A stretch of DNA of 37,868 bases from Acidimicrobiales bacterium (GTDB taxonomy: Bacteria; Actinomycetota; Acidimicrobiia; Acidimicrobiales; GCA-2861595), in contig DATLFN010000166.1 of assembly GCA_035540975.1 (NCBI GenBank), forward strand, positions 1 to 37,868. Reading direction: 5' to 3'. The position numbers and the translations under genes are program-made. Below the pieces are notes generated by a model. It was not told where the DNA came from. It searched no databases and saw only the letters and a list, made by a program, of their open reading frames with translations. Below are positions 1-37,868 of the stretch, piece by piece (position 1 is the first letter of the stretch; each line of letters opens with the position of its first letter).

Positions 1-67
1 ATGGGGCTTGGAGGGCGAGGCGCCGGCGGGGAAGGAGCCGGCCGGCGCCTCGCCCTCCAAGCCCCAT
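1..67. repeat. Perfect 27-bp fold-back inverted repeat at the left window end
   Basis: Bases 1-27 are the exact reverse complement of bases 41-67, separated by a 13-base spacer (28-40). The outer arm begins at base 1. The inner arm is in frame with the small zinc-finger ORF that follows, so it is the more likely genuine copy and bases 1-40 may be an assembly fold-back. A real genomic hairpin that stopped the assembly is the alternative. The right end of the window shows the same arrangement with unrelated sequence. Confidence 0.95.
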
Positions 68-217
68 CCCTACCTCGTCGGCCGCAACGCCGCCGACGCC
101 GAGGACTGCTCGATCTGCGGTCTCCCGATGCGGAACGCAGCCGACTACCGCGAGCACCTCGACGCCGTCCATCGAACGGGGCCCGAGGCCGAGCAGGCCG
201 TCGGGCGGAGGCCGTAG
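2..217 (+). CDS. Small C2H2-type zinc-finger protein, 5' partial
   Basis: The frame is open from the left edge, so the true start is probably outside the window; a TTG at base 8 is the only in-frame start-like codon near the edge. The short product carries one C-x2-C-x12-H-x4-H pattern (CSIC, then an H at the end of DYREH and a second H five residues on), the classical C2H2 zinc-finger spacing. Most bacterial Ros/MucR fingers use a shorter Cys-to-His spacer. The N-terminal residues come from the inverted-repeat region and are untrustworthy upstream of about base 41. No function can be assigned; DNA or protein binding is only an inference. It ends 24 bases before the O-antigen ligase-like gene. 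Confidence 0.55.
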   Translation, partial: WGLEGEAPAGKEPAGASPSKPHPYLVGRNAADAEDCSICGLPMRNAADYREHLDAVHRTGPEAEQAVGRRP

Positions 218-241
218 GCGACCCTCGCGCCGAAGCCCGGT

Positions 242-1561
242 ATGGCCCTGTCCGCCAAGCATCTCGAGCCGACACCGCTGCACAGTGTCGGCATCGGCCC
301 CACCGTGGATGCGACGAGCATCCTGTCGATCCACGTCTTCCTGCTGTTCTGCATCCCGGCGTCGCTGATCTTCGCCCCCCTCGGCGCGCCGGGGACGCCG
401 GCCGGGATCCTCGCCGTCGGCTGCCTGGCCTGGTGGACCGTGTGCTCGGTCGGCCCCGAGCTGACCCGGTTCCACGGGCTCCAGCCGATCCGCGGGGCGA
501 TGTACGTGTTCGCCGCCGTGGTGCTCCTCAGCTACGTCGGCGCGGCGGTGGACCCGCCGGCGGCCGTGGAGCTACGGGCCGCCGACCGGGGGCTCATCGC
601 CCTGCTGGCGTGGTGCGGCGTGACGCTCGCCGCCGCCGACGGGCTGGTCAACGTCGACCGGCTGACCAAGCTGATGCGGGCGATCGTGCTGGGCGGTGCG
701 TTCGTGGCGGGCCTCGGCATCATCCAGTTCGCCACCGGGTTCGACATCGCCAGCTACATCCGGGTCCCGGGGCTGACCCCCAACGCCGAGCTGGCCTTCA
801 TCGGGTCGCGGTCGACCTTCCGGCGCGTCGCCGGGACAACCAACCACCCGATCGAGTTCGGCGTCGTCCTCGCCCTCGTCCTGCCCCTGGCGATGCACTT
901 CGCCTTCGCCGACGCCAGCCGCCGCAAGGCTCGGGACGTCATCGCCGTGGCGTTGATCGCCACCGCCATCCCGATGTCGGTGTCGCGCTCCGCCGTTCTC
1001 GGGCTCGCGGTGGGGTGGGCCGTCGTCGTCTTCGCCTGGCCGCGCCGCCAGCAGCTGACGGCCCTCGCCCTCGTGCCCGTCTTCCTCGTCGCCATGCGCC
1101 TCGTCGTCCCCGGGCTCCTCGGCACGATCAGGAGTCTCTTCGTCAACCTGTTCACCGACCCCAGCGTCACGGGGCGAACTGACGACTACGCCGTGCTCGG
1201 CGACTTCGTGGCCCACAACCCGTGGTTCGGGCGGGGGCTGTACACCTTCCTGCCCGACCGCTACATCACCCTCGACAACCAGTACCTCCTCCAGCTGGTC
1301 GAGACCGGCGTGTTCGGCCTGGCCGCCCTCGTCGGGCTGTTGGTGACCGGCGTGTGCTGCGCCCGCGGCGCCCGCCGCCGGTTCGCGGACGACTGGTCGA
1401 GGAGCCTGGCCCAGGCGGTGGCGGCGTCGATCGCCGCCAGCATGGTCACCTTCGTGACGTTCGACGCCCTCGCCTTCCCCATGGCGACCGGCATGACGTT
1501 CCTGATGCTCGGCATCTCCGGCGCCCTGTGGCGGATGGCGAGGTCGTCCGCCGGCTGGTGA
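242..1561 (+). CDS. O-antigen ligase/polymerase-like membrane protein (Wzy/WaaL superfamily)
   Basis: This 439-residue protein is largely hydrophobic, with roughly ten or more predicted membrane segments. It has the landmarks of the O-antigen ligase (Wzy_C) family: an Arg-rich extracytoplasmic segment (RSTFRRVAGTTNHP) around residues 183-197, and a later loop reading NPWFGRGLYTF then LDNQYL near residues 325-345, where family members place their conserved GxG and DN(x)YL elements. Such enzymes polymerise lipid-linked repeat units or transfer a finished glycan to an acceptor on the outer face of the membrane. The sequence cannot decide between polymerase and ligase. The ATG at 242 has no strong Shine-Dalgarno. 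The gene is convergent with the flippase gene, with only one base between the two stop codons. Confidence 0.85.
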   Translation: MALSAKHLEPTPLHSVGIGPTVDATSILSIHVFLLFCIPASLIFAPLGAPGTPAGILAVGCLAWWTVCSVGPELTRFHGLQPIRGAMYVFAAVVLLSYVGAAVDPPAAVELRAADRGLIALLAWCGVTLAAADGLVNVDRLTKLMRAIVLGGAFVAGLGIIQFATGFDIASYIRVPGLTPNAELAFIGSRSTFRRVAGTTNHPIEFGVVLALVLPLAMHFAFADASRRKARDVIAVALIATAIPMSVSRSAVLGLAVGWAVVVFAWPRRQQLTALALVPVFLVAMRLVVPGLLGTIRSLFVNLFTDPSVTGRTDDYAVLGDFVAHNPWFGRGLYTFLPDRYITLDNQYLLQLVETGVFGLAALVGLLVTGVCCARGARRRFADDWSRSLAQAVAASIAASMVTFVTFDALAFPMATGMTFLMLGISGALWRMARSSAGW

Positions 1562-1562
1562 C

Positions 1563-3056
1563 TCAGCTCTCCTCCGCCGGCCCCGTCCGCGCCCGGCGAC
1601 CGGGCCGCACCCGGTCGGCCACCCAGGTCACCAGCGGGTTCCTCGGGACGAAGGTCACGAGATAGGCGACCCCGCCCGCCGCGCCGGCGACGACCAGCCG
1701 GGGGACGACGCCCGGTACGAGTGGCACGGCGGCGACGGCCGCGGCCGTTGCGGCCGCACCCGAGAGGAGGGGGCGCACGGCCTGACGGCCGAGGTCGACG
1801 GGCCGGACCCCGGACCGGCGGGCGTCGAGCAGCAGCAGGGGCAGCACCACCACGCCGGCCACCAGGACGTGGGCGACGCCGACACCCCGCAGGCCGTCCG
1901 CCTCGGCGCCGACGACGAGGGCGGGAACGACGGCCACCAGCCACACGGAGCGCACCGCCAGCGCCGTCCGCGGCCGCCCGTCGGCGATGGTGAGGTCCAC
2001 GAGCAGGTCCATGACGATGCGCATCCCGCCCAGGATGAGCAGGAACCGCAGCGGGGTGGCGGCCGGGGCCCACTTCTTGCCGTAGAGGAACTCGATGACC
2101 TCGGGGGCGAGGACGGCCAGCGTCGTCACCATCGGCACGAGGACGGCGATCGCCACCCCGATCGCCCGGGGGATGGCGGTGGCGAGGCGCGACCGGTCCT
2201 CGGCCAGGCGGCTGAACCCGGCGAACGCCACGCGCGCCACCGCGGTGGTGATGATGTTGGCGGGCCAGCTGGAGAGGTTGAAGGCGAGGAGGTAGACGCC
2301 CAGGTCCTCCGCTCCGAGGGTGCGGCCGACCACGATGTAGTCCACGTTGAGGACGGCCTGCGCCACCACGGCGCTCAGGGCGAGCGGCGCGCCGAAGCGG
2401 ACCAGGGCGACGGCGTCGGCGCGGTCGTAGGACGGCCGGACCCGGAACGGCGCCGAGATGAAGACGATGGCGGCGACGACGACGGCGGTGACCACGCGCC
2501 CGGCCACGATGCTCCACGGCCCCGCCCCGGCCAGGGCCAGGCCGATGGTGACCGGTACCCCAGCGAAGAACCCCCCCAGCTCGGCCAAGGCCAGGCGGTC
2601 GTTGCGGAACTCGCGCACGATCACCGCCTGCGGCACGGCCGACCACCCGTCGACGAGGATGGCGACGGCGATGACGCGGACCATGTTCGTCGCCTCCGGT
2701 GACCCCATCGCCTCGGCGAACGCCGGCGCAGCGGCGAAGGCGGCCGCGAAGACGAACGCGCTGAAGACGAGTGACACCGTGGCCGCCGTCCCTGCGACCT
2801 TGCGGACGTCACCCTGCCACCGGATGATCGCCGAGATGATCCCCAGGTCGTTCACGACGATGAGCAGGTTGATGGCGACGAGGGCGACGGCGTAGACGCC
2901 GAAGTCCTCCTTGGTCAGCAGCCGGGCGAGGACGAGCCCGACGCCGAGGTTGAAGACCCGCCCGAGGATCTGCGCCAGCGTGCTCCAACCGAGGGCCCGG
3001 GTGACGGACGACCCGAGGGACCTCGGCGGCGCCTGTTGCTCGTCCGTGGAGGTCAT
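1563..3056 (-). CDS. Wzx-like oligosaccharide flippase (MOP superfamily)
   Basis: A 497-residue polytopic protein with about 12-14 hydrophobic segments. Its N-terminal region (residues about 14-55) carries the polysaccharide-export signature of GWSTLAQILGRVFNLG, then LARLLTKEDFGVYA, typical of RfbX/Wzx and Wzx-like PST exporters. The expected role is to flip undecaprenyl-linked glycan units across the cytoplasmic membrane. The ATG at 3056 overlaps the stop codon of the GT2 gene by four bases (ATGA), which fixes the start and implies translational coupling. The frame stays open far upstream, but that part is the shadow of the neighbouring glycosyltransferase. The tail is rich in Arg and Pro. 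Together with the ligase-like gene it supplies the export half of a Wzx/Wzy-type pathway. Confidence 0.9.
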   Translation of the reverse strand: MTSTDEQQAPPRSLGSSVTRALGWSTLAQILGRVFNLGVGLVLARLLTKEDFGVYAVALVAINLLIVVNDLGIISAIIRWQGDVRKVAGTAATVSLVFSAFVFAAAFAAAPAFAEAMGSPEATNMVRVIAVAILVDGWSAVPQAVIVREFRNDRLALAELGGFFAGVPVTIGLALAGAGPWSIVAGRVVTAVVVAAIVFISAPFRVRPSYDRADAVALVRFGAPLALSAVVAQAVLNVDYIVVGRTLGAEDLGVYLLAFNLSSWPANIITTAVARVAFAGFSRLAEDRSRLATAIPRAIGVAIAVLVPMVTTLAVLAPEVIEFLYGKKWAPAATPLRFLLILGGMRIVMDLLVDLTIADGRPRTALAVRSVWLVAVVPALVVGAEADGLRGVGVAHVLVAGVVVLPLLLLDARRSGVRPVDLGRQAVRPLLSGAAATAAAVAAVPLVPGVVPRLVVAGAAGGVAYLVTFVPRNPLVTWVADRVRPGRRARTGPAEES

Positions 3057-3982
3057 GGTCCCGGGGTGGACCGGGGGGCGAGGGCCCCCCGCCTCCCCCG
3101 AACCCGGGCCCGGGCGGCCAACTTGACCTCGCCGCCGATGTGCCGCCAGTGGGGGAGGATGTAGGCGCTGGCCGCCGCCGCCGCGCAGCGGGCGGCAGCG
3201 GCCGCCGGGAGCCCCGACCGGCGGGCCGCCCGCACCAGCGCGGCGCCGACGTTGAGCTGTGGGAACTGCGCCCCCCCGCCCCCCGCGGTGTCGAACCATG
3301 CCGCCTGGTCCTCGAAGCGGAGGCTGGCCACCAGCGGCCGCTGCGCGTGGTAGCGGCGCAGGAAAAGTGTCTCGGGCACCTGCACGAACCGCCCGCGCAT
3401 GGCCATCTCGGCGAGGAAGACGATGTCGGCCGCCACGTACGGGCCGATGAGATCGGTGGACCGGGCCACGGCCGTGCGCATCACCCCGAACACCGGGTGC
3501 CACTCGAAGCGGTTCTCGAGGAGCTGGCCGACCCGCTCCCACGGTACCGGCGAGGTGACGGCCAGGGCCGAGTCGTCGACCGCACGGATGCGCTCGCCGT
3601 GCTCGTCGATGAGGTCGCTCCTCGGGAAGGCGATGACGGTGCCCGGTCCTTCGGCGTCCAGGGCGTTCACGCAGGCGCTCACGAACGTGGGTCGGCACAC
3701 GTCGTCGGCGGCGGCCCACTTGAACAGCGTGCCCCGGGCCTCGGCCACGAGGCGGTTGTAGTTCCAGGCCGCCCCCCGGTTGCGGTCGCTGGTGAGGAAG
3801 CGGACCCGAGGGTCGCGGGCGGCCAGGTCGCGGCAGCACTCCAGGGTGGCGTCGGTGGAGGCGTTGTCGGCGACGAGGATCTCCAGGGGGTCGTGGTCCT
3901 GGGCGAGCAGCGAAGCCAGCGACTCGGCGACGAACGGCTCCCCGTTGAAGACCGGCATCCCGAGCGTGACCAGCTCGCTCAT
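3053..3982 (-). CDS. Family 2 glycosyltransferase
   Basis: A 309-residue GT-A-fold protein. The N-terminus reads LVTLGMPVFNGEPFVAESLASL, the standard GT2 start, followed by ILVADNASTDAT (residues 35-46) for nucleotide binding and KWAAADD (88-94), which supplies the acidic metal/nucleotide-sugar binding motif in place of DxD. It should transfer a sugar from a nucleotide donor onto a lipid-linked acceptor in the cytoplasm. There is no C-terminal membrane anchor; the tail is Ala/Arg-rich. The gene sits between a methyltransferase and the flippase, and both junctions are 4-base ATGA overlaps, so the three genes form one translational unit. Donor and acceptor cannot be predicted. Confidence 0.9.
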   Translation of the reverse strand: MSELVTLGMPVFNGEPFVAESLASLLAQDHDPLEILVADNASTDATLECCRDLAARDPRVRFLTSDRNRGAAWNYNRLVAEARGTLFKWAAADDVCRPTFVSACVNALDAEGPGTVIAFPRSDLIDEHGERIRAVDDSALAVTSPVPWERVGQLLENRFEWHPVFGVMRTAVARSTDLIGPYVAADIVFLAEMAMRGRFVQVPETLFLRRYHAQRPLVASLRFEDQAAWFDTAGGGGAQFPQLNVGAALVRAARRSGLPAAAAARCAAAAASAYILPHWRHIGGEVKLAARARVRGRRGALAPRSTPGP

Positions 3983-5169
3983 CGGGCCCACGGCTCCGTG
4001 ACCACCTCGGCGTCCACGCCGAGGCGGGACAGCATGGCGCCGATCTCGTCCCGGTACAGCGGATTGAGCACGACGACGGCACGGGGGCGCAGCGGGGCCA
4101 GCGCCTCGGGCCCGACGACCTCCTGGCCGGTCACGGGCACGTGGCGCCCGTGCTTGCGGGGGTTCACGTCCACGACCGCCGCCACGTCGCCGGTGCCCTC
4201 GACGGTGGCGAGGAAGGACACGCCCTTCGACCCCGCACCCCACAGGGCGACGGGGCCCCGGCCGGCCAGGTCGGCCAGCCGCTCGGACCAGCCGGCACGC
4301 AGGGCTGCGGCACGGTCGACGAAGGCGGCGGCCGTCCCGGCGAGCTCGGCGAGGTCGGGCCCGGCGTCGACGGGGGCCGGGGGCGCTCCGCCGGTGGACG
4401 CCTCGACGGCGAGGTACTGCCCTCCGAACGGGGTCGCCAGGCGGGTGACCGACAGCCCGGCGTCGGCCATCAGGCGGGCCAGCGCCGGCGCCGTGAAGTG
4501 GAGCGGGTGCTCGTAGATGAGGTCCCACAGGGCGATGCGACGCAGCAGGTGGGCACCGTCGGGCACCTCGACGTAGAAGCCGACGGCGCGGCCGGGTGGG
4601 ATGGCGGCGCAGAGGTCGCCGAGGACCCGGGCAGGGCTGGACAGGTGCTCGAACACGTGGCGGGCGCACACCAGGTCGGCGTCGGGGAAGTCCCTCGTCG
4701 GGAGGAGCGCGCGCTCGAAGTGGAGCTCCGGGCGGGCCGGCGCCTCGCCCGCGTAGCTCGGGTCGTAGCCGATGCCCCGGCCCGCCCCGGCGTCGCACAG
4801 CATGGCCAGGAAATCCCCCTTGCCCGAGCCGATCTCGAGCACCGTCCGGCCGGCCAGGCCGTGGCGCTCGACCAGGTCGGCCGCCAGCTCGGTGGCGAAC
4901 TCCTGGAACCGGGGGGAGAAGTGCAGCGAGTTCTCGTAGGCCGGCGAGTACTGCACGATCGACTCGTCGAACGAGGCGTTCCACAGCAGCCCGCACGCCG
5001 GGCACAGCACGAGGTCCACGGCGCCCGTCGGCGCCCGTCGCGCCTCCTCGGCCGTGGGCAGCAGGACGTTGCAGAGCACGGGCACGCGGTCGGCCGAGAA
5101 GACGGTGTCGCCGGCCGGCTCCCCGCACACCGGGCAGCGGTCGAGAGGGCGGTAGCGTCGGCCGGTCAC
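3979..5169 (-). CDS. Zinc-binding class I SAM methyltransferase with C-terminal Rossmann-like domain
   Basis: This 396-residue protein starts with a putative zinc site (C12, C15, C56, C59), then a SAM-binding motif TVLEIGSGKGDF (109-120) and a C-terminal half containing ALWGAGSKGVSFL, the glycine-rich element of the C-methyltransferase C-terminal domain. This three-part plan is that of sugar C-methyltransferase relatives such as TylC3/NovU. The GTG at 5169 is chosen because upstream residues have the composition of a shadow frame and would run into the divergent FkbM gene. Its closest neighbour in type is the methyltransferase at 13584-14753, with the same architecture and many shared motifs. 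The substrate is probably a nucleotide sugar or glycan, but this is inferred from context only. Confidence 0.85.
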   Translation of the reverse strand: MTGRRYRPLDRCPVCGEPAGDTVFSADRVPVLCNVLLPTAEEARRAPTGAVDLVLCPACGLLWNASFDESIVQYSPAYENSLHFSPRFQEFATELAADLVERHGLAGRTVLEIGSGKGDFLAMLCDAGAGRGIGYDPSYAGEAPARPELHFERALLPTRDFPDADLVCARHVFEHLSSPARVLGDLCAAIPPGRAVGFYVEVPDGAHLLRRIALWDLIYEHPLHFTAPALARLMADAGLSVTRLATPFGGQYLAVEASTGGAPPAPVDAGPDLAELAGTAAAFVDRAAALRAGWSERLADLAGRGPVALWGAGSKGVSFLATVEGTGDVAAVVDVNPRKHGRHVPVTGQEVVGPEALAPLRPRAVVVLNPLYRDEIGAMLSRLGVDAEVVTEPWAR

Positions 5170-5201
5170 CGCGGGGAGTTCGGTCGCAGGGAGGGAGGGC
5201 G

Positions 5202-5951
5202 ATGGGTGGGTGGTTGCGCCGCCGCCTCGGCGCCACGCCGTCGTCGGTGACCGTGCGCGGGGGCGTCGGGGAGGGGCTCGCCATGGGCACCGCCCACTCG
5301 AGTGCCGACTACGCCGACGGCACCAACGAGCTGCCCGTGCAGGAGGTGGTGCGCGACAGCCTGGCACCCGGCGGCGTGTTCTACGACGTGGGTGCCAACG
5401 TGGGGTTCTTCGGCCTCATCGCGGCCCGGATCGTCGGCCGCGCCGGCGCCGTGTACGCCTTCGAGCCGCTTCCCCACGTCGCCGCCGAGGCGCGGGCCAA
5501 CGCCGACCGGAACCGACTCGCCAACGTGGAGGTCCTGGAGGTCGCAGCGGGGGACCGTGAAGGCACCGCCTCCCTGGTCCTCACGCGGCACCCGGGCGGC
5601 GCCACGCTGTCGGAGGCCGACGTGGGCGACGACGCCGTCGGCCGCGTCACCGTGCGCACCGTGCGCCTCGACGACCTGGTGGCCGCCGGGACCATCCGGC
5701 CGCCGGACGCGGTGAAGATCGACGTCGAGGGCGTGGAGCTGGAGGTGATCGACGGCCTGCGCCGGACCATCGCGGAGTGCCGTCCGGTGATCGTCTGCGA
5801 GCTGGACGCCGCCACCCGGGCGCGGGCCGACGAGAAGGTGCGCGGCGCCGCCGAGGCCCTCAGCGGTCTCGGGTACGACGTGCGCCGCCTGCCGTCGTCC
5901 TACGAGGGCAGCGGCTGGCACGTCGTGCACGTCGTGGCCCGGCCCGCCTGA
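5202..5951 (+). CDS. FkbM family methyltransferase
   Basis: A 249-residue SAM-dependent methyltransferase. The SAM-binding segment VFYDVGANVGFFGLIAA (residues 59-75) and the later KIDVEGVELEVIDGL are diagnostic of the FkbM family, whose characterised member O-methylates a polyketide hydroxyl. In glycan clusters such enzymes usually O-methylate sugars. A strong purine-rich Shine-Dalgarno (GGGAGGGAGGG) sits just before the ATG at 5202. The gene is the only plus-strand gene inside the cluster. It is divergent from the zinc-type methyltransferase with a 32-base gap and convergent with the methyltransferase ending at 5966. With so short a divergent gap, any promoter must overlap the neighbouring 5' end. 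Confidence 0.9.
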   Translation: MGGWLRRRLGATPSSVTVRGGVGEGLAMGTAHSSADYADGTNELPVQEVVRDSLAPGGVFYDVGANVGFFGLIAARIVGRAGAVYAFEPLPHVAAEARANADRNRLANVEVLEVAAGDREGTASLVLTRHPGGATLSEADVGDDAVGRVTVRTVRLDDLVAAGTIRPPDAVKIDVEGVELEVIDGLRRTIAECRPVIVCELDAATRARADEKVRGAAEALSGLGYDVRRLPSSYEGSGWHVVHVVARPA

Positions 5952-5965
5952 CCGGGCGGCCGTCC

Positions 5966-7315
5966 TCACCGCGTCCCCGGCGCCCGGCCGACGGGAGGCA
6001 GGTTGGCCCGCCGGTAGGCGGCGGGCATGGCGACCACGGCGGTGGACGGGACCAGGTGGTCGACCAGGCCGCGGTCCAGCCGGTCGCCGTCGAGGGCCTT
6101 GCGGGGGACCTCCACCTGCTCGGGCAGGTAGTCGGCCACCGGCACGTTGTCGGCCTCGAACGACGGCGAAGGGAACCGCCGGCGGTACACGAGCGTGCCG
6201 TCGTGCTCCTCGACCAGCCGCAGCAGCGGGTTCACGCCCAGCGGGCCGCAGGCGTGGGGCCACTCGCCGGCCGAGCCCCAGTCGCGCCCGTCGCCGGCGT
6301 GGGCGGCGCCGGCCAGCAGGGTGACGGTGGGCGACGTCGAGACGTCGCCGGCGTCGTCCCCGTCCATGCCGAGGCCGGCCAGGTACCGGGCCAGCACCCG
6401 GTCGTCGGCGAACACCCGGTGGGGGAGGTCGCCGGCGAGCGCCCCCCAGCCGTCGGGCGACAGAGGCATGCCGGCGTAGACGTGGCGACCGAGGGAGCTC
6501 TTGACGGCGGCGAAGGCGAGGGTCCCGCCGGGAGCCAGCACGCGGGCTGCCTCCCGGGCGACCGCCCACTTGCCGGCGACGAACGACAGCACGTCGGAGG
6601 ACAGCACGAGCCCGAAGCAGGCGCCCGCCAGGGGCAGGGCGGCCGCGTCGGCGCACACGAACCGGCCGCCGCCGGCGATGCCGGCGGCGGCCCACAGCTC
6701 GAACAGCGACAGGTCCACGCCCACGGTGCGCCCGTCCCCGAAGCGCTGGTCCAGCCACCACGTGAGGTGGCCCACGCCGCAGCCCAGGTCCAGCACCGGG
6801 CCGCCGGCACCGGCCGCCTCGGCGGCGGCGAGGGCCACGAGGTGGCGCGGGGTGCCGACGCGGGCGTTGAAGTAGTGCACGGCCTCGGGGTTGCGGCCGC
6901 CCCAGCCCGAGAAGCCGAGGCGCACGAGGGCGAACGGGTCGGCCGCCGCCGCGTCCAGGAGCGGCGTGAGCGCCGCCCGGAGGCGATGGCGGTCGCGTCG
7001 GGCCAGGGCGCGCCCCGGCGCCGCGCCCCCGGGCACCACCTCGAGGGCGGCGGCCAGCCGCCCGAGGCGGGAGGGGTCGAGCTGGCGCACCAGGGCGGCG
7101 GCGGCGGCGTCGGCGGGAAGGCCCTGGCGGACCAGCGCCACCGACTCGTCGTGCCCGGGGAGGAGCACGGGAACGCCCGCCAGGACGGGGTACTCCGCCG
7201 CCTCGCTGCGGAGCACGCCGTAGCGCACGTGGTCGCCGTCGCGCTCCAGGACGTCGAGGGAGAGGGCCCCGCCGGTGGCGGGGCACCGGAGGAGGCCGAG
7301 GAGGTCCGATCGCAC
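5966..7315 (-). CDS. Class I SAM methyltransferase with Trm112-like N-terminus
   Basis: A 449-residue protein. Residues 1-52 look like a Trm112/UPF0434-type small domain (LLRCPATGGAL, then YPVLAGVPVLLP), but with one Cys instead of a complete zinc site. The SAM-binding motif PVLDLGCGVGHLTWWL lies at 173-188, followed by VGVDLS (motif II) and a typical motif IV/V region around SSDVLSFV. The C-terminal 120 residues are unassigned. GTG at 7315 lies one base after the stop of the upstream 661-residue protein, with a usable AGGACGG upstream. This is the last gene of the eleven-gene minus-strand run. Methylation of a glycan component is inferred from context; the substrate is unknown. Confidence 0.8.
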   Translation of the reverse strand: MRSDLLGLLRCPATGGALSLDVLERDGDHVRYGVLRSEAAEYPVLAGVPVLLPGHDESVALVRQGLPADAAAAALVRQLDPSRLGRLAAALEVVPGGAAPGRALARRDRHRLRAALTPLLDAAAADPFALVRLGFSGWGGRNPEAVHYFNARVGTPRHLVALAAAEAAGAGGPVLDLGCGVGHLTWWLDQRFGDGRTVGVDLSLFELWAAAGIAGGGRFVCADAAALPLAGACFGLVLSSDVLSFVAGKWAVAREAARVLAPGGTLAFAAVKSSLGRHVYAGMPLSPDGWGALAGDLPHRVFADDRVLARYLAGLGMDGDDAGDVSTSPTVTLLAGAAHAGDGRDWGSAGEWPHACGPLGVNPLLRLVEEHDGTLVYRRRFPSPSFEADNVPVADYLPEQVEVPRKALDGDRLDRGLVDHLVPSTAVVAMPAAYRRANLPPVGRAPGTR

Positions 7316-7316
7316 G

Positions 7317-9302
7317 TCAGTCCGTCCTGGCGCGCCGGAGGGCCCGGAAGGAGTTGACGGCGGAACCGGTGTCGTTCCCCCACTCCTCGTTCACGATGAT
7401 GCCGACCCGCTCGATGCGGATCGGGGACGTGGAGGGGTACACGTCGGTGACCGCCCGCTGGAGGACGGGCCGGCCGTCGTGCCACGCGAGGAACCGGTGC
7501 CCGTCGAAGGCGACCCGCAGGCGGCTCGGCTCCCCGTGGCGGACCGACGCCAGCAGCGACCACACGGCGTCGTACATGTCCTCGTGCCCGCCCAGGTGGT
7601 AGAAGGTCGACACGGAGGCGCCCTCGTACACGTCGTCGAGGAACAGGTTGGCGATCACGTGGTTGTCGGCGTCCTGCCAGAACACGAGGCCGACGCGGCA
7701 ACCCTCGCCCTGGTGGCGGGCCGTCCCGGGCGGCACCACCTCGATCTCCACGTCGGCGCACGACGGGTCCTCCCAGTCGACGGTGTAGATCGTGCGGTCG
7801 GGGTTGGGCGACTCCCTGGTCGCCCTGACCCGCGCCGCCCCATCGGCGGGCAGCTCGATGGTGCCCGGCCCGCACGTCCGTTCCCACCGGATGCCGCCGC
7901 TCGGCGTTGCGATGCCGTGGAGGTCGTCGGCCACGGCGTCGAAGCGCTCGTCGACGACCACCGTGTCGCCGGAGCACGTCCAGGCCGGTCCCACCTGCAA
8001 GGCGGTGGGCATGGGGATCTCGCGGAGGTGCGCCTCGACGTCGCGGGCCCGGGCGTCGCCGGCCACCTCCAAGCCGACCCCGGTGGCCGCGGCGTCGCGG
8101 CCGTCGGTCACCCAGTCGCCGAAGACGAGGACCCCGTCGACGTGGACGCCGATCGTCCTGCCTTCGTCGGTGACCTGGAGGCCGACCTCCCGTCCGGCCG
8201 CCAGGCGCACGTCCGGTGCCGTGGCCACCGTCTCCACGGCGCCGTCGACCACGCGCACGAGCGACGCGCCGGTGGCGCCGACCCGGGCGATCCAACGCGC
8301 GCGGCCGGCGGCCCGGAACACCAGGCCGGCCGAGCCGGCGCCTCCCGGCGAGGTGACGACGGCGTGGAGGAGGCCCACGGGCGCGTGCGCCTCGGCGTGC
8401 GCCTCACCCGTCCCCGTGGCGCCGGCCGCCGTGCGGGTGAGCGATCCCGTGACGCGCCACGAGCCCCCGGTCTCGGGGGCCGCCACCTCCACGTCGCCGC
8501 TCCCGGTGAGCCGGTCGGCGACGGAGGCGGAGCCGTACCAGCGGGCCCACGGCTCGACGACCTCGGCGCACACCGCGCCCACCCGGGTGTCGACCCGGTA
8601 GCCGACCTCGCCGAGGATGCGCTGCTGCACGCCGGCGTAGACGTCCGGCGCGGCGTCGTGGCGGTCGATGGCGAGCGGGCGCAGGTACGGCTCGTCGCCC
8701 AGGCCGACGGCGCCCGGCGTCGTCATGGCGTAGTAGGCGGCGCCTCGCTCGCGCAGTGACACCACGTAGACGATGTCGAGGTTCTGGACGCCGAGCGCCG
8801 CTCGGAACGGCTGGTGCCGCACGGCCGCCCACAGCTCGCCGTTGTGGCAGTTGGCGGCGTGCATGACGAAGGCGTTGCCGTGGACGAGCGGCTCGGCGGG
8901 CGCCTCCGACCCGAACCACCCGACGGCCAGGTTCTCGAAGTGCAGGGGGCGGCGGAACCTCCCCCGCCGGGCGTCTCCCAGCACCCGTCGGAGGCGTTTC
9001 CAGCCCGAGTCCGGGAAGTAGAAGGTCTGCGAGGAGTTGTGCCCGTTCAGGACCCGGGCCGCCATGGTGAGGCCGGGAACACGGGGGTACGGGCCGTACA
9101 CGACGCCCTGGCGGCCCCACCCCGGCCGTGCCAGGGGGCGCAGGCGGAGCCGACCGTGGTCGATGCCGACGAGCCCCTCGGCGTCCACGCCGCCCCGGCG
9201 TACGCCGGTGGGGGCGACGGACCCAACCACGGTGCCGGCCGGGCGGTCGTCCCCGAAGTCGTCGCAGAACCCGACGTCGGTCGAGGGCCGGGTGGCCGTC
9301 AC
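7317..9302 (-). CDS. 661-residue protein of unknown function with ConA/LamG-like beta-rich regions
   Basis: I do not recognise a named family. The protein has no evident signal peptide or membrane segment. Three regions can be seen: an N-terminal part (about 1-260) with unusual segments such as NGHNSSQTFYFPDSGW; a middle part (about 265-425) whose pattern GLVFRAAGRARWIARVG ... VHVDGVLVFGDWV resembles laminin-G/ConA-like sugar-binding sandwiches; and a C-terminal part (about 445-660) of the same flavour, with VGLVFWQDADNHVIANLF and RVAFDGHRFLAWHDGRPVL. A glycan-binding or glycan-modifying role fits the setting but is inference. The GTG at 9302 overlaps the PIG-L gene by four bases (GTGA). A large, apparently cytosolic beta-rich protein inside a glycan assembly operon is unusual. 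Confidence 0.75.
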   Translation of the reverse strand: MTATRPSTDVGFCDDFGDDRPAGTVVGSVAPTGVRRGGVDAEGLVGIDHGRLRLRPLARPGWGRQGVVYGPYPRVPGLTMAARVLNGHNSSQTFYFPDSGWKRLRRVLGDARRGRFRRPLHFENLAVGWFGSEAPAEPLVHGNAFVMHAANCHNGELWAAVRHQPFRAALGVQNLDIVYVVSLRERGAAYYAMTTPGAVGLGDEPYLRPLAIDRHDAAPDVYAGVQQRILGEVGYRVDTRVGAVCAEVVEPWARWYGSASVADRLTGSGDVEVAAPETGGSWRVTGSLTRTAAGATGTGEAHAEAHAPVGLLHAVVTSPGGAGSAGLVFRAAGRARWIARVGATGASLVRVVDGAVETVATAPDVRLAAGREVGLQVTDEGRTIGVHVDGVLVFGDWVTDGRDAAATGVGLEVAGDARARDVEAHLREIPMPTALQVGPAWTCSGDTVVVDERFDAVADDLHGIATPSGGIRWERTCGPGTIELPADGAARVRATRESPNPDRTIYTVDWEDPSCADVEIEVVPPGTARHQGEGCRVGLVFWQDADNHVIANLFLDDVYEGASVSTFYHLGGHEDMYDAVWSLLASVRHGEPSRLRVAFDGHRFLAWHDGRPVLQRAVTDVYPSTSPIRIERVGIIVNEEWGNDTGSAVNSFRALRRARTD

Positions 9303-10141
9303 CGTGCCGGGCCCCCGAAGGGCACGAAGACCTCGACGGGCGCGAGGAACAGCGACAGCAGGTCTTCGTCCATCACCGCCCAGTTGCGCTCTCCCGTGAG
9401 GTTGGTGGTCTGGCTCCGGTACTGGGCCAGGGCCGCTCGCTTGGCCGCCAGGTGCTCGTCGGTCCGCACCGACACCGTCCTCAGCCGGCTGGCGCGGACG
9501 GGATCGCCAAGGTAGCGCCGGATCGACCCCTCCCCGTCCGGGCCCGTCCCCCACGGGCCGTCCACCCAGAACCAGATGGGGAACTCGAGGACGCGCGAGG
9601 CGCGACCGGCGGCCCGCACGGCGGCCGCCGTGGCCGCGCTGACCGCCTGGTGGTCGACGTGCCAGTCGGAGCGGTAGGTGGTCAGGACGTCGTCGGGGCG
9701 GACCTCGTCGAGGATCGTGGCCAGCATGGCGGTGACGGCGTCGTGGCGGGCGGCGACGCTCCCCTCCTCCAGCTCGAGGAGGCGGAGGTCCCGCGCCTCG
9801 ACGCCCAGGCGGGCGCACGCCGCCCGCACCTCCCCGGCGCGGACGGCGGCCAGGTCGTCCGGCGAGAGGACCTCCGAGCGGTGGGACAGCCGCCCGTCGG
9901 TTACCACCACCACGACGACGCGCGTGCCCGCGGCCCGCTTGCGGGCGATGGTGGCGCCGCAGCCCAGCGTCTCGTCGTCGGGGTGGGGGGCCACGACCAC
10001 GGCGCTGCGGGCGGCCGCCCCCGCCGTCTCGTCGACGGAGCGGGCGAGCACGGCCCGCCGCCACACGCGGCGGATGACCGGCTTGGAGGCGCGCGCCGCC
10101 CGGCGGGGTGCGGACGCCGCCAGTTCGCGGGCCGTCGTCAC
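9299..10141 (-). CDS. PIG-L family deacetylase
   Basis: A 280-residue zinc-dependent LmbE/PIG-L-type hydrolase. The signature VVVAPHPDDETLGCG lies at residues 48-62, where His53, Asp55 and Asp56 supply the metal ligand and general base. The second element, SDWHVDHQAV, holds His161 and His164. Family members remove N-acetyl groups from GlcNAc-containing glycolipids or metabolites such as GlcNAc-inositol. Here it probably de-N-acetylates an amino sugar in the cluster's glycan precursor; mycothiol-type substrates are less likely given the neighbours. The GTG at 10141 overlaps the membrane-protein gene by four bases, and the stop overlaps the next start by four bases. The first 40 residues are basic and precede the domain. 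Confidence 0.9.
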   Translation of the reverse strand: MTTARELAASAPRRAARASKPVIRRVWRRAVLARSVDETAGAAARSAVVVAPHPDDETLGCGATIARKRAAGTRVVVVVVTDGRLSHRSEVLSPDDLAAVRAGEVRAACARLGVEARDLRLLELEEGSVAARHDAVTAMLATILDEVRPDDVLTTYRSDWHVDHQAVSAATAAAVRAAGRASRVLEFPIWFWVDGPWGTGPDGEGSIRRYLGDPVRASRLRTVSVRTDEHLAAKRAALAQYRSQTTNLTGERNWAVMDEDLLSLFLAPVEVFVPFGGPAR

Positions 10142-11460
10142 GGGCGGGCGGCCTCCACCACGTCGTCGCAGGCCAGCGCCGCCGACATGCCGCGGGGGAG
10201 CACGGGCACGTCGACCCGCTCGCCGGGAGCGCACGCCGCCGCCGACGTGGCCAGGGCCTCGTCCCACGCCGGGCCCTCGTCCCGGTCGTTGTGGGACGGG
10301 AGCCCGACGACCCAGCAGGCGGCGACGACGGCCAGCGCGGCTGCGGTCGTGCGGTCGAGGGCCGCCCCGTCGAGGACGACGACCAAGGCGGCCGTCGCCA
10401 GCAGGGCGGGGGCGAAGGCGTAGCGGGGTGCCGAGATGCCGCTCAGGGCGACGGGTGCCACGAAGTACGCCACGCTCACCCCGCCCAGGGCGGCGAGCAG
10501 GGCCGCCCGTTCGCCCACGACGCGGCGGCGCACCCACGCCACGACGGCCACGCCGGCCACCACGACGGCGGCCACCGCCACGCCCCGGGCGGACAGCCCG
10601 CTCTCGCCCACGAACCGGTCGCCGGCCAGCCCCCGCCCGAACACGTCGACCACGTAGCGGAACGGCAGGAGGGCGACCTCGGCCTCCTCGCCCAGCTGGC
10701 GCTGCCCGGTGGCGCCCACGACGCCCACCACCTGCACGACGGCGGACGCCCCGAACGCCACGACGGCGGCGTCCGCCCGCCGGCCGGCGGCGACCACCCG
10801 GAGGGCCACCAGGGGCGCCAGCACCAGGGCGAAGGGGTCGCTCAGGACGGCGGCGGCCACCACCGAGGCGGAGACGGCCGCCTCCCAACGCGACGGTGGC
10901 TTCCACACGACCGCCCAGAAGGCGGCGTAGAGCAGGTACCAGTGGAGGTTGGCGACGTTGGCGAGGATCTCCGTCCCGGCCAGCGGCGACACGAGCAGGG
11001 GCGCCGCGCAGGCGACGCGTCCCCAGAGGGACCGCACGTGGGCCGACGATGCCCGGAACACGAACACCGCGCAGGCGGCCGCCACCCCGGCGGCGATGAC
11101 GGCGAACCCCGTGTCGGCCGCCCGGAGGGGGAGGGCCGACACGGCGGCCGCCGCCAGGCGGGGGACGAGGTGGAGGTAGCCGGCGAAGGGCTCGAAGAGC
11201 GACCCGCCGAGGCCGAGGTCGCGGGCCTGGGCCAGGAAGACGGACCCGTCCTCCGCCCACACCGTGTCCGTGGCGCCCGGTCCCTGCTGGCGGCCCAGCA
11301 CGACGGCGGCGCCGGCGACCACGGCGGCGAGCGACACGCCGACGGTGCGCGCCGTCACCCGGGCCGGCCCCGAGGGGCGGATCACGTCACCGGCGACCCG
11401 GGTCAGCGACGGGCGGGCCAGCGGCCGGGGGGCGACGGCGGGTTCAGCGCCCGTCGCCAT
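10138..11460 (-). CDS. Polytopic membrane protein, possible GT-C type glycosyltransferase
   Basis: A 440-residue protein with a first membrane segment near residues 38-56 and about nine or ten more. The first outside loop carries TDTVWAEDGSVF (residues 64-75); an acidic pair just after the first helix is the usual catalytic position in GT-C enzymes that use polyprenyl-phosphate sugars. It is followed by FAGYLHLVPR and, later, NVANLHWYLLYAAFW. A GT-C-like glycosyltransferase is the best inference, but no family name can be claimed. The ATG at 11460 overlaps the upstream SDR gene by 17 bases. The stop overlaps the PIG-L start by four bases. The C-terminus is soluble. Confidence 0.75.
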   Translation of the reverse strand: MATGAEPAVAPRPLARPSLTRVAGDVIRPSGPARVTARTVGVSLAAVVAGAAVVLGRQQGPGATDTVWAEDGSVFLAQARDLGLGGSLFEPFAGYLHLVPRLAAAAVSALPLRAADTGFAVIAAGVAAACAVFVFRASSAHVRSLWGRVACAAPLLVSPLAGTEILANVANLHWYLLYAAFWAVVWKPPSRWEAAVSASVVAAAVLSDPFALVLAPLVALRVVAAGRRADAAVVAFGASAVVQVVGVVGATGQRQLGEEAEVALLPFRYVVDVFGRGLAGDRFVGESGLSARGVAVAAVVVAGVAVVAWVRRRVVGERAALLAALGGVSVAYFVAPVALSGISAPRYAFAPALLATAALVVVLDGAALDRTTAAALAVVAACWVVGLPSHNDRDEGPAWDEALATSAAACAPGERVDVPVLPRGMSAALACDDVVEAARP

Positions 11461-12415
11461 GGGTCTGCTTCCACCACTCGTAGGTGCGCCCGAGGCCCTC
11501 CTCCAGCGCGACGGTGGGCTCCCACCCGAGAAGCTGGCGGGCCCGCGAGATGTCCGGCACGCGCCGGCGGGTGTCGGCGAACCCGGGCCCGTAGTAGCTC
11601 TCGTACGAGGTGGGCTGGACGGGTGACGTCGACCCCACGTGGTCGCGGATCATCTCGGCCAGCTGGAGGATGGTCGTCTCCCGCGGGTTGCCGAGGTTGA
11701 CGACCTTCCCGTCGGCCGCGTCGCCCAGTCCCGCCAGCAGGGTGCCCTGCACGGTGTCGTCGACGTAGGTGAAGCAGCGGCTCTGGCCGCCGTCGCCGTG
11801 GACGGTGAGGGGCTGGCCGGCGAGGGCCTGGCGCAGGAAGTTGGCCACGACCGAGCCGTACCCTCGCGGGTCCAGCCGGGGGCCGTAGCTGTTGAAGTAG
11901 CGCACGATGACCACCGGCAGGCCGTGGGCGTGGTACGCCAGGGCGAGGTGCTCGTCGATCGCCTTGGCCGTCGAGTACGACCACCGGTGCACGGTGGTGG
12001 GCCCGAGGACGCGGTCGTCGTCCTCGTGCATGGGGATCTTGGCGGTGTGGCCGTACACCTCGGAGGTCGACGCCACCAGCACCTTGCGCCAGTACCGGAA
12101 GCACGACGCCAGCACGTGCTCGGTCCCCTTGGTGTTGACGAGCAGCGACTCCAGGGGCGACTCGACGATGTGGCGCACGCCCACGGCGGCGGCCAGGTGG
12201 AACACCAGATCGGCCCGCTCCACCTCCCGGTCGACGAGGTCGGCGTCGAGGATCGACCCGTTGATGAACCGGATCTCGGCCAGCCGGGGCTTGATGTTCC
12301 GGGCCCGGCCGGTGGTGAGGTCGTCGAGGACGGTGACGTCGTGGCCCTCGTCGCACAGCCGGTCCACCAAATGCGACCCGATGTACCCGGCACCGCCGGT
12401 GAGCAGGATCCTCAT
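11444..12415 (-). CDS. NAD-dependent sugar-nucleotide epimerase/dehydratase (extended SDR)
   Basis: A 323-residue extended short-chain dehydrogenase. It has the nucleotide-binding motif TGGAGYIG (6-13), the active-site strand VLVASTSEVYG (112-122), and the catalytic YxxxK as Y147-S-T-A-K151. DDLTTGRARN follows the second strand, as in UDP-glucose 4-epimerase and UDP-glucuronate decarboxylase relatives. The RYFNSYGPR segment is also typical of that branch. It should interconvert nucleotide sugars for the cluster; whether it epimerises, dehydrates or decarboxylates cannot be decided from motifs. The ATG at 12415 overlaps the upstream glycosyltransferase by four bases. Confidence 0.88.
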   Translation of the reverse strand: MRILLTGGAGYIGSHLVDRLCDEGHDVTVLDDLTTGRARNIKPRLAEIRFINGSILDADLVDREVERADLVFHLAAAVGVRHIVESPLESLLVNTKGTEHVLASCFRYWRKVLVASTSEVYGHTAKIPMHEDDDRVLGPTTVHRWSYSTAKAIDEHLALAYHAHGLPVVIVRYFNSYGPRLDPRGYGSVVANFLRQALAGQPLTVHGDGGQSRCFTYVDDTVQGTLLAGLGDAADGKVVNLGNPRETTILQLAEMIRDHVGSTSPVQPTSYESYYGPGFADTRRRVPDISRARQLLGWEPTVALEEGLGRTYEWWKQTHGDGR

Positions 12416-13581
12416 CCCGGTCTCCCTCCCCGCCGCGTGGCGAGCACCTCGTCGTACACCTCTTCGAACGTCCGTGCCACGGCGTCGGCCGGGAAGCGCC
12501 GCTCCACCGTCGCCCGCCCGGCGCGCCCGAGGGCGGCGCCCAACGAGGGGTCGGCGAGCACCTTCTGCACGGCCGCCACCAGGCCGGGCACGTCGCCGCG
12601 AGCGACGAGCAGGGCCGACTCGCCGTCGGCGGCGAACTCCTCGACGGCGGGCAGGCGGAAGGAGACCACGGGCCTGGTGGCTGCCATGGCTTCCAGCACA
12701 GCCAGCCCGAAGCCCTCCGACTCCGACGCGAAGACGAACACGTCGGCCAGGGACAGGATCTCGGGGACGTCGTGGCGGTTGCCCAGCAGTCGCAGGGCGC
12801 CGGTGACGCCCAGCTGGGCGGCGCGCGCCTCGACGGCCGGGCGCTCGCTCCCGTCGCCCACCAGCACGAGGGTGGCCGCCGGCTCGGCGTCGAGCACGGC
12901 CCGGAACGCCTCCACCAGGTGGAGGTGACCCTTGCCCGGGACCATGCGGCTCACGTTCACCAGCACCGGGCCGCTCCCGAGCCGGAGGGTGGCGCGCAGG
13001 CCCGCACCGGCCGCCCGTTGCGCGGCGCCCTCGAAGCGGTCGACCGGGATGGCCTGGCGCAGCACGGTGATCGGTTGGGCGACGAGCGGGCGGAACAGGC
13101 GGGCCACGTCCGCCGACTCGGCCACGTAGTGGGCGACGGTCCGCCGCTCGACGGCGTCGCGCGCCGCCCCCAGGGCCACCCCGCGGAGGCGGCGGGGGGC
13201 CGACGCGCCGGGCGGGATCTTGGCGCCCAGGTGGACCCACTCGGCGTGGAGGTGCCCGACCACGGGCACGCCCGTGCCGAGCGACGCCAGCTGGGCGAGC
13301 TTGCGGTCCTCGTCGGAGTGCACGTGCACCACGTCCGACCGGCGGACCCGCCGGCGCAGCTCGGCGACGGTGCGGGGCGACGGCGGCGAGGGCAGCAGCT
13401 CGGGGGGCGAGCCGGCCTCGGCGTAGGCGGGCGCCAGCTCGGCGGCCGGGTGCAGCTGCACGACGCCCACCTCGAAGCGGGCGCGGTCGGCGTGCCGCAG
13501 GTGGTTGAGCACGATGGTCTGCCCGCCCCCGATGGCGAGGTCGGGGAGCACGTGCAGCACCCGGGCGCGACCGGCGGTCAT
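12412..13581 (-). CDS. Family 4 glycosyltransferase
   Basis: A 389-residue GT-B protein. The N-terminus VLHVLPDLAIGGGQTIVLNHL is the GT4 start with its acceptor-side Gly-rich loop. VHVHSDED follows near residue 90. The C-terminal donor domain has VNVSRMVPGKGHLHLVEAF and the SESEGFGLAVLEAM segment, giving the E-x7-E nucleotide-sugar motif. It is expected to add a sugar to the lipid-linked glycan at the inner membrane face. The ATG at 13581 lies two bases beyond the stop of the upstream methyltransferase gene, one of the few non-overlapping junctions in this run. The stop overlaps the SDR start by four bases. Donor specificity is unknown. Confidence 0.92.
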   Translation of the reverse strand: MTAGRARVLHVLPDLAIGGGQTIVLNHLRHADRARFEVGVVQLHPAAELAPAYAEAGSPPELLPSPPSPRTVAELRRRVRRSDVVHVHSDEDRKLAQLASLGTGVPVVGHLHAEWVHLGAKIPPGASAPRRLRGVALGAARDAVERRTVAHYVAESADVARLFRPLVAQPITVLRQAIPVDRFEGAAQRAAGAGLRATLRLGSGPVLVNVSRMVPGKGHLHLVEAFRAVLDAEPAATLVLVGDGSERPAVEARAAQLGVTGALRLLGNRHDVPEILSLADVFVFASESEGFGLAVLEAMAATRPVVSFRLPAVEEFAADGESALLVARGDVPGLVAAVQKVLADPSLGAALGRAGRATVERRFPADAVARTFEEVYDEVLATRRGGRPG

Positions 13582-13583
13582 GG

Positions 13584-14753
13584 TCAGACCGCCTCGACGC
13601 GCGGCGACAGCCCGAGGGCGGCCAGCTGGCCGGTGATCTCCTCCACGTAGGCGGGGTTCATCACGACCACCAGGTCGGGGGGGCGGTCCACCAGGGCGTC
13701 GGGGGCGACGATGGGGTGGCCCGTCCCCGCCATGAACATGCCGGCCTTGTAGGGGTTGATGTCCACGGCGGCATCCACGTTGGCGCCGATGCCGGGTGCG
13801 TTGAGGAACGCCACGCCCTTGGACCCGGCGCCCCAGATCACGACCCGCCCGCCGCCTCCCGTGACCTCGGCCGTGGCCCCCGCCCACCGGGCGACCTGCT
13901 CGGCGTAGCCGGCGGCGAAGCGCTCGACCGACGGCACCATGGCCCGGGCGTCGAACGGCACCGGGCTGGTGGTGGGACCGGTGGCGGGCCTGGCCTCCAG
14001 CAGCAGGTACTGGTCGTCGTACGCGTAGGACACGTCCACCACCTCGAAGCCCGACCGGGCGAAGAGCGAGGCCAGCGAGGCGGCCGTGAAGTAGGAGCAG
14101 TGCTCGTAGTACACGTCCCAGAAGGCGACCTCGTCGAGCACCCGCTGCACGTCGGGCAGCTCGAAGAGGACCACGGTGCCGAGCCGGTCGCCGATGGTGC
14201 GCCGCAGCATGGAGACGAACCGGCCGACGGGTGCGATGTGCTCCAGGGTGTGCCGGCAGACGATGGCGTCGGCGGCCAGGTGGGCGTAGCGCTCCGAGTA
14301 GAAGTCGACGATCCACGAGAGCCGGTCCGCCCACCGGGGGTCGATGCGGCCGGGATCGGTGCCCGGGTCGATGCCCGTGCCGCGGCCGAGCCCGGCCTCG
14401 GCCATGTGGACGAGGAACTCGCCCTTGCCGCACCCGATCTCCAGCACGGTCCGGTCGTGGAGCCCGTACTCCTCCACCCACCGCTTGGCCAGCGATCGGC
14501 TGAACTCGGCGAACCGCGGCGAGAACGCCTGCGTCTCCTCGTAGCGGCCCGAGTACTCGGCCCGCGAGGGGTCGAAGGCGGTGTTGGACACGAACCCGCA
14601 CGACGGGCAGAACGCCAGCTCGAGGTCCCCGCGCGGGTGGGCGAGGGCCTCGTCCCGGGCGGGGAGGAGCAGGCAGCTGTTGGTGGGGATGCCGCGCTGG
14701 GAGTGGAACGCCTCCTGGCCGCCGGCCCCGCACGACGGGCAGGGCGCGCTCAC
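13584..14753 (-). CDS. Zinc-binding class I SAM methyltransferase, paralogue of the one at 3979-5169
   Basis: A 389-residue protein with a putative zinc site (C5, C8, C49, C52), SAM-binding motif TVLEIGCGKGEFL (102-114), the acidic IDPGTDPG loop, and a C-terminal domain with VIWGAGSKGVAFL and VDINPYKAGMF. The plan matches the methyltransferase at 3979-5169 throughout, including the FSPRFxEF stretch before the SAM domain. Both resemble sugar C-methyltransferases of the TylC3/NovU type in layout, although the exact reaction is not known. The GTG at 14753 overlaps the stop of the upstream methyltransferase by four bases. Methylation of a nucleotide sugar is the likely role by context. Confidence 0.85.
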   Translation of the reverse strand: MSAPCPSCGAGGQEAFHSQRGIPTNSCLLLPARDEALAHPRGDLELAFCPSCGFVSNTAFDPSRAEYSGRYEETQAFSPRFAEFSRSLAKRWVEEYGLHDRTVLEIGCGKGEFLVHMAEAGLGRGTGIDPGTDPGRIDPRWADRLSWIVDFYSERYAHLAADAIVCRHTLEHIAPVGRFVSMLRRTIGDRLGTVVLFELPDVQRVLDEVAFWDVYYEHCSYFTAASLASLFARSGFEVVDVSYAYDDQYLLLEARPATGPTTSPVPFDARAMVPSVERFAAGYAEQVARWAGATAEVTGGGGRVVIWGAGSKGVAFLNAPGIGANVDAAVDINPYKAGMFMAGTGHPIVAPDALVDRPPDLVVVMNPAYVEEITGQLAALGLSPRVEAV

Positions 14754-15979
14754 ACGACCTCCACCGAGGGGATGGGGACGATCCAGCGGCCGCCCTGCTC
14801 GGCGTACGCCGCCTGCTGGTGGACGATCTCGCGCCGGAAGTTCCACGCCAGGATCACCGTGTAGTCGGGCCTGCGCTCCGCCAACGCCTCGGGGCCGGTG
14901 ATCGGGACGTGGACGCCCGGCATGTACAGGCCGTGCTTGTGCACGTTGCGGTCGACGATGAAGTCCAGCAGGTCGCTCCCGATGCCCGTGTAGTTGAGCA
15001 GGATGGTCGCCTTGGCCGCCGCGCCGTAGCCGGCCAGCCGGGCGCCCCCGTCCTTGAGCCCCCGCAGCAGCGCCACCAGCTCGTCCCTGATGCCCTCCAC
15101 CCGGGCGGCGAAGTCGCGGTAGAACGCGGGCCGGCCGACGCCCCGCCTCCGCTCCTCGGCGAGGTACCCCCGTACGGCGTCCGTCGGCTCCTCCCGCTTG
15201 GCGATGTGCCAGCGCAGCGTGCCCCCGTGGAGGTCGGGGAAGTACTCGACGTGGTTGAGGAACAGGCCGTGGCGGCGCACGAGGGTGTCCACCGAGGTGC
15301 ACGAGAAGTAGCAGAAGTGCTCGTGGTAGATGGTGTCGAACTCGCCGTGGTCCACCAGGTCGCGCACGTACGGGTTCTCCACGGTGATGAGCCCGTCGTC
15401 GGCCAGCAGGACCGCCATGCCGGCCACGAACCCGTTGAGGTCGGGCACGTGGGCCATCACGTTGTTGGCCACGATCACGTCCGCCCGCTTCCCCTCGGCG
15501 ACGAGCCGGCGGGCCAGGTCGGTCCCGAAGAACTCCCGGAGGGTGGGGACGCCGGCCGCCTCGGCGGCGCGGGCGGGCTCGGGTGCGGGGTCGATGCCGA
15601 GGACGGGGACGCCGGCGGAGGCGAAGTTCTTGAGCAGGTAGCCGTCGTTGCTGGCCAGCTCGACGACCAGGCTCCCCGCCCCCAGGCGGCGCGACTCGAC
15701 CAGGCCCATCGCGTGGTCGCGGGCGTGGCGCAGGAGGGCGTCGGAGAACGACGAGAAGTAGAGGTAGTTCTCGACGAACAGCTTCTCCGGCGGCACCTCC
15801 TCGAGGATCTGCACCAGCGCGCACTCCGGGCACACCGCCACGTCCAGGGGGTACCGGGGCTCGGGCTCCGACCGGGCCTCCTCGGTGAGGAAGGCGTCCG
15901 GGAGCGGCATCTTGCCGAGGGACAGGAAGACCTCGAGGGCCGTCCCCCCGCACGAGCGGCAGGTGGCTTCGGTGCTCAC
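14750..15979 (-). CDS. Sugar C-methyltransferase-type SAM protein (TylC3/NovU-like)
   Basis: A 409-residue protein with all three parts of the nucleotide-sugar C-methyltransferase family: an N-terminal zinc site (C7, C10, C50, C53), a SAM-binding motif VVELASNDGYLL (105-116), and a C-terminal domain with LAGYGAAAKATILLNYTGI and DRNVHKHGLYMPG. The NEHF-like YHEHFCYFS segment, which carries the catalytic His region in this family, is present. Characterised members add a methyl group to C-3 of a 4-keto-6-deoxy nucleotide sugar, making branched sugars such as mycarose precursors. It lies two genes downstream of rfbF, so a CDP-linked 4-keto sugar is a reasonable substrate by inference. GTG at 15979 overlaps the upstream SDR stop by four bases. 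Confidence 0.88.
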   Translation of the reverse strand: MSTEATCRSCGGTALEVFLSLGKMPLPDAFLTEEARSEPEPRYPLDVAVCPECALVQILEEVPPEKLFVENYLYFSSFSDALLRHARDHAMGLVESRRLGAGSLVVELASNDGYLLKNFASAGVPVLGIDPAPEPARAAEAAGVPTLREFFGTDLARRLVAEGKRADVIVANNVMAHVPDLNGFVAGMAVLLADDGLITVENPYVRDLVDHGEFDTIYHEHFCYFSCTSVDTLVRRHGLFLNHVEYFPDLHGGTLRWHIAKREEPTDAVRGYLAEERRRGVGRPAFYRDFAARVEGIRDELVALLRGLKDGGARLAGYGAAAKATILLNYTGIGSDLLDFIVDRNVHKHGLYMPGVHVPITGPEALAERRPDYTVILAWNFRREIVHQQAAYAEQGGRWIVPIPSVEVV

Positions 15980-17031
15980 GGCGCGGCACTCGCCGGCGTG
16001 TCCGCGTCGGTCCACCGCAGGGTGTCGTCGAGGCGGCCCTCCTCCAGCAGGTGCATCACCCGGGCGATGCGCTGGAGGCGCCATCCGGTGAGGTCGTCCA
16101 GCGACAGGCCGTGCTCGAGGTAGGCGGCCAGCATCTGCTCGACGCCCCGGCGCACCGTCCAGGTGGGCCGGTAGCCCGGGATGGTGGACTCGATCCGCGC
16201 GCAGCTCACCCGGTAGTTGCGCAGGTCGGGCCCGGCGTCGTCGGCGAAGGTGATGCGCGATCCCGGGACGACGTCCTCGACGATGGCCGCCACGTCGCGG
16301 ATCCGGTAGTTCTCCGCCGTGCGGCCCACGTTGAACGCCTGGCCGTGGACGAGGTCGAGCGGCGCCTCCAGCACGGCGCAGAACGCCAGCGAGATGTCCT
16401 CGATGTGCACGAGCGGGCGCCATGGCGTGCCGTCGCTCTTGAGGAACACCTCGCCGGTGGTGACGGCGTAGCCGACCAGGTTGTTGACGACCAGGTCGCC
16501 CCGCAGCCGCGACGAGTAGCCGTAGGCGGTGGCGTTGCGCAGGAAGGCGGGGGAGAAGCCGTCGTCGGCCAGCGCCAGCAGGTCGCGCTCGGAGTCGACC
16601 TTGGACACGCCGTACGGCGTCACCGGGTTGAACGAGGCCGACTCGTCCAGCATGCCGTCGCCCGCCGCGCCGTAGAGGCTGCACGACGACGAGAAAAGGA
16701 ACCGGCGCACGCCCGCCGCCTTGGCCACCGTGGCGACGTGGGTCGTGCCCAGGTGGTTGATGCTGTCGGTGCAGGACGGGTTGAGGTTGCCGAGCGGGTC
16801 GTTTGAGATGCCGGCCAGGTGGATCACGGCGTCGAACCCGTCGAGGTCGGCCGCCGTCACGTCCCGGACGTCCTTGGCGATGGTCGGCACGTGCCCGGCG
16901 TCGGGCCCGTACTCGCAGCCGGCGAACAGGAACGAGTCGAGCCCCGTCACGTCGTGGCCCCGGCCGACCAGCATGGGCACCAGGGCGCGGCCGATGTAGC
17001 CGTCGTGGCCGGTCACGAGGACGCGCGTCAT
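15976..17031 (-). CDS. NAD(P)-dependent sugar-nucleotide oxidoreductase/epimerase (extended SDR)
   Basis: A 351-residue extended SDR. The coenzyme site reads TGHDGYIG (7-14). The active site has FLFSSSCSLYG (111-121) and the YxxxK pair Y140/K144. The AGISNDPLGN segment (74-82) is characteristic of a subgroup that is commonly encoded beside glucose-1-phosphate cytidylyltransferases and sugar C-methyltransferases. The likely role is reduction, dehydration or epimerisation of a CDP-deoxysugar. No separate RfbG-like CDP-glucose 4,6-dehydratase is visible in the window, so this protein or the second SDR may fill that step, or it is encoded elsewhere. The ATG at 17031 overlaps the rfbF stop by four bases. 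Confidence 0.88.
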   Translation of the reverse strand: MTRVLVTGHDGYIGRALVPMLVGRGHDVTGLDSFLFAGCEYGPDAGHVPTIAKDVRDVTAADLDGFDAVIHLAGISNDPLGNLNPSCTDSINHLGTTHVATVAKAAGVRRFLFSSSCSLYGAAGDGMLDESASFNPVTPYGVSKVDSERDLLALADDGFSPAFLRNATAYGYSSRLRGDLVVNNLVGYAVTTGEVFLKSDGTPWRPLVHIEDISLAFCAVLEAPLDLVHGQAFNVGRTAENYRIRDVAAIVEDVVPGSRITFADDAGPDLRNYRVSCARIESTIPGYRPTWTVRRGVEQMLAAYLEHGLSLDDLTGWRLQRIARVMHLLEEGRLDDTLRWTDADTPASAAP

Positions 17032-17795
17032 CTCCACACCTTCCAGGGAGGATTCGTGGCCCAGAGCGACTCGAGCAGCTTGCGGTCCCGGATCGTGTCC
17101 ATGCACTGCCAGAAGCCGTGGTGCCTGTAGGCCATGAGCTGGCCGTCCTTGGCCAGCTGCTCGAGCGGCTCGCGCTCGAACTGGGTGTCGTCTCCCTCGA
17201 TGTAGTCCATCACCTCGGGTTCGAGCACGAAGAAGGCCCCGTTGATCCACCCTTCCCCGACCTGGGGCTTCTCGGAGAACTCGGTGATGCGGTCGCCCTC
17301 CAGCCGGAGGTGGCCGAAGCGGGCGGGTGGGCGCACGGCCGTGACGGTGGCGAGCCTGCCGTGGGAGCGGTGGAACTCCAGCAGCTTGCCGAGGTCGACG
17401 GTCGAGACGCCGTCGCCCCACGTGAGCATGAACGTCTCGTTCCCGAGGTGTTCGCGCAGCCGCTTCACCCGTCCGCCGGTCGCCGTCGACTGGCCGGTGT
17501 CCACCAGGGTGACGGTCCAGTCGTCCCGCTCGATCTCGTGGGCCCGTACCTCGCCGCGGGCCAGCCGGACGGTGAGGTCGCCGGTGAGCGACGCGTAGTC
17601 GACGACGTACTTCTTGATGACCTCGCCCTTGTAGCCGAGGGCGATCACGAAGTCGTCGTAGCCGAAGTGGCCGTAGTACTTCATGATGTGCCAGAGGATC
17701 GGCATGCTGCCGATCTCGACCATGGGCTTGGGCCGGATCTCGGTCTCCTCGGCCAGTCGGCTGCCGAGGCCGCCGGCCAGGATCGCCACCTTCAC
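17028..17795 (-). CDS. rfbF: Glucose-1-phosphate cytidylyltransferase
   Basis: A 255-residue nucleotidyltransferase that fits the usual length of RfbF. The N-terminus VAILAGGLGSRLAEETEIRPKPM contains the GGxGxR and KPM nucleotide-binding motifs; the EET triplet after the loop is typical of the cytidylyltransferase branch rather than RmlA. LTWGDGVSTVDL holds the metal-binding Asp. INGAFFVLEPEV and FWQCMDTIRDRKLLE also match RfbF closely. It makes CDP-glucose from CTP and glucose-1-phosphate, the entry step for CDP-linked deoxysugars. GTG at 17795 overlaps the stop of the upstream GT4 gene by four bases. This gene is the strongest clue to the sugar chemistry of the cluster. Confidence 0.95.
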   Translation of the reverse strand: MKVAILAGGLGSRLAEETEIRPKPMVEIGSMPILWHIMKYYGHFGYDDFVIALGYKGEVIKKYVVDYASLTGDLTVRLARGEVRAHEIERDDWTVTLVDTGQSTATGGRVKRLREHLGNETFMLTWGDGVSTVDLGKLLEFHRSHGRLATVTAVRPPARFGHLRLEGDRITEFSEKPQVGEGWINGAFFVLEPEVMDYIEGDDTQFEREPLEQLAKDGQLMAYRHHGFWQCMDTIRDRKLLESLWATNPPWKVWR

Positions 17796-19033
17796 CGCTG
17801 CTCCTCTCCATCGCCGGCCACGCCGGTGGCGGCCGACATGGCACCGCCCACGAGCCGGTCGTACACGCCGACGTAGGTCGCCGCCTGGTGGCTCCAGCCC
17901 AGGCGGTCGCGGATGCGGGCCGCCCCGACCTCGCCCATGGCACGCCGGCGGGCCGGGTCGTCGAGGAGGGCGCAGATCGCCTTGGCGAACGCCTGGGGGC
18001 CCTCCTCCTCCACGTAGACGGCGGCGTCGCCGGCGGACACGCGCGTCTCGGCGAGGTCGAAGGCGACGGCTGGTACGCCGAACGCCATGTACTCCAGCGT
18101 CTTGTTCATCGTCGACAGGTCGTTGAACGGGGTCCTCGGGTCGGGGGAGAGCCCGACGTCGGCGGTGGACAGCCAGCGGCGGATCATCCCGTCGTCGGCC
18201 CGGCCGGTGAACGTCACCCACCCGTCGAGCCCGAGATGGGTGGCGAGGTCCCGGAGGTCGTCGAGGCAGTCGCCGAAGCCGAGCAGGGCGAAGTGGCAGT
18301 CGGTGCGGCCCATCTGGTTGACCACGACGTCGGCCGCCCGCACCACGAGGTCGACGCCGTCCTGGGGGCCCATGACGCCCAGGTAGACGCACAGGTGGCG
18401 GCGGCCCGCCTTGAGCTCCGGCTCGGGCGCCTGGGGGTAGAGGCGGCGGGTGTCCGGGCCCGAGCGGACCACGGTGGTGCGCTCGGGCGGGATGCCTGCC
18501 CTCACCGTCGCCACCCGCCGGTAGGACTCGTTGGTCGACACCAGGTGGTCGGCCGAGCGGACGCTGGCCCGCTCCAGGGCGACGAGGGCCCGGCGCACGA
18601 GGGGGCGGGCGGCGGCGCCGAAGCGGGCGTCGTACACCTCCGGGCACAGGTCGTGGTGGTCGAACACGAACGACTTGCCGGCCCGCCGGTACAGCCGGGC
18701 CAGGAGCCAGTAGGTGTCGGGCGGGTTGCACGCCTGGATCACGTCGAAGCCGTCGCGGCGCAGGACCTTCAAGGAGAGGAGGGCGGTGCGCACCCAGCAG
18801 TAGGCGAACTCCCAGGCGAACCCGGCCAGGCCCCGGGCCTGGCGGGGCGGGGGGTACCGGTGGATGCGGACGCCGTCCAGCTCCTCGTAGGAGGCTTCGC
18901 CCGGGCCGGCGTGGCAGATCACCGACACGCCGTAGCCGGCGGCGACCAGCGCCTGGCACTCCAGCCACACCCGGCGGTCGAGGGGCACGGGGAGGTTCTG
19001 GACGATGACGAGGACGCGGCGCGGGCGGCTCAT
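17792..19033 (-). CDS. Family 4 glycosyltransferase, first gene of the glycan operon
   Basis: A 413-residue GT-B glycosyltransferase. The start VLVIVQNLPVPLDRRVWLECQAL is typical of actinobacterial GT4 enzymes acting in polysaccharide assembly. FDHHDLCPEVY (about residues 124-134) and VSTNESYRR follow in the acceptor half. The donor domain has YLGVMGPQDGVDLVVRA and the NKTLEYMAFGVPAVAF segment in place of the more usual ExFG motif. It probably transfers an early sugar to a lipid carrier or intermediate on the inner membrane face. The ATG at 19033 follows a weak GGTGACGGG Shine-Dalgarno. It heads a run of eleven minus-strand genes, seven of whose ten junctions are four-base overlaps, so all are probably co-transcribed. 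Confidence 0.9.
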   Translation of the reverse strand: MSRPRRVLVIVQNLPVPLDRRVWLECQALVAAGYGVSVICHAGPGEASYEELDGVRIHRYPPPRQARGLAGFAWEFAYCWVRTALLSLKVLRRDGFDVIQACNPPDTYWLLARLYRRAGKSFVFDHHDLCPEVYDARFGAAARPLVRRALVALERASVRSADHLVSTNESYRRVATVRAGIPPERTTVVRSGPDTRRLYPQAPEPELKAGRRHLCVYLGVMGPQDGVDLVVRAADVVVNQMGRTDCHFALLGFGDCLDDLRDLATHLGLDGWVTFTGRADDGMIRRWLSTADVGLSPDPRTPFNDLSTMNKTLEYMAFGVPAVAFDLAETRVSAGDAAVYVEEEGPQAFAKAICALLDDPARRRAMGEVGAARIRDRLGWSHQAATYVGVYDRLVGGAMSAATGVAGDGEEQR

Positions 19034-19266
19034 CCCGTCACCGGCCCCGCCCCCGGGACGCGGCGGCCCGACCGGCCCTCCACGACGTCACGGCACAGCG
19101 AGGCTGTGCCCAGTCTCCCCGCATCTCGTCGAACCATTCCCCCGGTGCTGTGCTGCCTGTCGCTACAAATACCACGAACGGCGCGCAGATCGGGACGTTC
19201 CGTGCTCTTTTTCCGAGCATACCGCGTGGTGGTCCGAGGCCCCGCCGCGCCGCCGTGCGATCCGCG
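19034..19266. other. 233-base intergenic region between regulator and glycan operon
   Basis: This is one of the two longest non-coding gaps of the window. It contains a relatively AT-rich patch (about 19160-19225, including CTACAAATACC and CTCTTTTTCC), an imperfect palindrome CGGGACGTTCCG at 19191-19202, and the inverted repeat at 19092-19110. The promoter of the minus-strand glycan operon must lie here or inside the regulator, because the operon's first gene begins at 19033. I could not assign convincing -10/-35 boxes. A short minus-strand frame through the gap looks spurious. Confidence 0.5.
19092..19110. repeat. 8-bp perfect inverted repeat upstream of the glycan operon
   Basis: GGCACAGC and GCTGTGCC flank a three-base centre. 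The element lies 59 bases before the first glycosyltransferase start and about 157 bases past the regulator stop. No T-run follows on either strand, so it is as likely to be an operator or 5'-leader hairpin as a terminator. Confidence 0.55.
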
Positions 19267-19902
19267 TCAGGCCGGACGAGAGGTCCCCGGGGCCTCGGCC
19301 AGAGGGGGCCGGTCCAGGTAGGTGGCGAAGACGGCAGCCTGGGTCCGCCGCTCCATCCCCAGCTTGCGGAGCATGTTCGAGACGTAGTTCTTGACGGTCT
19401 TCTCGGCCAGGAACAGGCGCGCCGCGATCTGGCGGTTGGTGCAGCCCTGCCCGATGAGCTCGAAGATCCGCCGCTCCTGCGGCGTCAGCTTGGCCAGCTG
19501 CTCGGGCCGGGGCGTGCCGCTGGGGCGCACCCGCTCGAGCAGACGGGCGGCCAGCTCGGGGTCGAGCGCGGCGCGGTCCAGGTCGTTCGCCTCCCGGGCG
19601 ACGGCCAGCTCCCCGCCCGCCAGGCCGGCCGCCAGCCGCTCCGTGGGCCGGGCGGTCCGGCGGGCGACCGCCGCGTACGCGCCGCCCGGGGCTCCGTCGC
19701 GCACGCCCGCCTCGGTCGCCAGCCGGCGGCACGTGTCGGCCAGGGCCCTGACGTGCTCGGCCATCTGCTGCAGCGACCGGCGGGTCTCGTCGGGCACGCC
19801 GGGTTGGGCGTCGACGGCGGCGAGGAGCGCGGTGATCGCCGTGAGGCGGTCGTCGGCACTGCGGAAGAGGTCACTCCTCCAAGGGCCAGGTCCGCCGTCC
19901 AT
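19267..19902 (-). CDS. LuxR-type regulator with DosR/DevR-like DNA-binding domain but no receiver
   Basis: A 211-residue protein. Residues about 137-195 form a LuxR/NarL helix-turn-helix, LTPQERRIFELIGQGCTNRQ then LAEKTVKNYVS and KLGMERRTQAAVFAT; the second half is nearly the same as in mycobacterial DosR (DevR). The N-terminal 130 residues are helical and Ala/Arg-rich, with no phosphoacceptor Asp region, so this is not a standard response regulator. The ATG at 19902 is chosen for its strong Shine-Dalgarno (GGGGGGAGAAAACGGC); the longer open frame upstream would run through the tig promoter. It is divergent from tig and upstream, in the same orientation, of the glycan operon. Control of that operon is plausible but unproven. 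Confidence 0.85.
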   Translation of the reverse strand: MDGGPGPWRSDLFRSADDRLTAITALLAAVDAQPGVPDETRRSLQQMAEHVRALADTCRRLATEAGVRDGAPGGAYAAVARRTARPTERLAAGLAGGELAVAREANDLDRAALDPELAARLLERVRPSGTPRPEQLAKLTPQERRIFELIGQGCTNRQIAARLFLAEKTVKNYVSNMLRKLGMERRTQAAVFATYLDRPPLAEAPGTSRPA

Positions 19903-20090
19903 GCCGTTTTCTCCCCCCAACGGAATGCTCTCGGAGCGGGTGCCGCCGTACCGGTCCACGCCGCTCGTCTCGTCACTCTCAGTGTGCCCGATCCTCGCGG
20001 ACCGTGCAATTGACCCAGGGCGCGCCGAGCGGCCGAAACGGGACGGCGACCGGCCCTCGCGGGGATCCCGGGCGACGGACGGGCGCGACG

Positions 20091-20096
20091 TAGACT
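20091..20096 (+). promoter_or_regulatory. Putative -10 box (TAGACT) of a leaderless tig transcript
   Basis: TAGACT fits the actinobacterial TANNNT -10 consensus and ends 8 bases before the tig ATG, which would place the transcription start at or next to the start codon. No clear Shine-Dalgarno or -35 box is present. The identical hexamer at the identical distance precedes the radical SAM gene at 34852. Confidence 0.5.
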
Positions 20097-20104
20097 CCCT
20101 CCGG

Positions 20105-21457
20105 ATGAGAGCCGTCGTCGAGCCCCTCGAGGGCAACAAGGTCAAGCTCAGCGTCGAGGTCGACGACGCCGAGTTCGACAAGGCGGTCGAGGCCGCCGTG
20201 CGCAAGATCGCCCGGGAGGTGAAGGTCCCCGGCTTCCGGCCCGGCAAGGCGCCCCGCCGCCTCATCGAGGCCCGCCTGGGCCCCGGCGTGGCCCGCCAGG
20301 AGGCGCTCCGGGAGTCGCTCCCCCAGTTCTACGCCCAGGCGGTGCGCGAGGTGGACGTCGACCCGATCGCGCCGCCGGAGATCGACATCACGTCGGGAGC
20401 CGAGGACGGCACCGTGGCGTTCGACGCGGTGGTGGAGGTGCGGCCCCAGGTGTCGGTGGCCGGTTACGGCGGGCTCCGGGTCACCATCCCCACCCCGCTG
20501 GCCGACCAGTCCGAGGTGGACGGGCACATCGAGCGCCTGCGCAGGCAGTCGGCCGAGCTGCGGTCGGTCACCCGCCCCGCCCAGACCGGCGACCACGTGT
20601 TCGTGGACGTGAAGGGCGAGCGGGAGGGGGAGACCGTCGCCGGCCTCACCGCCGACGACTATCTCTACGAGGTCGGCAGCGGCATCGTGGTGCCCGAGCT
20701 GGACGAGCACCTCGCCGGCGCCACGGTGGGCGACATCCTCACGTTCGAGTCGTCCATCGACGACGGCGGGCCCGTGACGTTCCGGGTCCTGGTGAAGGAC
20801 GTCAAGGAGCAGGTCCTCCCCGAGCTCACCGACGAGTGGGCGAGCGAGGCGTCGGAGTTCGACACGCTCGACGAGCTGCGGGCCGACATCCTCCACCGGC
20901 TGAGCGCCGGCAAGCGCCTCCAGGCCACGCTCGCCGTACGCGAGGAGACCATCAAGGCTCTCACCGAGCTGGTCGCCGAGGACGTCCCCGAGCCCATGGT
21001 GCGCCCGGAGATGGAGCACCGGTTGACGGAGCTGGGCCGGCGCCTGGAGAGCAAGGGCGTCACCCTGGCGCAGTACATGGAGGCGTCGGGCATGTCCGAG
21101 GAGGACTTCGTGGAAGCCCTGCGGACCGAGGCCGTGGCGGGGGTCAAGGCCGACCTGGCCCTGCGTGCGGTGGCCGACGCCGAGGGCCTGGAGGCCACCG
21201 ACGACGACGTCGACGAGGAGATCGTGCGGCTGGCCGAGCGCATGCAGCGCCCGCCGGCCGAGGTCCGCCGGCAGCTCGAACGGCAGGACGCGATAGCTAC
21301 GGTACGCTCGGACGTACGCAAGGCCAAGGCCCTCGAGTGGCTCGTGGACCACGTCGAGATCGTCGACGAGCAGGGCCATCCCGTCGACCGGTCGCTGTTG
21401 TCGCCGGATCAACCAAGCGCCCCGGCCGGGGCAGACGAAGCGGAGACCCAACCGTGA
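20105..21457 (+). CDS. tig: Trigger factor (ribosome-associated chaperone and prolyl isomerase)
   Basis: A 450-residue protein of normal family length. The ribosome-binding signature [10 protein letters not shown] lies at residues 41-50. The FKBP-type isomerase domain follows at about 150-240 ([28 protein letters not shown]). The helical C-terminal domain ends in an acidic tail. It binds the ribosome exit tunnel and shields nascent chains. ATG at 20105 is supported by the N-terminal domain beginning at once and by a TAGACT -10 box eight bases upstream. The stop overlaps the clpP start by four bases (GTGA), linking the chaperone to the protease. The order tig-clpP-clpX is conserved in actinobacteria. 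Confidence 0.97.
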
Positions 21458-22089
21458 TCCAGCCCGCCTACAACTACCTCGTCCCCACGGTCGTCGAGTC
21501 CAGCAACCGGGGCGAGCGGGCCTACGACCTCTACTCGCGGCTGCTGAAGGAGAACATCATCTTCCTCGGCACGCCGATCGACGACACGATCGCCAACCTG
21601 GTGTGCGCGCAGTTCCTGTTCCTCGAGGCCGAGAACCCCGACAAGAAGATCGACCTCTACATCAACTCCCCGGGTGGCGACATCACGGCGCTGTTCGCCA
21701 TCTACGACACCATGAAGTACATCAAGCCGAACATCTCGACGTTCTGCTACGGGCAGGCGGCGTCGGCGGCGGCCGTCCTGCTCGGCGCCGGCACCAAGGG
21801 CATGCGCTACGCCCTGCCCCACGCCCGGATCCTGCTCCACCAGCCCTACGGTGGTGCCGCCGGCCAGGCGGCCGACATCGAGATCCAGGCCAAGGAGATC
21901 CTCCGCATGCGGGACCTCCTGAACGAGATGATCGCCCACGACACGGGCCAGAGCGTCGAGCGGGTGAAGAGCGACACCGACCGCGACTTCATCATGAGCG
22001 CGGCGGAGGCCTGCGAGTACGGCATCATTGACGAAGTGATCACGACCCGGGAGCTGGCGGACTTGCCGCAGGCAGCCGGGGTGAGCTGA
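21454..22089 (+). CDS. clpP: ATP-dependent Clp protease proteolytic subunit
   Basis: A 211-residue serine protease. The catalytic triad can be placed by comparison with E. coli ClpP: Ser104 in [11 protein letters not shown], His129 in ILLHQPYGG, and Asp178 in [28 protein letters not shown] matches the family closely. Subunits stack as heptameric rings and degrade proteins unfolded by ClpX. The GTG at 21454 overlaps the tig stop by four bases. Actinobacteria usually encode adjacent clpP1 and clpP2; only one clpP lies here, with clpX starting 16 bases on. The N-terminal [19 protein letters not shown] is intact, so the chamber-opening processing region looks normal. Confidence 0.97.
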
Positions 22090-22105
22090 GGCGGGGGGAA
22101 GTCAG

Positions 22106-23380
22106 GTGGCCAAGTTCGGAGACGGTGGTGACCTGGTCAAGTGCAGCTTCTGCGGGAAGTCGCAGAAGCAGGTCAAGAAGCTGATCGCCGGTCCCGGCGT
22201 CTACATCTGTGACGAGTGCATCGACCTGTGCAACGACATCATCGAGGAGGAGCTGGCCGAGTCGTCGGAGCTGCGCTTCGACGAGCTGCCCAAGCCCCGT
22301 GAGATCTTCACCTTCCTGAACGACTTCGTGATCGGCCAGGAGCAGGCCAAGAAGATCCTCTCCGTCGCCGTCTACAACCACTACAAGCGGGTCCAGGCCG
22401 ACGCCTACCACGACTCCGAGGTGGAGCTGGCCAAGTCCAACATCCTCCTGCTCGGCCCCACCGGCTGCGGGAAGACGCTGCTGGCCCAGACCCTGGCCCG
22501 CATGCTCAACGTGCCCTTCGCCATCGCCGACGCCACGGCGCTCACCGAGGCGGGCTACGTGGGGGAGGACGTCGAGAACATCCTCCTCAAGCTCATCCAG
22601 GCCGCCGACTACGACGTCAAGAAGGCCGAGACGGGGATCATCTACATCGATGAGATCGACAAGATCGCCCGCAAGTCGGAGAACCCGTCGATCACCCGGG
22701 ACGTGTCGGGCGAGGGCGTGCAGCAGGCGCTGCTGAAGATCCTGGAGGGCACCACCGCCTCGGTGCCGCCCCAGGGGGGGCGCAAGCACCCCCACCAGGA
22801 GTTCATCCAGATCGACACCACCAACGTGTTGTTCATCTGCGGCGGCGCCTTCGCCGGGCTGGACAAGATCATCGAGAACCGCATCGGCCGCAAGGGCATG
22901 GGGTTCCGGGCCGAGATCAAGCGCCAGGCCGAGCGGGACGAGGGCGAGACGCTCGGCCACGTGCTCCCCGAGGACCTGCTGAAGTTCGGCCTCATCCCCG
23001 AGTTCGTGGGCCGGCTGCCCGTCATCGGCGCCGTGTCCGGGCTCGACCAGGGGGCCCTGGTCCGCATCCTGGTGGAGCCCCGCAACGCCCTGCTCAAGCA
23101 GTACCGGAAGATCCTCGAGCTGGACAACGTCGAGCTGGAGTTCACCGAGGACGCCCTCGAAGCGGTCGCCGAGCAGGCCCTGCTGCGGGGCACCGGCGCC
23201 CGCGGCCTGCGGGCCATCCTGGAGGAGGTCCTCCTCCACGTCATGTACGAGCTGCCCAGCCTGCCCGACATCGGCAAGTGCGTGGTCGACCGCTCGGTGG
23301 TGCTCGACCGGGTCCACCCCACCCTCGTGCCCCGCGCCCAGCAGGACAAGGAGACCCGGCCCCGTAGAGCGGCGTCGTAG
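22106..23380 (+). CDS. clpX: ATP-dependent Clp protease ATP-binding subunit ClpX
   Basis: A 424-residue AAA+ unfoldase of full length. The N-terminal zinc-binding domain has Cys13, Cys16, Cys35 and Cys38. Walker A is GPTGCGKT (117-124), Walker B is IIYIDEIDK (178-186), and the substrate-gripping pore loop is GYVGED (150-155). The RKH loop (GGRKHPHQ) and the ClpP-binding IG(F)-loop region are present further on. It recognises tagged proteins and threads them into ClpP. The GTG at 22106 is preceded by GGCGGGGGGAAG, a good Shine-Dalgarno. The Arg-rich last ten residues are beyond the family core. It is convergent with the acyltransferase gene, 15 bases apart. Confidence 0.98.
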
Positions 23381-23395
23381 CGCCCTCGCCGCCCG

Positions 23396-24634
23396 TCAGG
23401 AAGCACTCGAGGGGAGCGAGGCGGACCGCGAGGGGAACATGCGGTCGCGGAGGCGGAGCATCGGGCCTTCGACGGCGACGCTGGCGAGGAAGCCGCCGAG
23501 CACCGCACACGACGTCAGCACCACCACGCTGGCCAGCCACGTCCAGCCCGTCCATCCCCCCGCCCGGCTCGTGATCCACGGGACGAGGTCGCGCCCCAGC
23601 ATCCCGGTGACGGTCACGTGCCACAGGTACACCGCGTACGAGTACACGCCGATCCAGGCGACCGTCGAGGCGAAGCGGTGGACCAACGGCGCCGCGACCC
23701 TGATGTCCGAGCGGTGGGTGTGGTACGCGGCCAGGAGGAAGGCGGCCGAGCCGAGCAGGTTCATGGTCAACCCGGCCGTTCGGACCCACGCGGTGGATGT
23801 CGGGACAACCAGGTTCGGCGCCCACAGGACGATCCCCGCCGCCAGCAGCGGCACCCGGTGGCGCCCGAGCCCGGCGAACACGGCCGGCCATGCCTCGGCA
23901 CCGGCGCGGATCGCCACGCCCAGGAGCAGAGCGTCGAAACGGAGGTGGCTGGCGAACATCGTGTCCGCCCAGGGGTGCTCGGTGGCGACCGCGAGCGACC
24001 GGAGGGCGAGGCACACCGGGATGCCTGCGAGGCACAGGGGGACGATCCGGTGGCTCAGCCGCCTGAGCTGCAGCAGGACCAGGGCGAGGGGCAGCAGGAG
24101 GTAGAAGTGCTCCTCCACGCCCAGTGACCAGGTGTGGGTGGCGGGGTTGGGCCCCACGTAGTTCTGGAGGAAGACGAAGTTGGGCCAGTACCGCGCCAGC
24201 TGGTCGCCGAGCGCCCCGCCCGCGCTCGCTCCGGCGACGACGGCCTTGGCGGCGGGAACCAGCACCACGTAGAGCAGGAACACGAAGTACAGCGGGTAGA
24301 GCTTGAACCCCCGTCGCACGTAGAACCGCCAGACGTCGATGCGGCCGTGCGCCTTCAGCTCACCGAGCAGCAGCCCCCCGATCAGGAAGCCGCTCAGCAC
24401 GAAGAACAGGTCGACGCCGAGCCAGCCGATGCGGAACACCACGGTCGCCGCCATCCCGGGCACCCCGTCGGTCTCGGGCAGTCCCAGGTGCTTGCCGATC
24501 ACGAGCAGCACGGCGATGCCCCGCAGGAAGTCGAGCTGGACGTTGCGGCGGCTCCGGACGGTCCCGGTGGAGGCCGAGACGTCGAGCGGTTGCGAAACCG
24601 GTCTGTGACGCACCACTGCCCCCCCGACGCGCAA
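23396..24634 (-). CDS. Acyltransferase 3 family membrane protein
   Basis: A polytopic protein of up to 412 residues with about ten membrane segments. The opening NVQLDFLRGIAVLLVIGKHL carries the Arg and His signature of acyltransferase 3 (OafA/YrhL-like) enzymes, and LFFVLSGFLIGGLL follows as in other members. WSLGVEEHFYLLLPL, another hallmark, is also present. These enzymes O-acylate glycans, lipids or antibiotics. A link to the glycan cluster is possible. The start is uncertain: TTG at 24634 has a TAGTGT box nine bases upstream, while GTG at 24616 has a G-rich tract before it. It interrupts the usual clpX-valS neighbourhood. Confidence 0.85.
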   Translation of the reverse strand: MRVGGAVVRHRPVSQPLDVSASTGTVRSRRNVQLDFLRGIAVLLVIGKHLGLPETDGVPGMAATVVFRIGWLGVDLFFVLSGFLIGGLLLGELKAHGRIDVWRFYVRRGFKLYPLYFVFLLYVVLVPAAKAVVAGASAGGALGDQLARYWPNFVFLQNYVGPNPATHTWSLGVEEHFYLLLPLALVLLQLRRLSHRIVPLCLAGIPVCLALRSLAVATEHPWADTMFASHLRFDALLLGVAIRAGAEAWPAVFAGLGRHRVPLLAAGIVLWAPNLVVPTSTAWVRTAGLTMNLLGSAAFLLAAYHTHRSDIRVAAPLVHRFASTVAWIGVYSYAVYLWHVTVTGMLGRDLVPWITSRAGGWTGWTWLASVVVLTSCAVLGGFLASVAVEGPMLRLRDRMFPSRSASLPSSAS

Positions 24635-24643
24635 ACGGCGGGA

Positions 24644-24649
24644 ACACTA
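24644..24649 (-). promoter_or_regulatory. Possible -10 box (TAGTGT) of the acyltransferase gene
   Basis: Read on the minus strand, TAGTGT fits TANNNT and ends nine bases before the TTG at 24634. If functional it favours that start and a leaderless transcript; TTG leaderless starts are uncommon, so confidence is low. Confidence 0.3.
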
Positions 24650-24756
24650 CCCCGAGCCCGGGAGCGCGGTGAGCGTCTCGTCCCGCTCCGGCGGCGCCCC
24701 GGGAGGCGATCGGGCCGCGCCGGCGGTCACGGCGGAGCGCGGCGCCGAAGACCCGA

Positions 24757-24762
24757 TAGGGT
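24757..24762 (+). promoter_or_regulatory. Putative -10 box (TAGGGT) of a leaderless transcript for the repeat protein
   Basis: TAGGGT ends seven bases before the ATG at 24770, within the divergent gap next to the acyltransferase. No Shine-Dalgarno separates box and start codon, as for tig and the radical SAM gene. No -35 box is evident. Confidence 0.42.
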
Positions 24763-24769
24763 CCCCGGT

Positions 24770-25582
24770 ATGGGAAAGATCCTGAAGTTCGCCCTCCTGG
24801 GAGGGCTGGGTGGGGCCGGTTGGTCCGCCTACCAGGCCTACTCCCGGGACGAGACGATCGACCAGATGGTCAACCAGGCGGCCAAGGTAGGCGCCGAGGC
24901 GGCTGCCGCGGGGGCCGCCGTGGGCTGGCTGCTGACGCTCGGCGGGAACCGCAGGGCGCGGAAGAAGGCGAGGAAGGCGGCCGCCCGGGCGGCGGCCCAC
25001 CGGGGTGCCCTGGGCGGGGTCGCCTCCGCCGCCCGCCCCGCCTTCGAGCACGCCCTGGAGGTCGCCATGCACGCCGCCGAGATGGCGCGCCCACCGCTCG
25101 AGCAGGCGGCCCGCACCACCAGGGAAGCGGCGCAGGGGGCGGCCGAGGCGGCCCGGCCCCGGGTCGAGCAGGCCGCCAAGGTGACCCGTCGCCAGGCCCG
25201 CCGGGCGGCCAAGGTGGCGCGGGCGCGCGGGGAGCACGCCGCCAAGGTGACCCGGCGGCAGGCCCGCAAGGCGGCCCGCGCCGCCGCCGCTGCGGCCGCG
25301 CCGCGTGTCGAGCACGCCGCCGCCGTCACCCGCCAGCAGGCACACCGGGCGGCCGAGTCGGCCCGCCCCCACGTCGAGCAGGCCGCCAGGCTCACCCGCC
25401 GCCAGGCCCGGCGCGCCGCCGCCGCCGCCAAGCCCCACGTCGAGGTGGCGGCCAGGCGTGCCGCCGACGTCGCCGTGCTCGCCCGGGAGCGGGCGGCCGA
25501 GGTGTCCGCCCACCGCGACGGCGCCCTCGACGGCGCCGGTGCGCCCGACAGGTCGGCGCACGTGCTCATCGAGGTCGCGTAG
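24770..25582 (+). CDS. Protein of Ala/Arg-rich 22-residue helical repeats, unknown function
   Basis: A 270-residue protein I do not recognise. Residues 5-24 (LKFALLGGLGGAGW) and 43-58 (EAAAAGAAVGWLLTLG) are mildly hydrophobic and could associate with membrane. A basic stretch (61-70) follows. Residues 89 to about 242 are made of near-tandem copies of a 22-residue unit, consensus RPxxEQAAxxTRRQARRAAxxA. The charges recur regularly along a helix, as in apolipoprotein-like amphipathic repeats; histone-H1-like Ala/Lys tails are the alternative comparison, but here Arg dominates and each unit keeps one Glu. Lipid, polyphosphate or nucleic-acid binding are all open. The start is supported by TAGGGT seven bases upstream. 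It lies in its own short unit before the valS-like gene. Confidence 0.75.
   Translation: MGKILKFALLGGLGGAGWSAYQAYSRDETIDQMVNQAAKVGAEAAAAGAAVGWLLTLGGNRRARKKARKAAARAAAHRGALGGVASAARPAFEHALEVAMHAAEMARPPLEQAARTTREAAQGAAEAARPRVEQAAKVTRRQARRAAKVARARGEHAAKVTRRQARKAARAAAAAAAPRVEHAAAVTRQQAHRAAESARPHVEQAARLTRRQARRAAAAAKPHVEVAARRAADVAVLARERAAEVSAHRDGALDGAGAPDRSAHVLIEVA
25034..25495 (+). repeat. Degenerate 66-base (22-residue) coding repeats
   Basis: Seven imperfect units can be placed within the protein at residues 89-106, 107-128, 129-150, 151-176, 177-198, 199-220 and 221-242. Four have exactly 22 residues plus a first shorter unit; the fourth has a four-Ala insertion. The TRRQARRAA core recurs in units 3, 4 and 6, with TRQQAHRAA in unit 5. 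Units differ at the DNA level, so this is an old duplication held by selection rather than a recent expansion. Confidence 0.8.
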
Positions 25583-25594
25583 TGCGACGGCGCA

Positions 25595-25633
25595 CCCGCA
25601 CGGCCCCGCGCTAGCGCGCACGGGTCGTGCGGG
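25595..25633. repeat. Inverted repeat spanning the start of the valS-like gene
   Basis: CCCGCACG (25595-25602) and CGTGCGGG (25626-25633) are perfect complements, and between them lies the palindrome CGCGCTAGCGCG (25607-25618). The right arm covers the GTG start codon at 25627, so a folded leader could mask translation. It could equally be a terminator-like hairpin for the repeat-protein gene; no T-run follows. No T-box motif is present. Confidence 0.5.
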
Positions 25634-27345
25634 AGCGCTCGCAGGTGCTCGCCGGCCCCGTCTCCGTCGCGTCGGCGACCGGCCGCGGGGACGCCGCCGC
25701 CCTGGTGGCGGCCGACGTGCTGGCGCGGGCGGCCCGTGCCGCCGGGCAGGCGTCCGCCGTGGCGACGGCCATCGTGGCCGGCGGCCTCGGCCACCAGTTC
25801 GCCACCGAGGAGGACCTCCGGCGCGAGGGCCTGGACCGGGCGGCGGTGGGGGCCGGCGATTTCGCCGCCAGGGCGGCGCTGGTCCACGACGAGGCGGGCC
25901 GGCGCCTGGGCGCCGCCGCCTGTGCCCTGGGCGTGGACCTCGACGTGGCGGCGGCGGCCCGGGCCGGGGAGCAGACGGCGGTGGCGGCGTGCGTGGCGTT
26001 CGTGCGCCTGTTCGAGGCGGGGCTGGTCGTGGAGGCCGAACGCGTCGTTGAGGTCTGCCCCCGCTGCGCTACCGTGGCCGCCGGGCCGGACGCCGTGCCC
26101 GGGGTGGTCGAGGGCGAGGCCCTGGTGCTCCGCCTGGCCGTGCTCGACGGCCACGACGCGGTGGGCTGGCTGGACGTGCGTTGCCCGGCGCCCGAGCTGG
26201 TGCCCGGGATCGTGGCCGTCGCCGTGCCGGAGGGCCACCCGGCGGCCGGCCACGCCGTCGCCGTGCCCGTGGCCGCCACGGTCGTCCCCGTGGTCGCCGA
26301 CCCGACGGCGGTCCAGCCTCTCCTCCTCGTACCCGCCCACGACGCCTCCGACCTGGAGCGGGCACGACGCAGCGGCCTGGCGCCCGTCGTCGCCGTCGAC
26401 GCCACCGGCACCGTGCGGGCGCCGGGGCCGCTGGACGGGCTGGCCCGCCACGCCGCCCGTGCCGCCGCCGCCCGCCTCATCGCCGCCGAGGGCGTGGTGG
26501 CCGCCGTCGAGCCGGCGAGCGAGCCGGTCGCCCGCTGCGCCGCCTGCCGCACCGTCCTGGTCGCCGTGCTGGGCCGGCACTGGTTCCTCGCCGTGGCCGA
26601 CCTGGAGACGGCGGCCGCCGACGCCGTGCGCGAGGGAGCGCTGGTGGTGTCGCCGCCTGCCGCGCGCGACGAGCTGCTCGCCCTGGCCGGCACGTCCGAC
26701 GACTGGTGCCTCAGCAGCCGGGCGTCGCCCGGTCAGGCCCTGCCGGTGGCCCGCTGCGCCGACTGCGGCTCGGTGGACGTCGCCGTCGACCTCGCCTCGT
26801 CGTGCCGGCGGTGCATGGGCGACCTGGTCCGCGAGGACGGCGTCCTCGACGCCCGCTTCGTGGCCGGTGTGTGGCCGCTGTGGGCGTCGGGATGGCCCGA
26901 CGGGGGCCGACGGGGCGGCGAGCCGGCCACCACGGCGCTGGTCGTGCCGGGAGAGCGGCTGGTCGACGGGCTGGCCATGGCCGCCCTCGGGCTTCGCCTC
27001 GGTGGGACCGTCCCGTTCGCCGAGCTGGTGACGACGCCCGTCGCCGGGGGCGGGCCCGTGGAGGTGGTCGCGCTGGTCGAGGCCGAGGGCTCCGCGGCGG
27101 CCCGGGTGGCGCTGCTCTCCGACGGTGTGGACGTCGGGTTCGGCCGCGACGTGGCCGCCCGCCTGGACGCCCTCGCCGCCGGCGGCGCCGACGTGCGGCG
27201 CCTGGAGGCGGCGTGCGCGGCCGCCCTGGACGCCGGCGCACCGGCCGCCGCCCTGGGCCTGCTGGCCGCCGCGCTGGCCGAGGGCGTCCCGCCCGAGGAG
27301 GCGCCGCGGGTCCGGGCCCTGGCGGCGCCGTTCGTCGGAGCGTGA
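25627..27345 (+). CDS. Degenerate valyl-tRNA synthetase paralogue lacking catalytic motifs
   Basis: A 572-residue protein that aligns by eye along the ValRS core. FVRLFEAGLVVEAERVV then CPRCATV (125-150) matches the connective-peptide entry. PAHDASDLERARRSG (236-250) matches the editing-domain PAHDPNDF region. RCAACRTVL, DWCLSS, RCADCG and DGVLDARFVAGVWPLWASGW (404-423) follow in ValRS order. The HIGH motif region reads GRGDAAAL (19-26), and the GTDHAG and WWGHR elements are gone. After GGTVPFAELV (459-468), where KMSKS should follow, there is none; the anticodon-binding and coiled-coil parts (about 300 residues) are missing. The frame is intact, so it is not a fresh pseudogene. Its place before folC and ndk is the ancestral valS position. 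The stop overlaps folC by four bases. Confidence 0.85.
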   Translation: MRERSQVLAGPVSVASATGRGDAAALVAADVLARAARAAGQASAVATAIVAGGLGHQFATEEDLRREGLDRAAVGAGDFAARAALVHDEAGRRLGAAACALGVDLDVAAAARAGEQTAVAACVAFVRLFEAGLVVEAERVVEVCPRCATVAAGPDAVPGVVEGEALVLRLAVLDGHDAVGWLDVRCPAPELVPGIVAVAVPEGHPAAGHAVAVPVAATVVPVVADPTAVQPLLLVPAHDASDLERARRSGLAPVVAVDATGTVRAPGPLDGLARHAARAAAARLIAAEGVVAAVEPASEPVARCAACRTVLVAVLGRHWFLAVADLETAAADAVREGALVVSPPAARDELLALAGTSDDWCLSSRASPGQALPVARCADCGSVDVAVDLASSCRRCMGDLVREDGVLDARFVAGVWPLWASGWPDGGRRGGEPATTALVVPGERLVDGLAMAALGLRLGGTVPFAELVTTPVAGGGPVEVVALVEAEGSAAARVALLSDGVDVGFGRDVAARLDALAAGGADVRRLEAACAAALDAGAPAAALGLLAAALAEGVPPEEAPRVRALAAPFVGA

Positions 27346-28709
27346 CCCCGCCCGAACGGGCGTGGACGTACGCCGACGCCCTCGCCTGGCTGGACGAGCA
27401 CGTCAACCTCGAGGCGTCCGGCGTCGGCCGCACGAGGCCGACGCTCGACCGCATGCGCCGGGCGGCGACCCTGCTGGGCGACCCCCAGGGGGCGGCGCCG
27501 GTCATCCACCTCACGGGGACCAACGGCAAGGGCTCCACCACGCGCATGATCGGCGCCCTCCTGGCCGCCCGGGGCCTGTCCGTCGGCACGTACACGAGCC
27601 CCGACCTGGAGCGGGTCAACGAGCGGCTGGCCTGGAGCTCGGGGCACGCCGACGCCGGTGGACGGGGCGGCGCCGGGCCCGGCCACCTGCGCTTCCAGCC
27701 GATCGACGACGAGGCGTTCGCCGAGACGCTGGGGGCGGTGGCCGCCGTCGAGCCCCTGGTGGAGGGTCGCCTCTCCCGGTTCGAGATCCTCACCGCCGCC
27801 GCCTTCCGTTGGTTCGCCGACGTGGCCGTGGACGCCGCCGTGGTGGAGGTGGGCATGGGTGGGTCGTGGGACGCCACCAACGTGGCCGACGGCGTGGTCG
27901 CCGTGGTCACCAACGTCAGTCTCGACCACGCCGAGGTCATCGGCCCCACGGAGGCCGACATCGCCCGCGAGAAGGCGGGCATCGTCAAGCCCGGCAGCAC
28001 CCTGGTGCTGGGTGAGACCGACCCGTCGCTGGCTGCGGTGTTCCGGGACACGGCGGCGGCCACCATCTGGGAGAGGGGGGCCGACTTCGGGGCGACCTCG
28101 AACCGGGTCGCGCACGGCGGCCGGGTGGTCACCCTGCGCACGCCCTCGGCCACCTACGAGGACGTCTTCCTGCCCGTGCACGGCGCCCACCAGGGCGACA
28201 ACGCGGCACTCGCCCTCGCCGCGGCCGAGGCCTTCTTCGACGCCCCGCTGTCCGAGGACGTGGTGGTGGAGGCCTTCGGCTCCCTCCGGCTGCCGGGGCG
28301 GATGCAGGTCGTCGGCCGCCAGCCGCTGGTCGTCCTCGACGGCGCCCACAACGTGGCCGGTGCCCGGGTGGTCGGCCCGGCCGTCGCCGAGGCGTTCGGG
28401 GCCGACCGCCCCCGGGTCGTCGTGGCCGGGATGCTGCGCGGCCGCGACCCGGCCGCCGTGCTGGAGGCGCTCGGGCCGGCGCGGCTGGTCGTTGCCTGCC
28501 CGGCGCCGTCGCCCCGCTCGCTCCCGGCCGCCGAGGTGGCGGCCGCCGCCCGCTCGCTCGGCATGGACGCCCGGGAGGAGGGCTCGGTCGACGCCGCCGT
28601 GCACGCGGCCCTGGCCGCCGCGGGCGACGACGACGTGGTCCTCGTCACCGGGTCGCTGTACGTGGTGGGCGCCGCCCGCCCGGTGCTGCGCCGGCGAACC
28701 CGGCAGTAG
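27342..28709 (+). CDS. folC: Bifunctional folylpolyglutamate/dihydrofolate synthase
   Basis: A 455-residue Mur-ligase-type enzyme. The ATP-binding P-loop LTGTNGKGST spans residues 57-66. YTSPDLERVNERL follows as the family's folate-site segment. VEVGMGGSWDATNV holds the metal-binding Glu and the DATN motif, and NVSLDHAEVIG and EKAGIVKPG are conserved. The C-terminal domain has LDGAHNVAGARVV. It adds glutamate to folates, and may also make dihydrofolate from dihydropteroate. The GTG at 27342 overlaps the stop of the valS-like gene by four bases (GTGA), so folC depends on that gene for translation coupling. The order valS-folC-ndk is standard in actinobacteria. Confidence 0.95.
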   Translation: MTPPERAWTYADALAWLDEHVNLEASGVGRTRPTLDRMRRAATLLGDPQGAAPVIHLTGTNGKGSTTRMIGALLAARGLSVGTYTSPDLERVNERLAWSSGHADAGGRGGAGPGHLRFQPIDDEAFAETLGAVAAVEPLVEGRLSRFEILTAAAFRWFADVAVDAAVVEVGMGGSWDATNVADGVVAVVTNVSLDHAEVIGPTEADIAREKAGIVKPGSTLVLGETDPSLAAVFRDTAAATIWERGADFGATSNRVAHGGRVVTLRTPSATYEDVFLPVHGAHQGDNAALALAAAEAFFDAPLSEDVVVEAFGSLRLPGRMQVVGRQPLVVLDGAHNVAGARVVGPAVAEAFGADRPRVVVAGMLRGRDPAAVLEALGPARLVVACPAPSPRSLPAAEVAAAARSLGMDAREEGSVDAAVHAALAAAGDDDVVLVTGSLYVVGAARPVLRRRTRQ

Positions 28710-28712
28710 GGT
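28707..28712 (+). promoter_or_regulatory. Possible -10 box (TAGGGT) before ndk
   Basis: TAGGGT ends ten bases before the ndk ATG and its first three bases are the folC stop codon, so the match may be partly coincidental. There is no Shine-Dalgarno in the 13-base gap, which favours a leaderless ndk transcript in addition to read-through from folC. Confidence 0.35.
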
Positions 28713-28722
28713 CGGCCGCCCT

Positions 28723-29130
28723 ATGGACCGCACCTTCGTCATCGTCAAGCCCGACGCCGTGGAGCGCGGCCTCGCGGGCGAGATCGTCTCCCGCTTCGAG
28801 CGCAAGGGGCTGAAGCTGGTCGCCGCCGAGCTCCGGCTGATCGACGTCGACCTGGCCGGCCGTCACTATGCGGAGCACGCCGAGAAGCCGTTCTTCTCCG
28901 ACCTGGTGGCGTTCATCACCCGGTCGCCGGCGCTGCTGCTCGTCGTGGAGGGCCCCGGCGACACCTGGAAGGTCGTCCGCACCCTGATGGGCCCCACCGA
29001 CCCCAAGGACGCCCCCCCCGGCACCATCCGCGGCGACTACGGGGTCATCCTCACCGAGAACCTCGTCCACGGCTCCGACAGCCCCGACAGCGCCGAGCGG
29101 GAGACAGCCCTGTTCTTCCCAGGGCTCTGA
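28723..29130 (+). CDS. ndk: Nucleoside diphosphate kinase
   Basis: A 135-residue enzyme of the usual bacterial length. TFVIVKPDAVERGLAGEI at the N-terminus binds the nucleotide. The catalytic phospho-accepting His116 lies in NLVHGSDS, the signature NxxHGSDS. GPTDPKDAPPGTIRGDYG forms the Kpn-loop region. The C-terminal ETALFF is conserved. It transfers the gamma-phosphate from ATP to other NDPs in the cytoplasm and balances NTP pools. The ATG is 13 bases after folC with no Shine-Dalgarno. A strong GC hairpin follows 48 bases after the stop. Confidence 0.97.
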   Translation: MDRTFVIVKPDAVERGLAGEIVSRFERKGLKLVAAELRLIDVDLAGRHYAEHAEKPFFSDLVAFITRSPALLLVVEGPGDTWKVVRTLMGPTDPKDAPPGTIRGDYGVILTENLVHGSDSPDSAERETALFFPGL

Positions 29131-29178
29131 CGGTCCGCCGGGCGGCCGCCGGCGGGGCGACAAGGTGTCAGAGCGGAG

Positions 29179-29200
29179 GCGGGCCGGCTCGCCGGCCCGC
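29179..29200 (+). terminator. GC-rich hairpin after ndk
   Basis: GCGGGCCGGC and GCCGGCCCGC are perfect complements around a two-base centre (nine-base stem with a four-base loop when folded). It lies between ndk and mreB, where transcription should end. There is no U-tract, as is common for hairpins of GC-rich actinobacteria, so termination strength is uncertain. Confidence 0.5.
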
Positions 29201-29284
29201 CGGAGCACCCCCAACTCGTCCGAACGGAGCGAAGCGGAGTGAGGGCGAAACCAGGGTGCGCTGGCGCTCCGGGGGGCTGGCACC

Positions 29285-29290
29285 TAGCCT
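29285..29290 (+). promoter_or_regulatory. Possible -10 box (TAGCCT) of the mreB operon
   Basis: TAGCCT fits TANNNT and lies 33 bases before the mreB start. Unlike the leaderless cases it is followed by a clear Shine-Dalgarno (GGGAGAGGGGG, 29305-29315) eight bases before the GTG. No -35 match was evident. Confidence 0.35.
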
Positions 29291-29323
29291 TGGGCGCTGA
29301 CCTCGGGAGAGGGGGTTGCCAGC

Positions 29324-30361
29324 GTGTCGGAAAACATCTTCTCGTCGTTTCTCGGCCGCGACATGGCCGTCGACCTGGGCACCGCCAACACCCTCGTCTA
29401 CGTCCGGGGCCGCGGCATCGTCCTGAACGAGCCGTCGGTCGTGGCCGTCAACGTGAAGGACGGCCGGCCGCTCGCCGTGGGCATCGAGGCCAAGCGCATG
29501 ATCGGGCGCACGCCGAGCCACATCCAGGCCATCCGGCCCCTCAAGGACGGCGTCATCGCCGACTTCGAGGTCTGCGAGAAGATGCTGCGCTACTTCATCC
29601 AGAAGGTGCACCAGCGGCGTTTCGCCAAGCCCCGCATGGTGATCTGCGTGCCCTCGGGGATCACCGGGGTGGAGCAGCGGGCCGTCCAGGAGGCGGCCGA
29701 GTACGCCGGCGCCCGCAAGCCCGCGTACATCATCGAGGAGCCCATGGCCGCCGCCATCGGCGCCGGGCTCCCCGTCCACGAGCCCACCGGGAACATGGTC
29801 GTCGACATCGGTGGCGGCACCACCGAGGTCGCCGTCATCTCCCTCGGGGGCATCGTCACCAGCCAGTCGATCCGCATCGGCGGCGACGAGCTCGACCACT
29901 CGATCATCCAGTTCATCAAGAAGGAGTACAGCCTCGCCCTCGGCGAGCGAACGTCCGAGGAGATCAAGATCGCCCTCGGCTCGGCCTGCGCCCTCGAGGA
30001 GGAGCTGCACGCCGAGATCCGGGGCCGCGACCTGATCACCGGACTGCCCAAGACGATCGTCACGAGCACCCAGGAGATCCGCGACGCCATCGAGGAGCCC
30101 CTCTCCGCCATCGTCGACTCGGTCAAGGTCACGCTGGACAAGACCCCGCCCGAGCTGGCGGCCGACATCATGGAGCAGGGGATCGTCCTCACCGGTGGCG
30201 GCGCGCTCCTGCACGGCCTCGACGCCCGGCTCTCCTCGGAGACCGGCATGCCGATCGTGATCGCCCGCAACCCGTTGCACTCGGTCGCCATCGGGGCGGG
30301 CCAGTGCCTCGAGGAGTTCGACGCACTCAAGCAGGTGCTGATCTCCTCGAGCGGGCACTAA
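29324..30361 (+). CDS. mreB: Rod shape-determining actin homologue MreB
   Basis: A 345-residue actin-fold protein. The first phosphate-binding loop is DLGTANT (17-23), the second is [11 protein letters not shown], and the adenosine-site segment is [33 protein letters not shown] also matches MreB closely. It polymerises along the inner membrane and directs the elongasome. The GTG at 29324 is set by a strong Shine-Dalgarno and by the family N-terminus, which starts a few residues before the actin fold. It begins a mreB-mreC-mreD-mrdA-rodA run; mreC follows 18 bases on. Presence of the full set implies lateral wall growth and a rod shape, unlike the many actinobacteria that grow at poles without MreB. 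Confidence 0.98.
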
Positions 30362-30379
30362 CCGCGGGAGCCGCCCTTC

Positions 30380-31216
30380 GTGGCCGTCTACCGGCGCACC
30401 TCGCGTCCCCGCTTCACGCTGCTGCTGCTCGTCCTCACCGCGATCACGCTCCTGACGCTGGACGAGCGCAGCAACGGGCTCGGCGTCATCGACACCGCTC
30501 GGGACGGCGCCCGAGACCTGTTCGCGCCGGTGAAGGACGCCGCCGACGCCGTCTTCTCGCCGGTCACCGACTTCTTCCAGGGCGCCGTCCACTACGGCGA
30601 CGTGGAGGAGGAGAACGCCCGCCTGCGGGCCCAGCTGGCCGAGCGGGAGGCGCTGGCGCTGCGGGCGGCGGACGCCGAACGCGAGCGCGAGGCCCTCCTC
30701 GACCTGGCCGCCCTCGACTTCGTGGGCGACATCCCCACCGTCGCCGCCCGGGTGGTGCGGTCGCCGGCGTCGGGGTTCGACCTCACGATCGAGCTCGACC
30801 GCGGGCGCGAGGCGGGCGTCGCCAAGGGCATGCCGGTCGTGGGCTCGGGCGGCCTCGTCGGGCGGGTGGTGGACGTGTCGCGCCGCACGTCCATCGTCCA
30901 GCTGGTCACCGACTCGTCGTCGAGCGTGGGCGTGCGCCTGGCGGCGTCCGGCGACGTCGGCGTCGCCGTGGGCCGCGGCTCGGGCTCCACCCTGCGCATG
31001 GACTTGGTCGACCCGGCCACCAAGGTGGAGAAGGGCGAGGCGGTCGTCACCAGCGGGCTCCAGAACAGCGTGTTCCCGCCCGGCATCCCCGTCGGCAGGG
31101 TGGTCGCCGCCACCACCGCGTCGGGCGCCCTCCAGCAGGACGTCACCGTCGCCCCCGCCGCCGACCTGCGGCGCCTGGTGTTCGTCAAGGTGCTCCAGTG
31201 GGCTCCCATCCGATGA
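30380..31216 (+). CDS. mreC: Rod shape-determining protein MreC
   Basis: A 278-residue membrane-anchored protein. One membrane helix lies at about residues 13-25 (LLLLVLTAITLLTL), followed by an extracytoplasmic coiled coil at about 73-100 (EEENARLRAQLAEREALALR) and the two beta-barrel domains (VVRSPASGFDLTIELDRG, then GMPVVGSGGLVGRVVDVS). MreC bridges MreB/MreD with the wall synthases outside. The GTG at 30380 follows GGGAG. The stop overlaps the mreD start by four bases (ATGA). Length and domain order are normal. Confidence 0.93.
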   Translation: MAVYRRTSRPRFTLLLLVLTAITLLTLDERSNGLGVIDTARDGARDLFAPVKDAADAVFSPVTDFFQGAVHYGDVEEENARLRAQLAEREALALRAADAEREREALLDLAALDFVGDIPTVAARVVRSPASGFDLTIELDRGREAGVAKGMPVVGSGGLVGRVVDVSRRTSIVQLVTDSSSSVGVRLAASGDVGVAVGRGSGSTLRMDLVDPATKVEKGEAVVTSGLQNSVFPPGIPVGRVVAATTASGALQQDVTVAPAADLRRLVFVKVLQWAPIR

Positions 31217-31713
31217 CGCGCGTCCGCCTGCCCTTCCTGGTGTTCGTGGCCCTCGTGCTGCACCTGTCCCTGTTCCTGGCCGTGCGGGTGGGCGACGCCC
31301 ACCCGCGGGTCCTGCTCCTCATGGCGGTGGGCGCCGGCTTCCTCGCCGGCGCCGAGCGGGGGGCGGTGATCGGGTTCGGGCTCGGGGTGCTGGCCGACCT
31401 GTTCGTGCAGACGCCCTTCGGCCTGTCGGCGCTCACCTACGCCCTCGTGGCGTTCGCCGTGGGCGGCTTCCAGTCGGGGATCATCCGGGCCGCCTGGTGG
31501 ATCCCGGCGGTGACCGCCATGGTCGCCAGCTTCGCCGGCGTGCTGGGCTACGCCCTCTTCGGTTCGCTGATCGGCCAGCCCTACGCCATCTCCGTGCACC
31601 TCGTCGCCGTGGCCGCCGGCGTCGGGCTGATGAACGCCGTCCTGGCACCGCTCGTCGTGCCGGCCATGTCGTGGGCGCTCCCCTCCGGGGCCGACCGGGC
31701 GTTCGCCCGATGA
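31213..31713 (+). CDS. mreD: Rod shape-determining protein MreD
   Basis: A 166-residue polytopic protein with about five or six membrane helices and few charged loops, as expected of MreD. LGVLADLFVQTPFGLSALTY is the recognisable family segment. The ATG at 31213 overlaps the mreC stop by four bases; a GTG at 31198 is an alternative but would sit inside mreC. The stop overlaps the mrdA start by four bases. MreD is thought to stabilise the elongasome at the membrane. Identification rests on position as well as on sequence, because the family is weakly conserved. Confidence 0.88.
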   Translation: MTRVRLPFLVFVALVLHLSLFLAVRVGDAHPRVLLLMAVGAGFLAGAERGAVIGFGLGVLADLFVQTPFGLSALTYALVAFAVGGFQSGIIRAAWWIPAVTAMVASFAGVLGYALFGSLIGQPYAISVHLVAVAAGVGLMNAVLAPLVVPAMSWALPSGADRAFAR

Positions 31714-33626
31714 GCACCGACAGCGCCCGCCTGCGCCTCTCGGTCGTCGGCGTCATCGTCGTCTCGCTGTTCTCGGCCCTCTTCGCCCGCCTCTGGTACC
31801 TCCAGGTGATGGACACCGACACCTTCCAGGCGCTGGCCACGCAGAACCAGAAGCGCATCGTCTACGAGCCGGCGCCCCGGGGGCGGATCCTCGACCGCCA
31901 GGGCCGGCCGCTGGTCGACAACCGCGGCTACCAGGCCATCACCGTCAAACGGATCGACGTCAAGGACAGGCCCGAGGTCGTCACCCGCCTGGCCGCGCTC
32001 CTCGCCCTGCCCCGCCAGGAGCTCGTGAAGCGCATCGCCGACCTCCGCTACAGCCCGTACAAGCCCGTCCCCGTGGCCGAGAACGTGCCCGAAGACGTCG
32101 TCGTGTACCTCCGCGAGCACAGCGCCGACTTCCCGGGCGTCGAGGCCGCCACCGTGGCCGAGCGCACCTACCCGCACGGCTCGTTGGGCGCCCACCTGCT
32201 CGGGTACGTGGGAGAGATCAACGACAAGGAGCTGGCGTCGCGGAAGGACGCCGGCTACCGGCTGGGCGACGACATCGGCAAGACCGGCATCGAGGCGGCC
32301 TACGAGGCCGACCTGCGGGGGACGCCCGGACGGGTCGAGCTGGAGGTGGACGCCAACGGCCGCGTGCTCACGCCGCCGCTGTCCAGCCGCCCGCCCCGCC
32401 AGGGCCTGGACGTCCAGCTCACCGTCGACCTCGACGTCCAGGCGCTGGCCGAGGACTCCCTGGCCAAGGGTCTGGAAGCGGCCCGGAACCGCTACGACCG
32501 CAACTTCGCCAAGCGCTTCCTGGCCCCGGCCGGCTCCGTCGTCGTGCTCGACCCGCGAGACGGGTCCGTGCTCGCCATGGCGTCGAGCCCCACGTACAAC
32601 CCGGCGGACTTCGTCAACGGCATCCGGCCCGACGTCTTCGCCGCCCTCCAGGACCCGGCCAACTTCTACCCGCTCAACAACCGCGCCCTCCAGGGGCAGT
32701 ACGCGCCCGGGTCCACGTTCAAGCTGGTCACCGCCCTCGCCGCCCTGCGCGCCGGCCTCATCGCCCCCAACACGACGTTCGTCGACGAAGGCTCCTACCG
32801 CATCCGCAACTGCCGCGGCGAGAAGTGCGTGTTCCGCAACGCCGGCGGCCGGGCGTGGGGGCGCATCAACCTCCCGCGGGCGCTCACGGTGTCGAGCGAC
32901 GCCTTCTTCTACGACCTGGGCGCCACCTTCTGGGAGCGAGGCGGCGCGGCCCGCACGGCCATCCAGGAGGCGGCCCGCGACCTCGGGTACGGGACGCGAA
33001 CGGGCATCGAGCTGGGGGGCGAGCTGCGGGGCCGCATCCCCGATCCCGAGTCCCGCAGGCGCCTGAACGCCGAGTACCCGGACAAGTTCCCGAACGGCGA
33101 CTGGCGCACGGGGGACAACGTCAACCTCTCCATCGGCCAGGGCGACACCGCCGTCACGCCCCTCCAGCTGGCCAACTCCTACGCCTCGTTCGCCAACGGC
33201 GGCACCGTGTTCAACCCGCGGGTGGCGGCGCGGGTGCTCGAGCCGGACGGCCGGCCCGTGCGCGAGATCCAGTCGAAGGTGCTGAACAAGGTGGCCATCG
33301 ACCCGAACCACCGGTCGGCGATCGACCAGGGCCTCCGCCAGGCCGTACTCGACGCCGAGGGAACGGCCACCGGCGCCTTCGCCGGCTTCCCGGTGTCGAC
33401 CTTCCCCATCGCCGGGAAGACGGGGACGGCCGAGGTCCGCACCAAGCAGGACACCGCCCTGTTCGTCGCCTACGCGCCGGCCGCCAACCCCCAGTACGTC
33501 GTCGCCGTGGTGATGGAGGAGGCCGGCTTCGGCGGGTCGTCCGCCGCCCCGGTCGCCCGCCGCATCTTCGAGGGCCTGGCCGGCGCCCCGCCGGCGCCCG
33601 TCCGCCTGGTCGACGGGGTCGACTGA
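31710..33626 (+). CDS. mrdA: Penicillin-binding protein 2 (elongation transpeptidase)
   Basis: A 638-residue class B PBP of normal length. One N-terminal membrane anchor spans residues about 10-28. The dimerisation/pedestal domain begins with EPAPRGRILDRQGRPLVDN. The transpeptidase domain has the nucleophile Ser335 in PGSTFK, the second motif as SSD (395-397, the SxD form usual in PBP2), and KTGTAE (570-575). It cross-links peptidoglycan outside the membrane and partners with RodA. The ATG at 31710 overlaps the mreD stop (ATGA). The stop and the rodA ATG share a base (TGATG). The short loop CRGEKCVF (368-375) carries two Cys, possibly a disulphide. Confidence 0.95.
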   Translation: MSTDSARLRLSVVGVIVVSLFSALFARLWYLQVMDTDTFQALATQNQKRIVYEPAPRGRILDRQGRPLVDNRGYQAITVKRIDVKDRPEVVTRLAALLALPRQELVKRIADLRYSPYKPVPVAENVPEDVVVYLREHSADFPGVEAATVAERTYPHGSLGAHLLGYVGEINDKELASRKDAGYRLGDDIGKTGIEAAYEADLRGTPGRVELEVDANGRVLTPPLSSRPPRQGLDVQLTVDLDVQALAEDSLAKGLEAARNRYDRNFAKRFLAPAGSVVVLDPRDGSVLAMASSPTYNPADFVNGIRPDVFAALQDPANFYPLNNRALQGQYAPGSTFKLVTALAALRAGLIAPNTTFVDEGSYRIRNCRGEKCVFRNAGGRAWGRINLPRALTVSSDAFFYDLGATFWERGGAARTAIQEAARDLGYGTRTGIELGGELRGRIPDPESRRRLNAEYPDKFPNGDWRTGDNVNLSIGQGDTAVTPLQLANSYASFANGGTVFNPRVAARVLEPDGRPVREIQSKVLNKVAIDPNHRSAIDQGLRQAVLDAEGTATGAFAGFPVSTFPIAGKTGTAEVRTKQDTALFVAYAPAANPQYVVAVVMEEAGFGGSSAAPVARRIFEGLAGAPPAPVRLVDGVD

Positions 33627-34765
33627 TGGCGACGACCGCCCTCCCGTCGCGCGCCACCTACTCGGGGCGGGACTCCGCCGCGCCGTGGCGCCACGTGGAC
33701 GTCACCCTGCTCTTCGCCGTCCTCGCCATCGCCGGGCTCGGCGTCCTGATGGTCTACAGCGCCAGCCGCAACCTGGGCGCCGACGACGCCTACTTCCTCC
33801 GCCGCCAGGGCGTGTTCACCCTGGTCGGGATGGGGGTCATGGTCGTGGTGGCCACGATCGACTACCGGGTGTTCCGAGACTTCGCTCCGCTCGTCTACAC
33901 GGCGTGCGTCGCCGGCCTCGTGCTGGTGCTGTCACCTCTCGGCTCGAACCGGCGGGGCGCCCAGGCGTGGTTCCAGGTGGCCGGCTTCCAGCTCCAGCCG
34001 TCGGAGCTGGCCAAGGTGGGGCTGATCCTCAGCATCGCCGCGTTCGCGTCCGCCCACCGCGGCGACCTCGACGGCCGGCGCCTGCTGATGGCCCTGGCGA
34101 TCGCCGGGTTCCCCATGTTCCTCATCAACCTCCAGCCCGACCTCGGGACGGTGCTGGTGTTCGCCGCCGTCACCATGGGTTCGCTCCTGGTCGCCGGCGC
34201 CCGGCCCCGGCACATGGCGCTGCTCACGCTGGCGGGGGTGGTGGCCGTCGTGGCGGTGCTCCAGCTGGGGGTGCTGAAGGACTACCAGAAGGACCGGCTG
34301 GGGGCGTTCCTGAACCCCGACAAGGACACCCAGCAGTCCGCTTACAACCTCAACCAGTCGAAGATCGCCATCGCCAACGGCGGGCTCACGGGCAAGGGCC
34401 TCTTCGAGGGCACCCAGACCAAGCTGTCGTACGTGCCCGAGCAGCACACCGACTTCATCTTCACGGTGGTGGGGGAGGAGCTGGGGCTGGTGGGCTCCGC
34501 CCTCGTCCTGTCGCTGTTCGCGGTGGTGGTGTGGCGCACCTGGCGGGCGGCCGCCCTGGCCAAGGACCTGTCGGGGACGGTGATCTGCGTGGGTGTGCTC
34601 TCGATGATCGTGTTCCAGGTCTTCGAGAACGTCGGGATGACGATGGGGATCATGCCCATCACCGGCATCCCCCTCCCGTTCATGAGCTACGGCGGCTCGG
34701 CCACCATCGCCGCCTTCGCCGCCATCGGCCTGGTCCTCAACGTCCACATGCGCCGCTTCAGCTGA
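33626..34765 (+). CDS. rodA: RodA, SEDS-family peptidoglycan glycosyltransferase
   Basis: A 379-residue protein with about ten membrane helices. LMVYSASRN (41-49), QLQPSELAKVGLI (122-134), and INLQPDLGTVLVF are SEDS signatures. The catalytic Asp276 lies in PEQHTDFIFTVVGEE, equivalent to the essential Asp of RodA. The tail PLPFMSYGGSA is the conserved pore-proximal helix. It polymerises lipid II into glycan strands and works with the PBP2 encoded just upstream. ATG at 33626 shares its A with the mrdA stop. FtsW is the close relative, but the neighbours and the mrdA pairing favour RodA. Confidence 0.95.
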   Translation: MATTALPSRATYSGRDSAAPWRHVDVTLLFAVLAIAGLGVLMVYSASRNLGADDAYFLRRQGVFTLVGMGVMVVVATIDYRVFRDFAPLVYTACVAGLVLVLSPLGSNRRGAQAWFQVAGFQLQPSELAKVGLILSIAAFASAHRGDLDGRRLLMALAIAGFPMFLINLQPDLGTVLVFAAVTMGSLLVAGARPRHMALLTLAGVVAVVAVLQLGVLKDYQKDRLGAFLNPDKDTQQSAYNLNQSKIAIANGGLTGKGLFEGTQTKLSYVPEQHTDFIFTVVGEELGLVGSALVLSLFAVVVWRTWRAAALAKDLSGTVICVGVLSMIVFQVFENVGMTMGIMPITGIPLPFMSYGGSATIAAFAAIGLVLNVHMRRFS

Positions 34766-34797
34766 CCCGCCCCGTTCAGTCCGCGATCCCGCGCCAC

Positions 34798-34821
34798 CAC
34801 CTGGCGCGGGCTCGCCAGGTG
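34798..34821 (+). terminator. Hairpin between rodA and the radical SAM gene
   Basis: CACCTGGCG and CGCCAGGTG form a perfect nine-base stem with a six-base loop, 32 bases after the rodA stop. It marks a likely end of the mre-mrd operon. No U-tract follows. A separate promoter box lies 17 bases downstream, which supports a transcription-unit boundary here. Confidence 0.5.
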
Positions 34822-34837
34822 AACCGCAAGCGGTGGG

Positions 34838-34843
34838 TAGACT
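34838..34843 (+). promoter_or_regulatory. Putative -10 box (TAGACT) of a leaderless radical SAM transcript
   Basis: TAGACT ends eight bases before the ATG at 34852, exactly as for tig. It follows the rodA-distal hairpin. There is no Shine-Dalgarno between box and start codon and no clear -35. Confidence 0.5.
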
Positions 34844-34851
34844 TCCGCCAA

Positions 34852-36798
34852 ATGACCTCGCTGTGGCCACGGATCGAACCGCTCCTGGCCAGGGTCCAGA
34901 AGCCAGCCCGATACATCGGCTGTGAGGACGGTGCCCGGGAGCCCGTGCACGCCCCCCACAAGGCGGCGTGGCTGCTGATCTACCCGGACGCCTACGAGGT
35001 GGGCCTGCCCAACCAGGGCCTCCAGATCCTCTACGAGATCCTGAACGAGCGGCCCGACGCGGTGGCCGAGCGGTCGTACGCCCCGTGGACCGACATGGAG
35101 GCGGAGATGCGGGCGGGCGGCGTGCCGCTGTTCAGCGTGGACACGTCGCGCCCGGCGTCCGAGTTCGACCTGCTGGCGTTCAACCTGTCGGCCGAGCTCG
35201 TCTACACCAACCTCCTCAACTGCATCGACCTTGCCGGGGTGCCCGTGCGGGCCGCCGACCGGGGCCCCGAGCACCCGCTCGTCGCCGCCGGCGGGCACTG
35301 CACGTTCAACCCCGAGCCCCTGGCCGACTTCGTCGACCTGTTCGTGCTGGGCGACGGCGAGGAGGTGGTGGCCGAGATCACCGCCGCCGTGTCCGCCTGG
35401 AAGGTCGGCGGGCGCACGCCCGGGTCGCGCCAGCGCCTCCTGCGGGACCTGGCCGGGGTGCCCGGCGTCTACGTGCCGTCGATGTACGAGGTGGCGTACG
35501 ACGGCGAACGCCTGGTGTCGGTGACGCCCCGCCACCCCGACGTGCCGGAGCGGGTGGAGAAGCGCACCATCGCCGACCTGGGCGAGTGGCCCTACCCCAA
35601 GCGCCAGCTGGTGCCCCTCACCGAGGTCGTCCACGACCGGCTCAACGTCGAGATCTTCCGCGGGTGCACGCGGGGGTGCCGGTTCTGCCAGGCCGGCATG
35701 ATCACCCGCCCCGTACGGGAGCGCCCGGCCGAGCAGGTCCGGTCCATGGTGACGGCCGGCCTCCGGCGGACCGGCTACGACGAGGTCAGCCTCACGTCCC
35801 TGTCCAGCGCCGACTACTCGGGCATCGAGGACGTGGTCGGCGGCATCGTCAACGACCCCATGTGCCAGGGGTCGGTGGGTGTCAGCCTCCCGAGCCTGCG
35901 GGTGGACGCCTACACCGTCGGCATCGCCAGCGAGATCGCCAAGGTGCGGCGCACCGGCCTCACGTTCGCCCCCGAGGGCGGCACGTGGCGGATGCGCCAG
36001 GTCATCAACAAGCTCATCCGCGAGGAGGACCTCTACGGCGCCGCCGAGTCGGCGTTCTCGCAGGGGTGGCAGCGCATGAAGCTGTACTTCCTCATCGGGC
36101 TCCCCACCGAGACCGACGAGGACGTGCTCGGCATCGCCGAGCTGGCCCGGAACTGCGTGGCGATCGGGCGTCGCCACACGGGCCGGGTGACGGTGAGCGC
36201 GTCGGTGGGCGGCTTCGTGCCCAAGCCGCAGACGCCGTTCCAGTGGTTCGGGCAGGCGACCGCCGACGCCCTCAGGGCCAAGGTGAACCTGCTGAAGGAC
36301 GCCGTGCGCCGCGACCGCGGCGTCCAGCTGAAGTGGCACGACCCCCGGGCCAGCGTGGCCGAGGGCCTGGCCAGCCGGGGCGACCGCCGGGTCGGCGCCG
36401 TCATCGAGGACGTGTGGCGGCAGGGGGGCACCTTCCAGGAGTGGTCGGAGCACTTCGACCTCGGGCGCTGGGAGGACGCCATGGGCCGGGCCGGGCTTTC
36501 CCTCGACTGGTACGTCCACCGGCGCCGCACCGAGGACGAGGTGCTGCCGTGGGACCACCTGTCGGCCGGGCTGCACAAGGACTTCCTGTGGCAGGACTGG
36601 CAGGACGCCCTCGCCGCCTCGGGCGTCGAGGACTGCCGGTGGACGCCGTGCTACGACTGCGGCGCCTGCACCGGGTACGGCATCGAGCACGTCGTGGCGT
36701 CCCCCGTTCCCCCCGCCGGGGGGAGCCAGGGCACCGGCCAGGACCTGGCCGGCGGCGGTTCGGTGCCCGTCCGCCTGCTCAGCGGGAAGCCGTCGTGA
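34852..36798 (+). CDS. TIGR03960-type radical SAM protein
   Basis: A 648-residue protein. Residues about 20-180 form the N-terminal part that resembles a B12-binding-like domain (LLIYPDAYEVGLPNQGLQILYEILN). The radical SAM core has the cluster motif FRGCTRGCRFCQ with Cys272, Cys276 and Cys279, then TFAPEGGTWRMRQVINK and a SAM-binding region. The C-terminal part has three CxxC-rich stretches near YDCGACTGYG. Family members are regularly paired with a DUF2344 protein, as here; the reaction is not established, although translation/rRNA-related roles have been suggested by context. The ATG at 34852 is preferred over an upstream GTG because of the TAGACT box eight bases before it. The stop overlaps the next start by four bases. 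Confidence 0.9.
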   Translation: MTSLWPRIEPLLARVQKPARYIGCEDGAREPVHAPHKAAWLLIYPDAYEVGLPNQGLQILYEILNERPDAVAERSYAPWTDMEAEMRAGGVPLFSVDTSRPASEFDLLAFNLSAELVYTNLLNCIDLAGVPVRAADRGPEHPLVAAGGHCTFNPEPLADFVDLFVLGDGEEVVAEITAAVSAWKVGGRTPGSRQRLLRDLAGVPGVYVPSMYEVAYDGERLVSVTPRHPDVPERVEKRTIADLGEWPYPKRQLVPLTEVVHDRLNVEIFRGCTRGCRFCQAGMITRPVRERPAEQVRSMVTAGLRRTGYDEVSLTSLSSADYSGIEDVVGGIVNDPMCQGSVGVSLPSLRVDAYTVGIASEIAKVRRTGLTFAPEGGTWRMRQVINKLIREEDLYGAAESAFSQGWQRMKLYFLIGLPTETDEDVLGIAELARNCVAIGRRHTGRVTVSASVGGFVPKPQTPFQWFGQATADALRAKVNLLKDAVRRDRGVQLKWHDPRASVAEGLASRGDRRVGAVIEDVWRQGGTFQEWSEHFDLGRWEDAMGRAGLSLDWYVHRRRTEDEVLPWDHLSAGLHKDFLWQDWQDALAASGVEDCRWTPCYDCGACTGYGIEHVVASPVPPAGGSQGTGQDLAGGGSVPVRLLSGKPS

Positions 36799-37496
36799 AG
36801 GTCCGGTTCCGGTTCTCCAAGCAGGGACGGGTCCGCTGGACCAGCCACCGCGACGTCGCCCGCATGTGGGAGCGGGCCTTCCGGCGGGTGGCGCTCCCGC
36901 TGGCCTACAGCCAGGGGTTCTCGCCCCGCCCCCGGGTGAGCTTCGGGCTCGCCCTCCCCACCGGCGCCGAGTCGGTGGCCGAGTACCTCGACGTCGAGGT
37001 GGCCGAGGGCGCCGGCGTCGACCTCGACGTGCTCCCCGAGCGCCTCGGGGCGGCGCTGCCGGTGGGCGTCGACGTCACGGCGGCCGCACCGGTCGAGCCC
37101 GGGGCCGGCTCCCTGCAGGAAGTGGTCACGTCGTGCGACTGGGTCGTCGAGACGGCCGGGCTGTCGCCGGGGCGCCTGGCCGCCGCCGTCGAGTCGGCGA
37201 TGGCGGCCCCGTCGCTCGTCATCACCCGCGAGCGCAAGGGCCAGCGCAGCGAGCAGGACGTCCGCCCCGGCATCCTGGCGTGCGAGGTCGACGGGACCTC
37301 GCTGGTCGCCGAGCTGGCCGCCCAGCCGCGGGCCCTGCGCCCGTCCGAGCTCCTGACGGCACTCGGCGGCGACCTCGTGGAGGTCCGGGTGCGCAGGACA
37401 TCCCAGTGGATTCAGCGCGACGGCGCGCGCGAGGAGCCCCTTCCGCTCCCGCTCGACGCGACGGACGCGCCGCACGTCGTCGGACGTGCGTCATGA
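36795..37496 (+). CDS. TIGR03936/DUF2344 radical SAM-associated protein
   Basis: A 233-residue protein. The N-terminal VRFRFSKQGRVRWTSHRDVARMWERAFRR and AYSQGFSPRPRVSFGLALPTG are the DUF2344 hallmarks. The family is nearly always next to, or fused to, the radical SAM protein seen directly upstream. Its role is unknown; an rRNA or tRNA partner is suspected from the ribonuclease gene that follows. GTG at 36795 overlaps the radical SAM stop by four bases. The last 40 residues are charged and Pro-rich and less conserved. Confidence 0.92.
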   Translation: MKVRFRFSKQGRVRWTSHRDVARMWERAFRRVALPLAYSQGFSPRPRVSFGLALPTGAESVAEYLDVEVAEGAGVDLDVLPERLGAALPVGVDVTAAAPVEPGAGSLQEVVTSCDWVVETAGLSPGRLAAAVESAMAAPSLVITRERKGQRSEQDVRPGILACEVDGTSLVAELAAQPRALRPSELLTALGGDLVEVRVRRTSQWIQRDGAREEPLPLPLDATDAPHVVGRAS

Positions 37497-37511
37497 GAAG
37501 GGACATCCCCC

Positions 37512-37868
37512 ATGTCCGACCCGAACCCCGGGCCGACCAGCGACCGCCCCGCCCCGCCGCCGGGCCCGGGCGCTCCCCCCGACGACGACGGCGGAGCGGC
37601 CGCCGGCCCGGCTGACCCGGTCGGGCCGGGAAGCGCCCGCAGCGGGCGTCGGCGCGGTTCGCGCGGCGGCCGCAACCGGAACCGGTCCGCGGGCAAGGGC
37701 GGCGGCGCCGACGGCGCGACCGCCGCGGCCGCGGCGCCCGGGATCACCGGAGACGTCCGCGGCCCGGTCCCCGCCAGCGTCGAGCTCCCCGAGCTGCCCG
37801 ACCCGCCGGGCGAGGGCGTGCCCCGGCCGCGGGTCGGGCAGCTCGGGGAGCTCGACGCTGGCGGGGAC
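37512..37868 (+). CDS. Start of an Rne/Rng-type ribonuclease gene, 3' truncated by the window end
   Basis: An ATG at 37512 follows AAGGGA at a good distance and opens a frame that runs to the window edge without a stop (119 codons). The product so far is low in complexity: Pro/Gly/Ala-rich, then a basic RGG-like patch (GRRRGSRGGRNRNR). That is the usual disordered front of actinobacterial ribonuclease E/G, whose gene commonly follows the DUF2344 gene. The catalytic S1 domain is not in the window, so the call rests on position and composition. Codons after about base 37804 lie in the inverted repeat and may be artefact. Confidence 0.55.
   Translation, partial: MSDPNPGPTSDRPAPPPGPGAPPDDDGGAAAGPADPVGPGSARSGRRRGSRGGRNRNRSAGKGGGADGATAAAAAPGITGDVRGPVPASVELPELPDPPGEGVPRPRVGQLGELDAGGD
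37767..37868. repeat. Perfect 38-bp fold-back inverted repeat at the right window end
   Basis: Bases 37767-37804 are the exact reverse complement of 37831-37868, with a 26-base spacer that itself has complementary ends (GCCGGG/CCCGGC). The outer arm ends at the last base. The inner arm fits the reading frame of the rne-like ORF, so the outer arm is the likely artefact. The same arrangement exists at the left end with different sequence. Confidence 0.95.

Follow-up and report, generated by a model that had tools for sequence, protein, structure and literature searches.

Gene organisation at the clpX-folC locus

The window, meaning the whole 37,868-nucleotide stretch of Acidimicrobiales DNA that was analysed, carries between clpX and folC a gene derived from a valyl-tRNA synthetase (ValRS), here called pseudo-ValRS. 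Its segments and neighbours are listed below.

22106..23380, + strand: clpX, the conserved upstream neighbour by synteny
25627..27345, + strand: pseudo-ValRS gene, 572 aa, GTG start and TGA stop; ValRS-derived, with both active sites lost
25627..26073, + strand: N-terminal half of the Rossmann domain (aa 1-149), its HIGH and GTDHAG elements replaced in the alignment to 1gax and 13 canonical ValRS
26056..26067, + strand: CPRC (aa 144-147), the first zinc knuckle, its Cys unchanged in 15/15 family members
26074..26556, + strand: CP1 editing-like domain (~aa 150-310), with Arg216, Thr219, Lys270 and Thr272 (T. thermophilus numbers) replaced
26332-26343, + strand: PAHD segment (aa 236-239) within CP1, read from the sequence
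26536..26814, + strand: zinc cysteines C304, C307, C377, C380, C393 and C396 and the DWCLS segment; cysteines in 15/15 of the family
26854..26856, + strand: Arg410 codon, at the position of the valine-pocket residue Trp456; 13/15 orthologues have Arg here, and 13/13 canonical ValRS have Trp
27037..27342, + strand: C-terminal helical part (aa 471-572), corresponding in alignment to where the ValRS helical bundle begins; some orthologues vary here or lack it
27342..27345, + strand: GTGA, the four-base overlap of the pseudo-ValRS stop and the folC start; most other carriers have an overlap or a short gap
27342..28709, + strand: folC, the conserved downstream neighbour by synteny; GTG start
28723..29130, + strand: ndk, conserved synteny
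29324..31216, + strand: mreB-mreC, conserved synteny

The frame is intact, and all the ValRS landmarks quoted in the original prediction occur in it in order: CPRC (144-147), PAHD (236-239), RCAAC (303-307), DWC (359-361), RCADCG (376-381) and VLDARF..GVWPLWASGWP (406-424). HIGH, GTDHAG, WWGH and KMSKS are all missing from the protein, again as had been noted, and the TGA stop indeed shares four bases with the folC GTG.

Two further open reading frames lie upstream. One, acyltransferase-like (23396-24634, reverse strand), is inserted between clpX and the second and is unmatched in that interval of other carriers. The second encodes an Ala-rich, repeat-like protein (MGKILKF..., 24770-25582), relatives of which turn up in this interval both in carriers and in several non-carriers of pseudo-ValRS. 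Its occurrence in non-carriers led us to reject it as a specific partner, and no gene is known that co-varies with pseudo-ValRS in presence and absence. As for composition, there is no lysine among the 572 residues of pseudo-ValRS and only 0-3 per ~470 in its orthologues, compared with 7-10 in canonical ValRS from the class to which these genomes belong; the FolC of the window is likewise lysine-poor (3/455), and high GC may explain much of the low lysine content. The net charge of the pseudo-ValRS core resembles that of canonical ValRS and is uninformative on tRNA binding.

ValRS homology and predicted fold

The 572-residue protein matches NCBIfam PRK14900 (2.6e-45, 154.7 bits) and Pfam PF00133 (46.6 bits), and of solved structures the nearest in sequence is T. 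thermophilus ValRS (1gax, E 1.2e-33). The match to TIGR00422 (4.1e-34) scores 117.7 bits against a cut-off of 612.1, so the curated valS threshold is not reached, and the PRK14900 score likewise falls well short of its model's threshold. Judged from these sequence matches, homology to ValRS is far beyond chance.

A comparison of predicted structure with ValRS had been called for in the original prediction, and the AlphaFold model built with 15 family and 23 canonical sequences is confidently of ValRS fold (pLDDT 94.7, pTM 0.92), aligning to 1gax residues 34-685 with a Z of 31.8 and an rmsd of 3.1 over 565 of the 572 residues. Prediction from the family alignment alone gave a pLDDT of 91.7 and a pTM of 0.89, and both models align to 1gax over 565 residues with a Z of 31.8, from residue 33 or 34 to residue 685. 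Both models thus retain the Rossmann domain, the CP1 domain and the beginning of the helical bundle. Loss of the whole anticodon-binding and coiled-coil end, as first described, holds for the part equivalent to 1gax residues 686-862 (the rest of the anticodon-binding domain and the coiled coil), which is gone from the window copy, but not for the beginning of the bundle, which remains. Several orthologues stop earlier at the C-terminus than the window protein. By sequence and by predicted structure, then, the protein is a ValRS in both descent and fold.

Loss of the synthetic and editing sites

Fifteen family members were set against 13 canonical ValRS, alignment column by alignment column, with T. 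thermophilus numbering counted from the 1gax alignment. HIGH (residues 50-53) and KMSKS are each absent from all 15 orthologues and present in all 13 canonical enzymes. The valine-pocket residues Asp81 and Trp456 have changed as well: Asp81 is replaced in every orthologue, and Trp456, invariant in the canonical set, has become Arg in 13 of the 15. The features by which a ValRS enzyme would be recognised, namely HIGH and KMSKS, a score above the curated model cut-off and the Asp81-Trp456 pocket, are thus all lacking. A divergent ValRS that still charges or activates valine alone, under special conditions, would be in keeping with the overall fold, yet with the signature catalytic motifs absent throughout the family and the anticodon-binding and coiled-coil domains absent or cut, we find it scarcely credible.

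Other family-specific fixed changes accompany the Trp456 to Arg replacement, suggesting a remodelled pocket and not random loss, and it may be asked whether the protein is a catalytic aaRS-like enzyme with a changed substrate, in the way that MshC arose from CysRS, a new and perhaps acidic ligand being bound by Arg410. However, without HIGH, KMSKS and the GTDHAG Asp the protein no longer has the class I machinery for ATP binding and adenylation; known catalytic aaRS-like paralogues generally retain an ATP-binding site, and such an enzyme seems unlikely.

In CP1, Arg216 is lost from all 15 orthologues (Ala in 11), Thr219 is Leu in all 15 and Lys270 has given way to a non-polar residue in all 15; Thr272 is retained in two and replaced in 13, and Asp279 is retained in four. 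Asp276, kept in 12 of the 15, is alone in being mostly conserved among the six editing-site residues examined, so that the residues expected of a CP1-type trans-editing protein are otherwise largely or wholly replaced. These replacements tell against the original suggestion that the protein edits mischarged tRNA. A stand-alone trans-editing enzyme, hydrolysing for example Thr-tRNA-Val by means of the retained CP1, would accord with a CP1 fold kept at high AlphaFold confidence and with the PAHD segment, which survives in most members (His 15/15, Asp 12/15), but besides the altered site the CP1 region is under no tighter constraint than the remainder of the protein, and the alt_ValRS described below has an editing-domain motif of its own (TTRPEL). 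We therefore regard trans-editing as quite improbable. All eight zinc-type cysteines are retained in the 15 orthologues, and some of them vary among canonical ValRS. Since the losses are coordinated and several of the replacements are fixed family-wide, the pattern is that of a pseudoenzyme with a changed role.

Distribution and ancestry

Among 397 genomes of the order, orthologues occur in 15, which fall in 10 families; the carriers whose names are visible are all metagenome-assembled genomes. Wherever a contig holds both neighbours the gene sits between clpX and folC, usually with ndk and mreBC next. In sister orders and other actinobacterial classes, a canonical full-length valS occupies this same position between clpX and folC-ndk-mreBC, indicating that pseudo-ValRS is the ancestral valS, and the ancestral locus assigned to it in the original prediction is borne out. 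Among canonical ValRS the family profile scores highest with those of the same class, from the sister orders that have valS there. The family is monophyletic (100/100 support), but its stem is so long that the tree does not fix its sister among the canonical ValRS, and it is the profile scores and synteny that carry the argument for its placement. By branch length, the evolutionary rate of pseudo-ValRS is several times that of alt_ValS.

When mapped on a tree built from ClpX, FolC, MreB and Ndk, the gene is scattered over deep branches of the order and its presence needs ~7 changes, which, together with the ancestral locus, is best read from these sequences as a single origin in the order's ancestor followed by several losses. 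Most of the order lacks the gene, which is thus dispensable in many lineages. In relatives without it clpX is followed by folC with no valS-like remnant, and none was detected in the 19 clpX-folC gaps of non-carriers that were examined.

Selection on the reading frame

Nei-Gojobori dN/dS is 0.22 for the pair G018-G071 (folC 0.22), 0.39 for G002-G004 (folC 0.19) and 0.18 for two contigs of G059, possibly two strains assembled together; the range of 0.18-0.39 thus comes from three pairs, one of them within a single assembly. For further close relatives, family f14 offered just two genomes and f55 a single one. Constraint on the C-terminal helical part is looser in one pair (0.62), and some members have no such part. 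No internal stops occur across the 15 orthologues. Neutral simulation gives several stops per copy at GC 0.75 but only ~1.5 at GC 0.9, and because so few are expected at the higher value, the stop count is weak alone and more weight falls on dN/dS.

A decaying pseudogene, or a frame kept solely for its translational coupling to folC, might explain why many carriers have a four-base or comparable overlap with folC and why most of the order lacks the gene, with high GC reducing the chance of stop codons. Against this stand the dN/dS values, the eight cysteines retained in every orthologue and the stop-free condition of orthologues in 10 families, with neither half-decayed copies nor remnants where the gene has been lost; moreover, coupling would not preserve internal residues. 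Plain decay, which the original prediction had also doubted, is disfavoured because of the dN/dS and the absence of half-decayed copies, and coupling as the only constraint, which it had allowed for, is disfavoured because folC sits behind clpX in relatives that lack the gene. Both seem very improbable, and sequence comparison indicates that the gene encodes a long-lived pseudoenzyme and is not in decay. With a conserved predicted fold, a site ablated across the clade and purifying selection, the protein is of the aaRS-like pseudoenzyme type.

The active ValRS of the genome

A second, full-length ValRS, as anticipated, is encoded elsewhere in the genome (G000:C29:11738-14158), with PPPTVSGSLHVGH (HIGH) and KMSKS. 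It belongs to NCBIfam alt_ValS (NF000540), scoring 1360 bits against a cut-off of 900. This NCBIfam model is labelled an 'exception', yet alt_ValS is the ordinary ValRS of these genomes and no extra copy. An alt_ValS-type match was present in 10/10 carriers examined of the 15 (in one case the contig is partial). Each of the 59 relatives searched gave a ValRS match, at E 1e-30 or better, and most of these matches are alt_ValS-like.

Some families have a longer ValRS type of 1060-1100 aa (L035-L040), with an insertion between valS model positions ~486 and 572, encoded away from the clpX-folC locus; lying outside that interval, it was rejected as the missing ancestor at the locus. A further ValRS-like protein is found beside alt_ValS in G022 (L074, G022:C160, reverse strand 6852-10151). 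It keeps HLGH and KMSKS, is without the TTRPET and KxTPAHD editing motifs and lies near a transporter-like ORF; it is perhaps part of a biosynthetic or resistance cluster.

A proposed role for pseudo-ValRS

The presence of alt_ValS, intact orthologues in 10 families with a dN/dS well below 1, and a confident ValRS fold, the outcomes of the three checks that had been called for, all agree with the earlier proposal that valS was replaced by a copy elsewhere and its remnant kept under selection. We propose that the ancestral bacterial valS of the lineage stayed at its original locus while alt_ValS, another ValRS subtype, took over tRNA charging, and that the displaced valS would then have turned into a pseudoenzyme, keeping the zinc-stabilised Rossmann and CP1 scaffold and losing both sites. 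From SLIMP and HisZ we infer that pseudo-ValRS may work non-catalytically as a binding protein, most likely as a regulatory or scaffold partner using the surviving core and the remodelled pocket (Trp456 to Arg). We assign a probability of about 0.8 to this course from ancestral valS, through displacement by alt_ValS, to a pseudoenzyme with a non-catalytic binding role. As for the role itself, a share in tRNA charging or translation, with alt_ValRS, tRNA or some further aaRS as the partner, is a tentative candidate, and some other non-catalytic binding or sensing role has close to an even chance. We would put at even odds the fuller account in which the order swapped its ValRS subtype and the displaced synthetase became a new regulatory protein, the first ValRS-derived pseudoenzyme with synthetic and editing sites ablated, serving as a binding partner or sensor in translation.

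Pseudo-ValRS would be a natural record of a displaced essential enzyme that was converted at its original locus to a conserved pseudoenzyme rather than deleted. Should a partner be identified, a hitherto unknown tier of control over translation or amino-acid metabolism in an environmental actinobacterial group would come to light.

Comparison with known systems

Canonical bacterial ValRS (TIGR00422, PRK05729; 1gax) shares with pseudo-ValRS its descent, the fold over residues 34-685, the zinc cysteines and the locus, whereas HIGH, KMSKS, the valine-pocket Asp and Trp, the editing residues and most of the anticodon-binding and coiled-coil end are found only in the former. The house ValRS of the lineage, alt_ValS (NF000540), is a distant homologue of pseudo-ValRS, but has a complete active signature, with WDDNGLPTER and TTRPEL, and is without the CPRC zinc knuckle.

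Among synthetase-derived proteins, SLIMP, the nearest working analogue ahead of HisZ, is a dead SerRS paralogue of animal mitochondria, in which the catalytic pocket has collapsed in all members while the fold is kept and the protein works as a partner (PMC10570016). Pseudo-ValRS resembles it in its origin from an aaRS, its conserved fold, a catalytic pocket ablated family-wide and its long persistence alongside an active synthetase. SLIMP is, however, class II and eukaryotic, and is needed for charging as a heterodimer with a close relative; pseudo-ValRS is class I and bacterial, the active enzyme is another ValRS subtype, and any partnership is hypothetical.

HisZ, also class II, has a known partner, HisG, and a defined pathway, whereas pseudo-ValRS is without a known partner. 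The two are alike as bacterial aaRS paralogues, HisZ, listed in a 2022 review of aaRS duplications (PMC9437257), having its role outside tRNA charging, in histidine biosynthesis. That review deals with paralogues that kept a catalytic domain; its table assigns functions to the paralogues of many synthetases but has no entry for ValRS (PMC9437257), and our search of the open-access literature, most subscription journals lying outside it, returned no ValRS pseudoenzyme. Relative to known aaRS-derived pseudoenzymes, pseudo-ValRS thus appears, from its sequence, to be new in being derived from ValRS, in having both sites ablated and in occupying the ancestral locus after displacement by another subtype.
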